A stretch of 64,000 bases of DNA from Myrmaecium sp. VS I D KN 1 (taxonomy: Eukaryota; Ascomycota; Dothideomycetes; Valsariales; Valsariaceae), in contig JADQAV010000008.1 in NCBI GenBank assembly GCA_019775845.1, positions 62,001 to 126,000 on the forward strand, read 5' to 3'. The notes below the pieces were generated by a model. It was not told the DNA's origin. It saw only the letters and a program-made list of their open reading frames with translations, and did no database searches. Each line of letters starts with the position of its first letter. Within the stretch, counting starts at the first letter, position 1. The position numbers were made by a program, and so were the translations under genes. Positions 1 through 64,000 of the stretch are shown in pieces.

Positions 1-524
1 ATCATGATCTCGTATTCGGAGGAGCCCGTGGCGGAGGAGGAGGTGAAGAGGTCGTAGGCCACGTCCGCGACCAGGGAGCTGCCGCTGTAGGACCAGGTCC
101 AGACGGAGGGGATGGAGGTGATGCTGGAGAGCGTCTTGGGGGTCAGGTTCAGGAGGGCGTTGGCGTAGGATTTGACTTGGCCGGCGCTGTGGTGGGGGTG
201 TTAGTTATATGGGTTGGTTCGTTTTCTTTTTTCTTTTTCTTTTTTTTCTAAAAGAGGGGAGAGGGACAGAACTCACCCGCCAGTCCAGGTCCAGCTGGTG
301 TGCCACGCAAGCGTGTTGCCGGAGAGCGAATCCACCCCGGTGCACTGCGAGCCGCTGTCGGCGTTGGCCTCGCCCCACAGGTTGTTGTAGACGGTGTAGT
401 CGCCCGTGGTGGTCGAGTCCCACTGGCCGCAGAAGTCGGCGCGCTTCTGCAGGGTCGTCGTCGGCGCGGCCAGCGCGGTCGTCGCGGTGGTGACGGCGAG
501 GAGTGAGAGGGTGGTGAGCTTCAT
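1..524 (-). CDS. Secreted GH12 endo-beta-1,4-glucanase / xyloglucanase, 5' part (partial)
   Basis: Exons are 524-277 and 186-1 (continuing off the left edge); the intron 276-187 has GTGAGT and CACAG borders and joins in frame. The product starts with a hydrophobic signal peptide of about 20 residues, followed by a short propeptide ending in Lys-Arg (Kex2 site), then the mature start ADFCGQWDS. Family landmarks are visible: YTVYNNLWG, the W.W.G strand just before the intron, QVKSYAN just after it, and [12 protein letters not shown] leading to SSEYEIM, which contains the GH12 nucleophile glutamate (the E of EIM). The C-terminal third with the acid/base glutamate lies outside the window. GH12 enzymes hydrolyse beta-1,4 bonds in cellulose or xyloglucan outside the cell; which substrate is preferred here cannot be decided. 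A TATA box lies about 105 bp upstream. The family call is secure from motifs. Confidence 0.93.
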
Positions 525-626
525 GTTGGTTGTTGGTTGGCTGATGGGGAGAAAAAGAACGGATGGGGTTGGTGAGGGAAAGGTTGTGATGGGATGGCTT
601 GGCTATTTGAGCGCGAGGAAGATGGC

Positions 627-634
627 TTTTATAA
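627..634 (-). promoter_or_regulatory. TATA box of the GH12 gene
   Basis: The minus strand reads ATTATAAAAG here, about 105 bp before the GH12 start codon, a typical position for an inducible secreted-enzyme gene. A GCGGGG at 739-744 fits the loose CreA consensus SYGGRG, but such short sites arise by chance. Confidence 0.6.
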
Positions 635-859
635 TCTTGACCACAACCATCCCGACGTCGGAGATTTTGGGGATGATGCATGGCCCTCAGGAGGCCTTGC
701 TTTTTTCGGGAGTTGTCTGTACGATACATGGAGTCGAGGCGGGGAGGGGGCAGTAGGAAACGGAGGAACAACGGAAACAGGCAATATGGATGGGATGGGT
801 GGGTTTCGGGACGGTCCAGGAATAGAAGAGGTGAGTGAAATAGAAAAGTCCAGTACAAT

Positions 860-3800
860 ATAATGTAAATAGATTAAAACGTGCGGGAGTCGGTGTGCTT
901 GTTGTTCCAGCATTGGGATTATTCGGGCCGGCGAGCTTGTTTGAACCAGGAGGCCAGGGGGCTTGTTTCTGTTTCGTGTTTCGACGGGGTACCGAGTGAT
1001 GGTGATGAGGATGTCGATCATCGAATGCTTGCTTGGAAAGGCATCCGATGTTGTTGTGACAGTGGAAACAAGGAGGCGTGATGTATTGTAGCACAGGTAG
1101 AAAGTAAATCCGTCGGGAGTGTGAATCAACGCCTAACCATCCATCCTTACCACCACCATCGGCAATCGTTTTCCACCCAACGAAATAGTGAACTCGATCG
1201 ATCGTTGGTGGAAGAAACGCCGCGGACACGCCGGCCGTTACCCCTTGCCCCTTGCCCCTTGCCCCAAGCGTCCTACCCGCCCGGCCCCCTCCCCCCCTTT
1301 TTTTTGGGCTTCCCCCGCACCGTCGTCATCGCTCAATCTATTTCCAACATCCTTCCATCTAATCCATCCGTATACCATTTCTCCGAACGTCCGTTCTGCA
1401 TTGCTGTTTATTCCTTTCGGTTCTTCGCTATGAGCGAGGCACGTGAACGGACCGGACCGACAGACGACGTCCGATCCCCGGTCGGCGGCCGCCTCTCGGG
1501 CGGTTCCCGGCGCGCGGGAGCTGGCTACCTAGTTGGCTAGCTGGATGGCTGCTACTGTACCTCATTGATGTCTGATCGCGACGGTGCGCCGGAGAATTAT
1601 CACGCTTACGGAGCGCAGGGCATACCATGTGGATTGTCCTTCACGTTGCTGGGACCAGATCCGATCGGATGTTGTATCTGTATACGCAAGACGACGAAAA
1701 GACCTTCCCCGGCTAGATATGCGAGCCCGCCTCGCTGTTTCGTTTGACCGGGGACTTCGTTCTGCTTCTCTCTGTCAATTCCCGATGACCGTGAGCGATC
1801 GCGACAAGTAAACACTGGAAGGAAACTGCTTTGCTTTGCTCCACCCGCAGCGTGCGTCGTGGTGTTTACCTAACCCCCTGAGCGCTAGGTACTTTCTTGA
1901 TTTCCTCCGTTCGGTTTGCCCAACCCTCTTCGTGGGAAACCGGGAGAGGACCGAACGAGGAAGCGAGCCACGTCCTTATTAAACACTTTCATACGTACTT
2001 TGAACGGACAAGGCGTGTGGTGCGCGTGCGGGCATAGATGGAAGTCCGCAACAAACGAACGGAGGGGCATACCCACTGCCCGGGCATATGTATGCTTCCT
2101 CCCCTGAGCGACTGACGCCCGAACTTCTGCGTGCGGATGCGTATTCGATGGCCTGGATTAGCATAGAGAGAAGAGCAGCGATTCGTATGTATACCTACTT
2201 ATGGTGTTGAGCTGCGATCTCCTTACGGATACTCCCTACCTAATCCCACCTCACCTCCCCTCAAATATCTACTTCATCCATTCTCCATTCCAGCAGCAGC
2301 AACCCGACCCCGCTAATCAAATGCATCCCGCGCATGGATAAAGAATTCAATGGTAGAAGGCCTTCCGGCTTGGCCTTCGCCGGCGTCTAGGCATCTCAAC
2401 CATCAAAAGTATAAGGTAAGGAGCTAAAGCCATACTTGACGTGCATACACGCCTTACTGCGAACAAACAGGCGATTAGTTGTCTTTTAAATACCGCTGTG
2501 ATTCCGCCTAGCCCTCTCTGGTCCCGCACACTCCTCCTGTTTGCCGTATTGACCGTATCATCCATTATCATCATCCATGATGGGAGGGATCACGGCGGAT
2601 ACCGTACAGTACAGTATACAGTACATACATACCACGCAAGCGGAAACTGGTTCTCTCCGCCGTCGCGGTAGAAAAAGTCTTAGTCTTCCGCCTCTTCTCT
2701 TCTCTTCTCCGCTTCGTCTTCTTTGCTTCCTCCCGCTGCCGTTTCTCTGCTGGGTCAACGGGTGCGCTTGCACGTTCTGCGTTCCACGTTCCACGTTCCA
2801 TAGCATCGCTAGAGAGGGTATTATCATCACGCCTTTCATCCTACCTGCACAGTCAAGCCATCGGGCAGTTCTGAGAAGCGCTGGTCGTTTCCGGATCTCG
2901 CGCATGAGCACAGGGCTTCCGAAGACCAGGCTGACAGGAGGTAAGACTTGTCGTTCCTCGTAGGCCCCCCCTACCAGACCTTCCTGCAGACTCTCAGGGT
3001 GCCACCCAGCTCCCTCACAGTATCCCCTGCAGCTCCTTTCCCCGACCCGTTTGTAAGCTTCTTTACCAGCTCTTAACAGGCCCTCATCGCCGACTTTCTC
3101 GAGCGCCCCCGAATAAGCTGCCAGCCGGCCCCTTCTCTCGCCAGTTTGATCCTTACCCGGAGAAATGTGTGGAGGCTTGCTCGCTTGCAAGGGATAGGAG
3201 AGGCGTCTGCGGGATGCCTCGCAGGACTGCTTGTAGGTTTCTGTGTTATTTTGCGATCGTGGGGCTGGTGGGATTGGGGTAGAGGGGCTTCTGCTCTGCG
3301 AGGTGTTGGTGTGTATGTATAAGGAGGCCGTGTCGAAATGTTGATCCTGTCGCTCGCTCGTGCGGTAGGGGAGAAGTTCAACGCATTCTTGTCTCATCGT
3401 CTTCAGTGCAGTCGTTATGCTGGCTCGGTACCCGCTGGTGTAGCAGTATGTGAAGGTGGATTCCTGTCCAAAAATAAGTCCTGATTCTCCATTCATCAGG
3501 CCGATACATACCAAACGACCCGCCACCCATGATGGCTCAAACAAAACCACATCCTTTCTCAACATAAAAAGAGCGAAATTTTCAATGAGAAGACAAAAAC
3601 ATACAGCAGCAGGGATTCGCTAATGGTCACCCACTTAACTACTAATCTGCCGGTAGGCTGCTTAACTGTGGAAGAGCGGACGGGGTTCCGTGTTCTCAAC
3701 CTCCTATGGCCGTATGTGGTAGATTTGCCATCCTTTGGTGTTTATATTCCCCAGTGCTGGAGCTGGGCGGACGATATGAGGCTGCCAAATGTATATTAGT

Positions 3801-4610
3801 AACCCGACGTCGGCTAGCCTTCCGCTGCTGGCTGGAGGCGGAACATCTTCAACCACGATGTTGGCGGCGGATGGGATCAGCAGCGCGGCTTTTAAGGGCG
3901 TCAAAGCCGTGATTAGGCCCTTTTCGTCGGTCTTCGTCGTGCGAAGGATGGATAGATCTGGACTGGTGTCGGGCCAAAGTGAGATACCCCTGTGCGAAGG
4001 TGACGACCGAACGGATGGTGAACACAACGGCGGTGAAGGTGAGTATTTACATGTAGAGAACGGCATTGACTTGCTTAGTTTGATGACGATATGATAGTGT
4101 ATGCAGTGAAGGTTTCCTTTTTGACCGGGTGAGATTCGTTAGATGGAGTGCGGTTTGAGGTTGCCGTAGACAGACTGAATCCCCTGAGCTGGTAGGTTGG
4201 TTCTGTTAGAAGAACGACGAGTTGCCGTGCTTGACTTGCTGCCTTACGACGGAGGGGTGGTGATAGATGACGTTGAGCGAGGCAGGCAAGCAGGTTAGAC
4301 GGTGAGAGAAGTTCATACTGATTACCGCTTTATTGTCGAGAAGAAGATGCCGGTCACGAGCTAATCTATCCTCTTCGATTCCTTTCTCATTTAACGAAAC
4401 CGGTATTGAGATCGTGCAGCTTAGCTTGCACCGACGTCCCTTCGACTTGAAATCAAGGTACTTCCGTCGAGGCATCACTTCGCTTCTACACAGCCTCTCT
4501 TCTCACTTCTCTTCTTCTTCTCCCCACCACCACCACCACTTCTACACCATCTCCGTCGTCAGTCTCCCTGTCTATCCCAACTTCATCATCCATTCCCCAC
4601 CGTCGACGCA
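860..4610. other. Intergenic region without a supportable gene
   Basis: This is about 3.7 kb between the divergent GH12 and HNH genes. It holds C- and T-rich runs near 1240-1320 and 4490-4610 that fit promoter and leader DNA. The longest open frame is on the minus strand at 2558-3565 (335 codons). It has no recognisable domain, overlaps a short (ACAGT)-like simple stretch at 2603-2630 and has no convincing start context, so it is noted but not called. Short overlapping frames at 3704-4094 on both strands are equally unsupported. Confidence 0.5.
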
Positions 4611-4631
4611 TTGCCCCTATCACAAGCAAGC

Positions 4632-5948
4632 ATGTCTGAAGACTCTCCTCCCCACCCCGTCAGCCTTCCCCTGCGTGTTGCTGCTGAAGCAGCATCCTCA
4701 CCACCACCTCCCCCACCCCCATCATCCTCATCTTCCGAAGGCGAAGAGGAGCCGTACAACCGCGCGGTTGCCATCAGCCGCTTCTACAAGATCATCGCTC
4801 ACTTCGAGGCCGCCAACCTCGTCCATCAAGTCGGCCGCTACCACCGTCACGTACTGCTCCGCCTAACCTTCGAGCACGCGCAGTCGGACGCGTCCGGCGA
4901 CAACTTCCTCAAGGCCTTCTTCGCGCACCTCGGCGTGCCGTCCACCGGTGACCCAACCGCCACCGATATCCTTTCTACCGACGCCGACCGTCAGAAGGTG
5001 TTTCGTAACGTCGCTGGCTTCGCCGACCGCCTCATCGACGACCTCTTCCTACCTCGTGAGTCACCTCTTCCTTTTATTCATCCTTCACGTCGACCTTGTA
5101 CTGACATCCTCCCAACAGTGAAAGCGATGGCCAGAGCGCCTCCTCCGGGAACCATGACCAGCAGGACCAACCTGCTCCAAGCCTGCCTGACCCGCCACCG
5201 TCACCGCTGCGTGGTCACGGGCAAGTTCGACGTCACCGAGGCCGCGGTGCGTCGCGACGCCAACCGGGAAGTCCTCGACGACGACGGCGTGCTGTTGGAG
5301 TACGACGCCGACTTCACCTACATCGAACTGACGCACATCATCCACCCCGGCCTCCTCAGCCGCAACGAGCAAGGCGAGCTGGTACGTGAATCCTCCCTCC
5401 CTCCCTCCCCCCATCCCACCGTCCAACCCTCCACTAACCCCAAACCCCTCCCCCCCCAGGACCCCCCCGACCAGCCCATCATCGCAGCTCTCGACATGTT
5501 CGACGTCGGCATCGCCTCCCTCATCGGCGGCCCCATCCCCACCGACCCCACCAACGCCCTCATCATGTCGACGGGCGCCCGGGCGCTGTTCCGGGAATAC
5601 CGGCTCGTCTTCGAGCCGCAGGCGAGCCCGAGCACCAGCCCGAACACGCCGCGGTACCGCATCGCCGCCGTGCTGGCGCCGGGCGCCCTGGCGCCGTCCT
5701 TCCCCGTGCCCGTCGTCCGCGACCTCGTCCCCGCCGTCGGCGCCGCCCCGCCGTCCCCCCGCCTCCTCGCCCTCCACCGAGCCCTCGGGCTCATCCTGCA
5801 GCGCTCCGGCGTCGGCGCCCACGTCGACCGCCTCTTCGAGCAGGTCACCGTCTTGGACTGGCATGCCGCCGCTGCCTCCGACGGCTCCACCGACCTCGGC
5901 CGTCTCGTCCGGATCTACCTTGCTGGCTGGGATAAGTTCGAGGAATGA
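4632..5948 (+). CDS. Fungal HNH-nuclease-domain protein of unknown role
   Basis: Exons are 4632-5055, 5119-5381 and 5460-5948. Both introns (63 and 78 nt; GTGAGT..ACAG and GTACGT..CCAG) are multiples of three without stops, so they are hidden in one long open frame. The ATG at 4632 is chosen because the upstream extension to 4611 begins with TTG. The 391-residue product has a Pro/Ser-rich acidic N-terminus, a helical region around FYKIIAHFEAANLVHQV, then an HNH_2-like core: RHRCVVTG with the Cys..Thr-Gly signature, and about 45 residues later YIELTHIIHP with the His-Ile-Ile of the metal site. Proteins with this layout are common and often multicopy in filamentous fungi; their substrate is not established and catalytic activity is uncertain. 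Domain call likely, function unknown. Confidence 0.85.
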   Translation: MSEDSPPHPVSLPLRVAAEAASSPPPPPPPSSSSSEGEEEPYNRAVAISRFYKIIAHFEAANLVHQVGRYHRHVLLRLTFEHAQSDASGDNFLKAFFAHLGVPSTGDPTATDILSTDADRQKVFRNVAGFADRLIDDLFLPRESPLPFIHPSRRPCTDILPTVKAMARAPPPGTMTSRTNLLQACLTRHRHRCVVTGKFDVTEAAVRRDANREVLDDDGVLLEYDADFTYIELTHIIHPGLLSRNEQGELVRESSLPPSPHPTVQPSTNPKPLPPQDPPDQPIIAALDMFDVGIASLIGGPIPTDPTNALIMSTGARALFREYRLVFEPQASPSTSPNTPRYRIAAVLAPGALAPSFPVPVVRDLVPAVGAAPPSPRLLALHRALGLILQRSGVGAHVDRLFEQVTVLDWHAAAASDGSTDLGRLVRIYLAGWDKFEE

Positions 5949-6450
5949 TTGCCTCGTGGTTACGTTGAGGTCTCGCGTTCGTGAGGAATAGGACACTCAC
6001 ATGGCCCCGAAGATGGGGAAGAGAGAGGAAAAAACAAGGATCATGTACTTATAGCAATTGAAGTCTCCACACCTCTCTCATGAAGCTTTTCTTACGCCTT
6101 GATCAAGCATGCTTGCTGCTTTCTGCACGTGATGTCTTCGTTGTTGTATGCCAATAGCCTCATTTGAGCTTCCTCTTTCGATAGAAGAAGTAAAGAAAGT
6201 GAGGAGGCGTAGCTGGTGGCAGTAGTTATTTGAAAACCCCAGTTTTATCGCTGTCTTCGAGCCTCGCGCAAGCGATAAATCGTAATCTGCTCTTGATTGC
6301 TTGATGCGCTGGTGTAGAGCGAAATGCTGTCATACCTAGCTCTCGTGAACGTTGATCAGAAACAACGGGATAAAAAAAATAAGTACAGCGCAGCATTTGT
6401 CATAATGGCACATAGAATCATGCTACGGATACGCTGGACCAAGGAACAGC
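5949..6450. other. 3' region of the HNH gene and spacer before the tRNA
   Basis: About 500 bp of moderately AT-rich sequence. It should include the HNH 3' UTR. No open frame, RNA or repeat can be supported. Confidence 0.5.
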
Positions 6451-6456
6451 AAAAAA
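6451..6456 (-). terminator. Pol III terminator of tRNA-Asp
   Basis: A run of six T on the minus strand lies four bases past the 3' end of the tRNA, as expected for RNA polymerase III. Confidence 0.85.
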
Positions 6457-6460
6457 TGAA

Positions 6461-6556
6461 CTCTCCCTCGGGGAATCGAACCCCGGTCTCCCGCGCTTGT
6501 TATCCTATTGGCTAGGAATTGACAAGCGGAAATCATGACCACTAGACCAAGGAAGA
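6461..6556 (-). tRNA. tRNA-Asp(GTC) with intron
   Basis: Read on the minus strand, the cloverleaf is complete: acceptor TCTTCCT (6556-6550) pairs with AGGGAGA (6468-6462) using one G-U pair, followed by discriminator G at 6461. The D arm has the usual TGGTCTAGTGGT A box, and the T arm GGGGTTCGATTCCCC holds the B box. The anticodon loop is TTGTCAC (anticodon GTC, Asp) once a 24-nt intron at 6519-6496 is removed; the intron follows base 37, the standard place. CTTGT just before and ACAAG at the end of the intron can pair, as needed for tRNA endonuclease recognition. The acceptor stem differs from the usual fungal tRNA-Asp stem, yet pairing is kept. Confidence 0.93.
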
Positions 6557-9500
6557 TGACTAATCAGAAACTCCTGATGAACAGGACTTGGCGCGCTTGT
6601 GGTTGGCTTCTGATGGAAATTTGGTTTAAAATTGGATCACATATAGGCTTACCTCTTTGACGTTGCAAGCGCGGTTATCAATGCAACGATAGCCATCTGT
6701 TTACCACCACATTATCTGAACCGCAACATCTCTTCGTGCGCCAGCGTCCCTCTACCCGCCTGCAGCTTCATCCGTGTTCTTTCCTCTTACTTCATGCTCA
6801 GCTTTCTAGAGTCAGTGCTACAAATTCACCGCGACCCGACAATACCCCTGCGACCAGGCTTCGAACAGAGGACGGTCTGTGGCAGATGCCATCTGTGATC
6901 ACGCCTCCAAAAGGGGCCTTGCCTGCCGTTCACAACCAGCTGTCTCAACTTGGTGGATGTGTCGATGTTCGACTCTTCGTTCTTTGTTTCCTCCATGATT
7001 GCAAGAGACTCAAAACACGTCTTGCTGGAAAGCGTTTGTCTACGGTGACAAGAAAGGCGCAGCAGAAAATACGAACCGCTCAATGTATGGCAGAGGTTCC
7101 TCGCTGAAATTTCTCGCTGTCCCACCTTATGGAGTTTTGGTGGCCCCTTGCCTATGCAATCATCTCGAAGTCTCTACGGATACCTTAACGACCTTACGAT
7201 GGTCTGTTTCAGACCTCATCTCATGACCAACGCTTCGTCCCCTCTCGGATATGAGATGAAAGCACAGCAAGAAAGCAGCAAAGCCTCATAAGCACAGAAC
7301 AGGGATACTTGGCAGAACCAGAACGCACAAGCTATGAAGGACATCTTCGGAAGTGACCTGTGTTGTCTGTTCCAACGCTGTTGGTGGGCATTCCGACACA
7401 GCTGAGGCTCGACAGCGACTCTGATCCGCCAGCTCTGGGTCGAACAACATCGCTATAGGGGCGTTGACGAGCGGTTCCCCGGTAACTCTCCGACACTACA
7501 CTACAGCTGGGCTGCGTTTTCACACATAAAGACCGCCTTAGACGCGCTGGAAAACCAGCTCGCCCGGAACCTGCCGTGGATCTCTACCAGCCGAACAATT
7601 CTTTCCCGTATTAATATCTCGTCTGGAAAGAATCCACTGAAGAACGGTACCCGAACCGGCCTGAGTTTTCCGCCGACCAAGCAGCTGCATAACTATCATC
7701 GCAGCCCGAAGACTGCAGCACGGAAGGTGCGCAGGTACTCAGTTACATACGCTGGCTAACGCAGTTCTCCTCCTGACGAAGCGGAATGCGCACCACCAAC
7801 TCCCGTTGGACGTTGATCCCTTCCGGTTAGACATCATGAACAAGTGTCAGATCGACTAACTGAATTCTACCGGTCGATATTCTTACCAAACCCTTTATTG
7901 GATATTCCCATAAGCCTGGCGGAATCGGCTCGCCCCGTGCAGTGTCTAAAGCTCAATATTATCGAGATAGGATTCGATGAGCGCAGGGGAAATGTCGACC
8001 CTTACTTTATGCCCTTACCCTTTTCTGAAGGCAGAATTGAGGAAGATGCAGCTAAGGTCTAGTTAAACGCGGCTGTGATCATGAAGAGTTAACGGAGAGA
8101 GAGAATCAAAGTCTCTATTATCTCTACGCTATCATATTGGAGGAGCGCCACTTTGCAAATCAGCCGCCCCGACCAGGCTGAAGCGTCCCTGTCGAGTCCG
8201 CTAAAGTCAGTTCTAGCTGCGATTACGTGCCGGTGAAACATCATCAGCGATTTTACTGTCGCGGGACAGCCGCACTGGGGAGACGGATTTCGAAGCTGGG
8301 ACAAAGCCATGTTTACCAGTCTGCATCCTCGCGGTAGTACCAGCATTGAATCCCTTCGATCATCTGTCCCTCGGTGGGTTTGTCTCCGCATGTTCTGCAA
8401 CACTGAACTGATGTGACGGGGATGAGTTGCTACAGCAGTGCCGCCATGATGTCCTAAATGATTTTCTCTTACTCTCCCATCCTTTCCTTTCCCCCTCTTC
8501 TTCGCTGAAACGCGCACCAATATCTTACACATGCTCCGAATCCCGGAATCAACGCCGGCACCGCACAGAGAAGAAGAGCCAAGGGATGGAGCGAGAGAAA
8601 ACAAGACGCATAGACAATGCAAGCCGAGACGCACGTATTTGGGGTACTACCGAGGAAGGATGTCGCAGACGCCGAGCACCTCGCCGCGGCGACGAGCACG
8701 AGTACGGGGTGAAATATACTGAAGGCCCGACATGTCCCTCCCTCGCGCCTGAAAGATGTATGACCGTCCCTCCTCTTACATGCCGGTGGGGTTTCGACAG
8801 AACTTAGTAGCGAAGCACGAATGACCGAACTGATCAGATATTACAAACTTGCCGTCGGTCAGGATGCAACCATTACGGTCATGCCTTATCCTGGAAATTA
8901 TATGAAAATGCTTTGTTGGTTGAGAAGCATCTTGAGTTTTTCGGAAGTAACAGGAAGAGCCCCTAAATTATAGCCTGGGTCCTTTTGACGACCTACTCGG
9001 CTCGAGCAGGCACGAGATCTGAACCCATTACATCCTCGGAGCTTCGGTGATAGAAGACGGAAGATAAAAGCTCTAAGTAGGCACCCGGGAAAGGTGCCTA
9101 CGTTCGTTTTTGTGGTCCGCAGAAGGAACAATACTGGCGGAAATTCCAGGGTGAAGAGCTGGAGATGCTCGACGGAGCCAGTCTTTTGATCTAACGTCGA
9201 TCTACGATCTGTGTTCGTAAGATTAACAGCGGGATTGCTCCTCGGATTCATCCTTTAGCTCCAGAGACCGAGGGTTTGGTCGCTCACCCGTACGAAACGC
9301 AGAAAACGGAGCTCACTTATGGACTTCCGTAATTCTCATATATGGTCGGGTGGTGAACAACTGCTACCTGATGCCGACTATGAGGCGAAGTACCAATATA
9401 ACCGCCAATATCTGGATACATTATATTCGAATGTGCTGTACTGATTAGGATTATGAAACAAGGATTCTATACGTACGGACGCTCATCAGACATATAGCTC

Positions 9501-11795
9501 ATCATCAGAATGAGGCCTTGACAAATTTAGGAAGAAGAGCGTAGCTCCAAGGTCGACCAACGGGAGCGTTTATGCGAAATAGAATACACTAGGAGGATAG
9601 TTCATTGTGGAGGCTATGTGTAATCTGGTTTCCGGGTCGACCTACATCTCTCAGCCACGACTGCCGCGCATAACCGCATACAGCACTTGCTTTCCACTTC
9701 GCCAGCTAGGTACAGTGTCGGGAACCTAGAAAGAACAGTACGCGTCCTGTCGACGCTGGTGATGTCCAACAGCGTTAACGAGAGGTTGGCGGAGCAAAAG
9801 GGTCTAAGTACGAGATCTTCAGCTAAATACGGGCTGTTTTACGATCTCTACTACCCGTTAGTTGACCTGGTCTTGACATCGTCGATGGATTACCAGGCAC
9901 GTACGTTTCGCGTGTAGCAATGGCCCCAATCACACCGAAGAAGGATGACGATCAATCCAAGACATTCAAATCCGGCCCTGGGTTTTTGTAAGGCACACCA
10001 CCGTCAATAAGCTATTCTGGAGGAAAAGTCAGCGGGACCGCAGAAGTGTAGTCATAGGCTGCTCAAACGGGCTACACGGGAACAAAAGAGGAGTGACATT
10101 TTCAGCAGCCATATCAACAACCGTCGGCACAGGAAAGGTTCTGAGAGAACAGTCTCGCCGGAAGTCCACGCTTCTTACGGATGAAATAGTTCAGAGTAAC
10201 ACTTCCCTAAGTTATCTTTCAAAGAGTCGAATGGTCCAGAGCAGCAACGTGATGATATCGGACGTAGACCGTCACTGTGCTGGAAGCAGTTGACTTCGGT
10301 GTGAACGGCTGCAAAGATAGCCCAGCAACGTTGATATCAGACAGCGGGGCCAGGCCAGCAATGCTCGGTTAAAATTCAGCAAAGAACGCCAGATCACTGG
10401 AAAACGACGTCGTTAAGGACAGCAGACGTCGAACAAAAGGCGGTGAAAGAAGCAATGGGAAAGAAGAGAAGATCCGAATTCACCACGCAGAACTATGGAG
10501 ACAGACGAGGACCAACGGTTTCTATATGAGGCCATATTCTCTCAGGGTGTGAGAAGCATCGTACTCACTGGTTTTACACAGACCTCGCCTTTGAACGGTT
10601 GGGCTGATGACTCCAGACGAGCAATATTGGCAAGAATCAAGAGCCCAACGATAGTACGTACCTACGAAATCAAAGGCAGGAGCGCCGAACAAAGTCACTT
10701 ATCTCTCTTTCCTCTTCAGAGGGCCATAATCCACGCAAAGCCTTGATCAGTCGGTCTCCATCTCTCATAGGGTCTCGCCACTCAGTGTTCTTTTACAAAA
10801 ACGGAGGAGTATTCAGGCGGGGGGAGCCGCTTCTCAAGCACCATGACAGAAGAAGAACCTCAGCCCCTTCAGATATCACCTTAAATCCCGGGTGATCGAT
10901 TCCGCAGTAATATCGCTCCGCTTCCCCTGAGTATTGTGCTCGTTCCAAAAGCCTTCCAGTATATAAGCACCGAAGGCCTCCCTTCAGGTCCTGTTGCCAA
11001 GCAGCTCGTTGGTATTTCAAATGCCTTTCAAGTGCCAAGTGCATACTAATACGCAATGCATCATGACCACAGACCGGAGCGTATGTTAGCACCACCAGAA
11101 AAGGTTCGAAAACAGAGAAGAAGGCAAGACAACTGTCTTGTGAGAAGAGGTATCCTTCGGCATACCATATACAGTGCGATGACGCGCGAAGCAGAGTGTT
11201 AGCTCTGCGGATTCTTTTCCTGCTCCTCCTCCGCTGAACACCCACCGCTGTGTATATACACATAGAAACGACTTCCATCCCAGTATCTTCGCTCACTCCC
11301 CTCCGCTATCCGATAATCCTTCTCCTTCCACTGGCCAAAGAAGTACTGTAGGATGGAAAGCATAGGTGTGAAGCATTGGACGTAAGCCAACTTCAGGAAA
11401 AAAGAAAGTCGATTAAAGTAAAGTAGACCAAGCTACCCGCGTACTCTGCGTTCGTCCGGTAAATGCAGGAAGGACTTCTCATTCGTGCACGTGTGCAGGC
11501 GTAAGAGCTGTAGTATTACTTCAGTTGTATTCTTTTGAGCTTGAACCTGAGTCTACCTAAGGCTATGCATACATATACCCCATGCATATGCCATCGACTG
11601 CGTGCGAACCGACAAGAAGCATTCCGTAGAACTAAGCCATCTAACCGCGTCAAGCTAAAGCAAGGGTATAAAACTTTTATGGTGGTGCATGACCTGCTTT
11701 GAGAAGGGTCCCTGGGAAGACAAAAGGGTATCAACGAACGCAGAACATGAAAGAGAAACGTAAACCGCAGCAACGGGTGAGCCACAGCCACTCCC
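6557..11795. other. Gene desert of about 5.2 kb
   Basis: No open frame longer than about 180 codons, no recognisable protein motif and no tandem or inverted repeat was seen by eye. Frames such as 8089-8634 (minus, 181 codons), 10793-11296 (minus, 167 codons) and 9687-9917 (plus) lack any domain and are probably chance. The stretch may be old decayed sequence. Confidence 0.5.
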
Positions 11796-13629
11796 TCACG
11801 CCTCCCGAAACGGCAACCCATCCACCCGACTCACCCTTCGCTCCCCCTTCTTCTTGCGCTCCCCCGCCAACGTCTGCGCAAACCGACTGCGCTCCCTAAT
11901 CGCCTCACCCTTCCAATAAAACACATAAATCGGAACGACAACCGCACAGCTCACCACCGCCAAAATCGTGCTGGCCCACGAAGTCTGCAAGCTACTCCCA
12001 ATCCCCTCATACATCGGGACGGCAAACATGGCGCTGACACCCGCCAACAAGTCGCGGGCGAACGCGTTGCCGCCCGTGGCGGAGGCGGAATACACGCCGT
12101 AGGCCGCGATCATGTAGTCGACGGAGGAGAGGTAGATGGTGTAGTTCGCGACGCCGATGAGGCAGGAGAAGAGCATGGGGGCGATCCAGTGGCAGCGCTG
12201 CGGGCCGAGGGAGGTCCAGGCGAAGCCGAAGAGGCCGAGGGGCTCGAGGGGCGCGGTGTAGAGGAGCCATTTCAGCCGCCGTTCGGGAGGCAGGGCGTCC
12301 TCGCCGCGGCTGCGCCGCAGGTGCTCGTCCCGTTTGAACCAGGGCCAGTAGGTGACGTAGGCGAGGAAGTAGGCGAGATTGATGGGGATGAAGGCCCAGG
12401 CCTTGGCGAGGGTGCCGAAGTGCCACTGCGCGTAGACGGCGTCGAAGCCCTCGAGGAAGATGAAGATGAGCGCGTCGGAGAAGCCGGAGAGGAGGGAGAG
12501 GCATAGGACGATGGGTTCGGTGGCGAACATGTAGAACGGGCGACACCACACTTTGCCGGCTTCCTTGAGCGAGATGCGCGGCGTTTTGAGCTCGTTGGGG
12601 CCGTAGATGTCGGGGTCCTCGCCTGTTTGGCGGCGGCGCTTGGCTTCGCGGTCCATGAGGATGGTGGATCGGCATTCGGGCATGAAGAAGTGGATCGCTT
12701 GCACGGCGCCGCCGAAGATGAGCTGGATGTAGAAGAACCAGTGCCAGGTGAGGACTGTACGGTGTTAGTACGGTGTTGATTGCGTGGTTGGAGGGAAGAG
12801 GAGATCGGGGTCGCACTCACATCGTTGGATCGGCCCGCCGATGATCCCACCGATACTCGTGCCGATGCACGACGACAGCACGATGAAGGCGAGCGGGAAC
12901 GCCTGCTCCTCAGGTTCATACAAATCCGCGATCAACCCAAGGGTCACGCTGCCGCCGGCCGTCGACAAACCACCCTGCAGTCAAAAACCGGTCAGCACTT
13001 CCTCATCCCATCAAATAAAGCTCAACAAAGGATCATCCAATCACACTCACCAAACACCGACACACCACAATGGTCCCAAAATTCTTCGCCACACAGCACG
13101 GAATCTGCCAGATATTAATCAAAAACATGCTGAGCTGAAGGATCGGCCAGCGACCAAACTCCTCGCTCCACGGCGCCCAGAGCTCGCACCCGAAGCTGTA
13201 CAGAACGAGGTAGACGCACTGCCCCACCCGGGCGGCCTGCTGGCTGATGCCGAAGTGCTCGGCCAAGGGCGTGACGGCGTTGGGGAAGACGCTGGTATTG
13301 AAGTTCATGCTGATCTGGATGAGCGCGATGGCGGAGAGGAAGGTCCATTTTTTCCATTTCGGCCAGCTGTACGCGAGGCGGTCGTAGCAGTCGTGTTCGG
13401 TGATCTCGCGTTTGCCGTCGGCGCGCGCGGGGGATCCTGGTTCGTGGGCTTCGTCGCGCTTTTCGGCGGGTGCGGGCGAGGTGGAGGAGGGCCGGGGTGT
13501 GGGCGCTTGGGAGGAGTAGTCTGGCTCATCTTTGTGGGTTTTGGTGGAGAGGGAGGAGGAGGAGCGGGAGAGGGAGGAGGGAGCGGTGTCTTGGCTGGCG
13601 CGTTCTTTGAAGGTGCGCGATGGTGCCAT
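11796..13629 (-). CDS. DHA1-family MFS drug/polyamine-type exporter
   Basis: Exons are 13629-13051, 12974-12821 and 12754-11796. Introns of 76 and 66 nt have GTGAGT donors; the second contains a perfect TACTAAC branch site and ends TACAG. The product is 563 residues, the usual size. About 85 residues of Ser/Pro-rich cytosolic N-terminus precede the first membrane segment (WTFLSAIALIQISMNF). Family landmarks are PNAVTPLAEHFGIS, the loop 2-3 motif-A variant APWSEEFGRWPI, the GGLSTAGGSVTLGLIADLY segment, LTWHWFFYIQL and the basic central loop MPECRSTILMDREAKRRR. Such transporters use the proton gradient to export drugs, toxins or polyamines across the plasma membrane; the substrate here cannot be inferred, and no biosynthetic cluster is next to it. 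The ATG sits in a strong ACCATGG context. Confidence 0.92.
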
Positions 13630-13654
13630 GGTTGGTGGGAGAGAGGATGGTGAA

Positions 13655-16600
13655 GAACGAGGAGCGTGGAGGAACGGGTTATCTGGGGTGTCCCGCGGGG
13701 AAGAACGAGTTCAAATACCGACGCACTCGGAGTGCAGCAGAGGCAAGTGAAAGAGGTTCCACCGGTATGACGTTCCGGCCGCCGTTCTGTGTGGAGGAAG
13801 GTTCCATTTTTTCCTCTCCCTTTTGGCGGGATGATAACATCGTCCGCTGCCACCTCTCCAGTGTGTGGGTGAGGCTGATAAAGGCGAGAGGAAGGATTCG
13901 AGGATCCACACCAGGGTGAGTGTGCGTGGGTGCTGTGGCCGGTCGCTGTCGTCTGTTGGCCCTGGCCATACCGGCCCTGGTAAGGAGTGGAGCCAGTTCA
14001 CCACGCCATCGACACCGGCACGGCGGCAGCCAGCGGGACGCACAAGCGTTGCGGGCCCACCGACAGAACCACAGTGATGCGGTCATGGAAGGTGAACACG
14101 GTGCTGCTCCTGGTAGAATCCCATCTTCGTGCTCGAGAAATTTCGATACGTTTTTCAGCAGCCACTGTCCTGTGTCCGCGGGGTCGGAAATCCGGACGTG
14201 ATGGGCATGTTGACCTTGCTTGCCCTCTTCAAGTCGTCTTTGTATATGATTTAAACCTCAAGAGTGTGCCGCTCTTGAGCAGCAGTGGTGGATGTAGTCC
14301 ATGGTGTGTGCAGTGAGAGAGGACGTCAAACTCCCTCAGTGTGAAGAAGTTACAGAGGTCGGCGGAAGAGACAATCAACGATCGCACGGCATGGCGATTT
14401 TAAACAGTAAATAATGCGCAGTCTTCGTTTGCATAAATAGTGTCGTTAAGGCGGGAGAGCGTGTCGCACACGCAAACAGCAGTCGACGGTCGCAGGATTT
14501 GCATCGCTGGCGGTGATATCACGAAGTCTTGGCATGGTGTCGTCAGTCGTCGGCGGGAAGTGCCGAGGTACCGCCGGGGGAGCATCTTCCGCGGGCCTAC
14601 AAGGCAAGAGCGTGAGAATCAGTAAGTAATGCTCGGAGAACTGTTTGAGATGGATGAACAACCTCAATAGAGTGAGAATAGAATTCTATCTGCAGCAAGG
14701 ATCTCATCACTCATCATTTCCAATGGGGGTACCTCCAGAAAAGGGGAGAAAATGGAAATTTATTAAATTCTAATTTGTTTCAATCTCATTCAAACAACAT
14801 GTACTCTCTGTCTGCCCCTGTCCACCAACACGGTTTCTAAAAAGACGCGGCCATCGAACGGGGAACCACATAGTATCTCATCGATATACTCTAGCTTTTC
14901 TGTCCACAGAATGTCCTATATTCTATTTCCTTTCAAAGTTGTCTAAAAGACTGTAGAATGTAGCTATTCCAAAGCTTGAATATCACCCGGTACTGCATGG
15001 CGGTCTTTTCGCAACCGCGTGCCACCGACGCCCACGAAGGAGAGGATGGGCAAATATGGACACAATCGAATGCAAAAGGCTCGTTGTATAATCGGAGCAG
15101 CTGTGCAATTGGCCAACTGGCGCTCGCTCCGATCGCTCTGCAGGCTACTACGATAGTATGTAGTAGGATGGAACCCCGTGCAAACGCCTCAGAACGTGAA
15201 AATTGGACATAGAAAGGGCCCTTCAGATCTATTTGCTCTGCGTTTCAGGCCTATATCTATAGAACAGGAAGAACAAAGTGAAAGGGAAACAGGAGGAACA
15301 AGAGAATGGAAAATTGATAACTCTGCAAGCCGGCTCTGGTAGAACACCGCTCAACTGGTGTTTGATAAATAGACCGACCTCTTCCATCCACCATTTCTCG
15401 GCGTTCAAAACGAGGCGGGGAACAAATCCAGCTTGAAGGTACAAAGATGCAACCGGAGCGTAATGGCTAGCCCCCCCTATCATTCGCCATAGAGTGCCAT
15501 TCAAAAGCGTTGTCAGATCTCCTGAACATCCATATTTCAACCGGGCTTTACGGTTTTCCAAGCCACATTATCCACGCTCCGGTACGCTATGGTGCTTGTC
15601 AAACCGAGCGAAGGGGGATCTACGAGGGAGGAATGAATACTAGAATTCAGGCGGAGGGAGCTTTGTTCCCCAGTCGTTAAGAATTTCGTCCTCTTTATTC
15701 CCGCGCCTCTATGCTCGGCGCCGAGGGAAGCGCTTTGAAATTCTTGATATCGATCTTGTTTGTCTTCTCTTTTCCCCCATTCTTTTTTATATTCTTTGGA
15801 CACGGCCACTTAGTTGGGTCTGCAGAAGGTCAAAGCTGCTATCTAGTGAAGTGAATGTCGGATCGATACTACATGTACCGGTATGTTTGATTTAGCTGAG
15901 GTAGCTTAGAAATCAGACGGGGAGTATGCCCGCCTTCGTCGAGCGGCGTTGTTTGAACAAACGGAAGGAAGGCCCTTTGAGCATACCAGTATTCCCTCTT
16001 CAGAGGCAAAATATCCTCGACACAGTGTGTTCAGAACGAGCACATCTCTAATACCGAAAGCTCGATAACCGTCCGATTCAGACCGTGGTCGGTCAGAGGT
16101 TTTCGAAGACGCTATTCACCCGAGGAAGCTTCCATATCCCCCTAAGTTAGCGAAGCCATGCCCTAGGTGCTCTCCCCTTATCGGTCTTCGCTCACAAAGT
16201 CGACCCATATCATACGTCGGTTGCTGTTCTGCAATGCCTCAGCTGTTTTCTTTCGGGATGTGGTGAGCTTGACGAGATGGAGGAGAGCCGCGGGTGATTG
16301 GGACGCTCCGTGTTCTGATAGATCCATGCAAACCTGCTCTGTTCTTCGAGACTGCAGCTTCGGTCTTCTATTGACCTAGGTCCGGTTCCTAGATATGAAG
16401 TCTTTTTAAGCGCTGTCGGTACGATCTGAAACTTGTATGAGTGTCTTGTCCCTCGTTCGGCCCTTTCTACGTACAAAAGCGCCTTATGAGTAAATATGTT
16501 GTAGCTCAGTCTTGTTCCATCTCATTTCCGCCAATTCTTCCCGACTTGATCGCGCGTGTATATGAGTATCCGTAGCGTGCCGCTGCCGAACCTAGGTACG

Positions 16601-18600
16601 TGGAATACATTGATCGGTAAGGACACCGCAGAGGAGAGCTCGCGTCCTAAGACTTGAACCGTGAAGTCGGAGAACGGGACGTGAGTAAGGTCTCGAGGAT
16701 ATCCTAGCCCGTTCGGTGGACTATTTCTAGGATACTACTGAAGGTGATCAGCACCGACGTAAGCGCAGACAAGTGTGATTTTCTAGGATGGGAGGAATAT
16801 ATATTTTCCGAAAGGTACTTACCGCTCGCTCTCCCGGACAGGCAGTGGGAGGTGGGCTCCTCTCGAGGTCTGTTGTCGTCTTGAAAAGTTCAGGTTGCTG
16901 CCTGGGGTTCATAGACACCAGTGCATGAGCTTCGCGCTCCAAATCAGCTTGGACAAACATGTCTCTCCGAAGACAGGGCTCAACCGAGCTCAACTCCGTG
17001 CCTTCAACAGGGCGGTCGGTGGCTGGTTAACGAGACAGTCTCTCCGTCAGACAGGAGTAACTGACCCGTTACGGTAGAGAGTAGATAGGCTGAGACGGAC
17101 GCTTCGTTGACTTTCGTCGCGGGGTACGAGCCCCCGACTCGCCGCGATCAGGGTGATTGAGTATCATGAGCTTGCAGTGTTTCTCGTGGACGAGCGAGCT
17201 CGCAGTTGATGCCTCATTTCTTAGTGCTGATTAGCTGCGGCCCGCATGATAACAAGCCCACAATGAGTACAATAGCAGGGCTGGGAGGCGGTTTGATAAC
17301 GACTTACGGCAACTTGGGATCAGAGAGACTTTCATACTTGTCATTACTGCCTCCGTTATGTTGTTGAGGGCGAAGCCCCGCCAGCTAGGAAACCAGAGTT
17401 CGCTGAATACCGCTTTGTAGGAGTTCGAGTGTCACACTGCCGATACACGTCAACACTTCTCCGTATGAGCTTCCGGATAAGGCCTTGCTCTATGTACGGC
17501 TAAACGGATGGCGATTCATGGTGGTGGCCTGTATGCCTGGGTCTTCGCGCGCCCTCTGCAATTCGCTTGTTCTTCTCCGTGTTCACCGGGGCTGTTCGCT
17601 GGCGGCAGCATATGGCATTCCTAGCTCATCCGTCAAGTCTGTATGTGCTCATGTGTAGGTATCTGTATAGGGTTTGCTTGTTCATCGGCGCTTTCTGTCG
17701 CTCAGCGTCGTTTGATTGCTCGCGCTCTGCTCGTGGACGGTTTGTGCCCAGCCTGCGTTGAAGCAGAAAACGCAATTGGAGAACGTCGATGGTGTATTTG
17801 GCCGGGCGCCAATGTAGACAGGGATGGATGAACGGTGTCATCGTCGGTATCGTCGACGCTCGTTGAAAATGGTCATGAAGAGTTGGATCGACTGGGGACC
17901 GTCAGCTGCGGCTTCGCCAGTCGATGATGTTGGCCGCAGCCCTTCTACCGACCTTATAGCAGACCAAGGTCTTGTCCATTCATCCAGCTATAGGACTCCA
18001 GTGTTGATTGCCTGATTCACGACGTTTGTATCCGTGAAGCATCCGTGGGCAAGGAGTCGGTTGAGCTCTACTGTGAACCACGACGCCGAAGCGCGGATAC
18101 CAACAGTGACCAACAGAGCTATAGATTACAGGTAGCAGGCTTACGAGCTATTCTCCTAGAGTGAAAGGGATGCTGTCGTCTTCCCACCAGGTAGAGCCGC
18201 GGAGTAATAGACAAAGTGACTGTGGCACACACAAACACCTACTTTAAAAACAACTGCACCGAAGCACAAGCACGACTTCATCAAGTAGAGACAACTGGCT
18301 CTGGACACAGTCTGACAGCTACATAAAAGGCACGATAAACTCATCTCTTTCGCTGGACATCGCACACGGCAAACAGCGCATATAGGTGGGCATACAAGAG
18401 ACTCAGTACCTACCAAACACCATGCACCATCCAACGCAGGACTTCATACATACACGACTACATTGCGGCCATGTCAACCGTCTGGGTCACTGGAAAGGAC
18501 CCTTCAATGCAAAACATCAACAACAAAATACTACATGATACAACACAAGACAGAACTTCAAGCAAGTCACTTCTCTTTTCTATTACTCAACTTTCTATTT
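13655..18600. other. Intergenic region of about 5 kb
   Basis: The first few hundred bases should be the MFS promoter. The remainder has only short frames on both strands. A Cys-rich 92-codon frame at 18434-18156 (minus) has no signal peptide and no known pattern. No transposon ends, long repeats or RNA genes were recognised. Confidence 0.5.
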
Positions 18601-18602
18601 TC

Positions 18603-18842
18603 TTCCTCAAGGCCTTGCAAATAGCAAGGAGCTCAATGAAAAAAAAGGAGGATCGCGTCAGCCCCGAGTGGTGCAAACAGGGCGACACTGTCCCAGAAGA
18701 CGTAGGCAAGCCCAGCGGCCTTCCGGGGAGCTCCAAAGATTTTTGTGAAAAGAGAAGAGGTCCGTAGACCCCAGCTCGGGAATCACTCCAAGCTAGAACG
18801 CACGCTGCGCTTGATCTAAGCCAGAAGGCAAAGAAAGAGCTG
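18603..18842 (-). ncRNA. U2-like spliceosomal snRNA with altered branch-site recognition region
   Basis: On the minus strand the RNA begins near 18842, about 45 bp after a TATA box. It shows the U2 layout in order: CTTTGCC with stem-loop I (18829-18820, GCC..GGC), the U2-specific TTAGATCAAG (18819-18810), then where GTGTAGTATCTG is expected it has GCGCAGCGTGCG (18810-18799). A 7-bp stem IIa follows (18794-18788 with 18779-18773), then stem-loop IIb GGTC-TACG-GACC (18770-18759) and an Sm-like site ATCTTTGG followed by AGC (18740-18733), about 100 nt from the 5' end as in U2. A terminal hairpin at 18640-18603 pairs TTCATTGAG with CTTGAGGAA around an inner CCTTGC/GCAAGG stem. There is no ATG on this strand between the TATA box and the hairpin. 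It could be a functional variant or a decaying extra U2 copy; the kept stems and promoter favour the former. Confidence 0.72.
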
Positions 18843-18881
18843 GAGAAGAAAAAAGAGGAGAGAGTCGAGGAGAGGAGGGGG

Positions 18882-18890
18882 CTTTTATAG
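18882..18890 (-). promoter_or_regulatory. TATA box of the U2-like gene
   Basis: CTATAAAAG on the minus strand, followed by a pyrimidine-rich stretch and then the RNA start about 45 bp downstream. Confidence 0.65.
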
Positions 18891-18919
18891 ACAGGCGACT
18901 GCTCGACTCGCTTAGCTGG

Positions 18920-18937
18920 ATTAGTCAGATTGAAAGC
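18920..18937 (-). promoter_or_regulatory. Shared upstream element of the two snRNA-like genes
   Basis: The minus strand reads GCTTTCAATCTGACTAAT; a near-identical GCTTTCAATCTACTAAT lies upstream of the second snRNA-like gene at 42923-42939. It is about 80-95 bp before the RNA start, a position suited to an snRNA proximal element. Confidence 0.5.
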
Positions 18938-18945
18938 GGCAGGCA

Positions 18946-21816
18946 ATATGGACAGGGTTGTAGTCTTTTGTATGGAAAGGGCTAGAAGGCAGGCGGAATG
19001 TGTCTGTCGTGGAGGGTGGGCTGCCGTCTGGCATGTGATCGAAGAGGCACGAAGGGGTCGCCCGTCGAGTTGACGCCCGGCGGTTGAGATGGGAAGTCCG
19101 CGTGGGAGAGAAGAAGCTTTGAATAATGTCTTTAGATCAGGTCTAATGTGCAGTGGTGTTGAGGCTGGATGCTATTATCACTAAGAGGTTGCATCGGTGG
19201 CCTTCGTAGAGGTTGCGTTCTGGTATAGCGGTCGTCAACGCGTAGGTTTGTTGACGTTGAAGTGGCACTTGACCTACCCACCCAGCCGCATCATTGAGGT
19301 CTCTGGTGGCAGGAGCTGTGGGACAATATATAGATGCGACCAATGGCAGCAGGAGTTACAAACATCTACACTGAAGCTCATTGAGTTTATCCTGTTGTTA
19401 ATAACCTGGGATGCTTCTTCTTTCCGGTCCATTTGCTTTCAACGGCCGACTCAATGGCTTCAGCAATTCGACCATACCCACTGCCAAAATTCCAGAAAAA
19501 CACAAGTTGACCGAACATGCTTCCAGTTGGACAAACGGCCGGGACGACGAGGCGGCAGCCGCGGCCTTCTAGCTATACAGGAACTGATGGCATTCTCAAG
19601 GCTAGTTCTACCACAGCACACCCCCAGTATCCTCCCCAAGGAGAGACTCCGATTACTTATGGCGTCACTTTCAAAACGTGCATTCTATCCCAGTCAAGAC
19701 GCTGCAAAGACACGTCCACCTCATGTCCTTCCGAGGCCACACCTGGGTGATACGACAGCATTGATATGTAGGTGCACAACTCCCTACAGCCACTAAAATG
19801 ACTGCTGAAGCCTGGGTCATCTAGCTATCCAAGGAATAAGTACTTTGGACAACCGTGTAAGTCCGCAACAGAACGAGATCGTCATGACTTCTGAATACTG
19901 CGACTAGCTAATGAACTACCACAGAAACGATTTCCCTCAGCTAGATCCAAATCCACCGGTCTGTCGTTCCCAAGCGACATCATGATTTGCAAAACACCAG
20001 ACGGAAACTTGACCGAAAACTTGTCGACATGTCCCGCTACCGACATCGGTATCACATAACATTTGAGCACCAGCTACGATAGGCGGAACAGAGGGGAATA
20101 ATGGAGAGTTGCACTGACGACTTCGAGCAGTCCAGCTGGAGGAGGCTTCACATTTTTCTATACTGGGAGGTTTTAAGCGGATCCAGTGGGGACCTAGGTG
20201 TTTGCCATTGTTGGCTGCTTCCTTGGATGAGACGAGTGATGAAACAGCTGCTATCACTTATGCTGTTTGTGTCATGGAAATGCTGGCAAAGGCAGTCACT
20301 TATTCTGATCATGTTGACAACGGCATTGCGCGTTTCATGGTTAATTCCGCGACCACATCAGTTCAGCAGAACTCGTCTTAAGAACAGACACTTATTTCCA
20401 TTTTGCCCTACAATCGAATGGCTGTCTGATCGCTCAATGAGATGAAGGCTCCTGTGTACATTAAACGCATTCAAGTTCCTTCGAACTGAAATTTTGACTC
20501 TGTGTTTCCCTCTTGTCATGCACTGTTACACTACAACACTCCTTCACCTGGCCTTTCCACGAAAAGTTGGGTAGGTATAACGACAAGGTCTCCCGCAAGA
20601 ATCGCCCAGCCAAACCAATGGCGGGGTAGCACAGCATCACGGAGACGCATCAGGACATGGAAGACTTACCGTCCTGGTGGAAGATGCTACTAGATTAGAC
20701 GCTCATACCGAAATCTGACATTGAACTATATTCGGAACTCAAGCATTGAGCGCACGCAGTGCTGACCTTCACTGAGGATCCCTCTGTAAATCTAGTGATT
20801 TTGCGCTGGGTATGTGCTCTCCTGCAGCAACGGCCCTCGCAGCAGCCTTTTCGTCTTTTATACATTGGCTCTGATATATCTCTTATCAACTTAATTTACC
20901 AAGTGTCCACTTCGTTGCAAGAGTCGAAGGAAACCCCGCCATCCATGTGTCGTAGCTGCGTCTGCTCCCATACAAAAACCCAGGTTCAGATGGAAATAGC
21001 GGCTGATTGATGACACCCCGCCGAACTGCCCTGACAGTGTAGACTTCCGGAGGACCGAGAGACGCATCGATGGTAACGTGTGGATCCAGTAGATCCGGAG
21101 CGAATTCATATTAAGGACTCGGCGCCTCGCCGTGGTATCGTGGTTGACGGCATCCGTACGTTGGACAAGTTCGACGCGGCGTCGAGAGAGTCGACAATTG
21201 ACCCGTAGTGTGGAGGGTTCTACCATAAGAATCCAGCTTTCGAGGGTGACTGATGAACAGCCATAGGCTGAACGAGCTGCTCTTTATGCAAGGTTGAGCG
21301 AGAGTGAGGCTCAAGAACGTTAGAAATTAGTGCTAAGAGATATAATGGTGCATGATATACCATGGACAGGACGAAGCTGAAAGGTCAACAGTCGAGCATA
21401 GATATTGTAAGCGACTAGTCCGGCCAGCGAGCAAGGGACACGCAGACGGAAGAACCAGGTACATTAGATAGATGTGTGCGCAAGGGCATAGCTGCACTTC
21501 TAACCGCAGGCTTGCCTAACTACTCAGTCCATCCTGCTGTTAGGTGCCTGCGATTGGCGGGGTCCCCCATCATCGTGTCCTTGGGAAACGCGAAATGGTG
21601 GATATGGAAGACTTCGCCTGATCAACACCACGCAGTACCTGCCCTCCATCCCCACACATTCAGCGCGGTCATTTCGCAGTGCAAGTCCGTTACTTCCTCG
21701 TCCGTCATTGCCGCTGTCCACTAACTTAGCTACCTAGGAGCACCGATCGTCTCCGCCCCTTCGCAGGCACCACGTTCAACCGCCTGTCTACCATTCGAGG
21801 AACTGCTGCTACCAGC
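18946..21816. other. Intergenic region, no supportable gene
   Basis: Several short frames occur, for example 19197-19796 (plus, 199 codons) and 19517-19750 (plus), which overlap in different frames and have no known domain. A minus frame at 20070-19882 resembles nothing definite. Nothing else is visible. Confidence 0.45.
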
Positions 21817-22074
21817 ATGTCTACATTCATCTCTAAACCTCAAAACATTCCCAAAGACCCGCTCCATACTGGGCAGCAGCCAGGCGGACCACCATTTCCT
21901 CCCATGGCGTCATCCACAGCTCCAAATAATGCGCCTTCGTGGATCAGCAACGGTCCAACTCAAGAGGAGATCACCGTGTACTGGGAACAGTGCTATGATA
22001 AGCAACCTCGGTTCGAAGCCTTGCGCCTACGGAAGCAGGAAGAGAACGAACGACGCCAGCGGCGGCAGCGTTGA
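21817..22074 (+). CDS. Small hypothetical protein, charged C-terminus
   Basis: An 85-codon single-exon frame with an ATG in a reasonable context (ACCAGCATGT). The N-terminal half is Pro/Gly/Ser-rich and likely disordered; the C-terminal half (TQEEITVYWEQCYDKQPRFE onward) is helical and ends in a run of Arg, Gln and Glu that could form a short basic coiled coil. No signal peptide or membrane segment. Not recognised. It stands alone between two gene-poor stretches, and codon use looks host-like. It could also be a chance frame. Confidence 0.4.
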   Translation: MSTFISKPQNIPKDPLHTGQQPGGPPFPPMASSTAPNNAPSWISNGPTQEEITVYWEQCYDKQPRFEALRLRKQEENERRQRRQR

Positions 22075-25000
22075 CGGACCGTGGTGCTATGGGTGCTTAC
22101 CTTTTTGGGGATTAAGAAGCCGTGACGAAAGGTCTGGACAATCTGAATGCTTCTTGAGCCTGGCGGCTGCTCTCTCATCGCACCTCCAAAATCAGAGTTG
22201 CTCCTTTGTGGATACCGGAAAACCCGACGGCGATTGATTACACCAGGGCGGTGAATGAATGTGTGTCCACATCGGCGATTACAGTGGCACTGATGCGGTT
22301 TGGATTAGAAAAAAATACCACTGAAAACAAACACCTGGAAGCGATCTCCTGGGGAAAATCTCTCATCGAGGTGCATATAATCGTCGTGAAGCTCATCGCG
22401 GTACAACGTCTGGTTTCCGACGAACGATTCGGTGTTCTGAACGATCGTGCTTCCGTGCCTCTTATTCCTGCTCCTCTGACTCCGCTGCCTCATCGAACTG
22501 CTCCTCTAGTTTCGTTGTACCTCTGTGTCTAAGAAGTTCGAGGGACCCGGGGTAAGGCCTCAAGGACGTCAGACGGATATACAGCATCCTTCTTTGGTGA
22601 ACCGGGCTCTGCGATGGAGAAGCAAGTGCCCACGAGGATCTCGCGCTCGTCGATTGTGGCATAAGCTAGGAACAGTGTTTCCCTAAGATTCAGGCTTGAT
22701 CAAACTTGGCAGCAAATCAGGAGACTCAAGAAAACGGAGACAATTCCAAGAGCCAGCGTTTCGTATACGGACGACAATTCAGGATCCAAGACGTCCTTTC
22801 CAACTTACTCCTGAACAAAGCGATGCATTCCTAAATCTGAGAAAGGAAACAGACAATCGTACGCAGCAAACCAGGTTTCCGAGATATTCTGGGCAACCAG
22901 ACTAGAACCCCGGCCTTACGTTTGGCTCATCCGTGGAAACAACCGACAATGTCAACCAGGGTTCCTACTGGAACACACCGTTGATCAGCTTTCCAGGCCT
23001 TGTACGGATATCGTCTTTTAGGAGCCTTCTGCTGCCATTCGTAAATGAGATACGGAAGCACAGAAAGCTATATTGAGGAATAGAACGGTCTACCCACTCG
23101 ATTTCCTCGCCCTTACCTCCCCACGGATTGTCAATGTTCGCCCCAGTTCAGGAATCTATTTGAATGATTCCCTTTCCACTCACTCTCACATCTGCTGCTT
23201 CTACCGTTGGCACGGCGATGTTGGTCTAAGGACAGATCTTCGATTCTTCCTGCACTGGCTCCATGTTCCAGCGATCGTGGACGGGTCTTACCCAGATCCA
23301 GAAGATTTTCAAATGTAAAACTATATCATTCTCATATACCCGTCTCTGTTTCCGCGCCCAGAACCCTCGTTGAATGAATTCATCAACTGAATCGCAGCAG
23401 TTTGATAACCTTCCTGACGATGAAGTCAAACCAAGGAGCGCATGTCTGCTGACGCGGATCTTCCCGTCTACCTTGCGCGTCTACGCACCTACAAGTCAGC
23501 GCTCGTCGGTTGATTGAAAGATCGAATATACAACTACATCCCCAGTAATTATCTCAATCACCGCTCAAGATCAATGGAAGCATCAACATTCTCGAATCCG
23601 ACGTATCACATTTCCTCCTGTATTCACTACAGGGATAACTTTCGCCAAATTCCTTGTGTCCCACCTAGTGCTCCCCTTGGGAGCCCACTTCGCTCGCCTG
23701 CCCCTGATATTGTTTCCGCACTACTGGATCCTTGGATCAATTGCTCATCAATTTGAACTGCATGATCCCCTGCGCACCCCGGGGATGGAATTGGCATAAG
23801 GGATGAGGGCTCCCATTTGCTCTCACTGATCATCTAAATTGGTCATCCAGAGTGATATATTTCGTACATCTAGGGATGGATACGAGGAGGTGGCGCCGCA
23901 CTGAGAAGGGATGTATCCTGCGTTCTTCATTACTTTGGCCTTGGTAGTATATGAGGAGATAATGGAAATGTTTCACCGCTCCAGAAATAGATATGTGCTC
24001 TGGCATGGAGTTCATCGACCGGCCAACAGCACAGCAAGCGTTCATATGAATGAGGATTGTGCTATTCTTGACTTACCCTTCGCCTGCGACTCCACTCGCA
24101 ACCCATATCTACCCCCTAATTCGACTCTCTACAGCTCTTATAGCGCGCAGAGTTGAGCGTCGTAGCACTCGATCCGACGCAAATGGACTTGTGTCCGTCA
24201 CCGTGGACGATCATGCGCATAGTGTTGAATTTGGGTATGCTCCATCAAACGCATTCCCACGCATATCTGCAGGCTGTATTCGCCAACCTGTCGTTGCTGG
24301 TCAAATACACCTTCATCTCCTGCTCTTACGCCCCCATGCGGCTGCCTTCTACCATCCTGCTCTTCGCATCTATTCGCTCACCAATGCAACCGCGTGAAGT
24401 GTCAACACCAGGGGATCCCACTCCACCGGATCTCTTACTGTAGACCATGTTACCGAATCTCTCGCCCCAGAGCGCTCTCTTGCCATTCCCCTTCTTGAGA
24501 GGAACCCGCTTATATTAGGACCGCTAGTGGTGTTGCCTTCCCCCTTTGCCAGCTGATCTGGTTGCCGTTCGTCGCCATCGCCATCGTGTCGTTCGATCTC
24601 ATCCGTTTGTCATGAAGACCCCTGTCAGCATCAGAGTGTTTTGTCGACGTTATGGGCGTAATAATCGTATGGCATTCGCTTCGACGAGCGCTGTGCCGGA
24701 GTTTGGGCACGGTAGGGCTCGTAGGCGATGGCCGTTGCGCTGGTTCGGTAGGAATGGGATGTGGGGAAGCTTGCGGTGCGGGCTGTGTTGGCTTCTGGCG
24801 CCCTCGCTGCTGCGATGGGCCTGGGGGTGCCCGGACCCCAAGGGCGCTTCTGGGCTGTTCAGGCTTAGGGTCTTAGTGCTACGTCGTTGTAGGATGGTTT
24901 ACCTGTTCTTTTATGTAGGAGAGTTGTAATGAAAGGCAGTTCACTGCATGTGCAATTGGCCTTTCTGACTTGGACGGGACGATTGAACCTCGCTATTCGG

Positions 25001-25296
25001 CTGTGCGGGCAGGCTCATAACTATCGGTGCTACCCCTGGGTCTCGACGAGCTTTGGGCGCGGCCGCCGGTGGGAAGGGGGAAGGGGGGAGGCGAGCCAGG
25101 CGCAGGCGTTAGGTCTGTCAGCAACCGGGCAGAGCGTGCAGCAGCTCGGCCACCAGAAGTTCGACAGCCTCCGACTACGGATAACACACGGCACCCGCGA
25201 CCGTCCCATTCTGACTTCGCTGCCAGCCCCTCATCTCTCCCACACATCACACATCACACCCATCCCCCCCAAAGCATACATCACCTCAAGCCCACC
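22075..25296. other. Intergenic region, no supportable gene
   Basis: Short overlapping frames only. A GC-rich patch near 24690-24870 carries frames on both strands (24546-24929 plus and 24841-24650 minus) without domains. The last 100 bp form the CA-rich leader of the gene at 25297. Confidence 0.45.
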
Positions 25297-26163
25297 ATGG
25301 TCCACCGCCGCGCCGCGCCCGCAAGTTACATCGGCCCGGACATCCCGACGACCTGGCCCATTCCCATCAAGCAATACGTCTCCTACAAGCTGCGCGACAG
25401 CAAAGCCCTTATCGACGTGCGCCAGCTGCTGGCCGACATCAACTTTCAGTACGGCGGCCTGGGTCCCGTGTCCAGCGAGTCCAGCGTCGCGGAGCCGATC
25501 ACGCTTATTGATCTCAAGATGACGTTGGCGCGGATGGGATATTTGATTACGCAGACGGAGGAGAGGGGGGTGGATGGTGAAGTTGTACGTCGATCGAGAT
25601 TCCTCTCTAGCAGTCGGGTATATGTTAACCGCTCATCACAGACGAAAAAAGAACTCTGGCAGCGCCCGCACGCCAGACTCGTTCCGCCCGCGACGGGGAC
25701 CTCCTTCATGCCCGAACCCTCGCCCATCACCAGCGAGTACCGTCTTCCCTTGCGCCCAGCCAACGACATTATCGACCACCCACCGCGCGGTGTCCCGGAC
25801 GAACCTGCTCCTCCTACCACCACCATCACCACCACCGGAGATACCAAGACCACCACCACCAGCGGCGGTAGCAGCATCGCTGCCCCCTTCCCTCCCGCCG
25901 AAAGCTCCGACAGCAAGTCCACCCAGTCCAACCTCCTCCGGCACCTGCGTCTCCCGCCCGTGCCCTGGCGTCCTAAGAACCCGGCGTGGACGAAGAAGAA
26001 GTTGCGGGCTATTGAAGAAGCGTGTGGGGTTGCGGGGCCTGCCTCCTCCTCCTCCTCTTCCTCCTCGGGCGCTGCGGCTGCCGCTGCGGCTGCTAGGGAT
26101 TTGAAGAAGCTAGAAGTGGAGAGGGAGAAGGATGGGAAGGGTAAGATGCGACTGGTGGAGTAA
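25297..26163 (+). CDS. Lineage-specific protein with Thr/Pro/Ser-rich linker
   Basis: Exons are 25297-25584 and 25642-26163; the 57-nt intron (GTACGT..ACAG) is a multiple of three, so the frame runs through it. The start at 25297 lies in CCCACCATGG, a strong context; the longer open frame upstream has no good ATG. The 269-residue product has a conserved-looking N-terminal part of about 95 residues (SYIGPDIPTTWPIPIKQYVS, then a helical region with LIDVRQLLADINFQYGGLG), a low-complexity middle with Thr, Gly and Ser runs, a short block LRHLRLPPVPWRPKNPAWTK, then Ser and Ala homopolymers and a charged tail. No domain recognised; no signal peptide. Coding signal (third-position GC, intron) is good. 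Confidence 0.72.
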   Translation: MVHRRAAPASYIGPDIPTTWPIPIKQYVSYKLRDSKALIDVRQLLADINFQYGGLGPVSSESSVAEPITLIDLKMTLARMGYLITQTEERGVDGEVVRRSRFLSSSRVYVNRSSQTKKELWQRPHARLVPPATGTSFMPEPSPITSEYRLPLRPANDIIDHPPRGVPDEPAPPTTTITTTGDTKTTTTSGGSSIAAPFPPAESSDSKSTQSNLLRHLRLPPVPWRPKNPAWTKKKLRAIEEACGVAGPASSSSSSSSGAAAAAAAARDLKKLEVEREKDGKGKMRLVE

Positions 26164-27382
26164 GGTTTGGGGTTGAATTCGAGAGGAGATGGAGAGCTGT
26201 GGATGGGGGGTTGCGTTTGCTCCTCTTTTTCTTCGCCGCCTTTGATTTCTTGCTGGAATGAATAAAGAAGACCGGTCATTTGCTTGAACCAGCAAACGGG
26301 TGATATGGGTCATTTGCTTTATTGAGCTATACAATGCTCCTCGCTAGCGACGCGACCGACGGCAAGCTTTCGGTAACCTAGTACAATCTGAAAGCAGCGA
26401 ATTTCTTGCTTTCAGTCGAAGAAGATCAAATCTGGACAAAGTGCCAGGAATTCCACAGGCCTTGCGGTCTCAAACTCCATATACTTACCACGATTCCCCT
26501 TGACGGCCACAAAACTCTGACCTTCGGGCCGTCAAGGGTTTAGTTCTTCATTATCACACGATGCCCCTCCCCTCGTTAGCCTTCTCCTATAGACGGCCTC
26601 GTCTTTTCCCCCCTGGTTTTTGAATCACCCACCGCGAAGCCCAGTGCGACATTTCTCGCTGTGTTCCGATCCTCTACCAAGGGCCCATCTTGCGAGCCGA
26701 GGAGCTATTCCTTTTGCTCATACGGGTGAGAGACTGGTTAGGAGGCGGCCTTGGATTCTTAGTCACGAGGTGTCTAAGGAAGAATAATATTCGACTGAGG
26801 AGCAGGAAGAATCGGATGTACGGCCATCGATATAAGCGCTTGAACGGAGGAGCAGCCCTTCCCTCTCGGCGTATCGAAATGTTTATATAGTCGAGCAGCT
26901 TTTCTGAGTCTACGTACGATGAGCCTGGCTGCGCTCTGCTGCACCCCCTCTTTCCCAGAACCCAATTCAGGGGGGACTAGTCACACATTCATTTTGTTCT
27001 TCCTGCAAAAGAACAGGGAAATGAATTATCGAGCTCTCAAGTAGATACTAGGAATATAATCTTCTTGCCATTCCCATTTCCTAATACGTAAAGTAATACT
27101 GCAGAAAGTGATTCCGATTCTCATATCAAGTTGTCTTATTGCCACTTGCCTTGCCGGTTTCATGAATGTCTTTCACCTGCTGTGTGAGCATATAAACTTG
27201 GTTGGCCTGTTTCAATACCGCTAAACATATATTTTCTCGTACCTTAGGCAGTCCATAGTATATGAAGAAATTGCTACATAGCTACAGAGACATATCCATT
27301 CAATCAAACCTGAATAATTCCTCCTGACACCGCTAGTATTTCCAAATTCGTACGAACATGGCCTTTATAACAGTTTCCCTAG
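26164..27382. other. Intergenic region
   Basis: Includes the 3' UTR of the previous gene. At 26495-26540 a short inverted repeat is visible around CCCTTGACGGCC and GGCCGTCAAGGG, which can form a 12-bp hairpin. No gene is supported. Confidence 0.45.
26496..26539. repeat. Short inverted repeat (hairpin)
   Basis: CCCTTGACGGCC is followed about 20 bases later by its exact reverse complement GGCCGTCAAGGG. It may be a relic of a small element or a transcript hairpin. No further context. Confidence 0.5.
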
Positions 27383-27649
27383 CTACCGAAAGCGGCCAGA
27401 CGGCCTGTACGAGGATGTATACCTAGCTTTCTCCTCGGTCGACTTGGCTACATTATAGTAGCGAAAGCTATTCGCCGTGATCGGCGGGTACCTGACCGTG
27501 GCAACCTGGTGAGCAGGCGGCTCGAAACGCTCCGCCAACGAGCGTCTCGAAGAGCTGGCAGGATCCGGAAAAATGAAGGGGTCGCGGGTCAGGCTGTCGT
27601 GGAGGGCATTGAGGTCGTGGAGAGGATGAGAAGAGGGATTGTTGGCCAT
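27383..27649 (-). CDS. Small hypothetical protein
   Basis: An 88-codon single-exon frame beginning MANNPSSHPLHDLNALHDSL. It is polar, rich in Pro, Ser, Arg and Tyr, without signal peptide or membrane segment. ATG context is GCACGATGG. It is divergent from the gene at 27992, sharing a 340-bp spacer. Not recognised; it could be a short lineage-specific gene or a chance frame. Confidence 0.38.
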   Translation of the reverse strand: MANNPSSHPLHDLNALHDSLTRDPFIFPDPASSSRRSLAERFEPPAHQVATVRYPPITANSFRYYNVAKSTEEKARYTSSYRPSGRFR

Positions 27650-27991
27650 CGTGCCTAGCTACTAGTAGGTAGAGCGAAACTTCTTCGAGAGTGAGCGGTG
27701 TGCATTCTTCATATTCGAGGCCATAGACGGCACGAGTATATACCCCATGCCTCGCTGACCCGGCAGCACAAAACAAGATATTTCGCACTTAGTCATCCCC
27801 TTCACTTCCTGTTTTCCGCGGCACCTCCACACCAACGGTCTCCCGCAAACGACCACCGCCACCCTCTTGCTTCTCCTCCACTCTCACCCAACCACCCACC
27901 TCTCTCCACCACCGTAAGCAAACACCACCTCCCCTCTTCCCCCTCATAACCATCGCCACTAACGCCCTACACCTCCCCAGTCCCCAAAAAC

Positions 27992-28474
27992 ATGGCCCAA
28001 GTTTGGCGCAAAGTCAAGCAAACCGCGCGCCGCGTCGCCAGCCGCGACAATGTCGGCTACCAACCCCTCTCCTCCGCCACCAACCCCTCCTCCACCTCCC
28101 TCCCCACCGACGAAGCCGCCGCTTCTGCCGACACCACCGCCGCCGCTGCCGGTACATCGCCCTCTATCCTGCTTCACGCACAAATTAACACTCTCCCAGG
28201 CACCTCCGCGCCAGGCACCATCCCCTTCTCCTTCCCCCACCATCACGGCGTGCGTCCGCTTGGGCCCCGGCCCCTGCCTAAGCAGCGGCTGCCGCTGACG
28301 GGTATTCCTGGCTTCGATGGCACGCCCGCGGCGCCGCCGGCAGAGGTCCCGTGGACGGCGGCGACGCGTGCTGCGACGAATCCCCCAATGGCTGCTGCGG
28401 CGGCGGCGGCTGACGCTGCTGCTGCTGTTAGGGAGGAGGAGAAGAGGGGGGAGAAGAGAGAAGAGAGGAAGTAG
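27992..28474 (+). CDS. Basic N-terminus, Ala/Pro-rich lineage-specific protein
   Basis: A 160-codon frame starting MAQVWRKVKQTARRV. A 5'-UTR intron is visible at 27914-27980 (GTAAGC, branch CACTAACG, CCCCAG), ending 11 bases before the ATG. A second intron of 48 nt at 28152-28199 (GTACAT..CCCAG with ATTAAC) is possible and in frame; splicing would give 144 residues. The protein opens with a positively charged amphipathic stretch, continues Ser/Thr/Ala-rich, has a less simple block around HHHGVRPLGPRPLPKQRLPL, and ends in an Ala run and a Glu/Lys/Arg tail. No domain recognised. Gene architecture matches 31894 and 37506, so these may be paralogues. Confidence 0.6.
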   Translation: MAQVWRKVKQTARRVASRDNVGYQPLSSATNPSSTSLPTDEAAASADTTAAAAGTSPSILLHAQINTLPGTSAPGTIPFSFPHHHGVRPLGPRPLPKQRLPLTGIPGFDGTPAAPPAEVPWTAATRAATNPPMAAAAAAADAAAAVREEEKRGEKREERK

Positions 28475-29434
28475 GCGGTGGCCTACTGTGAGTGTGTTTT
28501 GATCTGGGGGCTGGGATGCCCATAGAGGGTTGGGGCGTTGGGTGCCGGCTTCGTTTTCCTTTGGGTTTTTCTTGGTTTTTCTTGGTTCTGCTTCCTCCTA
28601 TCCTTTCTGTTTCTTGTGTCTTGCGGACTTTGGGTTTTGATGGAGCAATAGACACTTGGGGGGCCCGGGGAGGGGCTCCCATAAATGGGAAGAACAGTTT
28701 CCTGCTCTTGTTTGGCTTTACATTGCTTGCTTGGTTTCCCTTGGTTTGGTGGTGCTGATTTATAGGCTCCATCTCATCCACCGCTAATTGCTGATACAGT
28801 CGACAGAGAGTTGCGCATTGTAGCAACCTACCGACCAGCGCTCTTTCGCTCCTGCCGATCCTCACTCATATCCGCTGCCTCTTCACCACGCAGAGCAGCG
28901 CTCACGACAAACGAAAACAGGCCGGTTACTCGTGGGCCTTGCTTCGCAAGCCTGACGCAGCTGGGACAAGCCTCGATATCCTTATACATGTTCAGAAGGA
29001 ACCTCCTTCTGGCAGCGTATGAACGATATGAGGAGTTAGTAAACGGGCCTCGCCGTCCACCGGAGAGAAACGATGAGAGCTGCTTTGGACAGCAGGTACC
29101 GTCCTGAAATAGGAGGTCTGGGAAATCACAACGGAGAGATTCGTCTTCGAGGAAGGCATAGGAGGACAACGACTGGATGGATCAGAAAGGCGCTTAGACT
29201 TCCGTCCAGCATATCCCACGTACAATTCACTTATGGTGACAGATCCCGCAACTTCCTCATCGTACACACCACAGACAAGCTCCTCTCAAGGGGGCCGAAT
29301 TTCTCTCTCCACGACCGCTGCACGCAGGGATCGTACTGGCTTCGAGCAACTTAACTTCATAACCATTTTTAAAAAGCGAGTTCGCAGCAAGCTATAAGCA
29401 GTCCCAAGCAGCAAGGAAATTCAGCTCTTCGACT
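28475..29434. other. Spacer and 3' UTR
   Basis: T-rich sequence to about 28630, fitting a 3' UTR, then unassigned DNA. No frame is supported. Confidence 0.4.
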
Positions 29435-30432
29435 GTAAGGAAACCATGATGTTATCAAATAGGTTAACTTTCCCAGTTTCCTGAACACAATGAATCACCT
29501 CCAAACCCCGTCACTCAAAGGATTCCGCAAACACATATCTAGGAGAAAGAAGCAACCCCCGCAACATCCGATCCCCCGCGTCGCCACCAAACCAACGGCG
29601 TCAGCCGCATCACTACACGGCATCGCTGATGAACCGCTACTCCACCAACCCACCTCCTCGGCCGCGTTCCAAACCCACGGCAATGAGCTTCGAATCTCAT
29701 CAGCCCTCCTCCTCTAAACCCGGCTTCCACCGCTTCAGCAGGTGTCAGCATAAATCCCGGTATTCGCGAGTTAGCAGGTGCAGGAGAAGGAAAGCAAAGA
29801 ACTGGGAATAGACTCTCTCGTTCGGCATCAACATCATCACGCCCCGAGTCTTCCGATGAACTGCTACCTACTCCCCCGACCCATACTCTCCCTCCTCAAC
29901 GCCGATGAGGAACAAATCTCACCGACGCCCCTCGTCCAAAGCCAAGCTTCCAACGGTTTAGCATACAGCCCGATGTTCGGGCAGGCGAGGGGAGCGACAA
30001 GCGTATCGACCGGGCCGGCCTGGGGTCTTAGATTCGCTCAACCCCCCGAGCAAATTATTGGCGCGGAGTACCTGGTCGGTTACTGCTGCTGCTGTTGCTG
30101 CTGCACTTTCTTCGGACAATGCCCCCAGTTCCCGCTCTTACTTCTGCTCCTGCGGCTTACGGAAGGATAAAGTCAGGGAAGAGATGGACATGCCGCTGGT
30201 ATGTACGCGAACACCGGGGGCCATCTCGCCTCGGCTTCCCTCTCGGTTCGTCCATCTGGGAAACAGGATCACAGACCTTGTCGCGGGAAGAGATCCGGAC
30301 AAATCCATAGTGTATCCCCGGAATGCGGACCGGGGACTACTACCAAGGCGGAAGAGTGAAGTTGACGGGTGGGGAATTACCTACTGTTCTTACTGCTCCT
30401 TGCGTGTGACCGCTGTAGATGATGCTTGGTGA
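29435..30432 (+). pseudogene. Disrupted or multi-exon member of the 5'-UTR-intron family
   Basis: A likely 42-nt 5'-UTR intron at 29435-29476 (GTAAGG, branch GTTAACT, CCCAG) ends 13 bases before the ATG at 29490. The first frame (75 codons) begins MNHLQTPSLKGFRKHISRRK, again a basic helix. Downstream, coding-like Ser/Pro-rich segments occur in other frames, such as SRSASTSSRPESSDELLPTP near 29815-29875 and a segment ending near a GTATGT donor at about 30199. No single frame or clear set of introns joins them, so this is either a decayed paralogue of the 27992/31894/37506 genes or a gene whose introns I cannot resolve. Confidence 0.45.
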
Positions 30433-31802
30433 AGCTCCCTGGGTGACTTGGGGCTCTTCCTCTCTTCTCTGTTCGTTTCTGGGGCTGATCTACGCTGCCT
30501 CTCCCCTCTGAGGTGGTTGCCCAGGGGCGGTCTGTTTAGTTGGGTTTTATCGGGGGTAATCGTTGATATAGATGGAGCTTTGGATATTACGGGGATGGTC
30601 CGGCGTACTGGATGGATGGAGTGAGGAAGTAATTTAGAAGGGATGTTCAATCAAACCATATTCTTTATTATTCCTTTTCTCTCTTCTTTCTCTTCTTCCC
30701 CTTTTGCTTCCCTGCTTTTCCATCCCCTTTCATTCTCTTTTATATTTTGCTCTTTGCTTTCTTTTTCTTCTCGTTTCCGTCTCTTCTTTGGGCTCTTCTC
30801 CTCCTTGCCAGGGCGCAATAGCCCGGAAGCTCAAAAGTTGGGATCTTTTACCTACTCAGCCCCGCGATTCAAGAAGGGTAGCACGAATGCAGCATACTGT
30901 CTCAGCAAGCACTTCCTAATCTCTTCAGCTAAAAGAAGGACATCTTCGTCGTTCTAAGTCACCAAGCAGAATGTAGCGGATACCATCCTGCATACACCAT
31001 GCTTCCTTCTCGGACTACTCTAGTGGACGGACGTCGACGCAACCCCATTTCAGAAGCGTTCCGCTACCCATCCCCCGCTCGATGCAGCCGTGCTCTTCCC
31101 GCGTCTAGACAGGCTGGCCCCACAGTTCAAAGGGAAGGGTTTTCCCCGCCCCAGCGCGGGGGAGGGTAATGTGCGCAGACACCTCACGATCTCATCGTCT
31201 GACGGGCTCTCTCATGATGATCGAGTTGATGAGTTCGTAGTCTGCATGAAGGGGGCTGATATCCAAGAGCTAGCAGCTCTGTAAGCTAATGATTGTGAGA
31301 CCTTTCTGTTCACGCCGAAGTGTTCCACTCTCGACAAGGGGAGGCTCAGACTAGCCTAGAGAGACAGCCCCTTGCCGCACATGCCTGGAACGGTCAGGTC
31401 TGCCCGTTCTACTGTAGTAACCCCACGAGAATCCTGCACAGAGGGGAAGCAGGGTGTTCCCTTCGTGAATTAGGTTTCATTAGAAACAAAAGTGTGAGTA
31501 GATACGGCTACTACAGAGCCTCAGAGCGAGTGCATGCACAGTAAAGGAGGGTAGCCCGTGTACCAAGGACCGTCCAACGTCAAGGGCCAACTTCCCTTTC
31601 CAAGCCAGCACGGGGAGGCAGTCCGTCAGTCTGTCCCGCAGGCCACCCGTCCTCGCGACCGTCACCCAGTCAGGCGCCCACGCAAACGAGCCCACTTCCC
31701 ACATAATTTCCGTGCTGCTTTCCTTCGTCTTCTTCTCCTTCCTCGCACCACCTCGACACGCAAATTCCATCACGCACGCCAACAAGCAAGGAATACAACA
31801 AC
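30433..31802. other. Spacer with a long pyrimidine tract
   Basis: The plus strand is almost pure C and T from about 30655 to 30820. Such tracts are common in fungal promoters and leaders. The open frame across it (30643-30957) reflects the composition and is not called. The remaining sequence up to the 5' UTR of the gene at 31894 shows nothing else. Confidence 0.45.
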
Positions 31803-31893
31803 GTAAGTCATCCACGCATTCACACATTCACATCACTCTCTACCTTATCCTACCGTGCATCGTCATCTAACGGACGCAAACCCAGTAGCAAGG

Positions 31894-32865
31894 ATGCCAG
31901 GTCTACGCCGTACCAGCGCGAAGATTCGTCGTATGTTCGACGGTTTGGGTCATGATGATCGCGAGCCTGCGGGTTCTTCTTCTTCTGCTGTCGCGACGGT
32001 GGCTGAAGCCGATGGCGACATGGCGTCGACTCAAGCTTCTGATGGTCAGACTGAAGGACAAGTTGCAGCTGAAGGCAACGGTGCTGAGACGGTCGATGGC
32101 ACTACCCACGGTGCGGAGACGGTCGATGGCACTGTCACCGGTGCCAGCCAGCCTGTCGACGCGACTACCGACGAAGTCGTCAAGCCCGTCAACGCGACTA
32201 CCCACGGTGTGGAGACCGTCAACGCGACCACCCACAATGTGGAGACCGTCAATGCCACTACCGACGATGTGAAGCCTGTCAGTGATACTACCAACGGTTT
32301 GGGGTCAGCCAAAGTCACCACCAACGATGCGGAGCCCGTCAAGACCACCTCCAACGGCCCCAGCAAGACCGTCAACCCGACCAAGAACGACACTGACGAG
32401 CCTGTCAAAACCACCACCAACGGTGCGGAGCCAGGCAATGTCACTATCAACGGTGTGGAGCCTGTCAAAGTCACTGCCAACGGTGCGGAGGCTGTCAAGA
32501 CCACCACCAAAGGTCCCATCGAGACCGTCAAGTCGACCCAGGACGACACCACCAAGACCGACACCGACCCAAGCAAGACCGTCACCGACAACACCGAGGC
32601 CGTTGACGCCCCCACCGAGCCCCACGGGACTCCCACCTCCCAAGTCCAGAGCACCACCCCCCCAGGCTCCCCGTCTCCATCCGCCCTCGCCCTTCTCTCC
32701 CCGGGCATCATCACGGCGGCGGCCACCACCACTGCCCCCGGCATTCCTTCTTCCTCTGGCTCCAGCGAGCACACTGAGGAGGCGTCGGAGGACAGCGACG
32801 AGGAGATGAGATTGACGGTGGCCTGGAATGCGTGGAGGCATTCAGCGCCGGCTTGGTTGGGTTAG
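31894..32865 (+). CDS. Protein with about 14 copies of a 10-residue Thr/Asn/Val repeat
   Basis: A 323-residue frame. A 5'-UTR intron at 31803-31885 (GTAAGT, branch ATCTAACG, CCCAG) ends 8 bases before the ATG; the frame upstream of 31894 has only a GTG. The N-terminus is basic (MPGLRRTSAKIRRMF). From about 32083 to 32535 a degenerate 30-bp unit encodes a 10-residue repeat with consensus TTNGAEPVKT (examples TTHGVETVNA, TTNDAEPVKT, TANGAEAVKT), with a few 11-residue or longer units. The C-terminal part is Ser/Pro/Thr-rich, then acidic (EEASEDSDEEM), ending AWNAWRHSAPAWLG. No signal peptide, so a cell-surface role is unlikely despite Thr content. Not recognised. Same gene architecture as 27992 and 37506. 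Confidence 0.65.
   Translation: MPGLRRTSAKIRRMFDGLGHDDREPAGSSSSAVATVAEADGDMASTQASDGQTEGQVAAEGNGAETVDGTTHGAETVDGTVTGASQPVDATTDEVVKPVNATTHGVETVNATTHNVETVNATTDDVKPVSDTTNGLGSAKVTTNDAEPVKTTSNGPSKTVNPTKNDTDEPVKTTTNGAEPGNVTINGVEPVKVTANGAEAVKTTTKGPIETVKSTQDDTTKTDTDPSKTVTDNTEAVDAPTEPHGTPTSQVQSTTPPGSPSPSALALLSPGIITAAATTTAPGIPSSSGSSEHTEEASEDSDEEMRLTVAWNAWRHSAPAWLG
32083..32535 (+). repeat. 30-bp coding tandem repeat
   Basis: About 14 imperfect units inside the gene at 31894, each with a recognisable ACNACCnACGGTGnGGAG core. Units vary by substitution and in-frame insertion, which keeps the reading frame. Confidence 0.75.
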
Positions 32866-34430
32866 GTGACGTCGATGACTTGACTTGACTTTGGGTTCTT
32901 TTTTTCCTCTTCTTCTCTCTGAAGGATGGTGGACTTGAAAGGTTTTCTCTTCTAAATCCTTTCGACTAAGTAAAGAACACTCTACGACTTTCACTTTAGA
33001 AACGCGAGACTGTCTAGTGGATCGATAGGGGTTTACCCTCATCGTACTTTGACGTCTAGCTTTAGGATCGAAAGGGGAAAGCTTCCTGCCTTTCCTCTTT
33101 CCTTTCCTTCTAGTTTAGTTCTGAACTGCTCGAATGAAATGAAATACGCCGATATGGTGATTTGATTGCTTGATATTCTTTCTTTCCCAGTGACTTCGGT
33201 GATTGTTTCAGCTGTTCCGATTCGTACAGTAGTTCGACGCACTCTCTCCTAGCCTTTCTGTAATAAAGGCTGAACATCGTCTATCCTATCAAACAACCAT
33301 GCTAAACGTACGGTAGATCAACATCGATATGATTCACTTCCGCAGAAGGCTACGAAAAACAAACCTACTCATCACTACCATCCAGATGAGCTCATGGCCA
33401 TACTCTCCCAATATTCCCTCACTCCACATCCTTCCCTCCTCTCCCAGAAGCAGACCGCCTCTTACTGCTCCTCCTACCCTCCTATCCACTGCTTAAACCC
33501 TCCCCCTTCCCTTTATCCCGCTTTGTCCATCTTTACCCATGTTTCTAATTCCCATCTTTGGCCCGCGTAGCCACAGCTCCAGTTCTGATCCGTGACTTAG
33601 CACTCCCAAGGTGGAGATCTGGAATCCGCGCTGTCGGGATCCTCGTCGGTGACGTCTCCCTTGCGAGAGGACGGTGGGGCGGATAGGAAGGCTAGGACGG
33701 TGGTGAAGCTGCATGAGGTGGGAGGTGAAGGGGGAGAGTAGCATTGGAGAGGTATAGCGGAGGGGAAGGCGGACGAGGAGGGTGGAGGTTTGCTGGGGGC
33801 AGGAGACCATGGTGCTATGTTTGGATGGGTCTTGTTCTCTTTTTGCTGTTTCTCTTGTTCCTTGACTGGTGCCTTTTCTTTATTCGTGGTGATTCTGTTG
33901 CTCTGCTTAGTATTCTTTTTATTTTTTTCTTTTTCCTCTTCGTCTTCCCTTCTTTTGCTTGCTCTCTTAGTCTGCCCTCTCCCTTGTTCTTGCTCTTACT
34001 CTTATTCTTTTAGATCGAGAGTTAGAGGGATGTTTGCTGGTGACAGGAGACCACGTAAGGCTTGAGTTTGTTTTACTTCGCTCGGCGGGGGAGGCAGGGT
34101 AGGACTGTTTGCTAGAGCTGTTTGCGTGCCTTGGGGATATTGGAGACATGCAGTGGTTTGCTTGGGTCTGACTGGCGCGAACTGCGTTGTTTGTGTCTGT
34201 GTCTCGTAACTTGAATCATGCGCAAATATAGGTAGCAGGAAGGCTAATGCCGCACGAGTGAATGGGATCAGTTGGTGGTCAAAAAGCGGCTGCTGCGCTG
34301 TAGGGTTTCCTCCTCTCCCGTTCCTCCTTCTCGAAACCATCAACCGCACCCATCACCAACGCCTAACACCAACATCTATCACCAACACCCATCACCAACG
34401 AACCACCAACCCTTCCATCTACAACCGACC
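32866..34430. other. Spacer, 3' UTR and promoter DNA
   Basis: The plus strand is pyrimidine-rich from about 33830 to 34015, upstream of the gene at 34543. No frame with a domain is present. Confidence 0.45.
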
Positions 34431-34540
34431 AAGCCAACGCAGCCAAAGCAAAGGCAACGCAGCCAAAGCAAAGCCAACGCAGCCAAAGCAAAGCCAACGC
34501 AGCCAAAGCAAAGCCAACGCAGCCAAAGCAAAGCCAACCA
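34431..34540 (+). repeat. 20-bp tandem repeat abutting a start codon
   Basis: Five full copies of AGCCAAAGCAAAGCCAACGC from 34441, the first with one G for C change and the last diverging at its final bases, preceded by half a unit. They end two bases before the CCACCATGG start at 34543, so they lie in the 5' leader. As 20 is not a multiple of three, the repeat cycles through all frames and each frame is free of stops. Confidence 0.9.
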
Positions 34541-34542
34541 CC

Positions 34543-35337
34543 ATGGCCGACTCCTCCCCCTCCGTCCAAGCCTCCGAGCGTCGCCATCACCGTCATCGCA
34601 CCAGAGGCACCACCAACCCGACCGCTGCTCGCACGGCTACACTAACACCCACCGCGGCATCCCCTCCACGTCCATCCTACTCCCCCATCTCACCCTCCAA
34701 CCGCGAAAACATCGCCCCGGCCGGCTCCACAATCCACTTCTACGACCCGCTCCTCACGCAAGCCGAAGACCCCCTTGACTCCGACGACGAAGAAACGGAA
34801 ACCGCCAGCAGCAGCACCGCAGTCTACACCACCCATCCCCCCAACCACCCCCGCCCCGCCTTCCCCTCCGCCACCCTCACCCACCGCAACGCCGATGGCC
34901 AAACCGTCATCTCGCGCGCTCCGGTCGACGGACGCCGGCCGGGCCCGCTGCGGCCTTTGCCTTTGGGCAGCAGGAGGAGGGGCGTGCCGCTGCCGTCGTC
35001 TTCGGCCCCGCCGTCGGAGCAGGATGAGGGGGTGGGCAGTAGTGTGGTGGCCTCGTCGTCGCCGCCGCCGCCGCCGCCGCCGGGAGGGATGGTGGGAAGT
35101 CCGGAGCGGTTTCGGATTTGGGATGAGGGTGCGGGGGTGATGGGGTCGTCGCCGCCGCAGCTGCTGCCGGTGAGGGAAAGGGAGAGGGGCATGCGGGGAA
35201 GGATTAGGGCGTTGTCGGCGTTGTCGTTGACGCCGGAGGGGAGGAGGGTGAGGGTGAGGAGGGAAGAAGAAGAGGAGGAGGAGGATGAGGACGACGACGA
35301 CGAGGATTCGCTGCCTACCGGTTCGGGTAGACGGTGA
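34543..35337 (+). CDS. Low-complexity lineage-specific protein, acidic C-terminus
   Basis: A 264-residue frame starting at a strong CCACCATGG. The open frame extends upstream through the 20-bp repeats, but that part is an artefact of repeat composition. The product is Ser/Thr/Pro-rich with a block NRENIAPAGSTIHFYDPLLT followed by an acidic stretch, a middle with RPGPLRPLPLGSRRRGVPLP, a Pro run, a block GSPERFRIWDEGAGVMGSSP, a basic/hydrophobic segment RGRIRALSALSLTPEGRRVR, and an acidic Glu/Asp run near the end. The short ordered-looking blocks may be binding motifs. No domain recognised. Possibly related to the other low-complexity genes around it. Confidence 0.6.
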   Translation: MADSSPSVQASERRHHRHRTRGTTNPTAARTATLTPTAASPPRPSYSPISPSNRENIAPAGSTIHFYDPLLTQAEDPLDSDDEETETASSSTAVYTTHPPNHPRPAFPSATLTHRNADGQTVISRAPVDGRRPGPLRPLPLGSRRRGVPLPSSSAPPSEQDEGVGSSVVASSSPPPPPPPGGMVGSPERFRIWDEGAGVMGSSPPQLLPVRERERGMRGRIRALSALSLTPEGRRVRVRREEEEEEEDEDDDDEDSLPTGSGRR

Positions 35338-37446
35338 GGTTGCGGCTTTGACTGGTGAGTAGGTGGTGTGCCTCGAGTTGAAGGTTGTTTTACTGATGCT
35401 TGATAGGACTTCTTCCGGCCGTTTACGTGAGTCAGAAAGGTTCCATGAGCAGATACACGGACGGGAAATGGAAACATCGACACCGATGGGTAATGAGGAG
35501 TATAAATCGGGAGGCAGCGAGCGTATCGATGTAACTCGCGGATATGATTGTCGAGGAGGACCTCGGGAGTATAAGAAGATAAGAATGACGAAGCTCCATG
35601 GGCAAAGCAGTTCCATATTGGACTTCAGTTGACGCCGGAAAAGCTAATATAAGTTATGCCGTTTGAAGCGCTTTTCTTAAAAATAACTATCCTTGACGGA
35701 GAGGTCTTCTGGATACCAATATCTTTTCGTGCCTCGTCGTTGAACTTGACATATTGAATCTCCTGTACGATCTCTGATGCTGCCGGAACCTAGGTATCTC
35801 GATCATAATGACCTACACTGCCACCTCCTTCGATAGAACGTACCCTCGGAGGAATAGCAGTGGGCTTGATGACAGAGACATGCGAAGGTTTCAAACCACG
35901 GTGTGTAGTGATATTGAGGGCAACATCCATTGGAAAGGGAACACGAGGAGATAAGTCAAACATGAATTACCTCCGTTCTCAGGCCGAGTCGCAGACGCAG
36001 TTGCTCACACCCTTAAGCGCCAACGTCCACGGCCTACAGAGAGCATCGTATTACTCCATCTAGGAAAAAAGGCTCATTGCTATCGCCTCACAGGAGCTGG
36101 AAGCCACAGCCCCCCAGTCCACCTGATCCAGCGCTTCCATTCACAGCCAAACGACAAAAAAGCCGCAACGCGCGGCCAGCGTACGTCTCAATCCCATCTT
36201 TGATAAGAACCCTAGAAGATACACTATCGATGCTATGGCGAGCTCTCTCCTTTGTTCCAGGAAACGACGATATCCCAGCGTCTTCGGTAGCATCCTAGCA
36301 GCCGAGCACTCCTCCACACCTTGAACAGCCTGCAGAACAGCATTCAAAGCAGCACAGTTGAAGGACCATGTTCATGCTGGAGCAGCAGTAGCAGCGGAGG
36401 CCTGTTTATTCGTCATTGTCGTCCATCCACCGGCCCACCGCGTCGCTCAATTTAAGTAAATATGGATACCCTGTTCTCCAGCAACCACATACACGGCGGG
36501 GTGATGAGGCTCAGTCCTGCTCCTCCTCCGTGCCGCCAGTGCCTCATATTTCTTATTCTTCAGCGCCAATTGCTCGGGCGTTTAGCCACACCCCGTCTGC
36601 GGAGCGGGATGTCCTTCGAAATGAGCTGTCTCAGGTATGGACCGTATGGCGATAGTCGCACCGCGATCACGGCGGCGGCAAGGCTGTTGCGGAGAATTAT
36701 GGAGGATGTGGTTGTTTAGACCGCGAGGAGGGGGCTGCCAAAGAGAGAAGCGGAAGAAGACAGGTCGTAAGAGACATGGTCGGTCCTCATGCAACGGAAG
36801 GTTCGGGTTCAACTGTGGAGAAAGAGTTAGCTTTCCTTGTGGAAGAGAGGATGAATACCAAGAGGCAGCAGACGGTTTGTAACAAGATATGGTGAGCTTC
36901 CGCGGAGCCTTGCTTTGCTTTTGATGGCCCGTATAGTGAGGGGATGGAATTTTCTCTATTAACTTTGCGCTTTTCCGGCACTTCCTTGTCTCGGGTAGCC
37001 GAATTAAGGTAAGCATCTTCCATCACGGCGCAATCGGAACATGGCTCGACAGGGGGGCGCGAAGAAACTGTATAGAACGTAGTATGCGTATAGCTCATTA
37101 GGCGTAGCCGTGCAGAACGAGGGCCAGAATAGCTGGGTTCGTAATATATCGGATACCAGTTCACTGTCCTGCAGCCGCCTTCGAAGCAAAGACGGCGCTA
37201 AACCTATCTTGGCGGCTGTTGGCTGCGAGTCCATTTCTCCACGCACGTGTGCCTCGCGGCCGAGTCTTCAGCCAACATCGCTCTTGACGAAGGGAATCTG
37301 CCTCTCTGCCTGTGTTCCTGTCAGAGTATTCACCTTCATCAAGCCCACCGAAGCTTCGCTGCAGCAGCATCACCGTCACCATCAACCCCGTCTTCATCAT
37401 CATCGCCTCCGTCGTACTCGTCGCCGTCGCCGTTACAGTCACAATC
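35338..37446. other. Spacer of about 2.1 kb
   Basis: Short frames (35363-35632, 35860-36063, 36077-36298, 36582-37016) have no domain or splice evidence. The last 150 bp are the leader of the gene at 37506. Confidence 0.45.
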
Positions 37447-37505
37447 GTAAGTCGATCCACCACTCCACCGACGAAACATCCCCAACTAACCACCCATGAC
37501 TCCAG

Positions 37506-38129
37506 ATGCCCAACCCCTTCAAGATCCTCAGTAACCGCTTCGGCCACCACCGCTCGCAGGCCAGCAACAGCGGCAGCAGCAGCAGCAGCCCCAACAGCGA
37601 CAAAAGCCCGAAGGCTTTCTCCTTCAACTTCCCCCGCACCAGCAACAAGAACAAGGCCAGCCCCCCTCCCACCAGCACGCCCTGCCCCTCCACCCTCCCC
37701 GCCCTCTCACTCCCCCGCCTGCCTCCCGACAGCAAGCCAGTCACCCGCATCCGGCGCGCCGACCATCCCGGCGCCGCAGTCACGACTGCCGGGAATGGTG
37801 TGATGGTCATGCGTCTCCCTGGCGCGGAGCCTGCTGCGGCGGCGACGGAGCGGCGGAGGACTAATTTTAGTCGCCCGCTGCCGAGGGTACGCGGCCACGG
37901 TGCTCGTGCTGGTGCTGGAAGGAGGGGAGTGGAAAGAAGGGTGGTTTGGGTTGATGGGTTTAGCTGGAGGTGGAGGAGGGAGAGGTTGGGGGTTATTGTT
38001 GAGGAGGATGAGGATGTGATGGAGGAGAAGGAGGAGAAGGAGAAGGAGCGTGAGGATGAGGAGGATGGTGAGAAGAGGGAGGAGCAGAGTGAGGAGGAGG
38101 ATGAGAAGAAGGAGGCCGAGGAAGACTAA
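37506..38129 (+). CDS. Basic N-terminus, acidic C-terminus lineage-specific protein
   Basis: A 207-residue frame. A 5'-UTR intron at 37447-37505 (GTAAGT, branch AACTAACC, TCCAG) ends directly before the ATG. The N-terminus is MPNPFKILSNRFGHHRSQAS, a basic amphipathic stretch, followed by Ser/Asn-rich sequence, a Pro-rich segment, a less simple block with VTRIRRADHPGAAVTTAGNG, an Arg-rich part, a segment VVWVDGFSWRWRRERLGVIV, and a tail of about 50 residues made almost wholly of Glu, Lys, Asp and Arg. No domain recognised. Its leader intron and N-terminal style match 27992, 29490 and 31894. Confidence 0.62.
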   Translation: MPNPFKILSNRFGHHRSQASNSGSSSSSPNSDKSPKAFSFNFPRTSNKNKASPPPTSTPCPSTLPALSLPRLPPDSKPVTRIRRADHPGAAVTTAGNGVMVMRLPGAEPAAAATERRRTNFSRPLPRVRGHGARAGAGRRGVERRVVWVDGFSWRWRRERLGVIVEEDEDVMEEKEEKEKEREDEEDGEKREEQSEEEDEKKEAEED

Positions 38130-39004
38130 AGAGAAGAGATGCGGGTTGAGAGGAGGAAGTAAGTTGGCGAGAAGAAGGAGAAGGAGCAGCTAGAGAACGT
38201 GCTCGATGTGAATGTTTCGAAGTCCTAAGCTAAGACGTAAGTACTCACCTTACCAGTCTCATAAAAAGCGACAGAGCAAGCTAACCCAACGGCTAGTTCG
38301 TTTTTCCTTATTCGCCATTTTTGATTTGGTGACTGGGTTGCCGCAAAGGCAATCAAGTCTAGAGTGGCCGCTTTGAAGAATGGGTTGTGTTTTTGAATCC
38401 GAAATTTCCAATTCTGGCGGCTGGCCTCTCCCGCGAATGAGCGGTACAAAGAGGCCTGACAGAAATGCCGTCGATGAATATTGCAAGGGCTTGTGGGAAG
38501 AGAACTTGAAAGACTGCTATGCCGACATCTTGTATAGTAGCTGTATTTTATCCAATCGACTCTCTTCTCTCCCTTCTTAGTTTTCTTTTTCAGCTTTTGC
38601 AGGTAGCCTTCTTGAGCGCAGCTCGAAATTAGTTATATATAGGGCATAAGAAGTGAGGCTGCCATGCCTGGATCATGAGGTATTGGGAGTATACTGAGAC
38701 AATCAAAGAAATTCAAAATGAAATGTTAAGCGTAGTAGAGTGTGGCCAGGAATATAGAGTGGCTTCCATTGTTGAGAAATCTAGCAGAACTTGTAATCGC
38801 TGTTTATTATTGTGATCATTCACAGCGGCCTGAATTTGTACTGGGGAAGATGAAGTTCTTGTAACCGCAATTCAACCCGAAATCCTCTCTTCGAGAGATG
38901 AGAAATATCAAGAGAAAAAAAAAAGGAAAACCAAAGAAGGAAGCCCAGGGCAGAAAGCCCACGTCCTCGCCAGCCTGTGAGTCCGTACGATCCCCATCCC
39001 CCAC
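38130..39004. other. Convergent spacer
   Basis: Sequence between the convergent genes at 37506 and 39931. AT-rich, with no supportable frame. Confidence 0.45.
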
Positions 39005-39931
39005 TCACACTATCTCCTCCTCAAGCTGATCATACCACCTCCGCATCATAAACCGCCTCAAGCCCCCAAAATGTCTCACAGTAACCCGATGCACATCCCA
39101 CGCCCTCGCGCCGGGCAGCTGTGGCGTACGACAAACCGCACACTCCAAAGACCCCACATGACGGCGGAAATCCTGCCGAACCAGCACCCTAAAAAGTCCA
39201 CTATTAGCAAAAAAACAACTCCATCATAAACAAAGGGCCCGGAACAACGACATACCAACACAACCCCTCCACCCACCTCAACCCCGCAAGGCTAAGTACA
39301 TCCACCGGCCTCGTCGCGCTGCCCATCAGCAACCGTACCAAGGTCGGGTACCACGGCGGGTAGGGAATCTGGGCAAGGCGCCAATGGGCGCCTTGGACGT
39401 CGAGAAGGACCCGCGTGCATGCCATCTCGATGTGGGAGCCTGACGCCAGCGCGGTGAGCGCGCGGTCTACCGTCTGTGTTAGGCTGGGATTAGCGGGAGC
39501 ACTGGTGATGCGGTGGGAAGAGGAGGGGAGTGACTTACGGCCCGGGAGGCGAGGGTGTCTGGGGATGCGTCTAGGGGAGAAAGGCTGCTGGTATGGTGGC
39601 TGCGGTGGCGGGTTTGCTGGCCGTGATGGCCAGGATGGGAGGCGCTGGTGTTGTTGGCCGGCGTGCCGCTTGATGCGGGAGGGAGGCTTGAGGAGGAGCC
39701 GTTGCCCGTGGTGGGAATGGGAGGGAGAGGGCGGGAGGGGAGGGTTGTGGTGTTGGTGGTGTTGTCGCTGTCGCTGTCGCTGTCGTTGCTACTGGCGGGA
39801 GGAGCAGGAAGGGCCCGGATTGGGAGAATGATGATCCGGGACCTTGCGGGAGCGACGGAAGCAGCGTTGCTCGTTGCGGGGGCGGCTTCGGCGGGAGTGG
39901 CGTCGCCGTTGGGGAGGCTGGAAGGAGGCAT
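39005..39931 (-). CDS. Hypothetical protein with a conserved-looking C-terminal domain
   Basis: Exons are 39931-39539, 39473-39256 and 39188-39005; introns of 65 and 67 nt have GTAAGT..ACAG and GTATGT..TTTTAG borders, the latter with a GCTAATA branch. The product is 264 residues. The first 130 residues are disordered (Ala, Ser, Pro, Thr, an acidic SNDSDSDSD patch). The last 130 are ordered-looking: VDRALTALASGSHIEMACTR, HWRLAQIPYPPWYPTLVRLL, LRWVEGLCW, then a paired-cysteine motif SLECAVCRTPQLPG and HFGGLRRFMMRRWYDQLEEE at the end. Two cysteines and nearby histidines could bind metal, but the set is incomplete. Family not recognised. Splice fit and composition support a real gene. Confidence 0.7.
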
Positions 39932-39964
39932 GGTCGAAGTTGTGATGCTGATGCCGACAGCCTT

Positions 39965-39983
39965 GTGATGGTGGTGATGGTGG

Positions 39984-40014
<31 letters not shown>

Positions 40015-40090
40015 AATGATGATGATGATGATGATGATGATGATGGTAGTGGTGGTGGTGGTGGTGGTGGTGACGCTGCTGCTGCTGCAG
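39965..40090. repeat. GAT/GGT microsatellite
   Basis: A run of GAT and GGT trinucleotides with one interruption (GATAAT), ending in GCT repeats. It lies about 35-160 bp before the ATG of the gene at 39931, so in its leader or promoter, where the sense strand reads ATC/ACC. Confidence 0.9.
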
Positions 40091-42520
40091 TTGTTGTGGT
40101 TCTGATGGAAGAGAAGAGTAGAAGTGGTGGTGAGCGAGGTGTGCCGGGTAGAAGCTGAGCTACAGAGACAGGCGGTGAGAAACTGGAGAAATTGTGGTGG
40201 GAAGTGTATGCCGAACTTCGGCCAAGAAATGATTGACGGCTTGAACCGGGTGAAGAGGGGGTGCTGGTATATGGCAAACGCCAGTGGCATGTGATATCGA
40301 ATGACACCCTCTAGTATGTGGTGTGGTGTACTGTCAAGTTATTTGACGACTTCACGTCTTCGATCTAGGCAGGTGTATGACTATGGAAATTTTAAGGTTA
40401 AGCCCAGTCTTGCAGGACTATACGGCCCAATAGCATTTGCCCAATGTTGTATCACTACGTTTTTATGACATTCTTATCGAAACATTCACCGCAGTCCTCT
40501 CGTCCACCGATTTCGCTGTCTGACGGTGCAAGAATTCAAGATCTGTATGCGAAATTATAATACTCTTTCCCTAACTATAAAGCCCACATGGCTGAAAACG
40601 CAAGTTTCCCACAAGTACAACGGCAAAGGCAGACCCGGCTGGAAGCAAGGCCGCTACAACGCAATGTTAACCTTCGTCTCGCAACTTCCAGTCGCAGATT
40701 CTCGGGAACTGGTGGAAGAGCTCACAGACAATAAGCCATCTCCTCACCGCTTTTCGTTGATTGAGATGCCGTACTCAGTGCTCTCCGATCGCGGCGCTCA
40801 AGATGTTGAGGCATGTGGGCTTGGTGACTTACCTTTGCGAACGGATTCAGAGCAAGAAACGGTAGGAGCTGTATGGACCGGAGGTTACGGTATCCTGCCT
40901 CCAGCAAGACGGCCGGTGTTCCATCATTTTGATTCGAGATTGAAGTGAATAATGAAGAGGGCGTATAGTAAAAGCGATATCGTAGGACGGATACTGAGCT
41001 ATATACAATCTTCGTTGCGACAATTGGGGCCATAGCCCAGGAGCTCGACAAGGCCCTCGTCGGTCCCCATAGCACCGCAGTTCCTAGCCTTGATCTGGAT
41101 CCAGCTGTTTCGCCCAGCAGAGCAGGTCGATTCGAAGGTGTGGACCGAGAAGGACGATTGCTTCCTATTCCACGTTACTGTTGGGTGTGATTTTCGCGAG
41201 AGCTCTTCCTACTCGTATTCCAAACGTACACGATGTCGTCCCCCTTGAGTGTACCGTCCATATAGTCCCAAAATCACAGCCAAGTTTGAAAACAACTAGC
41301 TGCCGACGGAGGGCATGGAACATGAACGTGCTTGTCCATCATCATGGTCCGTCCGGCGAAGGATTGCAAAGTCGACAGAAGTACCGGTAGCACCTCTATC
41401 CTCAATGTCCTTAAAACGGCTGACTGCTCTCCCGGCTGGGTCCAGTATAGACGCATCGAGCGGGCTTGGTAACTGCGAACACTGAATGAATCCCCGTGCG
41501 ATTTGTTGTTCTCTGCCTTCCATCCACGCCTTGTCATGGTCGTCAATCAGTTGGCTGCATGCTTGCGCGTAGCGGGTTAACAAGAATAGGATTTGGTAAG
41601 GATCATTTCGTATCGGCTACTTCGGGGACGGGTCCTGGGGGGATGGTATTCGTCGGTGAATGGCTGTCGTTTCGAACGGTCGTAACGGGCAGTCGATCAG
41701 TACAGCGCCTGTCGGGTTAGCCACTGGAACTGGCTGAAGCGAACGAGCGTCTCACCGCCTCAGCAGCGACGGTACGGATAGGTTGGCTCGTTTTCTTGCA
41801 TTCTTGATAGAAATGACTGTAGGTACATGGTGATTGGTTCAGTCGCGCCCATAGGTTCGTTGGAATTAGAGTGAGGCTACGTAGTCTGCGCGGGGGCTTG
41901 TCAACCACAGTCGCCAGTGCCTGCGACCGTGCTAGACGGGCCACTGATCTCTGTGAAGCTGACCGTTTGTGGCCGCGGTTCTCATCCTTTGCCATGTGAT
42001 GCAGGTCTGATATCCGCGCTCATGACGCAGCTCTTGTAGCCTCCTGCAACGCAGAGGCAAACACGACCATGAAGGGACGAGCCACCTCAGTCAATCCCCA
42101 TATGTGTCCTTTATGAAAGGTATAGATGAATCAGGGTTTGCACAACTCGGTGACGTTGCTTTGCTCGGAGTCTAGAAGGTAGCCTGTTCATTGCTCGATT
42201 TGCCTAGAAGTGCCGTGCTTCATCATGATCGTATAGAGTTTTCGAAACAGGAGCAGGCCTGTATGAGGCTACCTGCACTGCAATGTGACGGGCACTCTGT
42301 GACAGGCTCCGTCGTATGAGACAGATCATCGATCGAAGAGAACAATACATTCCAAGCTTTGCAAACATCTCTATACGATGGCTAAATGATCACCCTTACA
42401 TTACCAAAGGATGTACGAAGCCGACCTATCAAAACAACAAAGACAAGCCGAAGCAAAGAGCATTCACGACAACTTAAGACATCAAACGACTACCATAAGA
42501 ACATGATCAAAGAAAGCCTT
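40091..42520. other. Spacer with doubtful frames
   Basis: A plus frame at 40547-40948 (133 codons from the first ATG) and a minus frame at 41075-40722 overlap. The minus one runs into a good GTAAGT donor near 40833. Neither has a recognisable domain. Nothing else is visible to 42520. Confidence 0.4.
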
Positions 42521-42521
42521 C

Positions 42522-42800
42522 TTCCTCAAGCCTCCACCACTGGTGGAAAAGTCTCAATGAAAAAGAGTTGTGTTTAGCCTGTCCCCGAAGGAATAGCCTG
42601 AGCGAAAAATTCCCCACCCCGATCCTGGCAAGAAAGGAGTGGAAGTGGGAGTTGTCGAACAACAACAAGTCAAACCAAAAAATGTGCCGGAGAGCGATCC
42701 CCTTGGCGGGGGGACCGTCGTTACCACCCCCGAAGGGGAGGCAGATGCAAGGCATTCTTGAGCGCCCTGCATCCCGACTGCCTATGGCGAGCGAAGAGAG
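42522..42800 (-). ncRNA. snRNA-like gene with perfect Sm site, related to the U2-like locus
   Basis: On the minus strand an RNA starting near 42800, about 35 bp after a TATA box, would contain a small GCC-ATA-GGC hairpin (42788-42780), a 10-bp stem-loop (42773-42764 with 42753-42744), a CCCC-TTCG-GGGG hairpin (42738-42727), an 8-bp stem (42717-42710 with 42702-42695) and then ATTTTTTGG (42683-42675), a perfect Sm-protein site. The 3' end carries a hairpin at 42561-42522 whose outer strands TTCATTGAG and CTTGAGGAA are the same as in the locus at 18603, while the inner stem differs (TCCACC/GGTGGA) but still pairs. The U2 TTAGATCAAG segment is absent, so it is either a far-diverged U2 relative or another snRNA class. 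Small frames of 72 and 82 codons overlap it and have no domain. Confidence 0.6.
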
Positions 42801-42832
42801 AAAGAGGAGGAGAAGTGAGCAGGGAGGACGGG

Positions 42833-42840
42833 TATATATA
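42833..42840 (-). promoter_or_regulatory. TATA box of the second snRNA-like gene
   Basis: TATATATA, within GGTATATATACC, about 35 bp before the inferred RNA start; a pyrimidine-rich stretch follows, as at the other locus. Confidence 0.55.
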
Positions 42841-42922
42841 CCCCAGAATCGGTCGGCACGGAATATCGTGAGCTCCTGCCGAAGGCACGGCTCGAGGCGC
42901 AGGCAGAGGCGGCATGGGTATA

Positions 42923-42939
42923 TTAGTAGATTGAAAGCA
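42923..42939 (-). promoter_or_regulatory. Shared upstream element, second copy
   Basis: The minus strand reads GCTTTCAATCTACTAAT, one base shorter than the copy at 18920-18937. It lies between the snRNA-like gene and the divergent Sm-like gene, so it could influence both. Confidence 0.5.
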
Positions 42940-43125
42940 CCTACTCACGTGCTCCCTTGACACCGCTCCCTGTCTAGCATTCCTCTATCGATCTCAGAAG
43001 CAATATGCTTAACCTTGCCTGCCGAGGTCTAGTCGTCTCTATACTTCACTTCTTCCCCGTCAACTACCCAACGCAACGGCCTTATCCAGGACAAGACCTT
43101 CTGCTCCTTCACTACTACCGCAAGG

Positions 43126-43512
43126 ATGTCTGCCAACAACCCGTACGGTCTGTTTCGCCTCTATCTCGATGATCTTATCAAGCGTGAGGCTCTAGTCCAG
43201 TTCCGTCTGCATGGCAGTCCCCGGGCCGTTCAAGGTTATGTCCTCGTAAGTGACTGCAAAACGCCTCATCTTCCTGCTGCTTGCGCTGACCGGTTGTCGA
43301 ACCAGTCTTACGATGAGCATCTCAACATCCGCATCGTCGACGCATTCTTCGGCCTCGAGACTACATACAGCTTCGTCTATGACAGATATAAAGGTATGTA
43401 TTTGACCATTGACATAACGGCTTCGGAGGGATTGCTAATGGAGCTTGTTGCAGGAGACCTCACTATCAGCGCTTTCCAACTTGAGTACATGGTTGAAGCG
43501 TATTTGGCCTAA
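43126..43512 (+). CDS. Divergent Sm-fold protein, closest in layout to SmE
   Basis: Exons are 43126-43245, 43306-43393 and 43454-43512. Both introns are 60 nt (GTAAGT..CCAG with GCTGACC; GTATGT..GCAG with GCTAATG) and lack stops. Splicing gives 88 residues, the SmE size, and restores an Sm1 motif: the strand LVQFRLHGSPRAVQGYVL is joined directly to SYDEHLNIRIVDA, matching the Sm pattern of a bent beta-strand, Gly, aromatic-Asp-Glu, Asn and a final Asp. The N-terminal helix (NPYGLFRLYLDDL) and the Sm2-like YKGDLTISA resemble the start and the LKGDN strand of SmE. It differs from canonical SmE at most positions, so it is a paralogue rather than the housekeeping gene. Sm proteins form heptamer rings on snRNA U-rich sites; this one lies divergent to an snRNA-like gene. 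Fold call fairly sure, function inferred. Confidence 0.75.
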   Translation: MSANNPYGLFRLYLDDLIKREALVQFRLHGSPRAVQGYVLVSDCKTPHLPAACADRLSNQSYDEHLNIRIVDAFFGLETTYSFVYDRYKGMYLTIDITASEGLLMELVAGDLTISAFQLEYMVEAYLA

Positions 43513-45870
43513 GTGCTATTCTCTCCGTCCAATATCCTTCGAAGCCTGCTTGATGCGTTCTGGTTGTCCTGAACGTCTGACAACCTCTAAGGTCTGCAAG
43601 AATTTGAAAATTTTCACGTCCCAGAATCACCTTCGAATATTTGGCAAAGAGGACGGCTTCTACCACAGTTGGACTTGGTTTTCTTGGAGCGTTGACAATT
43701 TGATGAGTCTGCAGCATCCCTGGCGCTTGTGCCTCGCACTCGTGCTTGATTGAATTTCGGCTGCGATGATCATTTCCTTGGGAGATACCATCATGGCAGT
43801 TTAGCAAAGATCAATGAAATCGAATGCTAGCAAAATTCATCTTCATTAGTCCATACTCAATCTTGATGCAGTGACTGGACTGTGAACAACGTGCACTACT
43901 TCGATATACAGGTCTTTTCGATGGAAAGCTATGCTTGGCAGCTTTGGAAGGCAAAGTGGTAGCTATCAGATGTTCACAAACCGAGCTGTTTTTCGCGCCC
44001 TGCCATTCCTGCTAGACCACCCGCTCCACACTCGACCCGATAGGAGAGCACCGTGTCGCCAGCTTCGTTATGAACACCTGAATGGGCTCTCGCGCACGTG
44101 GTCCAACGGTTAGGTATTGGAATACAAGGACGTCGTATTAACCAACGCTGACGTCTCTACCCGAGCATCTAGGCGCAGAGTCGCTCCACCGAGCCCTGTA
44201 TGCTCTCTTCCTCAGCAGGAGCCCGCGTCCCGTCTCCGTACCTGGTGCCCTGGCGACGTGCTGGGCTTGGTTCCCGGCTCTGGTTTTCCATGTCCGACCT
44301 TTGCTCCTCCTAAATGGTGGCGTTGTGGTATGCATCCCAAGGTAACTGATGGTGCGCCTGCCGGGAGGTGCTCGCAGCATATAATTTGAATATCGAGCCA
44401 GTTACGGTACTATTATACCGAGCCCACGAGCCCCTGAGTTTAGGGTAAGATCCGGAGCTCTTAGACTATCAGTAACCTTCTCCCTTCATTATATTCGAGC
44501 GAAGAGGAGGTTTATGCCTTTTTGATCGGTCAATGGTTACTCCGAAGTATACGGTCATCGTCGAATCGCCGGCTGCAGGCTTGATAAACGGATATTTTAC
44601 GGTACTTTTTGCGTCTTTTTCAATCTGCTTACGCAGATAGGTAGAGCGAGACATATGGTAATTTGGCCGGAAGGTAACTTCGCTGATCTGCGTATTAGAC
44701 GGCCTACTGGTATCTAGCGAGCTGCCCGGAGGTTCTACTAAATCGTTCAGATCTACTGGTGATATTATGGCGATCCAAGTAACTTCGTACTCTAGATCGT
44801 CCCGCAATTTGTATCAAGTTCGAGTGATTGGAGCATCGGCGCGAAGAGGATAATGAGATCTGCAAGGTAAAGGAAAGTAAAGATATTTAGAAGAGGATAT
44901 AGTACTATACACAGCTTGCTACTGAGAACGCGGTCGTGATTGTAGAATATCTAATCCATTTATCTTTGTAATCTTTGAAACCATCTCGTGAACTTATCAG
45001 CGCGGTTGTTTCTACCGCCGATCACGGGAGGCGCTCTGTTCCGCAATCGCCCTACTGCAAACCCGCTCGTCCATACCGGTCCGGAGACCAAGAAGACGAA
45101 TGACCAACAGTGGACACAACCACCACGCATACTCCAATCCAACCTCAACGAACTTTTGGCAACCAACAAACTCCACTTATAGGACGATTTCCTCCAAAGC
45201 CTTCGCAACGACAGTTAGATTCAAAGAACCGGTGCTCGTAACAGTTCGGGGAACATGAGTGTCGGGAACTAATTATCGTAGGAGAGAGCAATATGACCGT
45301 CGACGAATCACCTCTCCATCGATATTACGGAACGCAGACCTGGATAATGCAAAAAGAATCGCAGGGAGGAGACACATACCATGAGTTTCCAGCGCGCCAA
45401 CAGAGCCGCTGAACCATGCAAGACATGGGCAGGCGCGAACTGGGCTTTGATCTAGGCCAGCCACACCGAAGCAGTCCGTCAGCGTTCACACCGGAACCAT
45501 CAAAGCGCTGAAAAGGGATGCGCAGATCGCAGGCGTAGATCGCAGCACAATGCCATCGCGCTTGCCACTATAGTACTGATGCATCTCGTCCACCGCAAGA
45601 AGCGAAGAAACCCCAGGGATTCGAACGAGGCAAACCAACGGAATCACCGGTAGCAAAGAGAGCATCGCCCCTCCGGAGCAGAGAGCATCGCCCCTCCGGA
45701 GCAGACCTTATGCGGAGCTAGGTAGTCTGGCCAGCCCTCTAACGACACCGTCGACAGCTACAACTGAGGACGTACCGGGGAGATACAGGAACGTCGCAAT
45801 GACTGCCGGCGGAACCTAGGAGAGCGCCACGTGGGCGTCTAGCAATATCCTGGGGACTCAACTTCTTAGA
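43513..45870. other. Spacer with unassigned frames
   Basis: A minus frame at 44807-44469 (112 codons) has a protein-like composition but no domain. A 23-bp direct repeat occurs twice at 45661-45706. AT-rich patches flank 44400-44960. No gene is supported. Confidence 0.4.
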
Positions 45871-45874
45871 ATAT

Positions 45875-47219
45875 TCAGAACCCGCCGGTCCAACTGGGCG
45901 ACGTGGCTGAGACCAGGACAAGCGCCCTACAAACAAGGCTATCTGGTCGGCTTATACCTTGACTGGCTCCTTCTTTGATGAACCGCAAATGAGCAGAGAC
46001 CTTATACTCGGACGCCTTAGATTTCCTACATCGGCGCGGACAGATGTTCTCATATATTCGAGAGTCCGTCTTGAGCAGTGCTCGATTGTTTAGCACAACA
46101 CTTATTAAGCGGCGCAGGAGTTCTTTCTGAGATTTCTGTCGCAGCACGACCGGCGCCCGGTGTCTGATGGGTATTCCCTCATTGACTCTCGCCGCCTCCG
46201 CCGCGGACGTCCACACCGGGTGGACGATCTCGCAGGCCTTACCTGGAGAATCCAGATATTTCATGTTCATGGGCCACACGCCGCGGCTCTTCCAACGGAA
46301 GACGGCGAAGAGGGGGACCTTTGTTACGGGATGAACATTTTGCGGCAGGTTCCAACCCGCTTGACTATCGTACGATGTTGGATTGACCACTCATTCTTGC
46401 GATATTCTTGTTGCGGGAAGCGAAGCTATATATACCTCCTTGGGCGAAAACACATGCCCCTGATATCGCGCGCCAGGATTGGTTCAGAGATTGTGCGAAT
46501 TCGATGTTTGTTGGCCATCAGTACGCTGGCTTTCTGTCTCCAACCCAGTTCGATCCGTTTGAAAATCGACCATGTTTCCGGTTACATTCTTCTATCATGG
46601 CGCGCATCGCGTTTGTCAAACACGGCGCATATGAACCTCACGATCTTTGATTTCCGCCACGGTTCAATACCGGAAGGATCGGAGTAAAGTGGTGATCCAT
46701 ACTATCAGGTTTCTTCTACTTCTAGGGAGTCGGGCCATTCCACCGCCATATTCCTTGCCTCTTTTCATACCCTCGAAGCGATGGTGAAAAGCATTGGCAA
46801 ACATGTCCTTCTCCACGGTCTTGCAAGGTGTCTCTGGAGAGGTCGATTCGCTCGGGCCAGAACTCATCCGACGGAACAAGACACAGATGGATACCTCTGT
46901 TACGGCACCAACGTCTTGCGGCTTACGGCTCGTTCGGTCGACCAGACCTTCTTGCGATTGATATGCTTCTATTGATTGCTATTGCAGCTAACCCTTTGTG
47001 GTCGCAAACATATCGACGTCCCTGATGTCGCCCGCTGGCACGGCTTGGGCGGTAGAGAGAAGTCGCTGTTTGTCGCCCAACAGCCAGCTGGCTCCCCCCC
47101 GCCAACGCCGGTCAACCCGTCATACGCTAGGGGGTCAATCAACTTCCTAAATCTCGTCCTCTCATCGCCGCGCATCGCGTTTGTCAAACCCACCGCATTC
47201 GAATCCTCCTGTCATTGAA
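45875..47219 (-). pseudogene. Two neighbouring decayed copies of an unknown gene
   Basis: Segments 45875-46650 and 46664-47219 are related: shared blocks occur in the same order, for example CGCGCATCGCGTTTGTCAAA near 46600 and again near 47168, and GTTACGG..CAACGTTTTGCGG-like stretches near 46323 and 46898. The direction is inferred to be minus, because the minus frame of the second copy contains the motif FANAFHHRFEGMKRGKEYGG (46801-46742), which also occurs in the minus-strand piece at 52786-52851. No full-length frame exists. The family is not recognised. Confidence 0.5.
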
Positions 47220-47437
47220 TCTCTCCATATGGATCCGCTATTCCAGCCGACCCTTCGCGGTTACAAACGCATGCGCGCAACGATCGGCGAGATCTTGGAG
47301 GCCCATTGTCGTCGTGTGTACGAAGCGCCACGCTCCACCGTTGCGCGCCTCCACCGTCAGGTACCAAGGGAACACAGTTGACGTTCGAATAAAGTTGGGA
47401 CGGTGTGGGGGCGTGGTGGATCCACAGTAGGGTAGTA

Positions 47438-48285
47438 CGGAATACTATAACTAGCTTCGGGCCATAACTAGGAACACTAAACTCTGAGACCGGGCGGGCA
47501 CGCCGTACTCGGCTAGCGATTCTATTAGGCCTACGGCTAGTAATTAAAATAAGACTTAAATAACTATTAGGAGGACTAGTATTATATAAAAGCTTATTAT
47601 TCTCGCAGGTCTTTACGTAGGCCCTCTCGCAGGCCCTTTACAGAGGCTCTGGTAGAGCCGTTTATAACGACCAAGAAGAATATCAGATAGAAGCCACGCA
47701 GGCCCTCACGCAGGCCCTTACGCAGGCTCTCACGCAGGCTCTCACGTAGGCTTTTACGCAGGCTTCTACGTAGGCTTCCACGCAGGCTTCTACGCAGGCC
47801 TCTACGTAGGCTCGCTCGTATGCTATTAGAGCGCCCTTAGCAGGCCTATAATAGGGCCTGCGAGGAAGCCTAAGGGTGCTTTAAGGGCCTACGAGTAAGC
47901 CTACGAAGGACCTGCGAGGAAGCCTGCGTAAGGGTCTACGAGGGGGCCTGAGGGCTCTTTAGGGGCCTGCGAGCGAGCCTGCGAAAGGGCCTACCAGGAA
48001 GGGTGCTAGGGGGCCTGCGTGGAAGCCTGCGTGAGAGCCTGCGTAAGGGCCTGCGTAGAAGCCTGCGAAGAGCCTGCGAGGCTTCTGAGCCTACGAGGAT
48101 ATACGTAAAGCTTTATTAAGACTATAGGCTTATTTAAATTCCTATTATAATTATCTAAGTCTTGATTTAATTATTCGCTATAGGCCTAGTAGAATCGCTG
48201 GCTAATCCCCCGCGGCGTGGCGTGTCAGCCCGGTCTCAGGTTTTAGTGTTCTTAGTTATGGCCCGAAGCTAGTTACCGTATTCCG
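47438..48285. mobile_element. Fold-back (MITE-like) element with TA duplication
   Basis: Ends match as inverted repeats: both begin CGGAATAC, and the first 67 bases agree at about 60 positions (CTAGCTTCGGGCCATAACTA is identical), with weaker matching to about 150 bp. TA flanks both ends (47436-47437 and 48286-48287), fitting a Tc1/mariner-like duplication. The interior is a run of 12-bp units, CTCACGCAGGCT-like on the left half and their reverse complements GCCTGCGTGAGA-like on the right, so almost the whole 848 bp can fold on itself. No transposase frame; it would depend on an enzyme encoded elsewhere. Confidence 0.82.
47590..48105. repeat. Inverted array of 12-bp GCAGGC units
   Basis: Interior of the fold-back element. 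Degenerate 12-bp repeats with core ACGCAGGC or ACGTAGGC run to about 47830; the inverse order GCCTGCG or GCCTACG runs from about 47845 on. Many units differ by C/T changes. Confidence 0.8.
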
Positions 48286-48443
48286 TAGGAGGCTTTTGTG
48301 GGATGGCGTGGGGGCCACCGGACTCTCTTGGCGGCTCCCTTAAATGGGGTGGCACGACAGGGCGAAGGGCAGGTAGAACGGTAACGCCGAACTGCGGTGT
48401 GGCATAGACTGTGGTATTTGTCGGAGCGGTTCATTCTTTTGGA

Positions 48444-48929
48444 CTACACTAAGTGTGGAAATTTCGCGGCACAAAGATGCAGAAGTGTTGCTTGAACTGG
48501 GCCGCGCCGCCTTTGAGTAACATATATGGAGAAATACAATATAAATCTCGCGTTCTTATCAACTTTCAGATTACTCTTACAGGTTTCCTCGCGATAAGGC
48601 TGGACAAATACATTTATAGTCCATGCTAGGAGGATGGTGATGGCCATGTGAATAGAATAAAAGAGCTCCGCACATACCTCTAGGTGGAAAAAAGTTAAGC
48701 CGTGGACTGTTCCTAGAGCTTGTACGGATATCCGCTTAACATTGAGACCCTTCACTGAGGAGGTGGACGGTGCCGCTGAGCCAAGAGCTCTATGGGCCGG
48801 GTTGGTAGACCGGTGGTTTAGAGGAGAAGCAAGGAGTCTGTAAAAGCACGGGTGTGCTAATAATCTGCCTGTATGCATCAAACAATATTCAACAAGTGGA
48901 GAATCAATATAAACCAAAGAAGCTGTCAT
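48444..48929 (-). pseudogene. Fragment sharing an N-terminal motif with the 62.7-kb gene piece
   Basis: An open minus frame of 161 codons. Its segment SVKGLNVKR (48758-48732) parallels SVEGLDIKR in the frame at 62743-62600, in both cases after a Ser/Ala-rich stretch. This suggests a shared gene family, but the rest of the frame shows no domain. Confidence 0.35.
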
Positions 48930-49640
48930 ATCAATTTGTACTATGATATCTAAAGTCTATACCCTTTTCGTCAAGTTCGTCGTCCATAGGTATACCTAAG
49001 CATTCCATCTACTCCGGTAGCGCAATCAATATCGCCTGTCTGCTATAATGACTTTCAGAACGTGCCAGAGAGTCCGCTCTTTATCGGCGGATATACCGCG
49101 GAGCGCGGCGCGACGCGCGCCTATCTCATTCCTTCACCGCGAGCGCGCTGCTAAACCCCGCTGCTTTTCTTGAAATGCTACCGCCCGGTAGTAGCAACCC
49201 ACGCAAGTAGAATTTACTGTCGAGGAAACTTCTCACTCTGTCTACCCTTACCCATATCCCCTACCAAAAAAAAGGATGATTCATGGCAACATCACCCCGG
49301 GCTCTCCTTATATATATATCCCCTCGATGTTGTTCTAGCGTTATTCTTACCTTTCCGGGTATATATCCTCGCTTATATGCAAGTCTCCACGACGGCGTGC
49401 CTTTGCTTCACCTAGGTCATGCGGTTGCGCACCACGGTCCGAATACCGATGATAAATTTATGGACGGCGCGGGAGAGGGATAACAGGTGCTGGACTTGGT
49501 AGCGCGGCGGTATATACGCCTCTACGTCGGCTTGATATAGGGTCAGGCTACGGGGGTGAGGGCGGGCCTGGATCAGCAGCTGATGGTAGGTGGGGAGGCG
49601 ATGAACCCGGACGTATTCGTCGTCGGATCCTTCGTCGCTT
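48930..49640. other. Unassigned sequence
   Basis: Short frames only; GC-rich around 49090-49160. Nothing can be called. Confidence 0.4.
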
Positions 49641-50910
49641 GTCAGATTTATTTCGGCCGTGGGTTATTCTTAAGTTATTGAGTCTATTTCGCCCGGGGGA
49701 GGGGCGAATTGGTCGCGGTCTCACTAGTCTGTACTATTCTCGCGCCGTCAGCGGACGTATACTTAGTTATCTCCTCGTCGGCAAAAACGTCGCTTGTGAG
49801 GTCGACGATGGTTCCAGATTAGACCGGACGGGGGTGTAGTTGGATCTATAATAGTAGGGCGCGGAGCGGGGTGCGGTTCGTCTTCGTCTAAGGTAAGGTT
49901 CATAACGAGGACGGCGTACGTAGTAAGGCCGTTATCCTTGCGGCTTTCGGGTCGTATTCGGACGCGTCCTCGGTTATTCTCACGGCACCGCATTCCAATG
50001 GTATCGCCAGAGGACAGCGCCAAACGCCACAGATCCTTATGCGTTCCAAAACGGCACACCTCAGAATCATTATCACCATACGTATCCGGCGCGCAGCGTA
50101 GTCACGAGCCGACGCAATTTCGAGATGAGAATGTTCTTGGATGCTGGTCGGAACCCGTCCCGGACCTCCCCCTCCATGTCATCTGGGTGCAACGCCGCGT
50201 ACGGGATGGTGCTCGTGAGATATATATCAGACGGGGAAGGGCAAGTAGGTGCGGCAGCTGTTCGACCTGGTGCAGTGGGGGCATGTCGGAGTCCATCGTC
50301 ACCTCAATGGTTGCTAGGGACGTCGTCCCAAAGACCAGGGACACAAGGTTAATGACTTGCGTAAGAATCGGTTGGATGGTCTTATCACGACTTGCCGTCG
50401 TCAATCCAGGGCTGGTGGTACGCGCGGGAGACCCTCTATATATATGGGCGTGCTCTCCAAGGATTCGACAGAACGTCTGGAAGCACAAGCGGCGGACGGA
50501 CCGCAAATCGATTTTCTTGAAGTTATTATCTCTGTCTTCCGGGGTGGGGAACACACTGGAAGCGTAGCCACGCTGATACTCTTCTTCGCCGTTCGGCATG
50601 GGGATGGTGGATCTCACGCCTCCAGTCTGCCCACCTAGGATGGCCATATGTGAAATTATGGGTAAAACGACGTCGGCGGCGTGCGACCCGAATGTCGCCG
50701 CCCACCACGTATCTCTCACCACCGGGTATCTCGATGGTGGAGCCGACACTCCGGCCGTGAATGGGCCATATGGGAGATGATCGGGAGCACCACATCGGCT
50801 GCGTGTGAGCCGAGGACGCCGTCCCGGAGGAGGCGGTGGAAGGCCCTGTCTAACGTTAGCTGATGCGAAGCAACCACAACTCCACGTGGTGTTATAGTGA
50901 GAGGGGGTGG
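49640..50910 (-). pseudogene. Decayed gene pieces, minus strand
   Basis: Several protein-like minus frames: 50059-49763 (LSSGDTIGMRCRENNRGRVR) and 50749-50102. A segment GSHAADVVLPIISHMA occurs twice in tandem (around 50805-50760 and again near 50685-50640), and GSHAADVVLLIISRIAVLG recurs at about 53915-53860. No full-length frame. Family not recognised. Confidence 0.45.
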
Positions 50911-51090
50911 TACGTGGGGCTTACCGGGGATAGAGAGCTTGGAGTTAGATGTGCGGGGGCGCCATTGACAGATATCGATACCTATCTAATATAGCCGTTA
51001 TTGTGGCGTATTCGGCCTAGTCGGTTCGCTGTTAATGGTCCAGCATATATATTAACTAAAGAAAGGCAACTAGATCGACCGGCCGGTTGA
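50830..51090. repeat. Dispersed repeat, copy 1
   Basis: The sequence around 50845-50910 (including GCAACCACAACTCCACGTGG) and 50960-51090 matches 57330-57600 in order and orientation. The second part carries a third version of the helix-turn-helix-like segment described at 57437. Confidence 0.6.
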
Positions 51091-51304
51091 GGATGGGGGT
51101 AGCGGTTAGGGTTCCGACGGAGGGGGACCAGCCAACTGAAATTGATCCCTAGAAACAGACTAGACCACCGGGTGGTTCTTGCCGCGCCCTTTCACTTTCT
51201 ATGATATTTCCGCTGAGCACGGACGAATACCTCTTCCCTCTCCGTCGCATATAAGCCCAGGACGTTCCAATAATCTGGGCCCAATTCTCGCCAACCACAC
51301 ACAT

Positions 51305-51733
51305 ATGTACACTCAACGCCCAGAGGGTGTCGAGCAAAGCGGCGCGTGCTCCCGCCATAGTCCTTTCCACCGCTTCGCCACCCGACCGAGCAACAGGTAT
51401 GTCGTTCTATATAGCGGCTCTCTCAGCCGAGGACCAGTAGGTATAGCGGGAAATTGCGGAGAGAGGTCTGGTCGACTCTCGAGGCCTGGGTCCGGGTACA
51501 GATTTGATGAGCTGAATTGAGACGGAACCGGCGCCAGGTATGTACACTCAACGCCCGAAGGGAGGCGAAGTAATATATATAACCCATGCGGTGCGGTATA
51601 CTGACGGATGATGGAGTGACACCGTCCGCGCCGAGTATGTACACTCAACGCCCGCAGGAGGGGTTGAGGGGATATCTATATAGAGGCCATGTCGTTCGGT
51701 CGCTTGACGGGTGACGGAGTGATAAAGGTGCCT
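51305..51733. repeat. Tandem and dispersed copies of a 17-bp motif with TATA-like tracts
   Basis: ATGTACACTCAACGCCC occurs exactly at 51305, 51540 and 51637. The last two head 97-bp units that also share a central (TA)n tract and a GACGG(A/G)TGA(T/C)GGAGTGA segment. The first copy has a longer unrelated spacer. Confidence 0.75.
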
Positions 51734-52560
51734 GGGTCGCCTGTCGCACGGGTCACGAACCGTCTGAATGCGGCTTGCTCTGCTCGACCACCAACATGCA
51801 TGCTCCAGTTTGGCAGCATGCGTTGCTTGTGTGCAGGTCCACAACGGGCGTCTCGTAGATCCACCGTCTCCTCTGGGCCGGACAATAAGTCTCTCCAACG
51901 TCTCCATCCACAATAATAGTTCTTTGCTTTCCCACTCGACTATTTATCGAGACATATTCTTGCCTAATGGCTTCGACGATACCTGCTTTTCGGCGGGGTT
52001 CTCGCCGTCCACGGAAAACCGAAAGTCGCAAGACAAGCGATGGATGGACCAGAAATCCCATGCGTCCGCAACAGGTGGCAAGAGCCTACGACGGGAAGCT
52101 GGTCCAGCTGAACTGCTGCCTACTATACGCGGACCAGTCGAAAGGGGATCCCGAGGAGTGATGAGGTTCTTCAACCTGCCCTTATGACTGCAGCTTTCGT
52201 TCCGCGGATCTAAAAGACTCTTGTTCCGATTGGGCGGCCCTGCTGTATCTTGGCGACTGCCTTGTTTTGGGGACGTTTGGGATTTTGGTGGACGTCACAC
52301 CGGAGGTTTGTCGTCTTCGCGACGCTTCCTAAGAACGGTAGGTATAGACTACCTGCTTCCACGTCTCTCAGGGATAGACTTCGCGCACGGCGAAGGCCCA
52401 CGGCGTGATACTCCGGTCCCTGCCTGGACCACCTATTGGAGGGATGCTGCAATCGGTCTGGTGATGGGCCGCTGTGATCGACGAAAACTTCTCTCAGTAT
52501 TGCGGCCATCCTGGTCTAGAAGCATAGCTTGCTCAAAATGACGCGCTGCCTCTCTGCTTG
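51734..52560. other. Unassigned sequence between repeats
   Basis: Overlapping short frames on both strands (for example 51768-52187 plus and 52061-51753 minus) without domains. Confidence 0.4.
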
Positions 52561-53340
52561 TAGCTTTGCTTCGTCATGGGAAGCATCACGAATGGGATGA
52601 TAGTCTCGCACCAGATGGAGAGTTTACACGAAACATCCGACTCAGAAAGCTAGTTACCCGATACGCAGGGGCAGAAGAGACGGGTTCGTACGCGTCGACC
52701 TGTCCGTGCGGATATATAGTACAATCCAGAGCAAAGCCAAAGAGTCATTGGTACTGGTGGGACGCTTGCGCGACGCAGGCACCACACCGCCGCCATGCTC
52801 CATGCCGCGTTTCATGGCCGTATACCGATTGGTGAAAGCCTGGACGAAACGGCCGAGGCCCACGAGGCCGTCCGCGTCTCCTGAACCCGCGCTGGCGATA
52901 CGGTCTGACAACGCACTCACAAAAGCATTGGAGCGGGGGTTCAGATATGAGGGGACCTGCCCGCAGGTTATCAGCACACGAAGAGCCAGCGAAGTGACAG
53001 CGACAGGCAAGGCAAGCGGTGACTCACAGGGGCACACTCATGGTGTTGCTTTGGGCAATACGTGCAGTTCCTGATAACGGTGTTGCCTTCAAAACCAACG
53101 TCGCACGAACGTCAAGCATCTCATACGGATACCGACACTCTCCAGAGAAACACTTAGGCATTTGAAGTCCGGGATGCGGGCGGACCCTGACGGGACGTTG
53201 ATACAGCCCTTCCAAAGCCGACCTAACAACTCCGCCTCAGGCCTGACGTCTTTTGGGAAGATAGGAGTAGCATCTACTGGAGGGTTTGTCGACCGTGAAG
53301 TCTCCGAAGAAGATATCAAAGTTCTGGAAGACGATCCCTA
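52560..53340 (-). pseudogene. Gene piece with NCTYC motif and MKRG motif
   Basis: On the minus strand a segment NCTYCPKQHHEC (CX2CX6C, 53069-53034) is followed by a GTGAGT donor, and further on by RFVQAFTNRYTAMKRGMEHG (52851-52792). The second motif matches the piece at 46739-46804; the first matches pieces at 58421 and 59231. CX2CX6C is the half-site spacing of fungal Zn2Cys6 clusters, but the second half is not evident. Not a complete gene by eye. Confidence 0.45.
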
Positions 53341-53589
53341 CCCCGAAGCCTAACCCTGGTGTCTAATCACTTACCATGCCTGTCTTCTGCATGGCCCTTG
53401 GAAAATGCCCGCGAGCGTCCGCAGCTTGGAGGAATGTCCCGTGATGTAGACGGCCATCGCACGCGGGTTGTCAACCAGGTTCCACACCCGGTTCGGATCA
53501 GTGTTGATGGCGTTTAACAGCCAGCGAACGCCGGCCTCGCCCGTGCGACTCAGGTCACGGACCGTCTTGATTTTATTACGGACTCGGGG

Positions 53590-54060
53590 TAGATATTCCT
53601 ATAGACTAAACTTGCTGCAGCGCGCGCAAGTCCCTGGAGTTCCTTACGGTGATATTTATGGAGATTTCATAGCTGGGTTTAGCAGGCTCTCCTTCTTTAT
53701 CGCGCAGTCCGCTATTTACCGCGTTATGTAACCGAAGCTCGGCCTCGTCAGGCTGTATTAGGACCGCGTGGATGTAGCACGCGGGGATATCCCCACCGAC
53801 CACATACTCTTCGCCGTTCGGTATAGGGCTGGATGGTGGATCCTACGCTTCTGCCTAGGACGGCTATACGGGAGATAATTAGCAGGACTACGTCTGCCGC
53901 GTGGGAACCCAACACCCTGTCTTGGAGAAGGCGATTTTTGTCCAAAGAGCGAATGGCGTCGAGATGCTAGGTTTTGTTGTTGCTGGGGTTCATGGTGGTA
54001 TTCACTCCGCTCAATGAGCCGTACTAGGACCTTGATACCGCCGGCCTTGGTGCTTCTCAA
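53590..54060 (-). pseudogene. Decayed relative of the 50-kb gene piece
   Basis: Minus frames carry GSHAADVVLLIISRIAVLG and then, in another frame, GDIPACYIHAVLIQPDEAEL. The first matches the segments near 50.7 kb. Reading frames are broken. Family unknown. Confidence 0.45.
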
Positions 54061-54541
54061 GTTGTAGGCAGTAAATCCTTTGTGACAGGTTTGCCAACAA
54101 ACCGAACTGTAAAATCGGAGGATCCTACTAACTAACTCTTCACGCCAACCAGGTGGGGCACCTGATAGTCCATGTACCGCGTCCGTCGTTGATACACCTG
54201 GTACGCGGATGTATCGGACTTCGTATATTATTGCGAGATCTAGGCGCGTGTAATTATTCTTCTACATATGCTGCCGAGCGCCGCGCTTAGGACTGCGTAA
54301 GTTATCATATATGTGTATAAAGCTGGTGCGAGCCCCGCCTCCAGAACCGGACGCGAGACAGAGCCTGATCCGACCGGCCTTAGGCCTACTCCGCCCGAGT
54401 AAAAGCTTAGAACCATCATTCCATCTCAGTAATCAGTAAAAGCCTACCTATATATTCGGGACCAGGACTTGCGGACTGCGTTACTGTGAGTAATATTCGA
54501 CGTCGGTGCCGAACCTAGGCGCGAAGTAAAATGTCCCGATC
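54061..54541. other. Unassigned sequence
   Basis: About 480 bp without a frame of note. Confidence 0.4.
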
Positions 54542-54805
54542 TTACTTAATACTGTCGTCAGCAGGAACGTATTCGTTGTTATAACATAACCCAACGCTCC
54601 CTATCCCATGTGCCTCGGCGTTCGCCCGGACTATGACGTACGGGATCCGGGCGTTGGGGTCGGCGTCGGTGGGCGCGATGCTAATCGCGGCCGCCTCAAT
54701 ATATATGTAGAGGGTGGGACTGTGGAAGCAGGTAATGGTCGAGACAGTGATATGCTTAATATTTCTTAGGTAGGCCCCGAAGATTATCTCGGTGCGCGCC
54801 GTCAT
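54542..54805 (-). other. Open frame of 87 codons, possible exon
   Basis: Minus frame beginning MTARTEIIFGAYLRNIKHIT with beta-rich composition. No domain, and no partner exon found. It may belong to the decayed families around it. Confidence 0.3.
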
Positions 54806-57290
54806 GGCGGTGTGGTCCTGTATGAGCGTCTGCCGCTAGGTAGGTTGTCTCGCAAGGCCGGCTTTCCTAATTGGTCGATGATGTAATGGTATTTAAAGCC
54901 CATCCATGCTTAGGACGGGATCTTGGAAGAGTACTAGTATGCTAGCAATATAGGGGGCTGCTTCGCCTGGGCCGAGCCGGAGGCATTTTGGCCATCAGCG
55001 GTACCTGTAGGCTCGATAATCTCCAGCGCCGGAGAGGTAGCGTCGTCCCATCCGGGTAGATCAGCTCTTCTGCACAGAACTATACCTACGCTGTGTTATC
55101 GGCGTGTTGAATAGCTCTCACCATTATATCATAGTTGCTGGCCGGAACGCAAGGCTGCCTGAGTTTTCCTAACAGGGGGGCCACGGGAAAGCGGAATCAG
55201 TCTGGGTAATATCCACGTCGAAGTCGTGGGGGATTCGCCTGCAACTCCACGGTGCCGACTACGTTCGCACCTACACCCTACAAAAGCTGTTGGAGGTGGA
55301 ATCCACAGAGGGTTCTGTCTCGGTCCTTGAGTGCCATTCTAAAGGCCAACCGAAGTGACCCTGTGGAAAACGGTAGAAGCAAAATCCTGGAGAAGATTGT
55401 GATGGTAGTCCAGCTGGCCACGAACGGCTCATAGCACCTAGGCGACGCTCGCCAAGAGAGGTGCTTAGTAGGCGCATCTTGCCAGATCAAAATTACCCAG
55501 ATTACAGCTGAGGCATAAGGGCATAGCTTCTTCCCTAACACCGACGATCTTCTGAAACGGTCCATCAGCGAGGGTTGCAACAAGCTGCTAGGGGTCCAAA
55601 TAGACACAGGCAGGTACTCGTTCAACGCTTTGTCGCATTGTCGAAGCTCTGAGTACTCTTGCATCGCTTGTTTGGTTTCGTGGGTTCGATGCCCTAAGAA
55701 CCGGACTTTTGAGAGCTGGATATATCGACGAGAAGCAGCTGGTCCAGACGATTTTCGGTCAGCCGGACTGCAAGCTGTCTCCCACACGGCGCGGTAGGTC
55801 TTTGCGACTCGTTACTAATATTCTTCTTAATTCACCACGCGAATGACCCACGATCTGTATCTTCGTATAAGCGCGACGGTGCCAACATGACGGCCTAGGT
55901 CGACCCGGTCGAGTTCTAGACAACTTCGATTTGAGTCTGATTCAGGACGGATTCTGTGTCGGGAACATCAGAACTCCGCCGTCGGTGGGATGGATAATCA
56001 TCTGGATGCTCCAGGAAAGAAGGGCACACCACTGACCGGGCCCAGCAGGAGGTAGTGGTAAGTATCCTGGACTAATCATGCGACCGGCTTTTATCCCGCC
56101 TCTCTTCGCCTCCTCTCGTCTTCTGATGTCTCTGATCTCTGAAGGACATATCGGAAGAGGGTCAAATTTGTGAAGGAGGAAATGGCCCAACACTCCCTGT
56201 AGGCGTGTTGGACAGCTTCGACGCAGGCGGTGGGCATGATCGGACGTTCCTGTCTCAAAAGCCTAGCAGGTCCACGGATCTGCTCGAGCATCCAAATCTA
56301 GGTAGTCTTTGACCCAGCCATCCGTGGAACGAACGCATCCTCATACCGACCCGTCCTAACTCCGCTAGCTCGACGACCTCTACGCCAGACTAGGTAGCTC
56401 GAGTGACCCGATCTCCTCCCACCCGTTTTTTAGCAGGTTCCAGGAGGAAAAGTAGATATTCTCTCATGTTGCCCGGTCTTTGCCCTTCTCGAGCGTTTTT
56501 CCTTTTTATTTCGTGGAGCTAAGAGGCTTATTAGGGGCTTGATAGAGTATCTGTAGCACTGGCTTCAGCCTCTGTTTTATAGCTTGAGCCTCTCCCGCCA
56601 GTAGTTCCAGCTCCGCGGTGCAGATCTCATACGGGCGTAGCTCGCCGCATATAATAGTAGGACGCTGGCCAACCTAACTCTCTACCCCCTTCCCGCGGTA
56701 GCGGCGTAGTTATAATACCTCAAATAGGAAGCCTAACGCCTAGCAACCGGTCTCTGCGTTGGCTGGCGGGTGATAGTAAGCCCTACTAGTACAGCCGGGT
56801 TCGTTTAGTATATACGCTCGTCTCCAACGACTCCAGGCGCGCTGTGCCCGCGTCGCCGTAACTAACGTTAGCAATATCGAGGACGCGCTCCGCGTCGATC
56901 TGAACTAGCGCCTCGCCGTCTATCCAGCGTATCTTGCTTATTTTAAGGAGCTAGTAACGTACTTTACTACTGTGTCCCTATCTATCCGAACGTTACACTC
57001 GCTACAGTCCGCCTAACGTATAATATACCTGGTATAGGTATTAACAGACAGGCGCTCGACGGTACGCTGCTCGCGAGTAGCAAAGGCTGTACCGCTCGAG
57101 GACCTCGCAGATCTCTGCCGACTCGAGATGGATAGCGTTACGCGCGCGTCGAAGACAAAGCCGGAGGAGAGCAGGCTGAATACTTCCTACGGACCCCCGT
57201 CTAAGGCGGTGCCGGAGACGCGCTAATAGGCGGGCGGTCGCGCTCTGAGGGTAAATAGGTCGTTCTGCAGCCGCGCTACCGATGTTAGTA
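54806..57290. other. Unassigned sequence of about 2.5 kb
   Basis: The largest frame is 55787-55278 (minus, 169 codons), without domain. AT-rich parts such as 56690-57010 look mutated. No repeats beyond those listed were seen. Confidence 0.4.
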
Positions 57291-57840
57291 AGCCGGTACC
57301 TACTCTTACGCCGGCCCGCAAGAGACGCTTGAAGGCTCTGTCTGAGGTTAGCTGGTACGACGCAACCACAACTCCACGTGGAAATCGTAGTGAGAGGGAG
57401 GTGACACGTGGGACTTAGTACAGGGCTTGCAGTTGTATGTCAGACGGGGCCGTGGATAAAAAGGGATATCTGTCGAGCATAGCTGTTGTCGTCGGATACT
57501 CCTCCCAATCGGTTCGTTGTTGGTGGTCTAAGGGGCAGGTCAGCTGCAGGAAAGCGACCAGGTCTACGGACCGGTTGAGGATCAGGGTTGTGGTGACGAG
57601 GACGTTGAACCTACCACCGAGAAGGTGGACGTATTAGGTGTAAGGCTCGACTCTTTGGTGACTTGCAATTAGATACGGTATAAGGCCGTCGACAAGAAAC
57701 GATACCGGTCCAGCATAGCCGTCATAGTTGGCTACTCCTCCCAGTCTGTCTGCTATCAGTATTCCAGAGGGCAGATCAGCTGCAGGAAGAGGTGTTGGTG
57801 CGCGTATCCTATTTTTTTCACCTTTGTAGGCCCCGACTAG
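57290..57840. repeat. Dispersed repeat, copies 2 and 3, with helix-turn-helix-like segment
   Basis: The plus strand encodes SSIAVVVGYSSQSVRCWWSK within 57437-57637 and SSIAVIVGYSSQSVCYQYSR at about 57690-57750; both continue with GQ(V/I)SCRK. The pattern I-A-x3-GYS-x2-SV-x2-W-x3-G is what a helix-turn-helix shows. Differences between copies fall largely at third positions, hinting at past coding constraint. A third, more decayed copy is at 50965-51060. The minus strand of the adjoining part (about 57390-57330) resembles the 50.85-kb repeat. Confidence 0.55.
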
Positions 57841-58408
57841 AGTAACCAGGCCGATTCGATTAGCTACTGCTTGGTACATTAGGTGGGCAGGGACAGGAGG
57901 CGCGCGGTCGGACCTTCGTTCGCCGGCGACTGGATACCCTGTCGGTCACAGTTGAGACGAGTGAGGCCGTGCCTTCAGGCCCTATGTACTGACATTCGCA
58001 ATCGCGGCGACGTTGCCGATTCAGGTTGCTATATCCCTAGCAAGTAGTACGATCTTCTAGAATAAGAAGCGCGATTAAAAACGGATAGAGGAGAGGGCCC
58101 GATCGAGGACGGCGAGGTGGGGACACGATTCAGGCGCCGGACTATTGTCTTGGAACACCTCGCAGCCGAGTATAAGAAGCTCCGTTGGATGCGTCCGGGG
58201 GTTATCCTTGTACCCTCATCGATCATGCCAAGCACCTCCTCTACCGGGCATGAATTTCAGGTATCTACTCCCGCCAAAGGCCGGCCATGCAAGTCATGCG
58301 ACCGACCCGACCAGCGTGTATCGCGCAGGCATTAGTATCCAGACAGCCGGCTAGTATAAGTGCTGCTTAGGCGATAATCTTACGTTAACATACGGGAATA
58401 TATTTATA
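57841..58408. other. Unassigned sequence
   Basis: A plus frame 58117-58335 and a minus frame 58235-58029 overlap; neither has a domain. Confidence 0.4.
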
Positions 58409-59690
58409 GTGTTGTCTTGCGCAGTAAGTGCAGTTCCGCAACAGATACTCTCCGTTAAAGGCAATGTCGCGACCGTCGCACTTATGCCACCGCTTGATGC
58501 CGCGGGCGCACGAGCGCACTGTCCGATGCGCGCAGGTAATGCGTACGCCCGCGGCGCAAGGCAACGACGGATAAATTCGTATCTTGAATATCGGTTAGTA
58601 AGAATAGTTCTGATTATATTATACCCAGGCTATTATACCTTCAAAATTGCTGACGATTTATGCCTCGCCTCTGGCAGCGCAGAGAGTCCGCTGGCTCTGA
58701 CGGTGGTGAGGTATGCGCGGCGAGGGAAAGCGCCACGTATACGCGGGCTAGACCGTATATCTCCCTGGTCGGAGAGAAGAATCGTATGGAGGCGAGCTGA
58801 AGAAATAGATCAGTATACAGGTCACGCAGAGGGAAAGGAGCCAGACATACCGCCTCGCGAGCAACGGCCACCAAATCACGGACGGCAGAGGCGATGCTCG
58901 ACACACTGGCGTTCAGGGACGCTACCTTACTACGCAAAGCGCGCGCCTCCTGTAGAGCCAGCACACCAACTTCGGTCGCATTGCGAGGAGCGTGCATTAG
59001 GCGAACGACGCCCTCCTTACGGCGTGCCACATGCTGCAGTTCCAGATAGCGCGTCACCTCTTTCTGAAAGGCCCAAAGGCCCTCAGGGGACACCATCGGT
59101 TGTGACAAGACCTTCAACAGCAAATTGGTATAGATGACACGATCGGCAGGGACCTGACAGGAGCGATCAGCATGCGTAAGCCAGGCGGGCACAACGAGCT
59201 TACCAAAACGCACGAGTTTCGGGCGCGAGAACAGTACGTGCAGTTTTTCACCAGCCGGAAGTCCTCGGTGGCATCGGGGTGCATGCGATAATTCTACGTG
59301 CGCAGCGCGACGGCGGAGAGGCCGTACCGGCGGAGGCGATATATTATGGAGGTAGCGAGGATCTGCCGGCCCGGGTTCTGAAAGTCGGCCTGCGGATCGA
59401 GCTGGCACGTATCCATGAACAGTATTAGGGTCGCCGCGCTACAGTAGGCCAGGTGCGGTGGTTTAGAGCGTCGTCAAGGGATGTCAGGTCGATAATCTGC
59501 TGCGTCGCGTTGGTAAAGCGCGCAACGTAACAGGGCGTAAAGCTTACCGTTAAATGTTTATACGCGCGGTATACCGCCTCTATCTCCGGGATCCGGCCCG
59601 CCTCGTCGATCCCTACGAAGGCCGTCCGGTCGCCGAAACAAGTGGCGATTAGGGGAGTAATAGGAGCATGGAGTTTCGCTGGAATATAGG
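58409..59690 (-). pseudogene. Two gene pieces with NCTYC motif
   Basis: Minus-strand segments NCTYCSRARNSC (59245-59210) followed by a GTAAGC donor, and NCTYCARQHYK (58435-58403). Between them an open stretch contains the helical segments VIYTNLLLKVLSQPMV and ALQEARALRSKVASLNASVS, a likely coiled coil. Upstream, GDRTAFVGIDEAGRIPEIEA (about 59630-59571) resembles GDRTFALDARGYPIIEAF near 63060. The pieces belong to the same unknown family as that at 52560. Whether any copy is whole cannot be decided by eye. Confidence 0.45.
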
Positions 59691-59762
59691 TGGGCGGAGA
59701 TCACGTCCGCCTTGATAGAGACGAGCGGAGGAATAGACCCACCTCTTGGAGCAGCTCTGCTG

Positions 59763-60760
59763 CTAGGCGCGCATGTTCAAATTGGTCTCTCCGTGCATGA
59801 GAGGAGTTGTCCAGCGGATTTTCCATGCGATCCGGTAGCTGATGGATGAATGGTTGGATTCTGGATGAATGGTTGGATATTGGATAGATGAAGGGGTCCT
59901 AGTCGGATGCTGGATGCTAGACGAGGCAAAATCTCGCCCCCTTGGCCGAGGTTCGATCAAGTCGCGATGTCTCCGGCCAAGAACTCTGCGGTCGGAGGAG
60001 CAACGACACCAACCAGCATGGCCCTCGGGCCCTTCCCCATAGCCTGAACCGCGTAAGTATCAATCTGAACGAGAGGAAGGGAAGTATATACCGCGACAGT
60101 GACACCATTGTCAGCTGTCGCTGTTCCAGGCGTGAACGCCGGCCACCCACTGCTCCACAGGAGCATGTATATTCACAGCCACAGGGCTGTCGATCTGCCA
60201 TGTCCAGACCGATCGGGCAATTGGCCTGGGAGCGCATCGTTGCCCGCGAGGAGAAGCATCCGAGACACTTTGGTACTGCACCAGGCTTCCAACTAATCGC
60301 AGTTTTCTTCATGCCAGCACCGTTGGATTTAGACATACCCATCCAAATGCTGTAAACGGGCGCTCACCACGCCGTTGGTTTCTCTCGTCACGGCGGTTAA
60401 TAGGTATATGCTTTAACGCTTCAACTGTTAACCCGACGAGCCGACGACTGCGTAGGTATTGAGCAAGCCTACTCCAGAGCGCTTCAAAACGTACATGCCC
60501 TCCAGTGCCGCAGCACCGCGAGCGACCGCGGGGACCAACAAATCCAGATAGGCATTGCTGTCAGTAGGGCTTTTCCCGGGGGTGGGAATCGCTCCACCAC
60601 CGCCCCTTTCTATGACGCCTGACCGGTTTTTGTAACCACGGACACTGGAACGGTCCGGCTTAATTTTAGATTATCGGATCATTGCCGGACGATACCGGCT
60701 TCTATCTGGAAGTTGAGACAGCTCCTTCAGGTTTCTTGCTTCTATTGATCCAGGAAGCCG
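59763..60760. other. Unassigned sequence with a Cys-rich minus frame
   Basis: The minus frame 60342-59917 has several Cys pairs (KCLGCFSS, CEYTCSCGAVGG) overlapping another frame at 60166-59957 (VQIDTYAVQAMGKGPRAMLV). Short TGGAT repeats lie near 59840-59890. No gene can be called. Confidence 0.35.
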
Positions 60761-62745
60761 CTTAGTTACCGAGCGCACGGAGTCTGCGAGCCGTCGGTGG
60801 GTCGCCTGGCCAGCGCTTCACTCTGGCTCCAAGTAGCCGAGACCCTGGAGAAGTAACGATTACCTGGTGTTTGATCAAATCCGAGGAAGGTATTGTCTCC
60901 AGTGTGAGCGTAGAGGCCCTCGGAATATTTGGGAAATGCACTGCAAGGGTCAACATGAGACAACCAAGGAGAGAGGAAAGCATACTCCCGAACGATGCCA
61001 ACCACCTCACCAGCCTTGGACCGAATATCCAGTTCTTCCTGACAAGGGCCCGAAGCCTTCTCCGCTGCTGACCTTTATGGCCTATTGGCAACCATGACTG
61101 CGATGTCTGACATTTGATCCTGAACGCGCTCGGGCGCCTGCAAAGAAGGCCATATCAGCGAGATACCTATGGGCCAAAGTGAGCCAAAGAAGCATACCAT
61201 GAAACAGTCCTGCCCTCTCTTAGCGCAGTACTAGCATCTCATCCCGGTGCTGTAGGTAGCGGAGACCAGTTAGCCTCGACGATGTGATGGGCGCGGAGTG
61301 CGGATGATGATTTGGGGGAAATAAGCACTCCGATACGACTTTCACTTACCAGGCTTGACTACAAACTCGATGTTCTCTCCGTACGCCGCAGGGCGTGGTA
61401 CCACCTCTTCACCCAACGTATTCTCAATCCGTCGAGCCCAATGTACGGATGCTCCAGCATAGTAACCCAGTTGTGATGACATCCGGCGTTGCGATGATGT
61501 AATGCGGCTCAGAACGCTTGCGCGCCCTATCGCCAGATACCGGTGTAACATCAGCAGGCTCATGAAATATCTTGCCGCTGCCCCTGAAGCAGGCGCAGGC
61601 GCGCGCATGCAGTGACGAAGCCTACAAAGCCCGACCGCACCTATACCGATGACCGCCTCACCCCTTCAAGAGCAAGCGAGACAGTCCAGACCAAGGGCGC
61701 TTGGCTGGGAAGTTAAACTATCCACGCATTAGATACGATCGAGCCGGCCCGACCGTTGTTGAGTCGGAGTCATCCTCCTCCTACTCAGGTGAATAGGACG
61801 GACGTCCCGCGAGCAGGCATCGCGGTTCTTGGAACGTGTATCCGCTTCGTAGATAGGTATGATCTCAGAGGGACGGAAACCCAAGCAAAGGCTAAATCGA
61901 CGATGGCGGGTTCCGCGAACGGAGGGCGCGCGCGCGCAACTCCGTCTTCATTCCCACCCGCCCGAAGAGCAGAGTATCGGGGCATCGACAGACCGCTGCC
62001 GGCCAGCTCGTCGGCTGGGTGACCGTGGCCCATAGCAAAGCTTGCAGGCGCTTATTCGCGACGAAGACGGTAGGCAAGCACCAGATGCCCATGCTCCATT
62101 TCGTCCGAACAAGACGGGGGAGGAGGGATCGATCTCACCTTCATATTGATCCTGGATGATGCGATAGGCCCAGCGCCATGCTGCGGCTGGGGGAGGCCGA
62201 AAGGGCACGGCTTACATCCAGCGTCCCCGTGCTCTGCGGCATACCATATCAAGCACCGCATGCATGGGTTGAGGCTTTTGTTTCCCCTTTCGGCGTCTGG
62301 AAGACGCTTCTTAGCTTCCAGGTTGTGAAATGGCGAGTATGACGAAAACACGTGGTTAGAAGGCCTCCACACATTTGCTGTCTCTGGAGAAGAGCTACAA
62401 CTGTCGCTGCCACGTGTCTAGGCCAAAAGCTTTTTGAAGAGGCCGGTGGCCTTATTGAAGGTTGCAATGCGCATCGAGGATAGGGCATGCGCTCCGTGAT
62501 GCCTTATTCCGCAGGTAGGATACCGCGCTGTTCCAGCTCGGTCTGTCCTTGTTTAATGAACGAGGTGACAGTAGAAGAGAAAGACCGGTATCTACTCACT
62601 TCGATATTGACGGGTTTAGCCACGTCTTGTAGACCTTGACGTTTGATATCGAGGCCCTCGACGGAATCAGCCTCTGCGGAGCCACAAGCACCGCGGCTAC
62701 CACCGGGCGGTATGTTAGCCTGTAAGCGAGTCAGAAGGAGCACAC
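60761..62745 (-). pseudogene. Gene pieces, minus strand, with possible splice sites
   Basis: Protein-like minus frames: 62743-62600 (ending in a GTGAGT donor; contains SVEGLDIKR), 62372-62052 with CMRCLIWYAAEHGDAGCKPC (a CX2CX12CX2C pattern that could bind zinc), 61608-61342 (YYAGASVHWARRIENTLGEE, ending at GTAAGT) and 61091-60762. They may be exons of one gene of the local family, but acceptors could not be fixed. Confidence 0.4.
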
Positions 62746-62844
62746 AAGGAAGCCACCGGAGAGGAGCAGACGTACCGTCCGCCGGTCTCCACCATGCCCG
62801 TACTATATTATTTCGCGTTTATAGTTAGCTAGGTGCTCGTACGC

Positions 62845-63204
62845 CTAGCTCCACGCCGCGGATAGGGTTATAGCGGGTCCCTCTAGATCCCCCAGGTGGA
62901 AGATCCTTAACCAGTCTATAATCTCCACGCTCTTATAGACGTGGTCACCGAAGCGAAGCTTATTAACCGTAAACATCGTCCCGTCCGTGCTACAGCCGAC
63001 CGTGAACGCCTCGATAATAGGGTAACCGCGAGCGTCGAGGGCGAAGGTTCTATCTCCTTTACTAGCCTTTAAGCGCGCGAACAGGCAGTATCCGCGCTCG
63101 ACTACGCGGCCGGTCTGGGGGTTATAAGTAAGGACTAGAGTATGTAGGCGCTCGGCGGCCGGGCAGCCTTTGGAAATAATACATGGACTGGAGCGCGGCA
63201 GCAC
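62845..63204 (-). other. Open frame of 119 codons, family piece
   Basis: Minus frame with GDRTFALDARGYPIIEAFTV followed by FTVNKLRFGDHVYKSVEIID, well-behaved composition, similar to the segment at 59571-59630. Probably an exon of the same unknown family. ATG at 63204 may be internal. Confidence 0.4.
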
Positions 63205-64000
63205 TACGGTTCAGAATGATGACTATCAAGCCCAGATACCTTAGTCAGTCATACAGACAAGTTCGTTCTTTCGGGTGGTTCCTACCTCACATCATTCCCT
63301 TCCCCTCTCGATGCCCAACCTTAGCTCAGGTGAGCGGAGTCGCCTTCCTCGTCTCAGAGGCCGCGGGAGTAGACAGCGTTGTGCAGGCGCATGGAACAGG
63401 CCCTCGTACATCTCCCACAGCGCCAGGGGAGAAACATCCGCTCGTTCAGCCATTTCCTCTGCTTCTTCTAGGATCAGACCGGAGTTCCAAAGGACCGAAT
63501 CGGTAGGCATGTCGTCAAAGGTAGCGACCACGTCGTGGGGTTTCCCGCTATTCCATCTTATCGCTGGCGCTTGACAGGTACCGTGAGTATATACCCTCCG
63601 CTGGAGAACCACGATCGGGCCTTCGTTGGGAGGCGCGGCGAGGCAGGCTGTCGGGTCTGGTTATTACTACAGCTAGCCAGACGCCGACCGGCCACTGGTG
63701 AACTTACGGACGACTTTTCATTCTTCTTTCAATTTTACTTTATCTCTTTACCCTAAACTTTAGGGTGATAACTTCGTCGTATTGAACTGGAAGAACGTCT
63801 CTACCTTCCTCGAATAGAAGGACCTCTTCCTCAGATTCATTGTCGCGGGTGCGGATATATAATGGGGAGCTTCGCGTGTTTTCGAAGCGGGCGATGTTAT
63901 GAGGTCGAAAACTATATAGAAGCAACTTCTTAGTGGGTAAAGCCCCCTTCTTGCTCAGCCACAACTCTATCATGGCTCCCTATGAAAGGTAGAGTTTTAG
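63205..64000 (-). other. Right-edge frames, unassigned
   Basis: Minus frames 63612-63292 (with a segment DDMPTDSVLWNSGLILEEAE) and 63973-63740 (LYIRTRDNESEEEVLLFEEG) look protein-like and could be upstream exons of the piece at 63204. The family is unknown and the gene may run off the window. Confidence 0.35.

Follow-up and report, generated by a model that had tools for sequence, protein, structure and literature searches.

The window, by which we mean the whole 64,000-nucleotide stretch of DNA analysed, carries on its minus strand a gene for a U2 small nuclear RNA (snRNA) variant, the body of which runs from 18841 to 18647. The match to the Rfam U2 model (RF00004) covers the whole model (positions 1 to 192) at 91.4 bits (E 6.8e-17), exceeding the gathering score of 46 used as the cut-off for U2 matches, and a model built from six U2 copies, this one included, scores it at 188.2 bits. 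U12 snRNA (RF00007) was rejected as its identity, the Rfam match being to U2 and not U12; a genome-wide U12 search returned zero matches, but its controls were equally silent and it has no bearing on the minor spliceosome. The variant agrees with canonical U2 in its length, the order of its stems, the Sm site, the terminal loop and the U6-pairing strand. From the 5' side, all on the minus strand, the features are the U2/U6 helix I strand GGCTTAGATCA (18812 to 18822), which is identical to that of the main U2 copies, the branch-point recognition hexamer (18803 to 18808), stem-loop IIa (18773 to 18794, AGCTTGG with CCGAGCT, six pairs of which enter the stem-pair comparison given below), stem-loop IIb (18757 to 18772, GGGGTC TACG GACCTC, also in that comparison), the Sm site AATCTTTGG (18733 to 18741, aligned with those of the other U2 copies) and stems III and IV with the loop TTTGCACCAC (18647 to 18732, from the Rfam match, the stem-pair comparison and RNAalifold). 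As the hexamer is not GUAGUA, the gene was classed as a U2-derived variant and not as canonical U2.

Upstream of the gene a scan located a TATA box (TATAAAAG, 18882 to 18889) at -48 and an exact octamer (TAAGCGAG, 18907 to 18914) at -73. Within 160 nt upstream, the octamer CTCGCTTA (or the complement) is found exactly in 6 of the 13 regions scanned, these being the U2 genes on contigs C21, C18 and C64 (the window copy), both U1 genes and the U4 gene, in either orientation; the chance of its occurrence in a random 160-mer is P 0.0038. It is absent as an exact match from the 160 nt upstream of each of the C27, C10 and C5 U2 genes, the U3, U5 and U6 genes and the U1-like RNA described below. Downstream lies an snRNA 3' box (18601 to 18640) composed of TTCATTGA, a hairpin and TTGAGGAAGA, an exact pattern that has eight matches in the 25.66-Mb genome and none when reversed. 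Its carriers are the U2 genes of C10, C27 and the window, the U1 gene on C10, the U4 gene on C9, a second U4-like 3' end found by pattern search, the U3 gene (Rfam 157.9 bits) and an RNA at window 42785 to 42520, whose box occupies 42561 to 42520; looser forms were seen by eye at the C21, C18 and C5 U2 genes and the other U1 gene.

An earlier note, made from the letters of this stretch, had described U2 landmarks in order, an Sm-like site about 100 nt in, a TATA box and an upstream element, and had looked for a high Rfam U2 score. These are borne out, the Sm site lying about 101 nt from the start and the octamer being common to other snRNA genes. The interval it gave, 18603 to 18842, contains the U2 copy but also takes in most of the downstream 3' box.

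The shared octamer and 3' element mark the U1, U2 and U4 genes of this genome, and the 3' element also marks the U3 gene. In the accessible part of a report on S. pombe, hairpins 3' of pol II snRNA genes are cut by Pac1 and are absent from U6 (PMC8421224). These hairpins likewise lie directly downstream of pol II snRNA genes, whereas those described here are about 5 to 6 bp by eye and are flanked by conserved sequence blocks; the 3' box hairpin might be a substrate for a Pac1-like RNase III. The U5 gene has TATATATA at -30, as does the U6 gene at -28, and unlike the U1, U2 and U4 genes it lacks an exact 3' box; U5 is perhaps transcribed by pol III.

The genome consists of 66 contigs. The closest match to its SF3B1 protein among the best 120 of 4007 matches listed is that of Coniosporium apollinis (80% identical), which places the host among the filamentous ascomycetes (Pezizomycotina). 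A profile search of the contigs, with the best candidates scored, gave at least six U2 loci over the cut-off: C21 (134.6 bits), C18 (118.5), C27 (108.9), C10 (100.3), C64 (91.4) and C5 (77.9), the first four of which have GTAGTA. The same search gave at least one U6, one U5 and one U4 gene, together with two U1 matches (65.6 and 50.1 bits) below the cut-off. The U2 genes of C27 and C10 are each predicted to harbour a spliceosomal intron bounded by GTAAGT and CAG, that of C27 being 74 nt long with the branch motif TGCTGAC and that of C10 96 nt long with TGCTAAT. Removal of these introns in silico restores the U2 sequence, except in C10 for one base beside the intron junction and two bases absent near the 5' end, and both are presumably spliced out. 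An mRNA-type intron in the U2 gene of Rhodotorula hasegawae (Takahashi 1993, as cited in the accessible part of PMC2586383) is a precedent for these two introns, not for the window copy. A single PF08920 match was found in the genome and no SF3B1 paralogue was seen.

The branch-reading hexamer and the stems

The hexamer with which U2 reads the branch site is among the most constant sequences in the spliceosome. In the window copy it reads GCAGCG (18808 to 18803, minus strand) in place of the GTAGTA of canonical U2, as the earlier note had it, and the changes extend to one base 5' and two bases 3' of the hexamer. Relative to the stretch common to the C21, C18 and C27 copies there are six changes in 10 nt, and the remaining 25 of the 35 positions compared are intact, the comparison omitting the extreme 5' end and the four-base stem I loop, which does differ. 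The probability that six changes among 35 positions would all fall inside the twelve bases named in the earlier note is 0.0006, and that they would fall in an equally short span at any place is 0.002. That note had counted about seven changes in the twelve bases with intact flanks; the clustering and the unchanged flanks stand, and the count is corrected to six. The hexamer uridines are lost, including one at a position where pseudouridine is conserved (accessible part of PMC4950102). Repeat-induced point mutation was rejected as the origin: the substitutions in the hexamer (T to C, A to G and the like) all increase G+C, and the 4 kb surrounding the gene (G+C 0.51, TpA/ApT 0.88) have no visible shift of the kind it leaves.

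Elsewhere in the gene the stems have diverged in sequence but appear to be kept. Of the 41 stem pairs compared with C21 (in IIa, IIb, III, IV and the 3' hairpin), 18 have changed, 15 of them on both sides, and pairing is retained in every one; the arms were set by eye for each sequence, which favours pairing. Under a model in which one letter changes at random, retention of pairing at 18 of 18 changed pairs has a probability of 2e-8. RNAalifold with a structure-free alignment of all the U2 copies gave two-sided changes at 18 of 44 pairs. For the window copy, 5 of the 7 pairs in stem IIa were scored as broken on this unadjusted MAFFT alignment, because MAFFT puts its two extra bases elsewhere. 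The earlier note had observed that IIa and IIb depart from the usual sequence yet pair fully; on comparison with the other copies this holds with the hand-set arms. Relative to canonical U2 (RF00004, hexamer GUAGUA) the loop of stem IIa is also rewritten, and stem IIc, the alternative to IIa, would by eye have only 4 bp (GUGA/UCAC), a length that chance might also give. The predicted U2/U6 helix II duplex with the one U6 match has an energy of -11.6 kcal/mol, as compared with -13.4 for C21.

Pairing with the branch sites of the host genome

Introns predicted from gene structure in 264 kb (the window plus 200 kb of contig C10) numbered 43, of which 20 had a branch motif; a stricter run found 14 CTRAC motifs as compared with 1 to 6 for four scrambled motifs. 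Over these 20 motifs plus the two U2-gene introns, the canonical and variant hexamers were tied 11 to 11. As these introns were too few, whole-genome matches to GTAAGT/CTRAC/CAG patterns were used, of which there were 346 with CTGAC and 382 with CTAAC. The reversed patterns gave 81 and 59 matches, respectively, and thus 15 to 23% of the intron-pattern matches may be due to chance. From the matches listed, 186 branch-site motifs with distinct donors (92 with CTGAC plus 94 with CTAAC) were taken by eye, 83 of them with G at heptamer position 2. All of the pairing tests concern this one genome.

GCAGCG was compared with the 540 hexamers that lie three positions away from GTAGTA using four pairing scores. 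Over the 186 sites it ranked 1st of 540 by weighted pairs, 10th by pair count and 8th by nearest-neighbour energy of a 5-bp helix (2nd of 270 when the first G was kept). It ranked only 103rd when the energy included the bulged A and the pair beyond (2nd of 32 at equal G+C), which we think is due to the last pair being dropped to escape the bulge penalty. Note that the letters left unchanged are those opposite the C, the U and the last C of the motif, all fixed in it by design. The mean 5-bp helix energy favoured the variant over ordinary U2 at the 38 GCTGAC sites (-4.85 versus -1.48) and the 45 GCTAAC sites (-3.18 versus -1.77) and disfavoured it at the 23 ACTAAC sites (+1.21 versus -1.49). 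As judged from these ranks, GCAGCG does not look like a random loss of branch reading and is a hexamer predicted to favour xGCTRAC sites.

The interpretation in the earlier note, selection for a changed pairing partner, is supported only in part: among triple mutants the hexamer is unusually suited to the branch-site motifs of its own genome on three of the four scores. However, the canonical hexamer pairs more over the same 186 sites (means of 5.08 pairs for GTAGTA and 4.52 for GCAGCG), with at least five pairs at 154 sites for ordinary U2 and at 93 for the variant. When pair count was considered first the variant was better at 84 sites and the canonical hexamer at 102; the variant was favoured at 88 sites by the energy with the bulge and at 106 by the 5-bp energy. 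Moreover, the one test made for a separate intron class among the 186 motifs detected none (Fisher p 0.22, odds ratio 0.63), the counts of G or A at position 2 by G or A at position 5 (38, 31, 45 and 23) departing in the direction opposite to that of a dedicated class.

Readings of the variant

This genome has, beside canonical copies, a U2 gene in which a cluster of changes has rewritten the branch reader while the stems are compensated and snRNA-type signals are present, and we infer that the variant is transcribed, assembled and used in splicing. Our preferred reading, for which we see an even chance, is that of a functional U2 retuned towards GCTRAC sites. The paralogue would be transcribed and assembled into a U2-type particle that would read intron branch sites via the changed hexamer. 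The hexamer has kept the three positions that would pair with the C, the U and the final C that are invariant in nnCTRAC, and those changed would face the variable positions of this motif, giving G-C pairs with xGCTGAC and xGCTAAC where ordinary U2 has G-U wobbles. Such a particle would read ACTAAC sites poorly, leaving ACTRAC sites to the ordinary copies, and its preference for GCTRAC sites would shift splicing efficiency between introns.

The main alternative is a U2-like particle in which branch reading is switched off, the stretch being folded on itself, and which serves as a decoy, a buffer of U2 proteins or a splicing regulator. Such a particle would keep the U2 proteins and the U6-pairing strand. 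The branch-reading stretch of the window copy is indeed predicted to form a local hairpin (18797 to 18811, minus strand, 6 bp with loop GCG) of -5.3 kcal/mol, whereas the canonical stretch gives 0.0, and so stable a hairpin makes a switched-off reader possible. Random changes at the same six sites fold equally well with P 0.011, and changes at six random sites of the twelve with P 0.018. However, equally good folding is seen in 4 of 32 sets of all-G/C changes at these sites, and with the hexamer held fixed the actual flanking changes rank 5th of 64, indicating that G+C content accounts for the hairpin in part. The branch-reading stretch of U2 sits in a stem-loop before intron contact in the accessible parts of PMC8357632 and PMC11482624, and the predicted hairpin would fit a stem-loop that has been rebuilt as well as a reader that is locked. 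The C5 copy gives this alternative further backing: its branch reader is differently altered (GAACAGACGTATC) and also predicted to fold (-4.0 kcal/mol), its U2/U6 helix I strand is changed, although its stems are still paired, and its hexamer forms five pairs at 0 of the 186 motifs. On this last count C5 is the better candidate for lost branch reading. A switched-off reader in the window copy would have no need to keep the positions facing C, U and C, nor to rank so high, and an intact helix I strand would be unneeded in a decoy. We consider this alternative rather unlikely.

An old duplicate in the course of being lost, its transcription and folding signals intact and its branch reader gone, would account for the low identity of the window copy to the other U2 copies (64 to 69% pairwise, about 66% to C21) and for its place on the longest branch of a weakly supported six-row tree. 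Damage or change is also seen in other copies, in helix I of C5 and stem III of C18. Such a duplicate would hardly retain pairing at every changed stem pair, have its branch-reader changes clustered in 10 nt or carry both an exact octamer and an exact 3' box, which several canonical copies match only loosely, and we judge this distinctly unlikely.

On the same strand, 24 kb from the U2 copy, lies a further, unannotated Sm-type RNA (window 42785 to 42520, minus strand) with a TATA box and the eighth exact 3' box. Its first 100 nt are predicted to form a four-way junction, the first loop of which resembles that of U1, and contain a ATTTTTTGG site. The apparent 5' end is ATAGGCA, not ATACTTACC, and has no ACTTACC there. 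The Rfam U1 score is only 17.1 bits, the fold z-score is -2.19 with 5 of 200 shuffles equally stable, and no second copy was found in the genome. This loop motif is present at three further places, which seem by eye unrelated to U1, making it weak evidence alone.

A further reading, in which two U2 particles would split the branch sites by position 2 (the canonical taking ACTRAC and the variant GCTRAC), with the U1-like RNA perhaps a second rewritten recognition RNA and the window part of an alternative intron-recognition set, strikes us as very doubtful. We give still less credence to a U2-derived Sm RNA whose new stretch pairs with a non-splicing target, as when structural RNAs are reused as guides: the changes reaching beyond the hexamer and the nearby U1-like RNA with its different 5' end would suit it, but the U6-pairing strand has been kept and the target is hypothetical. 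Plain decay to a pseudogene was rejected as the main reading because the stems are compensated and the octamer, TATA box, Sm site, 3' box and U6-pairing strand are all kept, in agreement with the earlier note, which had argued against a dead copy.

Known U2 variants and other genes of the window

Expressed U2 isoforms are described in flies, mouse, silk moth, Dictyostelium and sea urchin (PMC4291461), and as here several sequence-divergent U2 genes occur per genome. Those isoforms differ in variable regions and in developmental use, and the accessible part of that report has no rewritten hexamer beside canonical copies. In Leishmania major UUAUAA replaces GUAGUA, also a natural departure from the canonical hexamer (accessible part of PMC4950102). 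Leishmania major differs in being a trypanosomatid with trans-splicing. There, UUAUAA belongs to the organism's own U2 and not to a variant accompanying canonical copies. The literature searched, with subscription journals mostly outside it and the negative therefore weak, yielded no natural case in which a U2 with a rewritten hexamer accompanies canonical ones. A natural paralogue of this kind, in which the hexamer alone among the U2 features checked is rewritten, would allow one to ask directly whether a single transcriptome can be served by U2 particles that differ in specificity and whether the choice of splice sites is guided by snRNA paralogues, and would be nature's equivalent of the experiments with suppressor U2.

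The minus strand of the window also carries a 5S rRNA gene (3598 to 3717, 89.9 bits) and a tRNA-Ile(AAT) gene (6461 to 6556).
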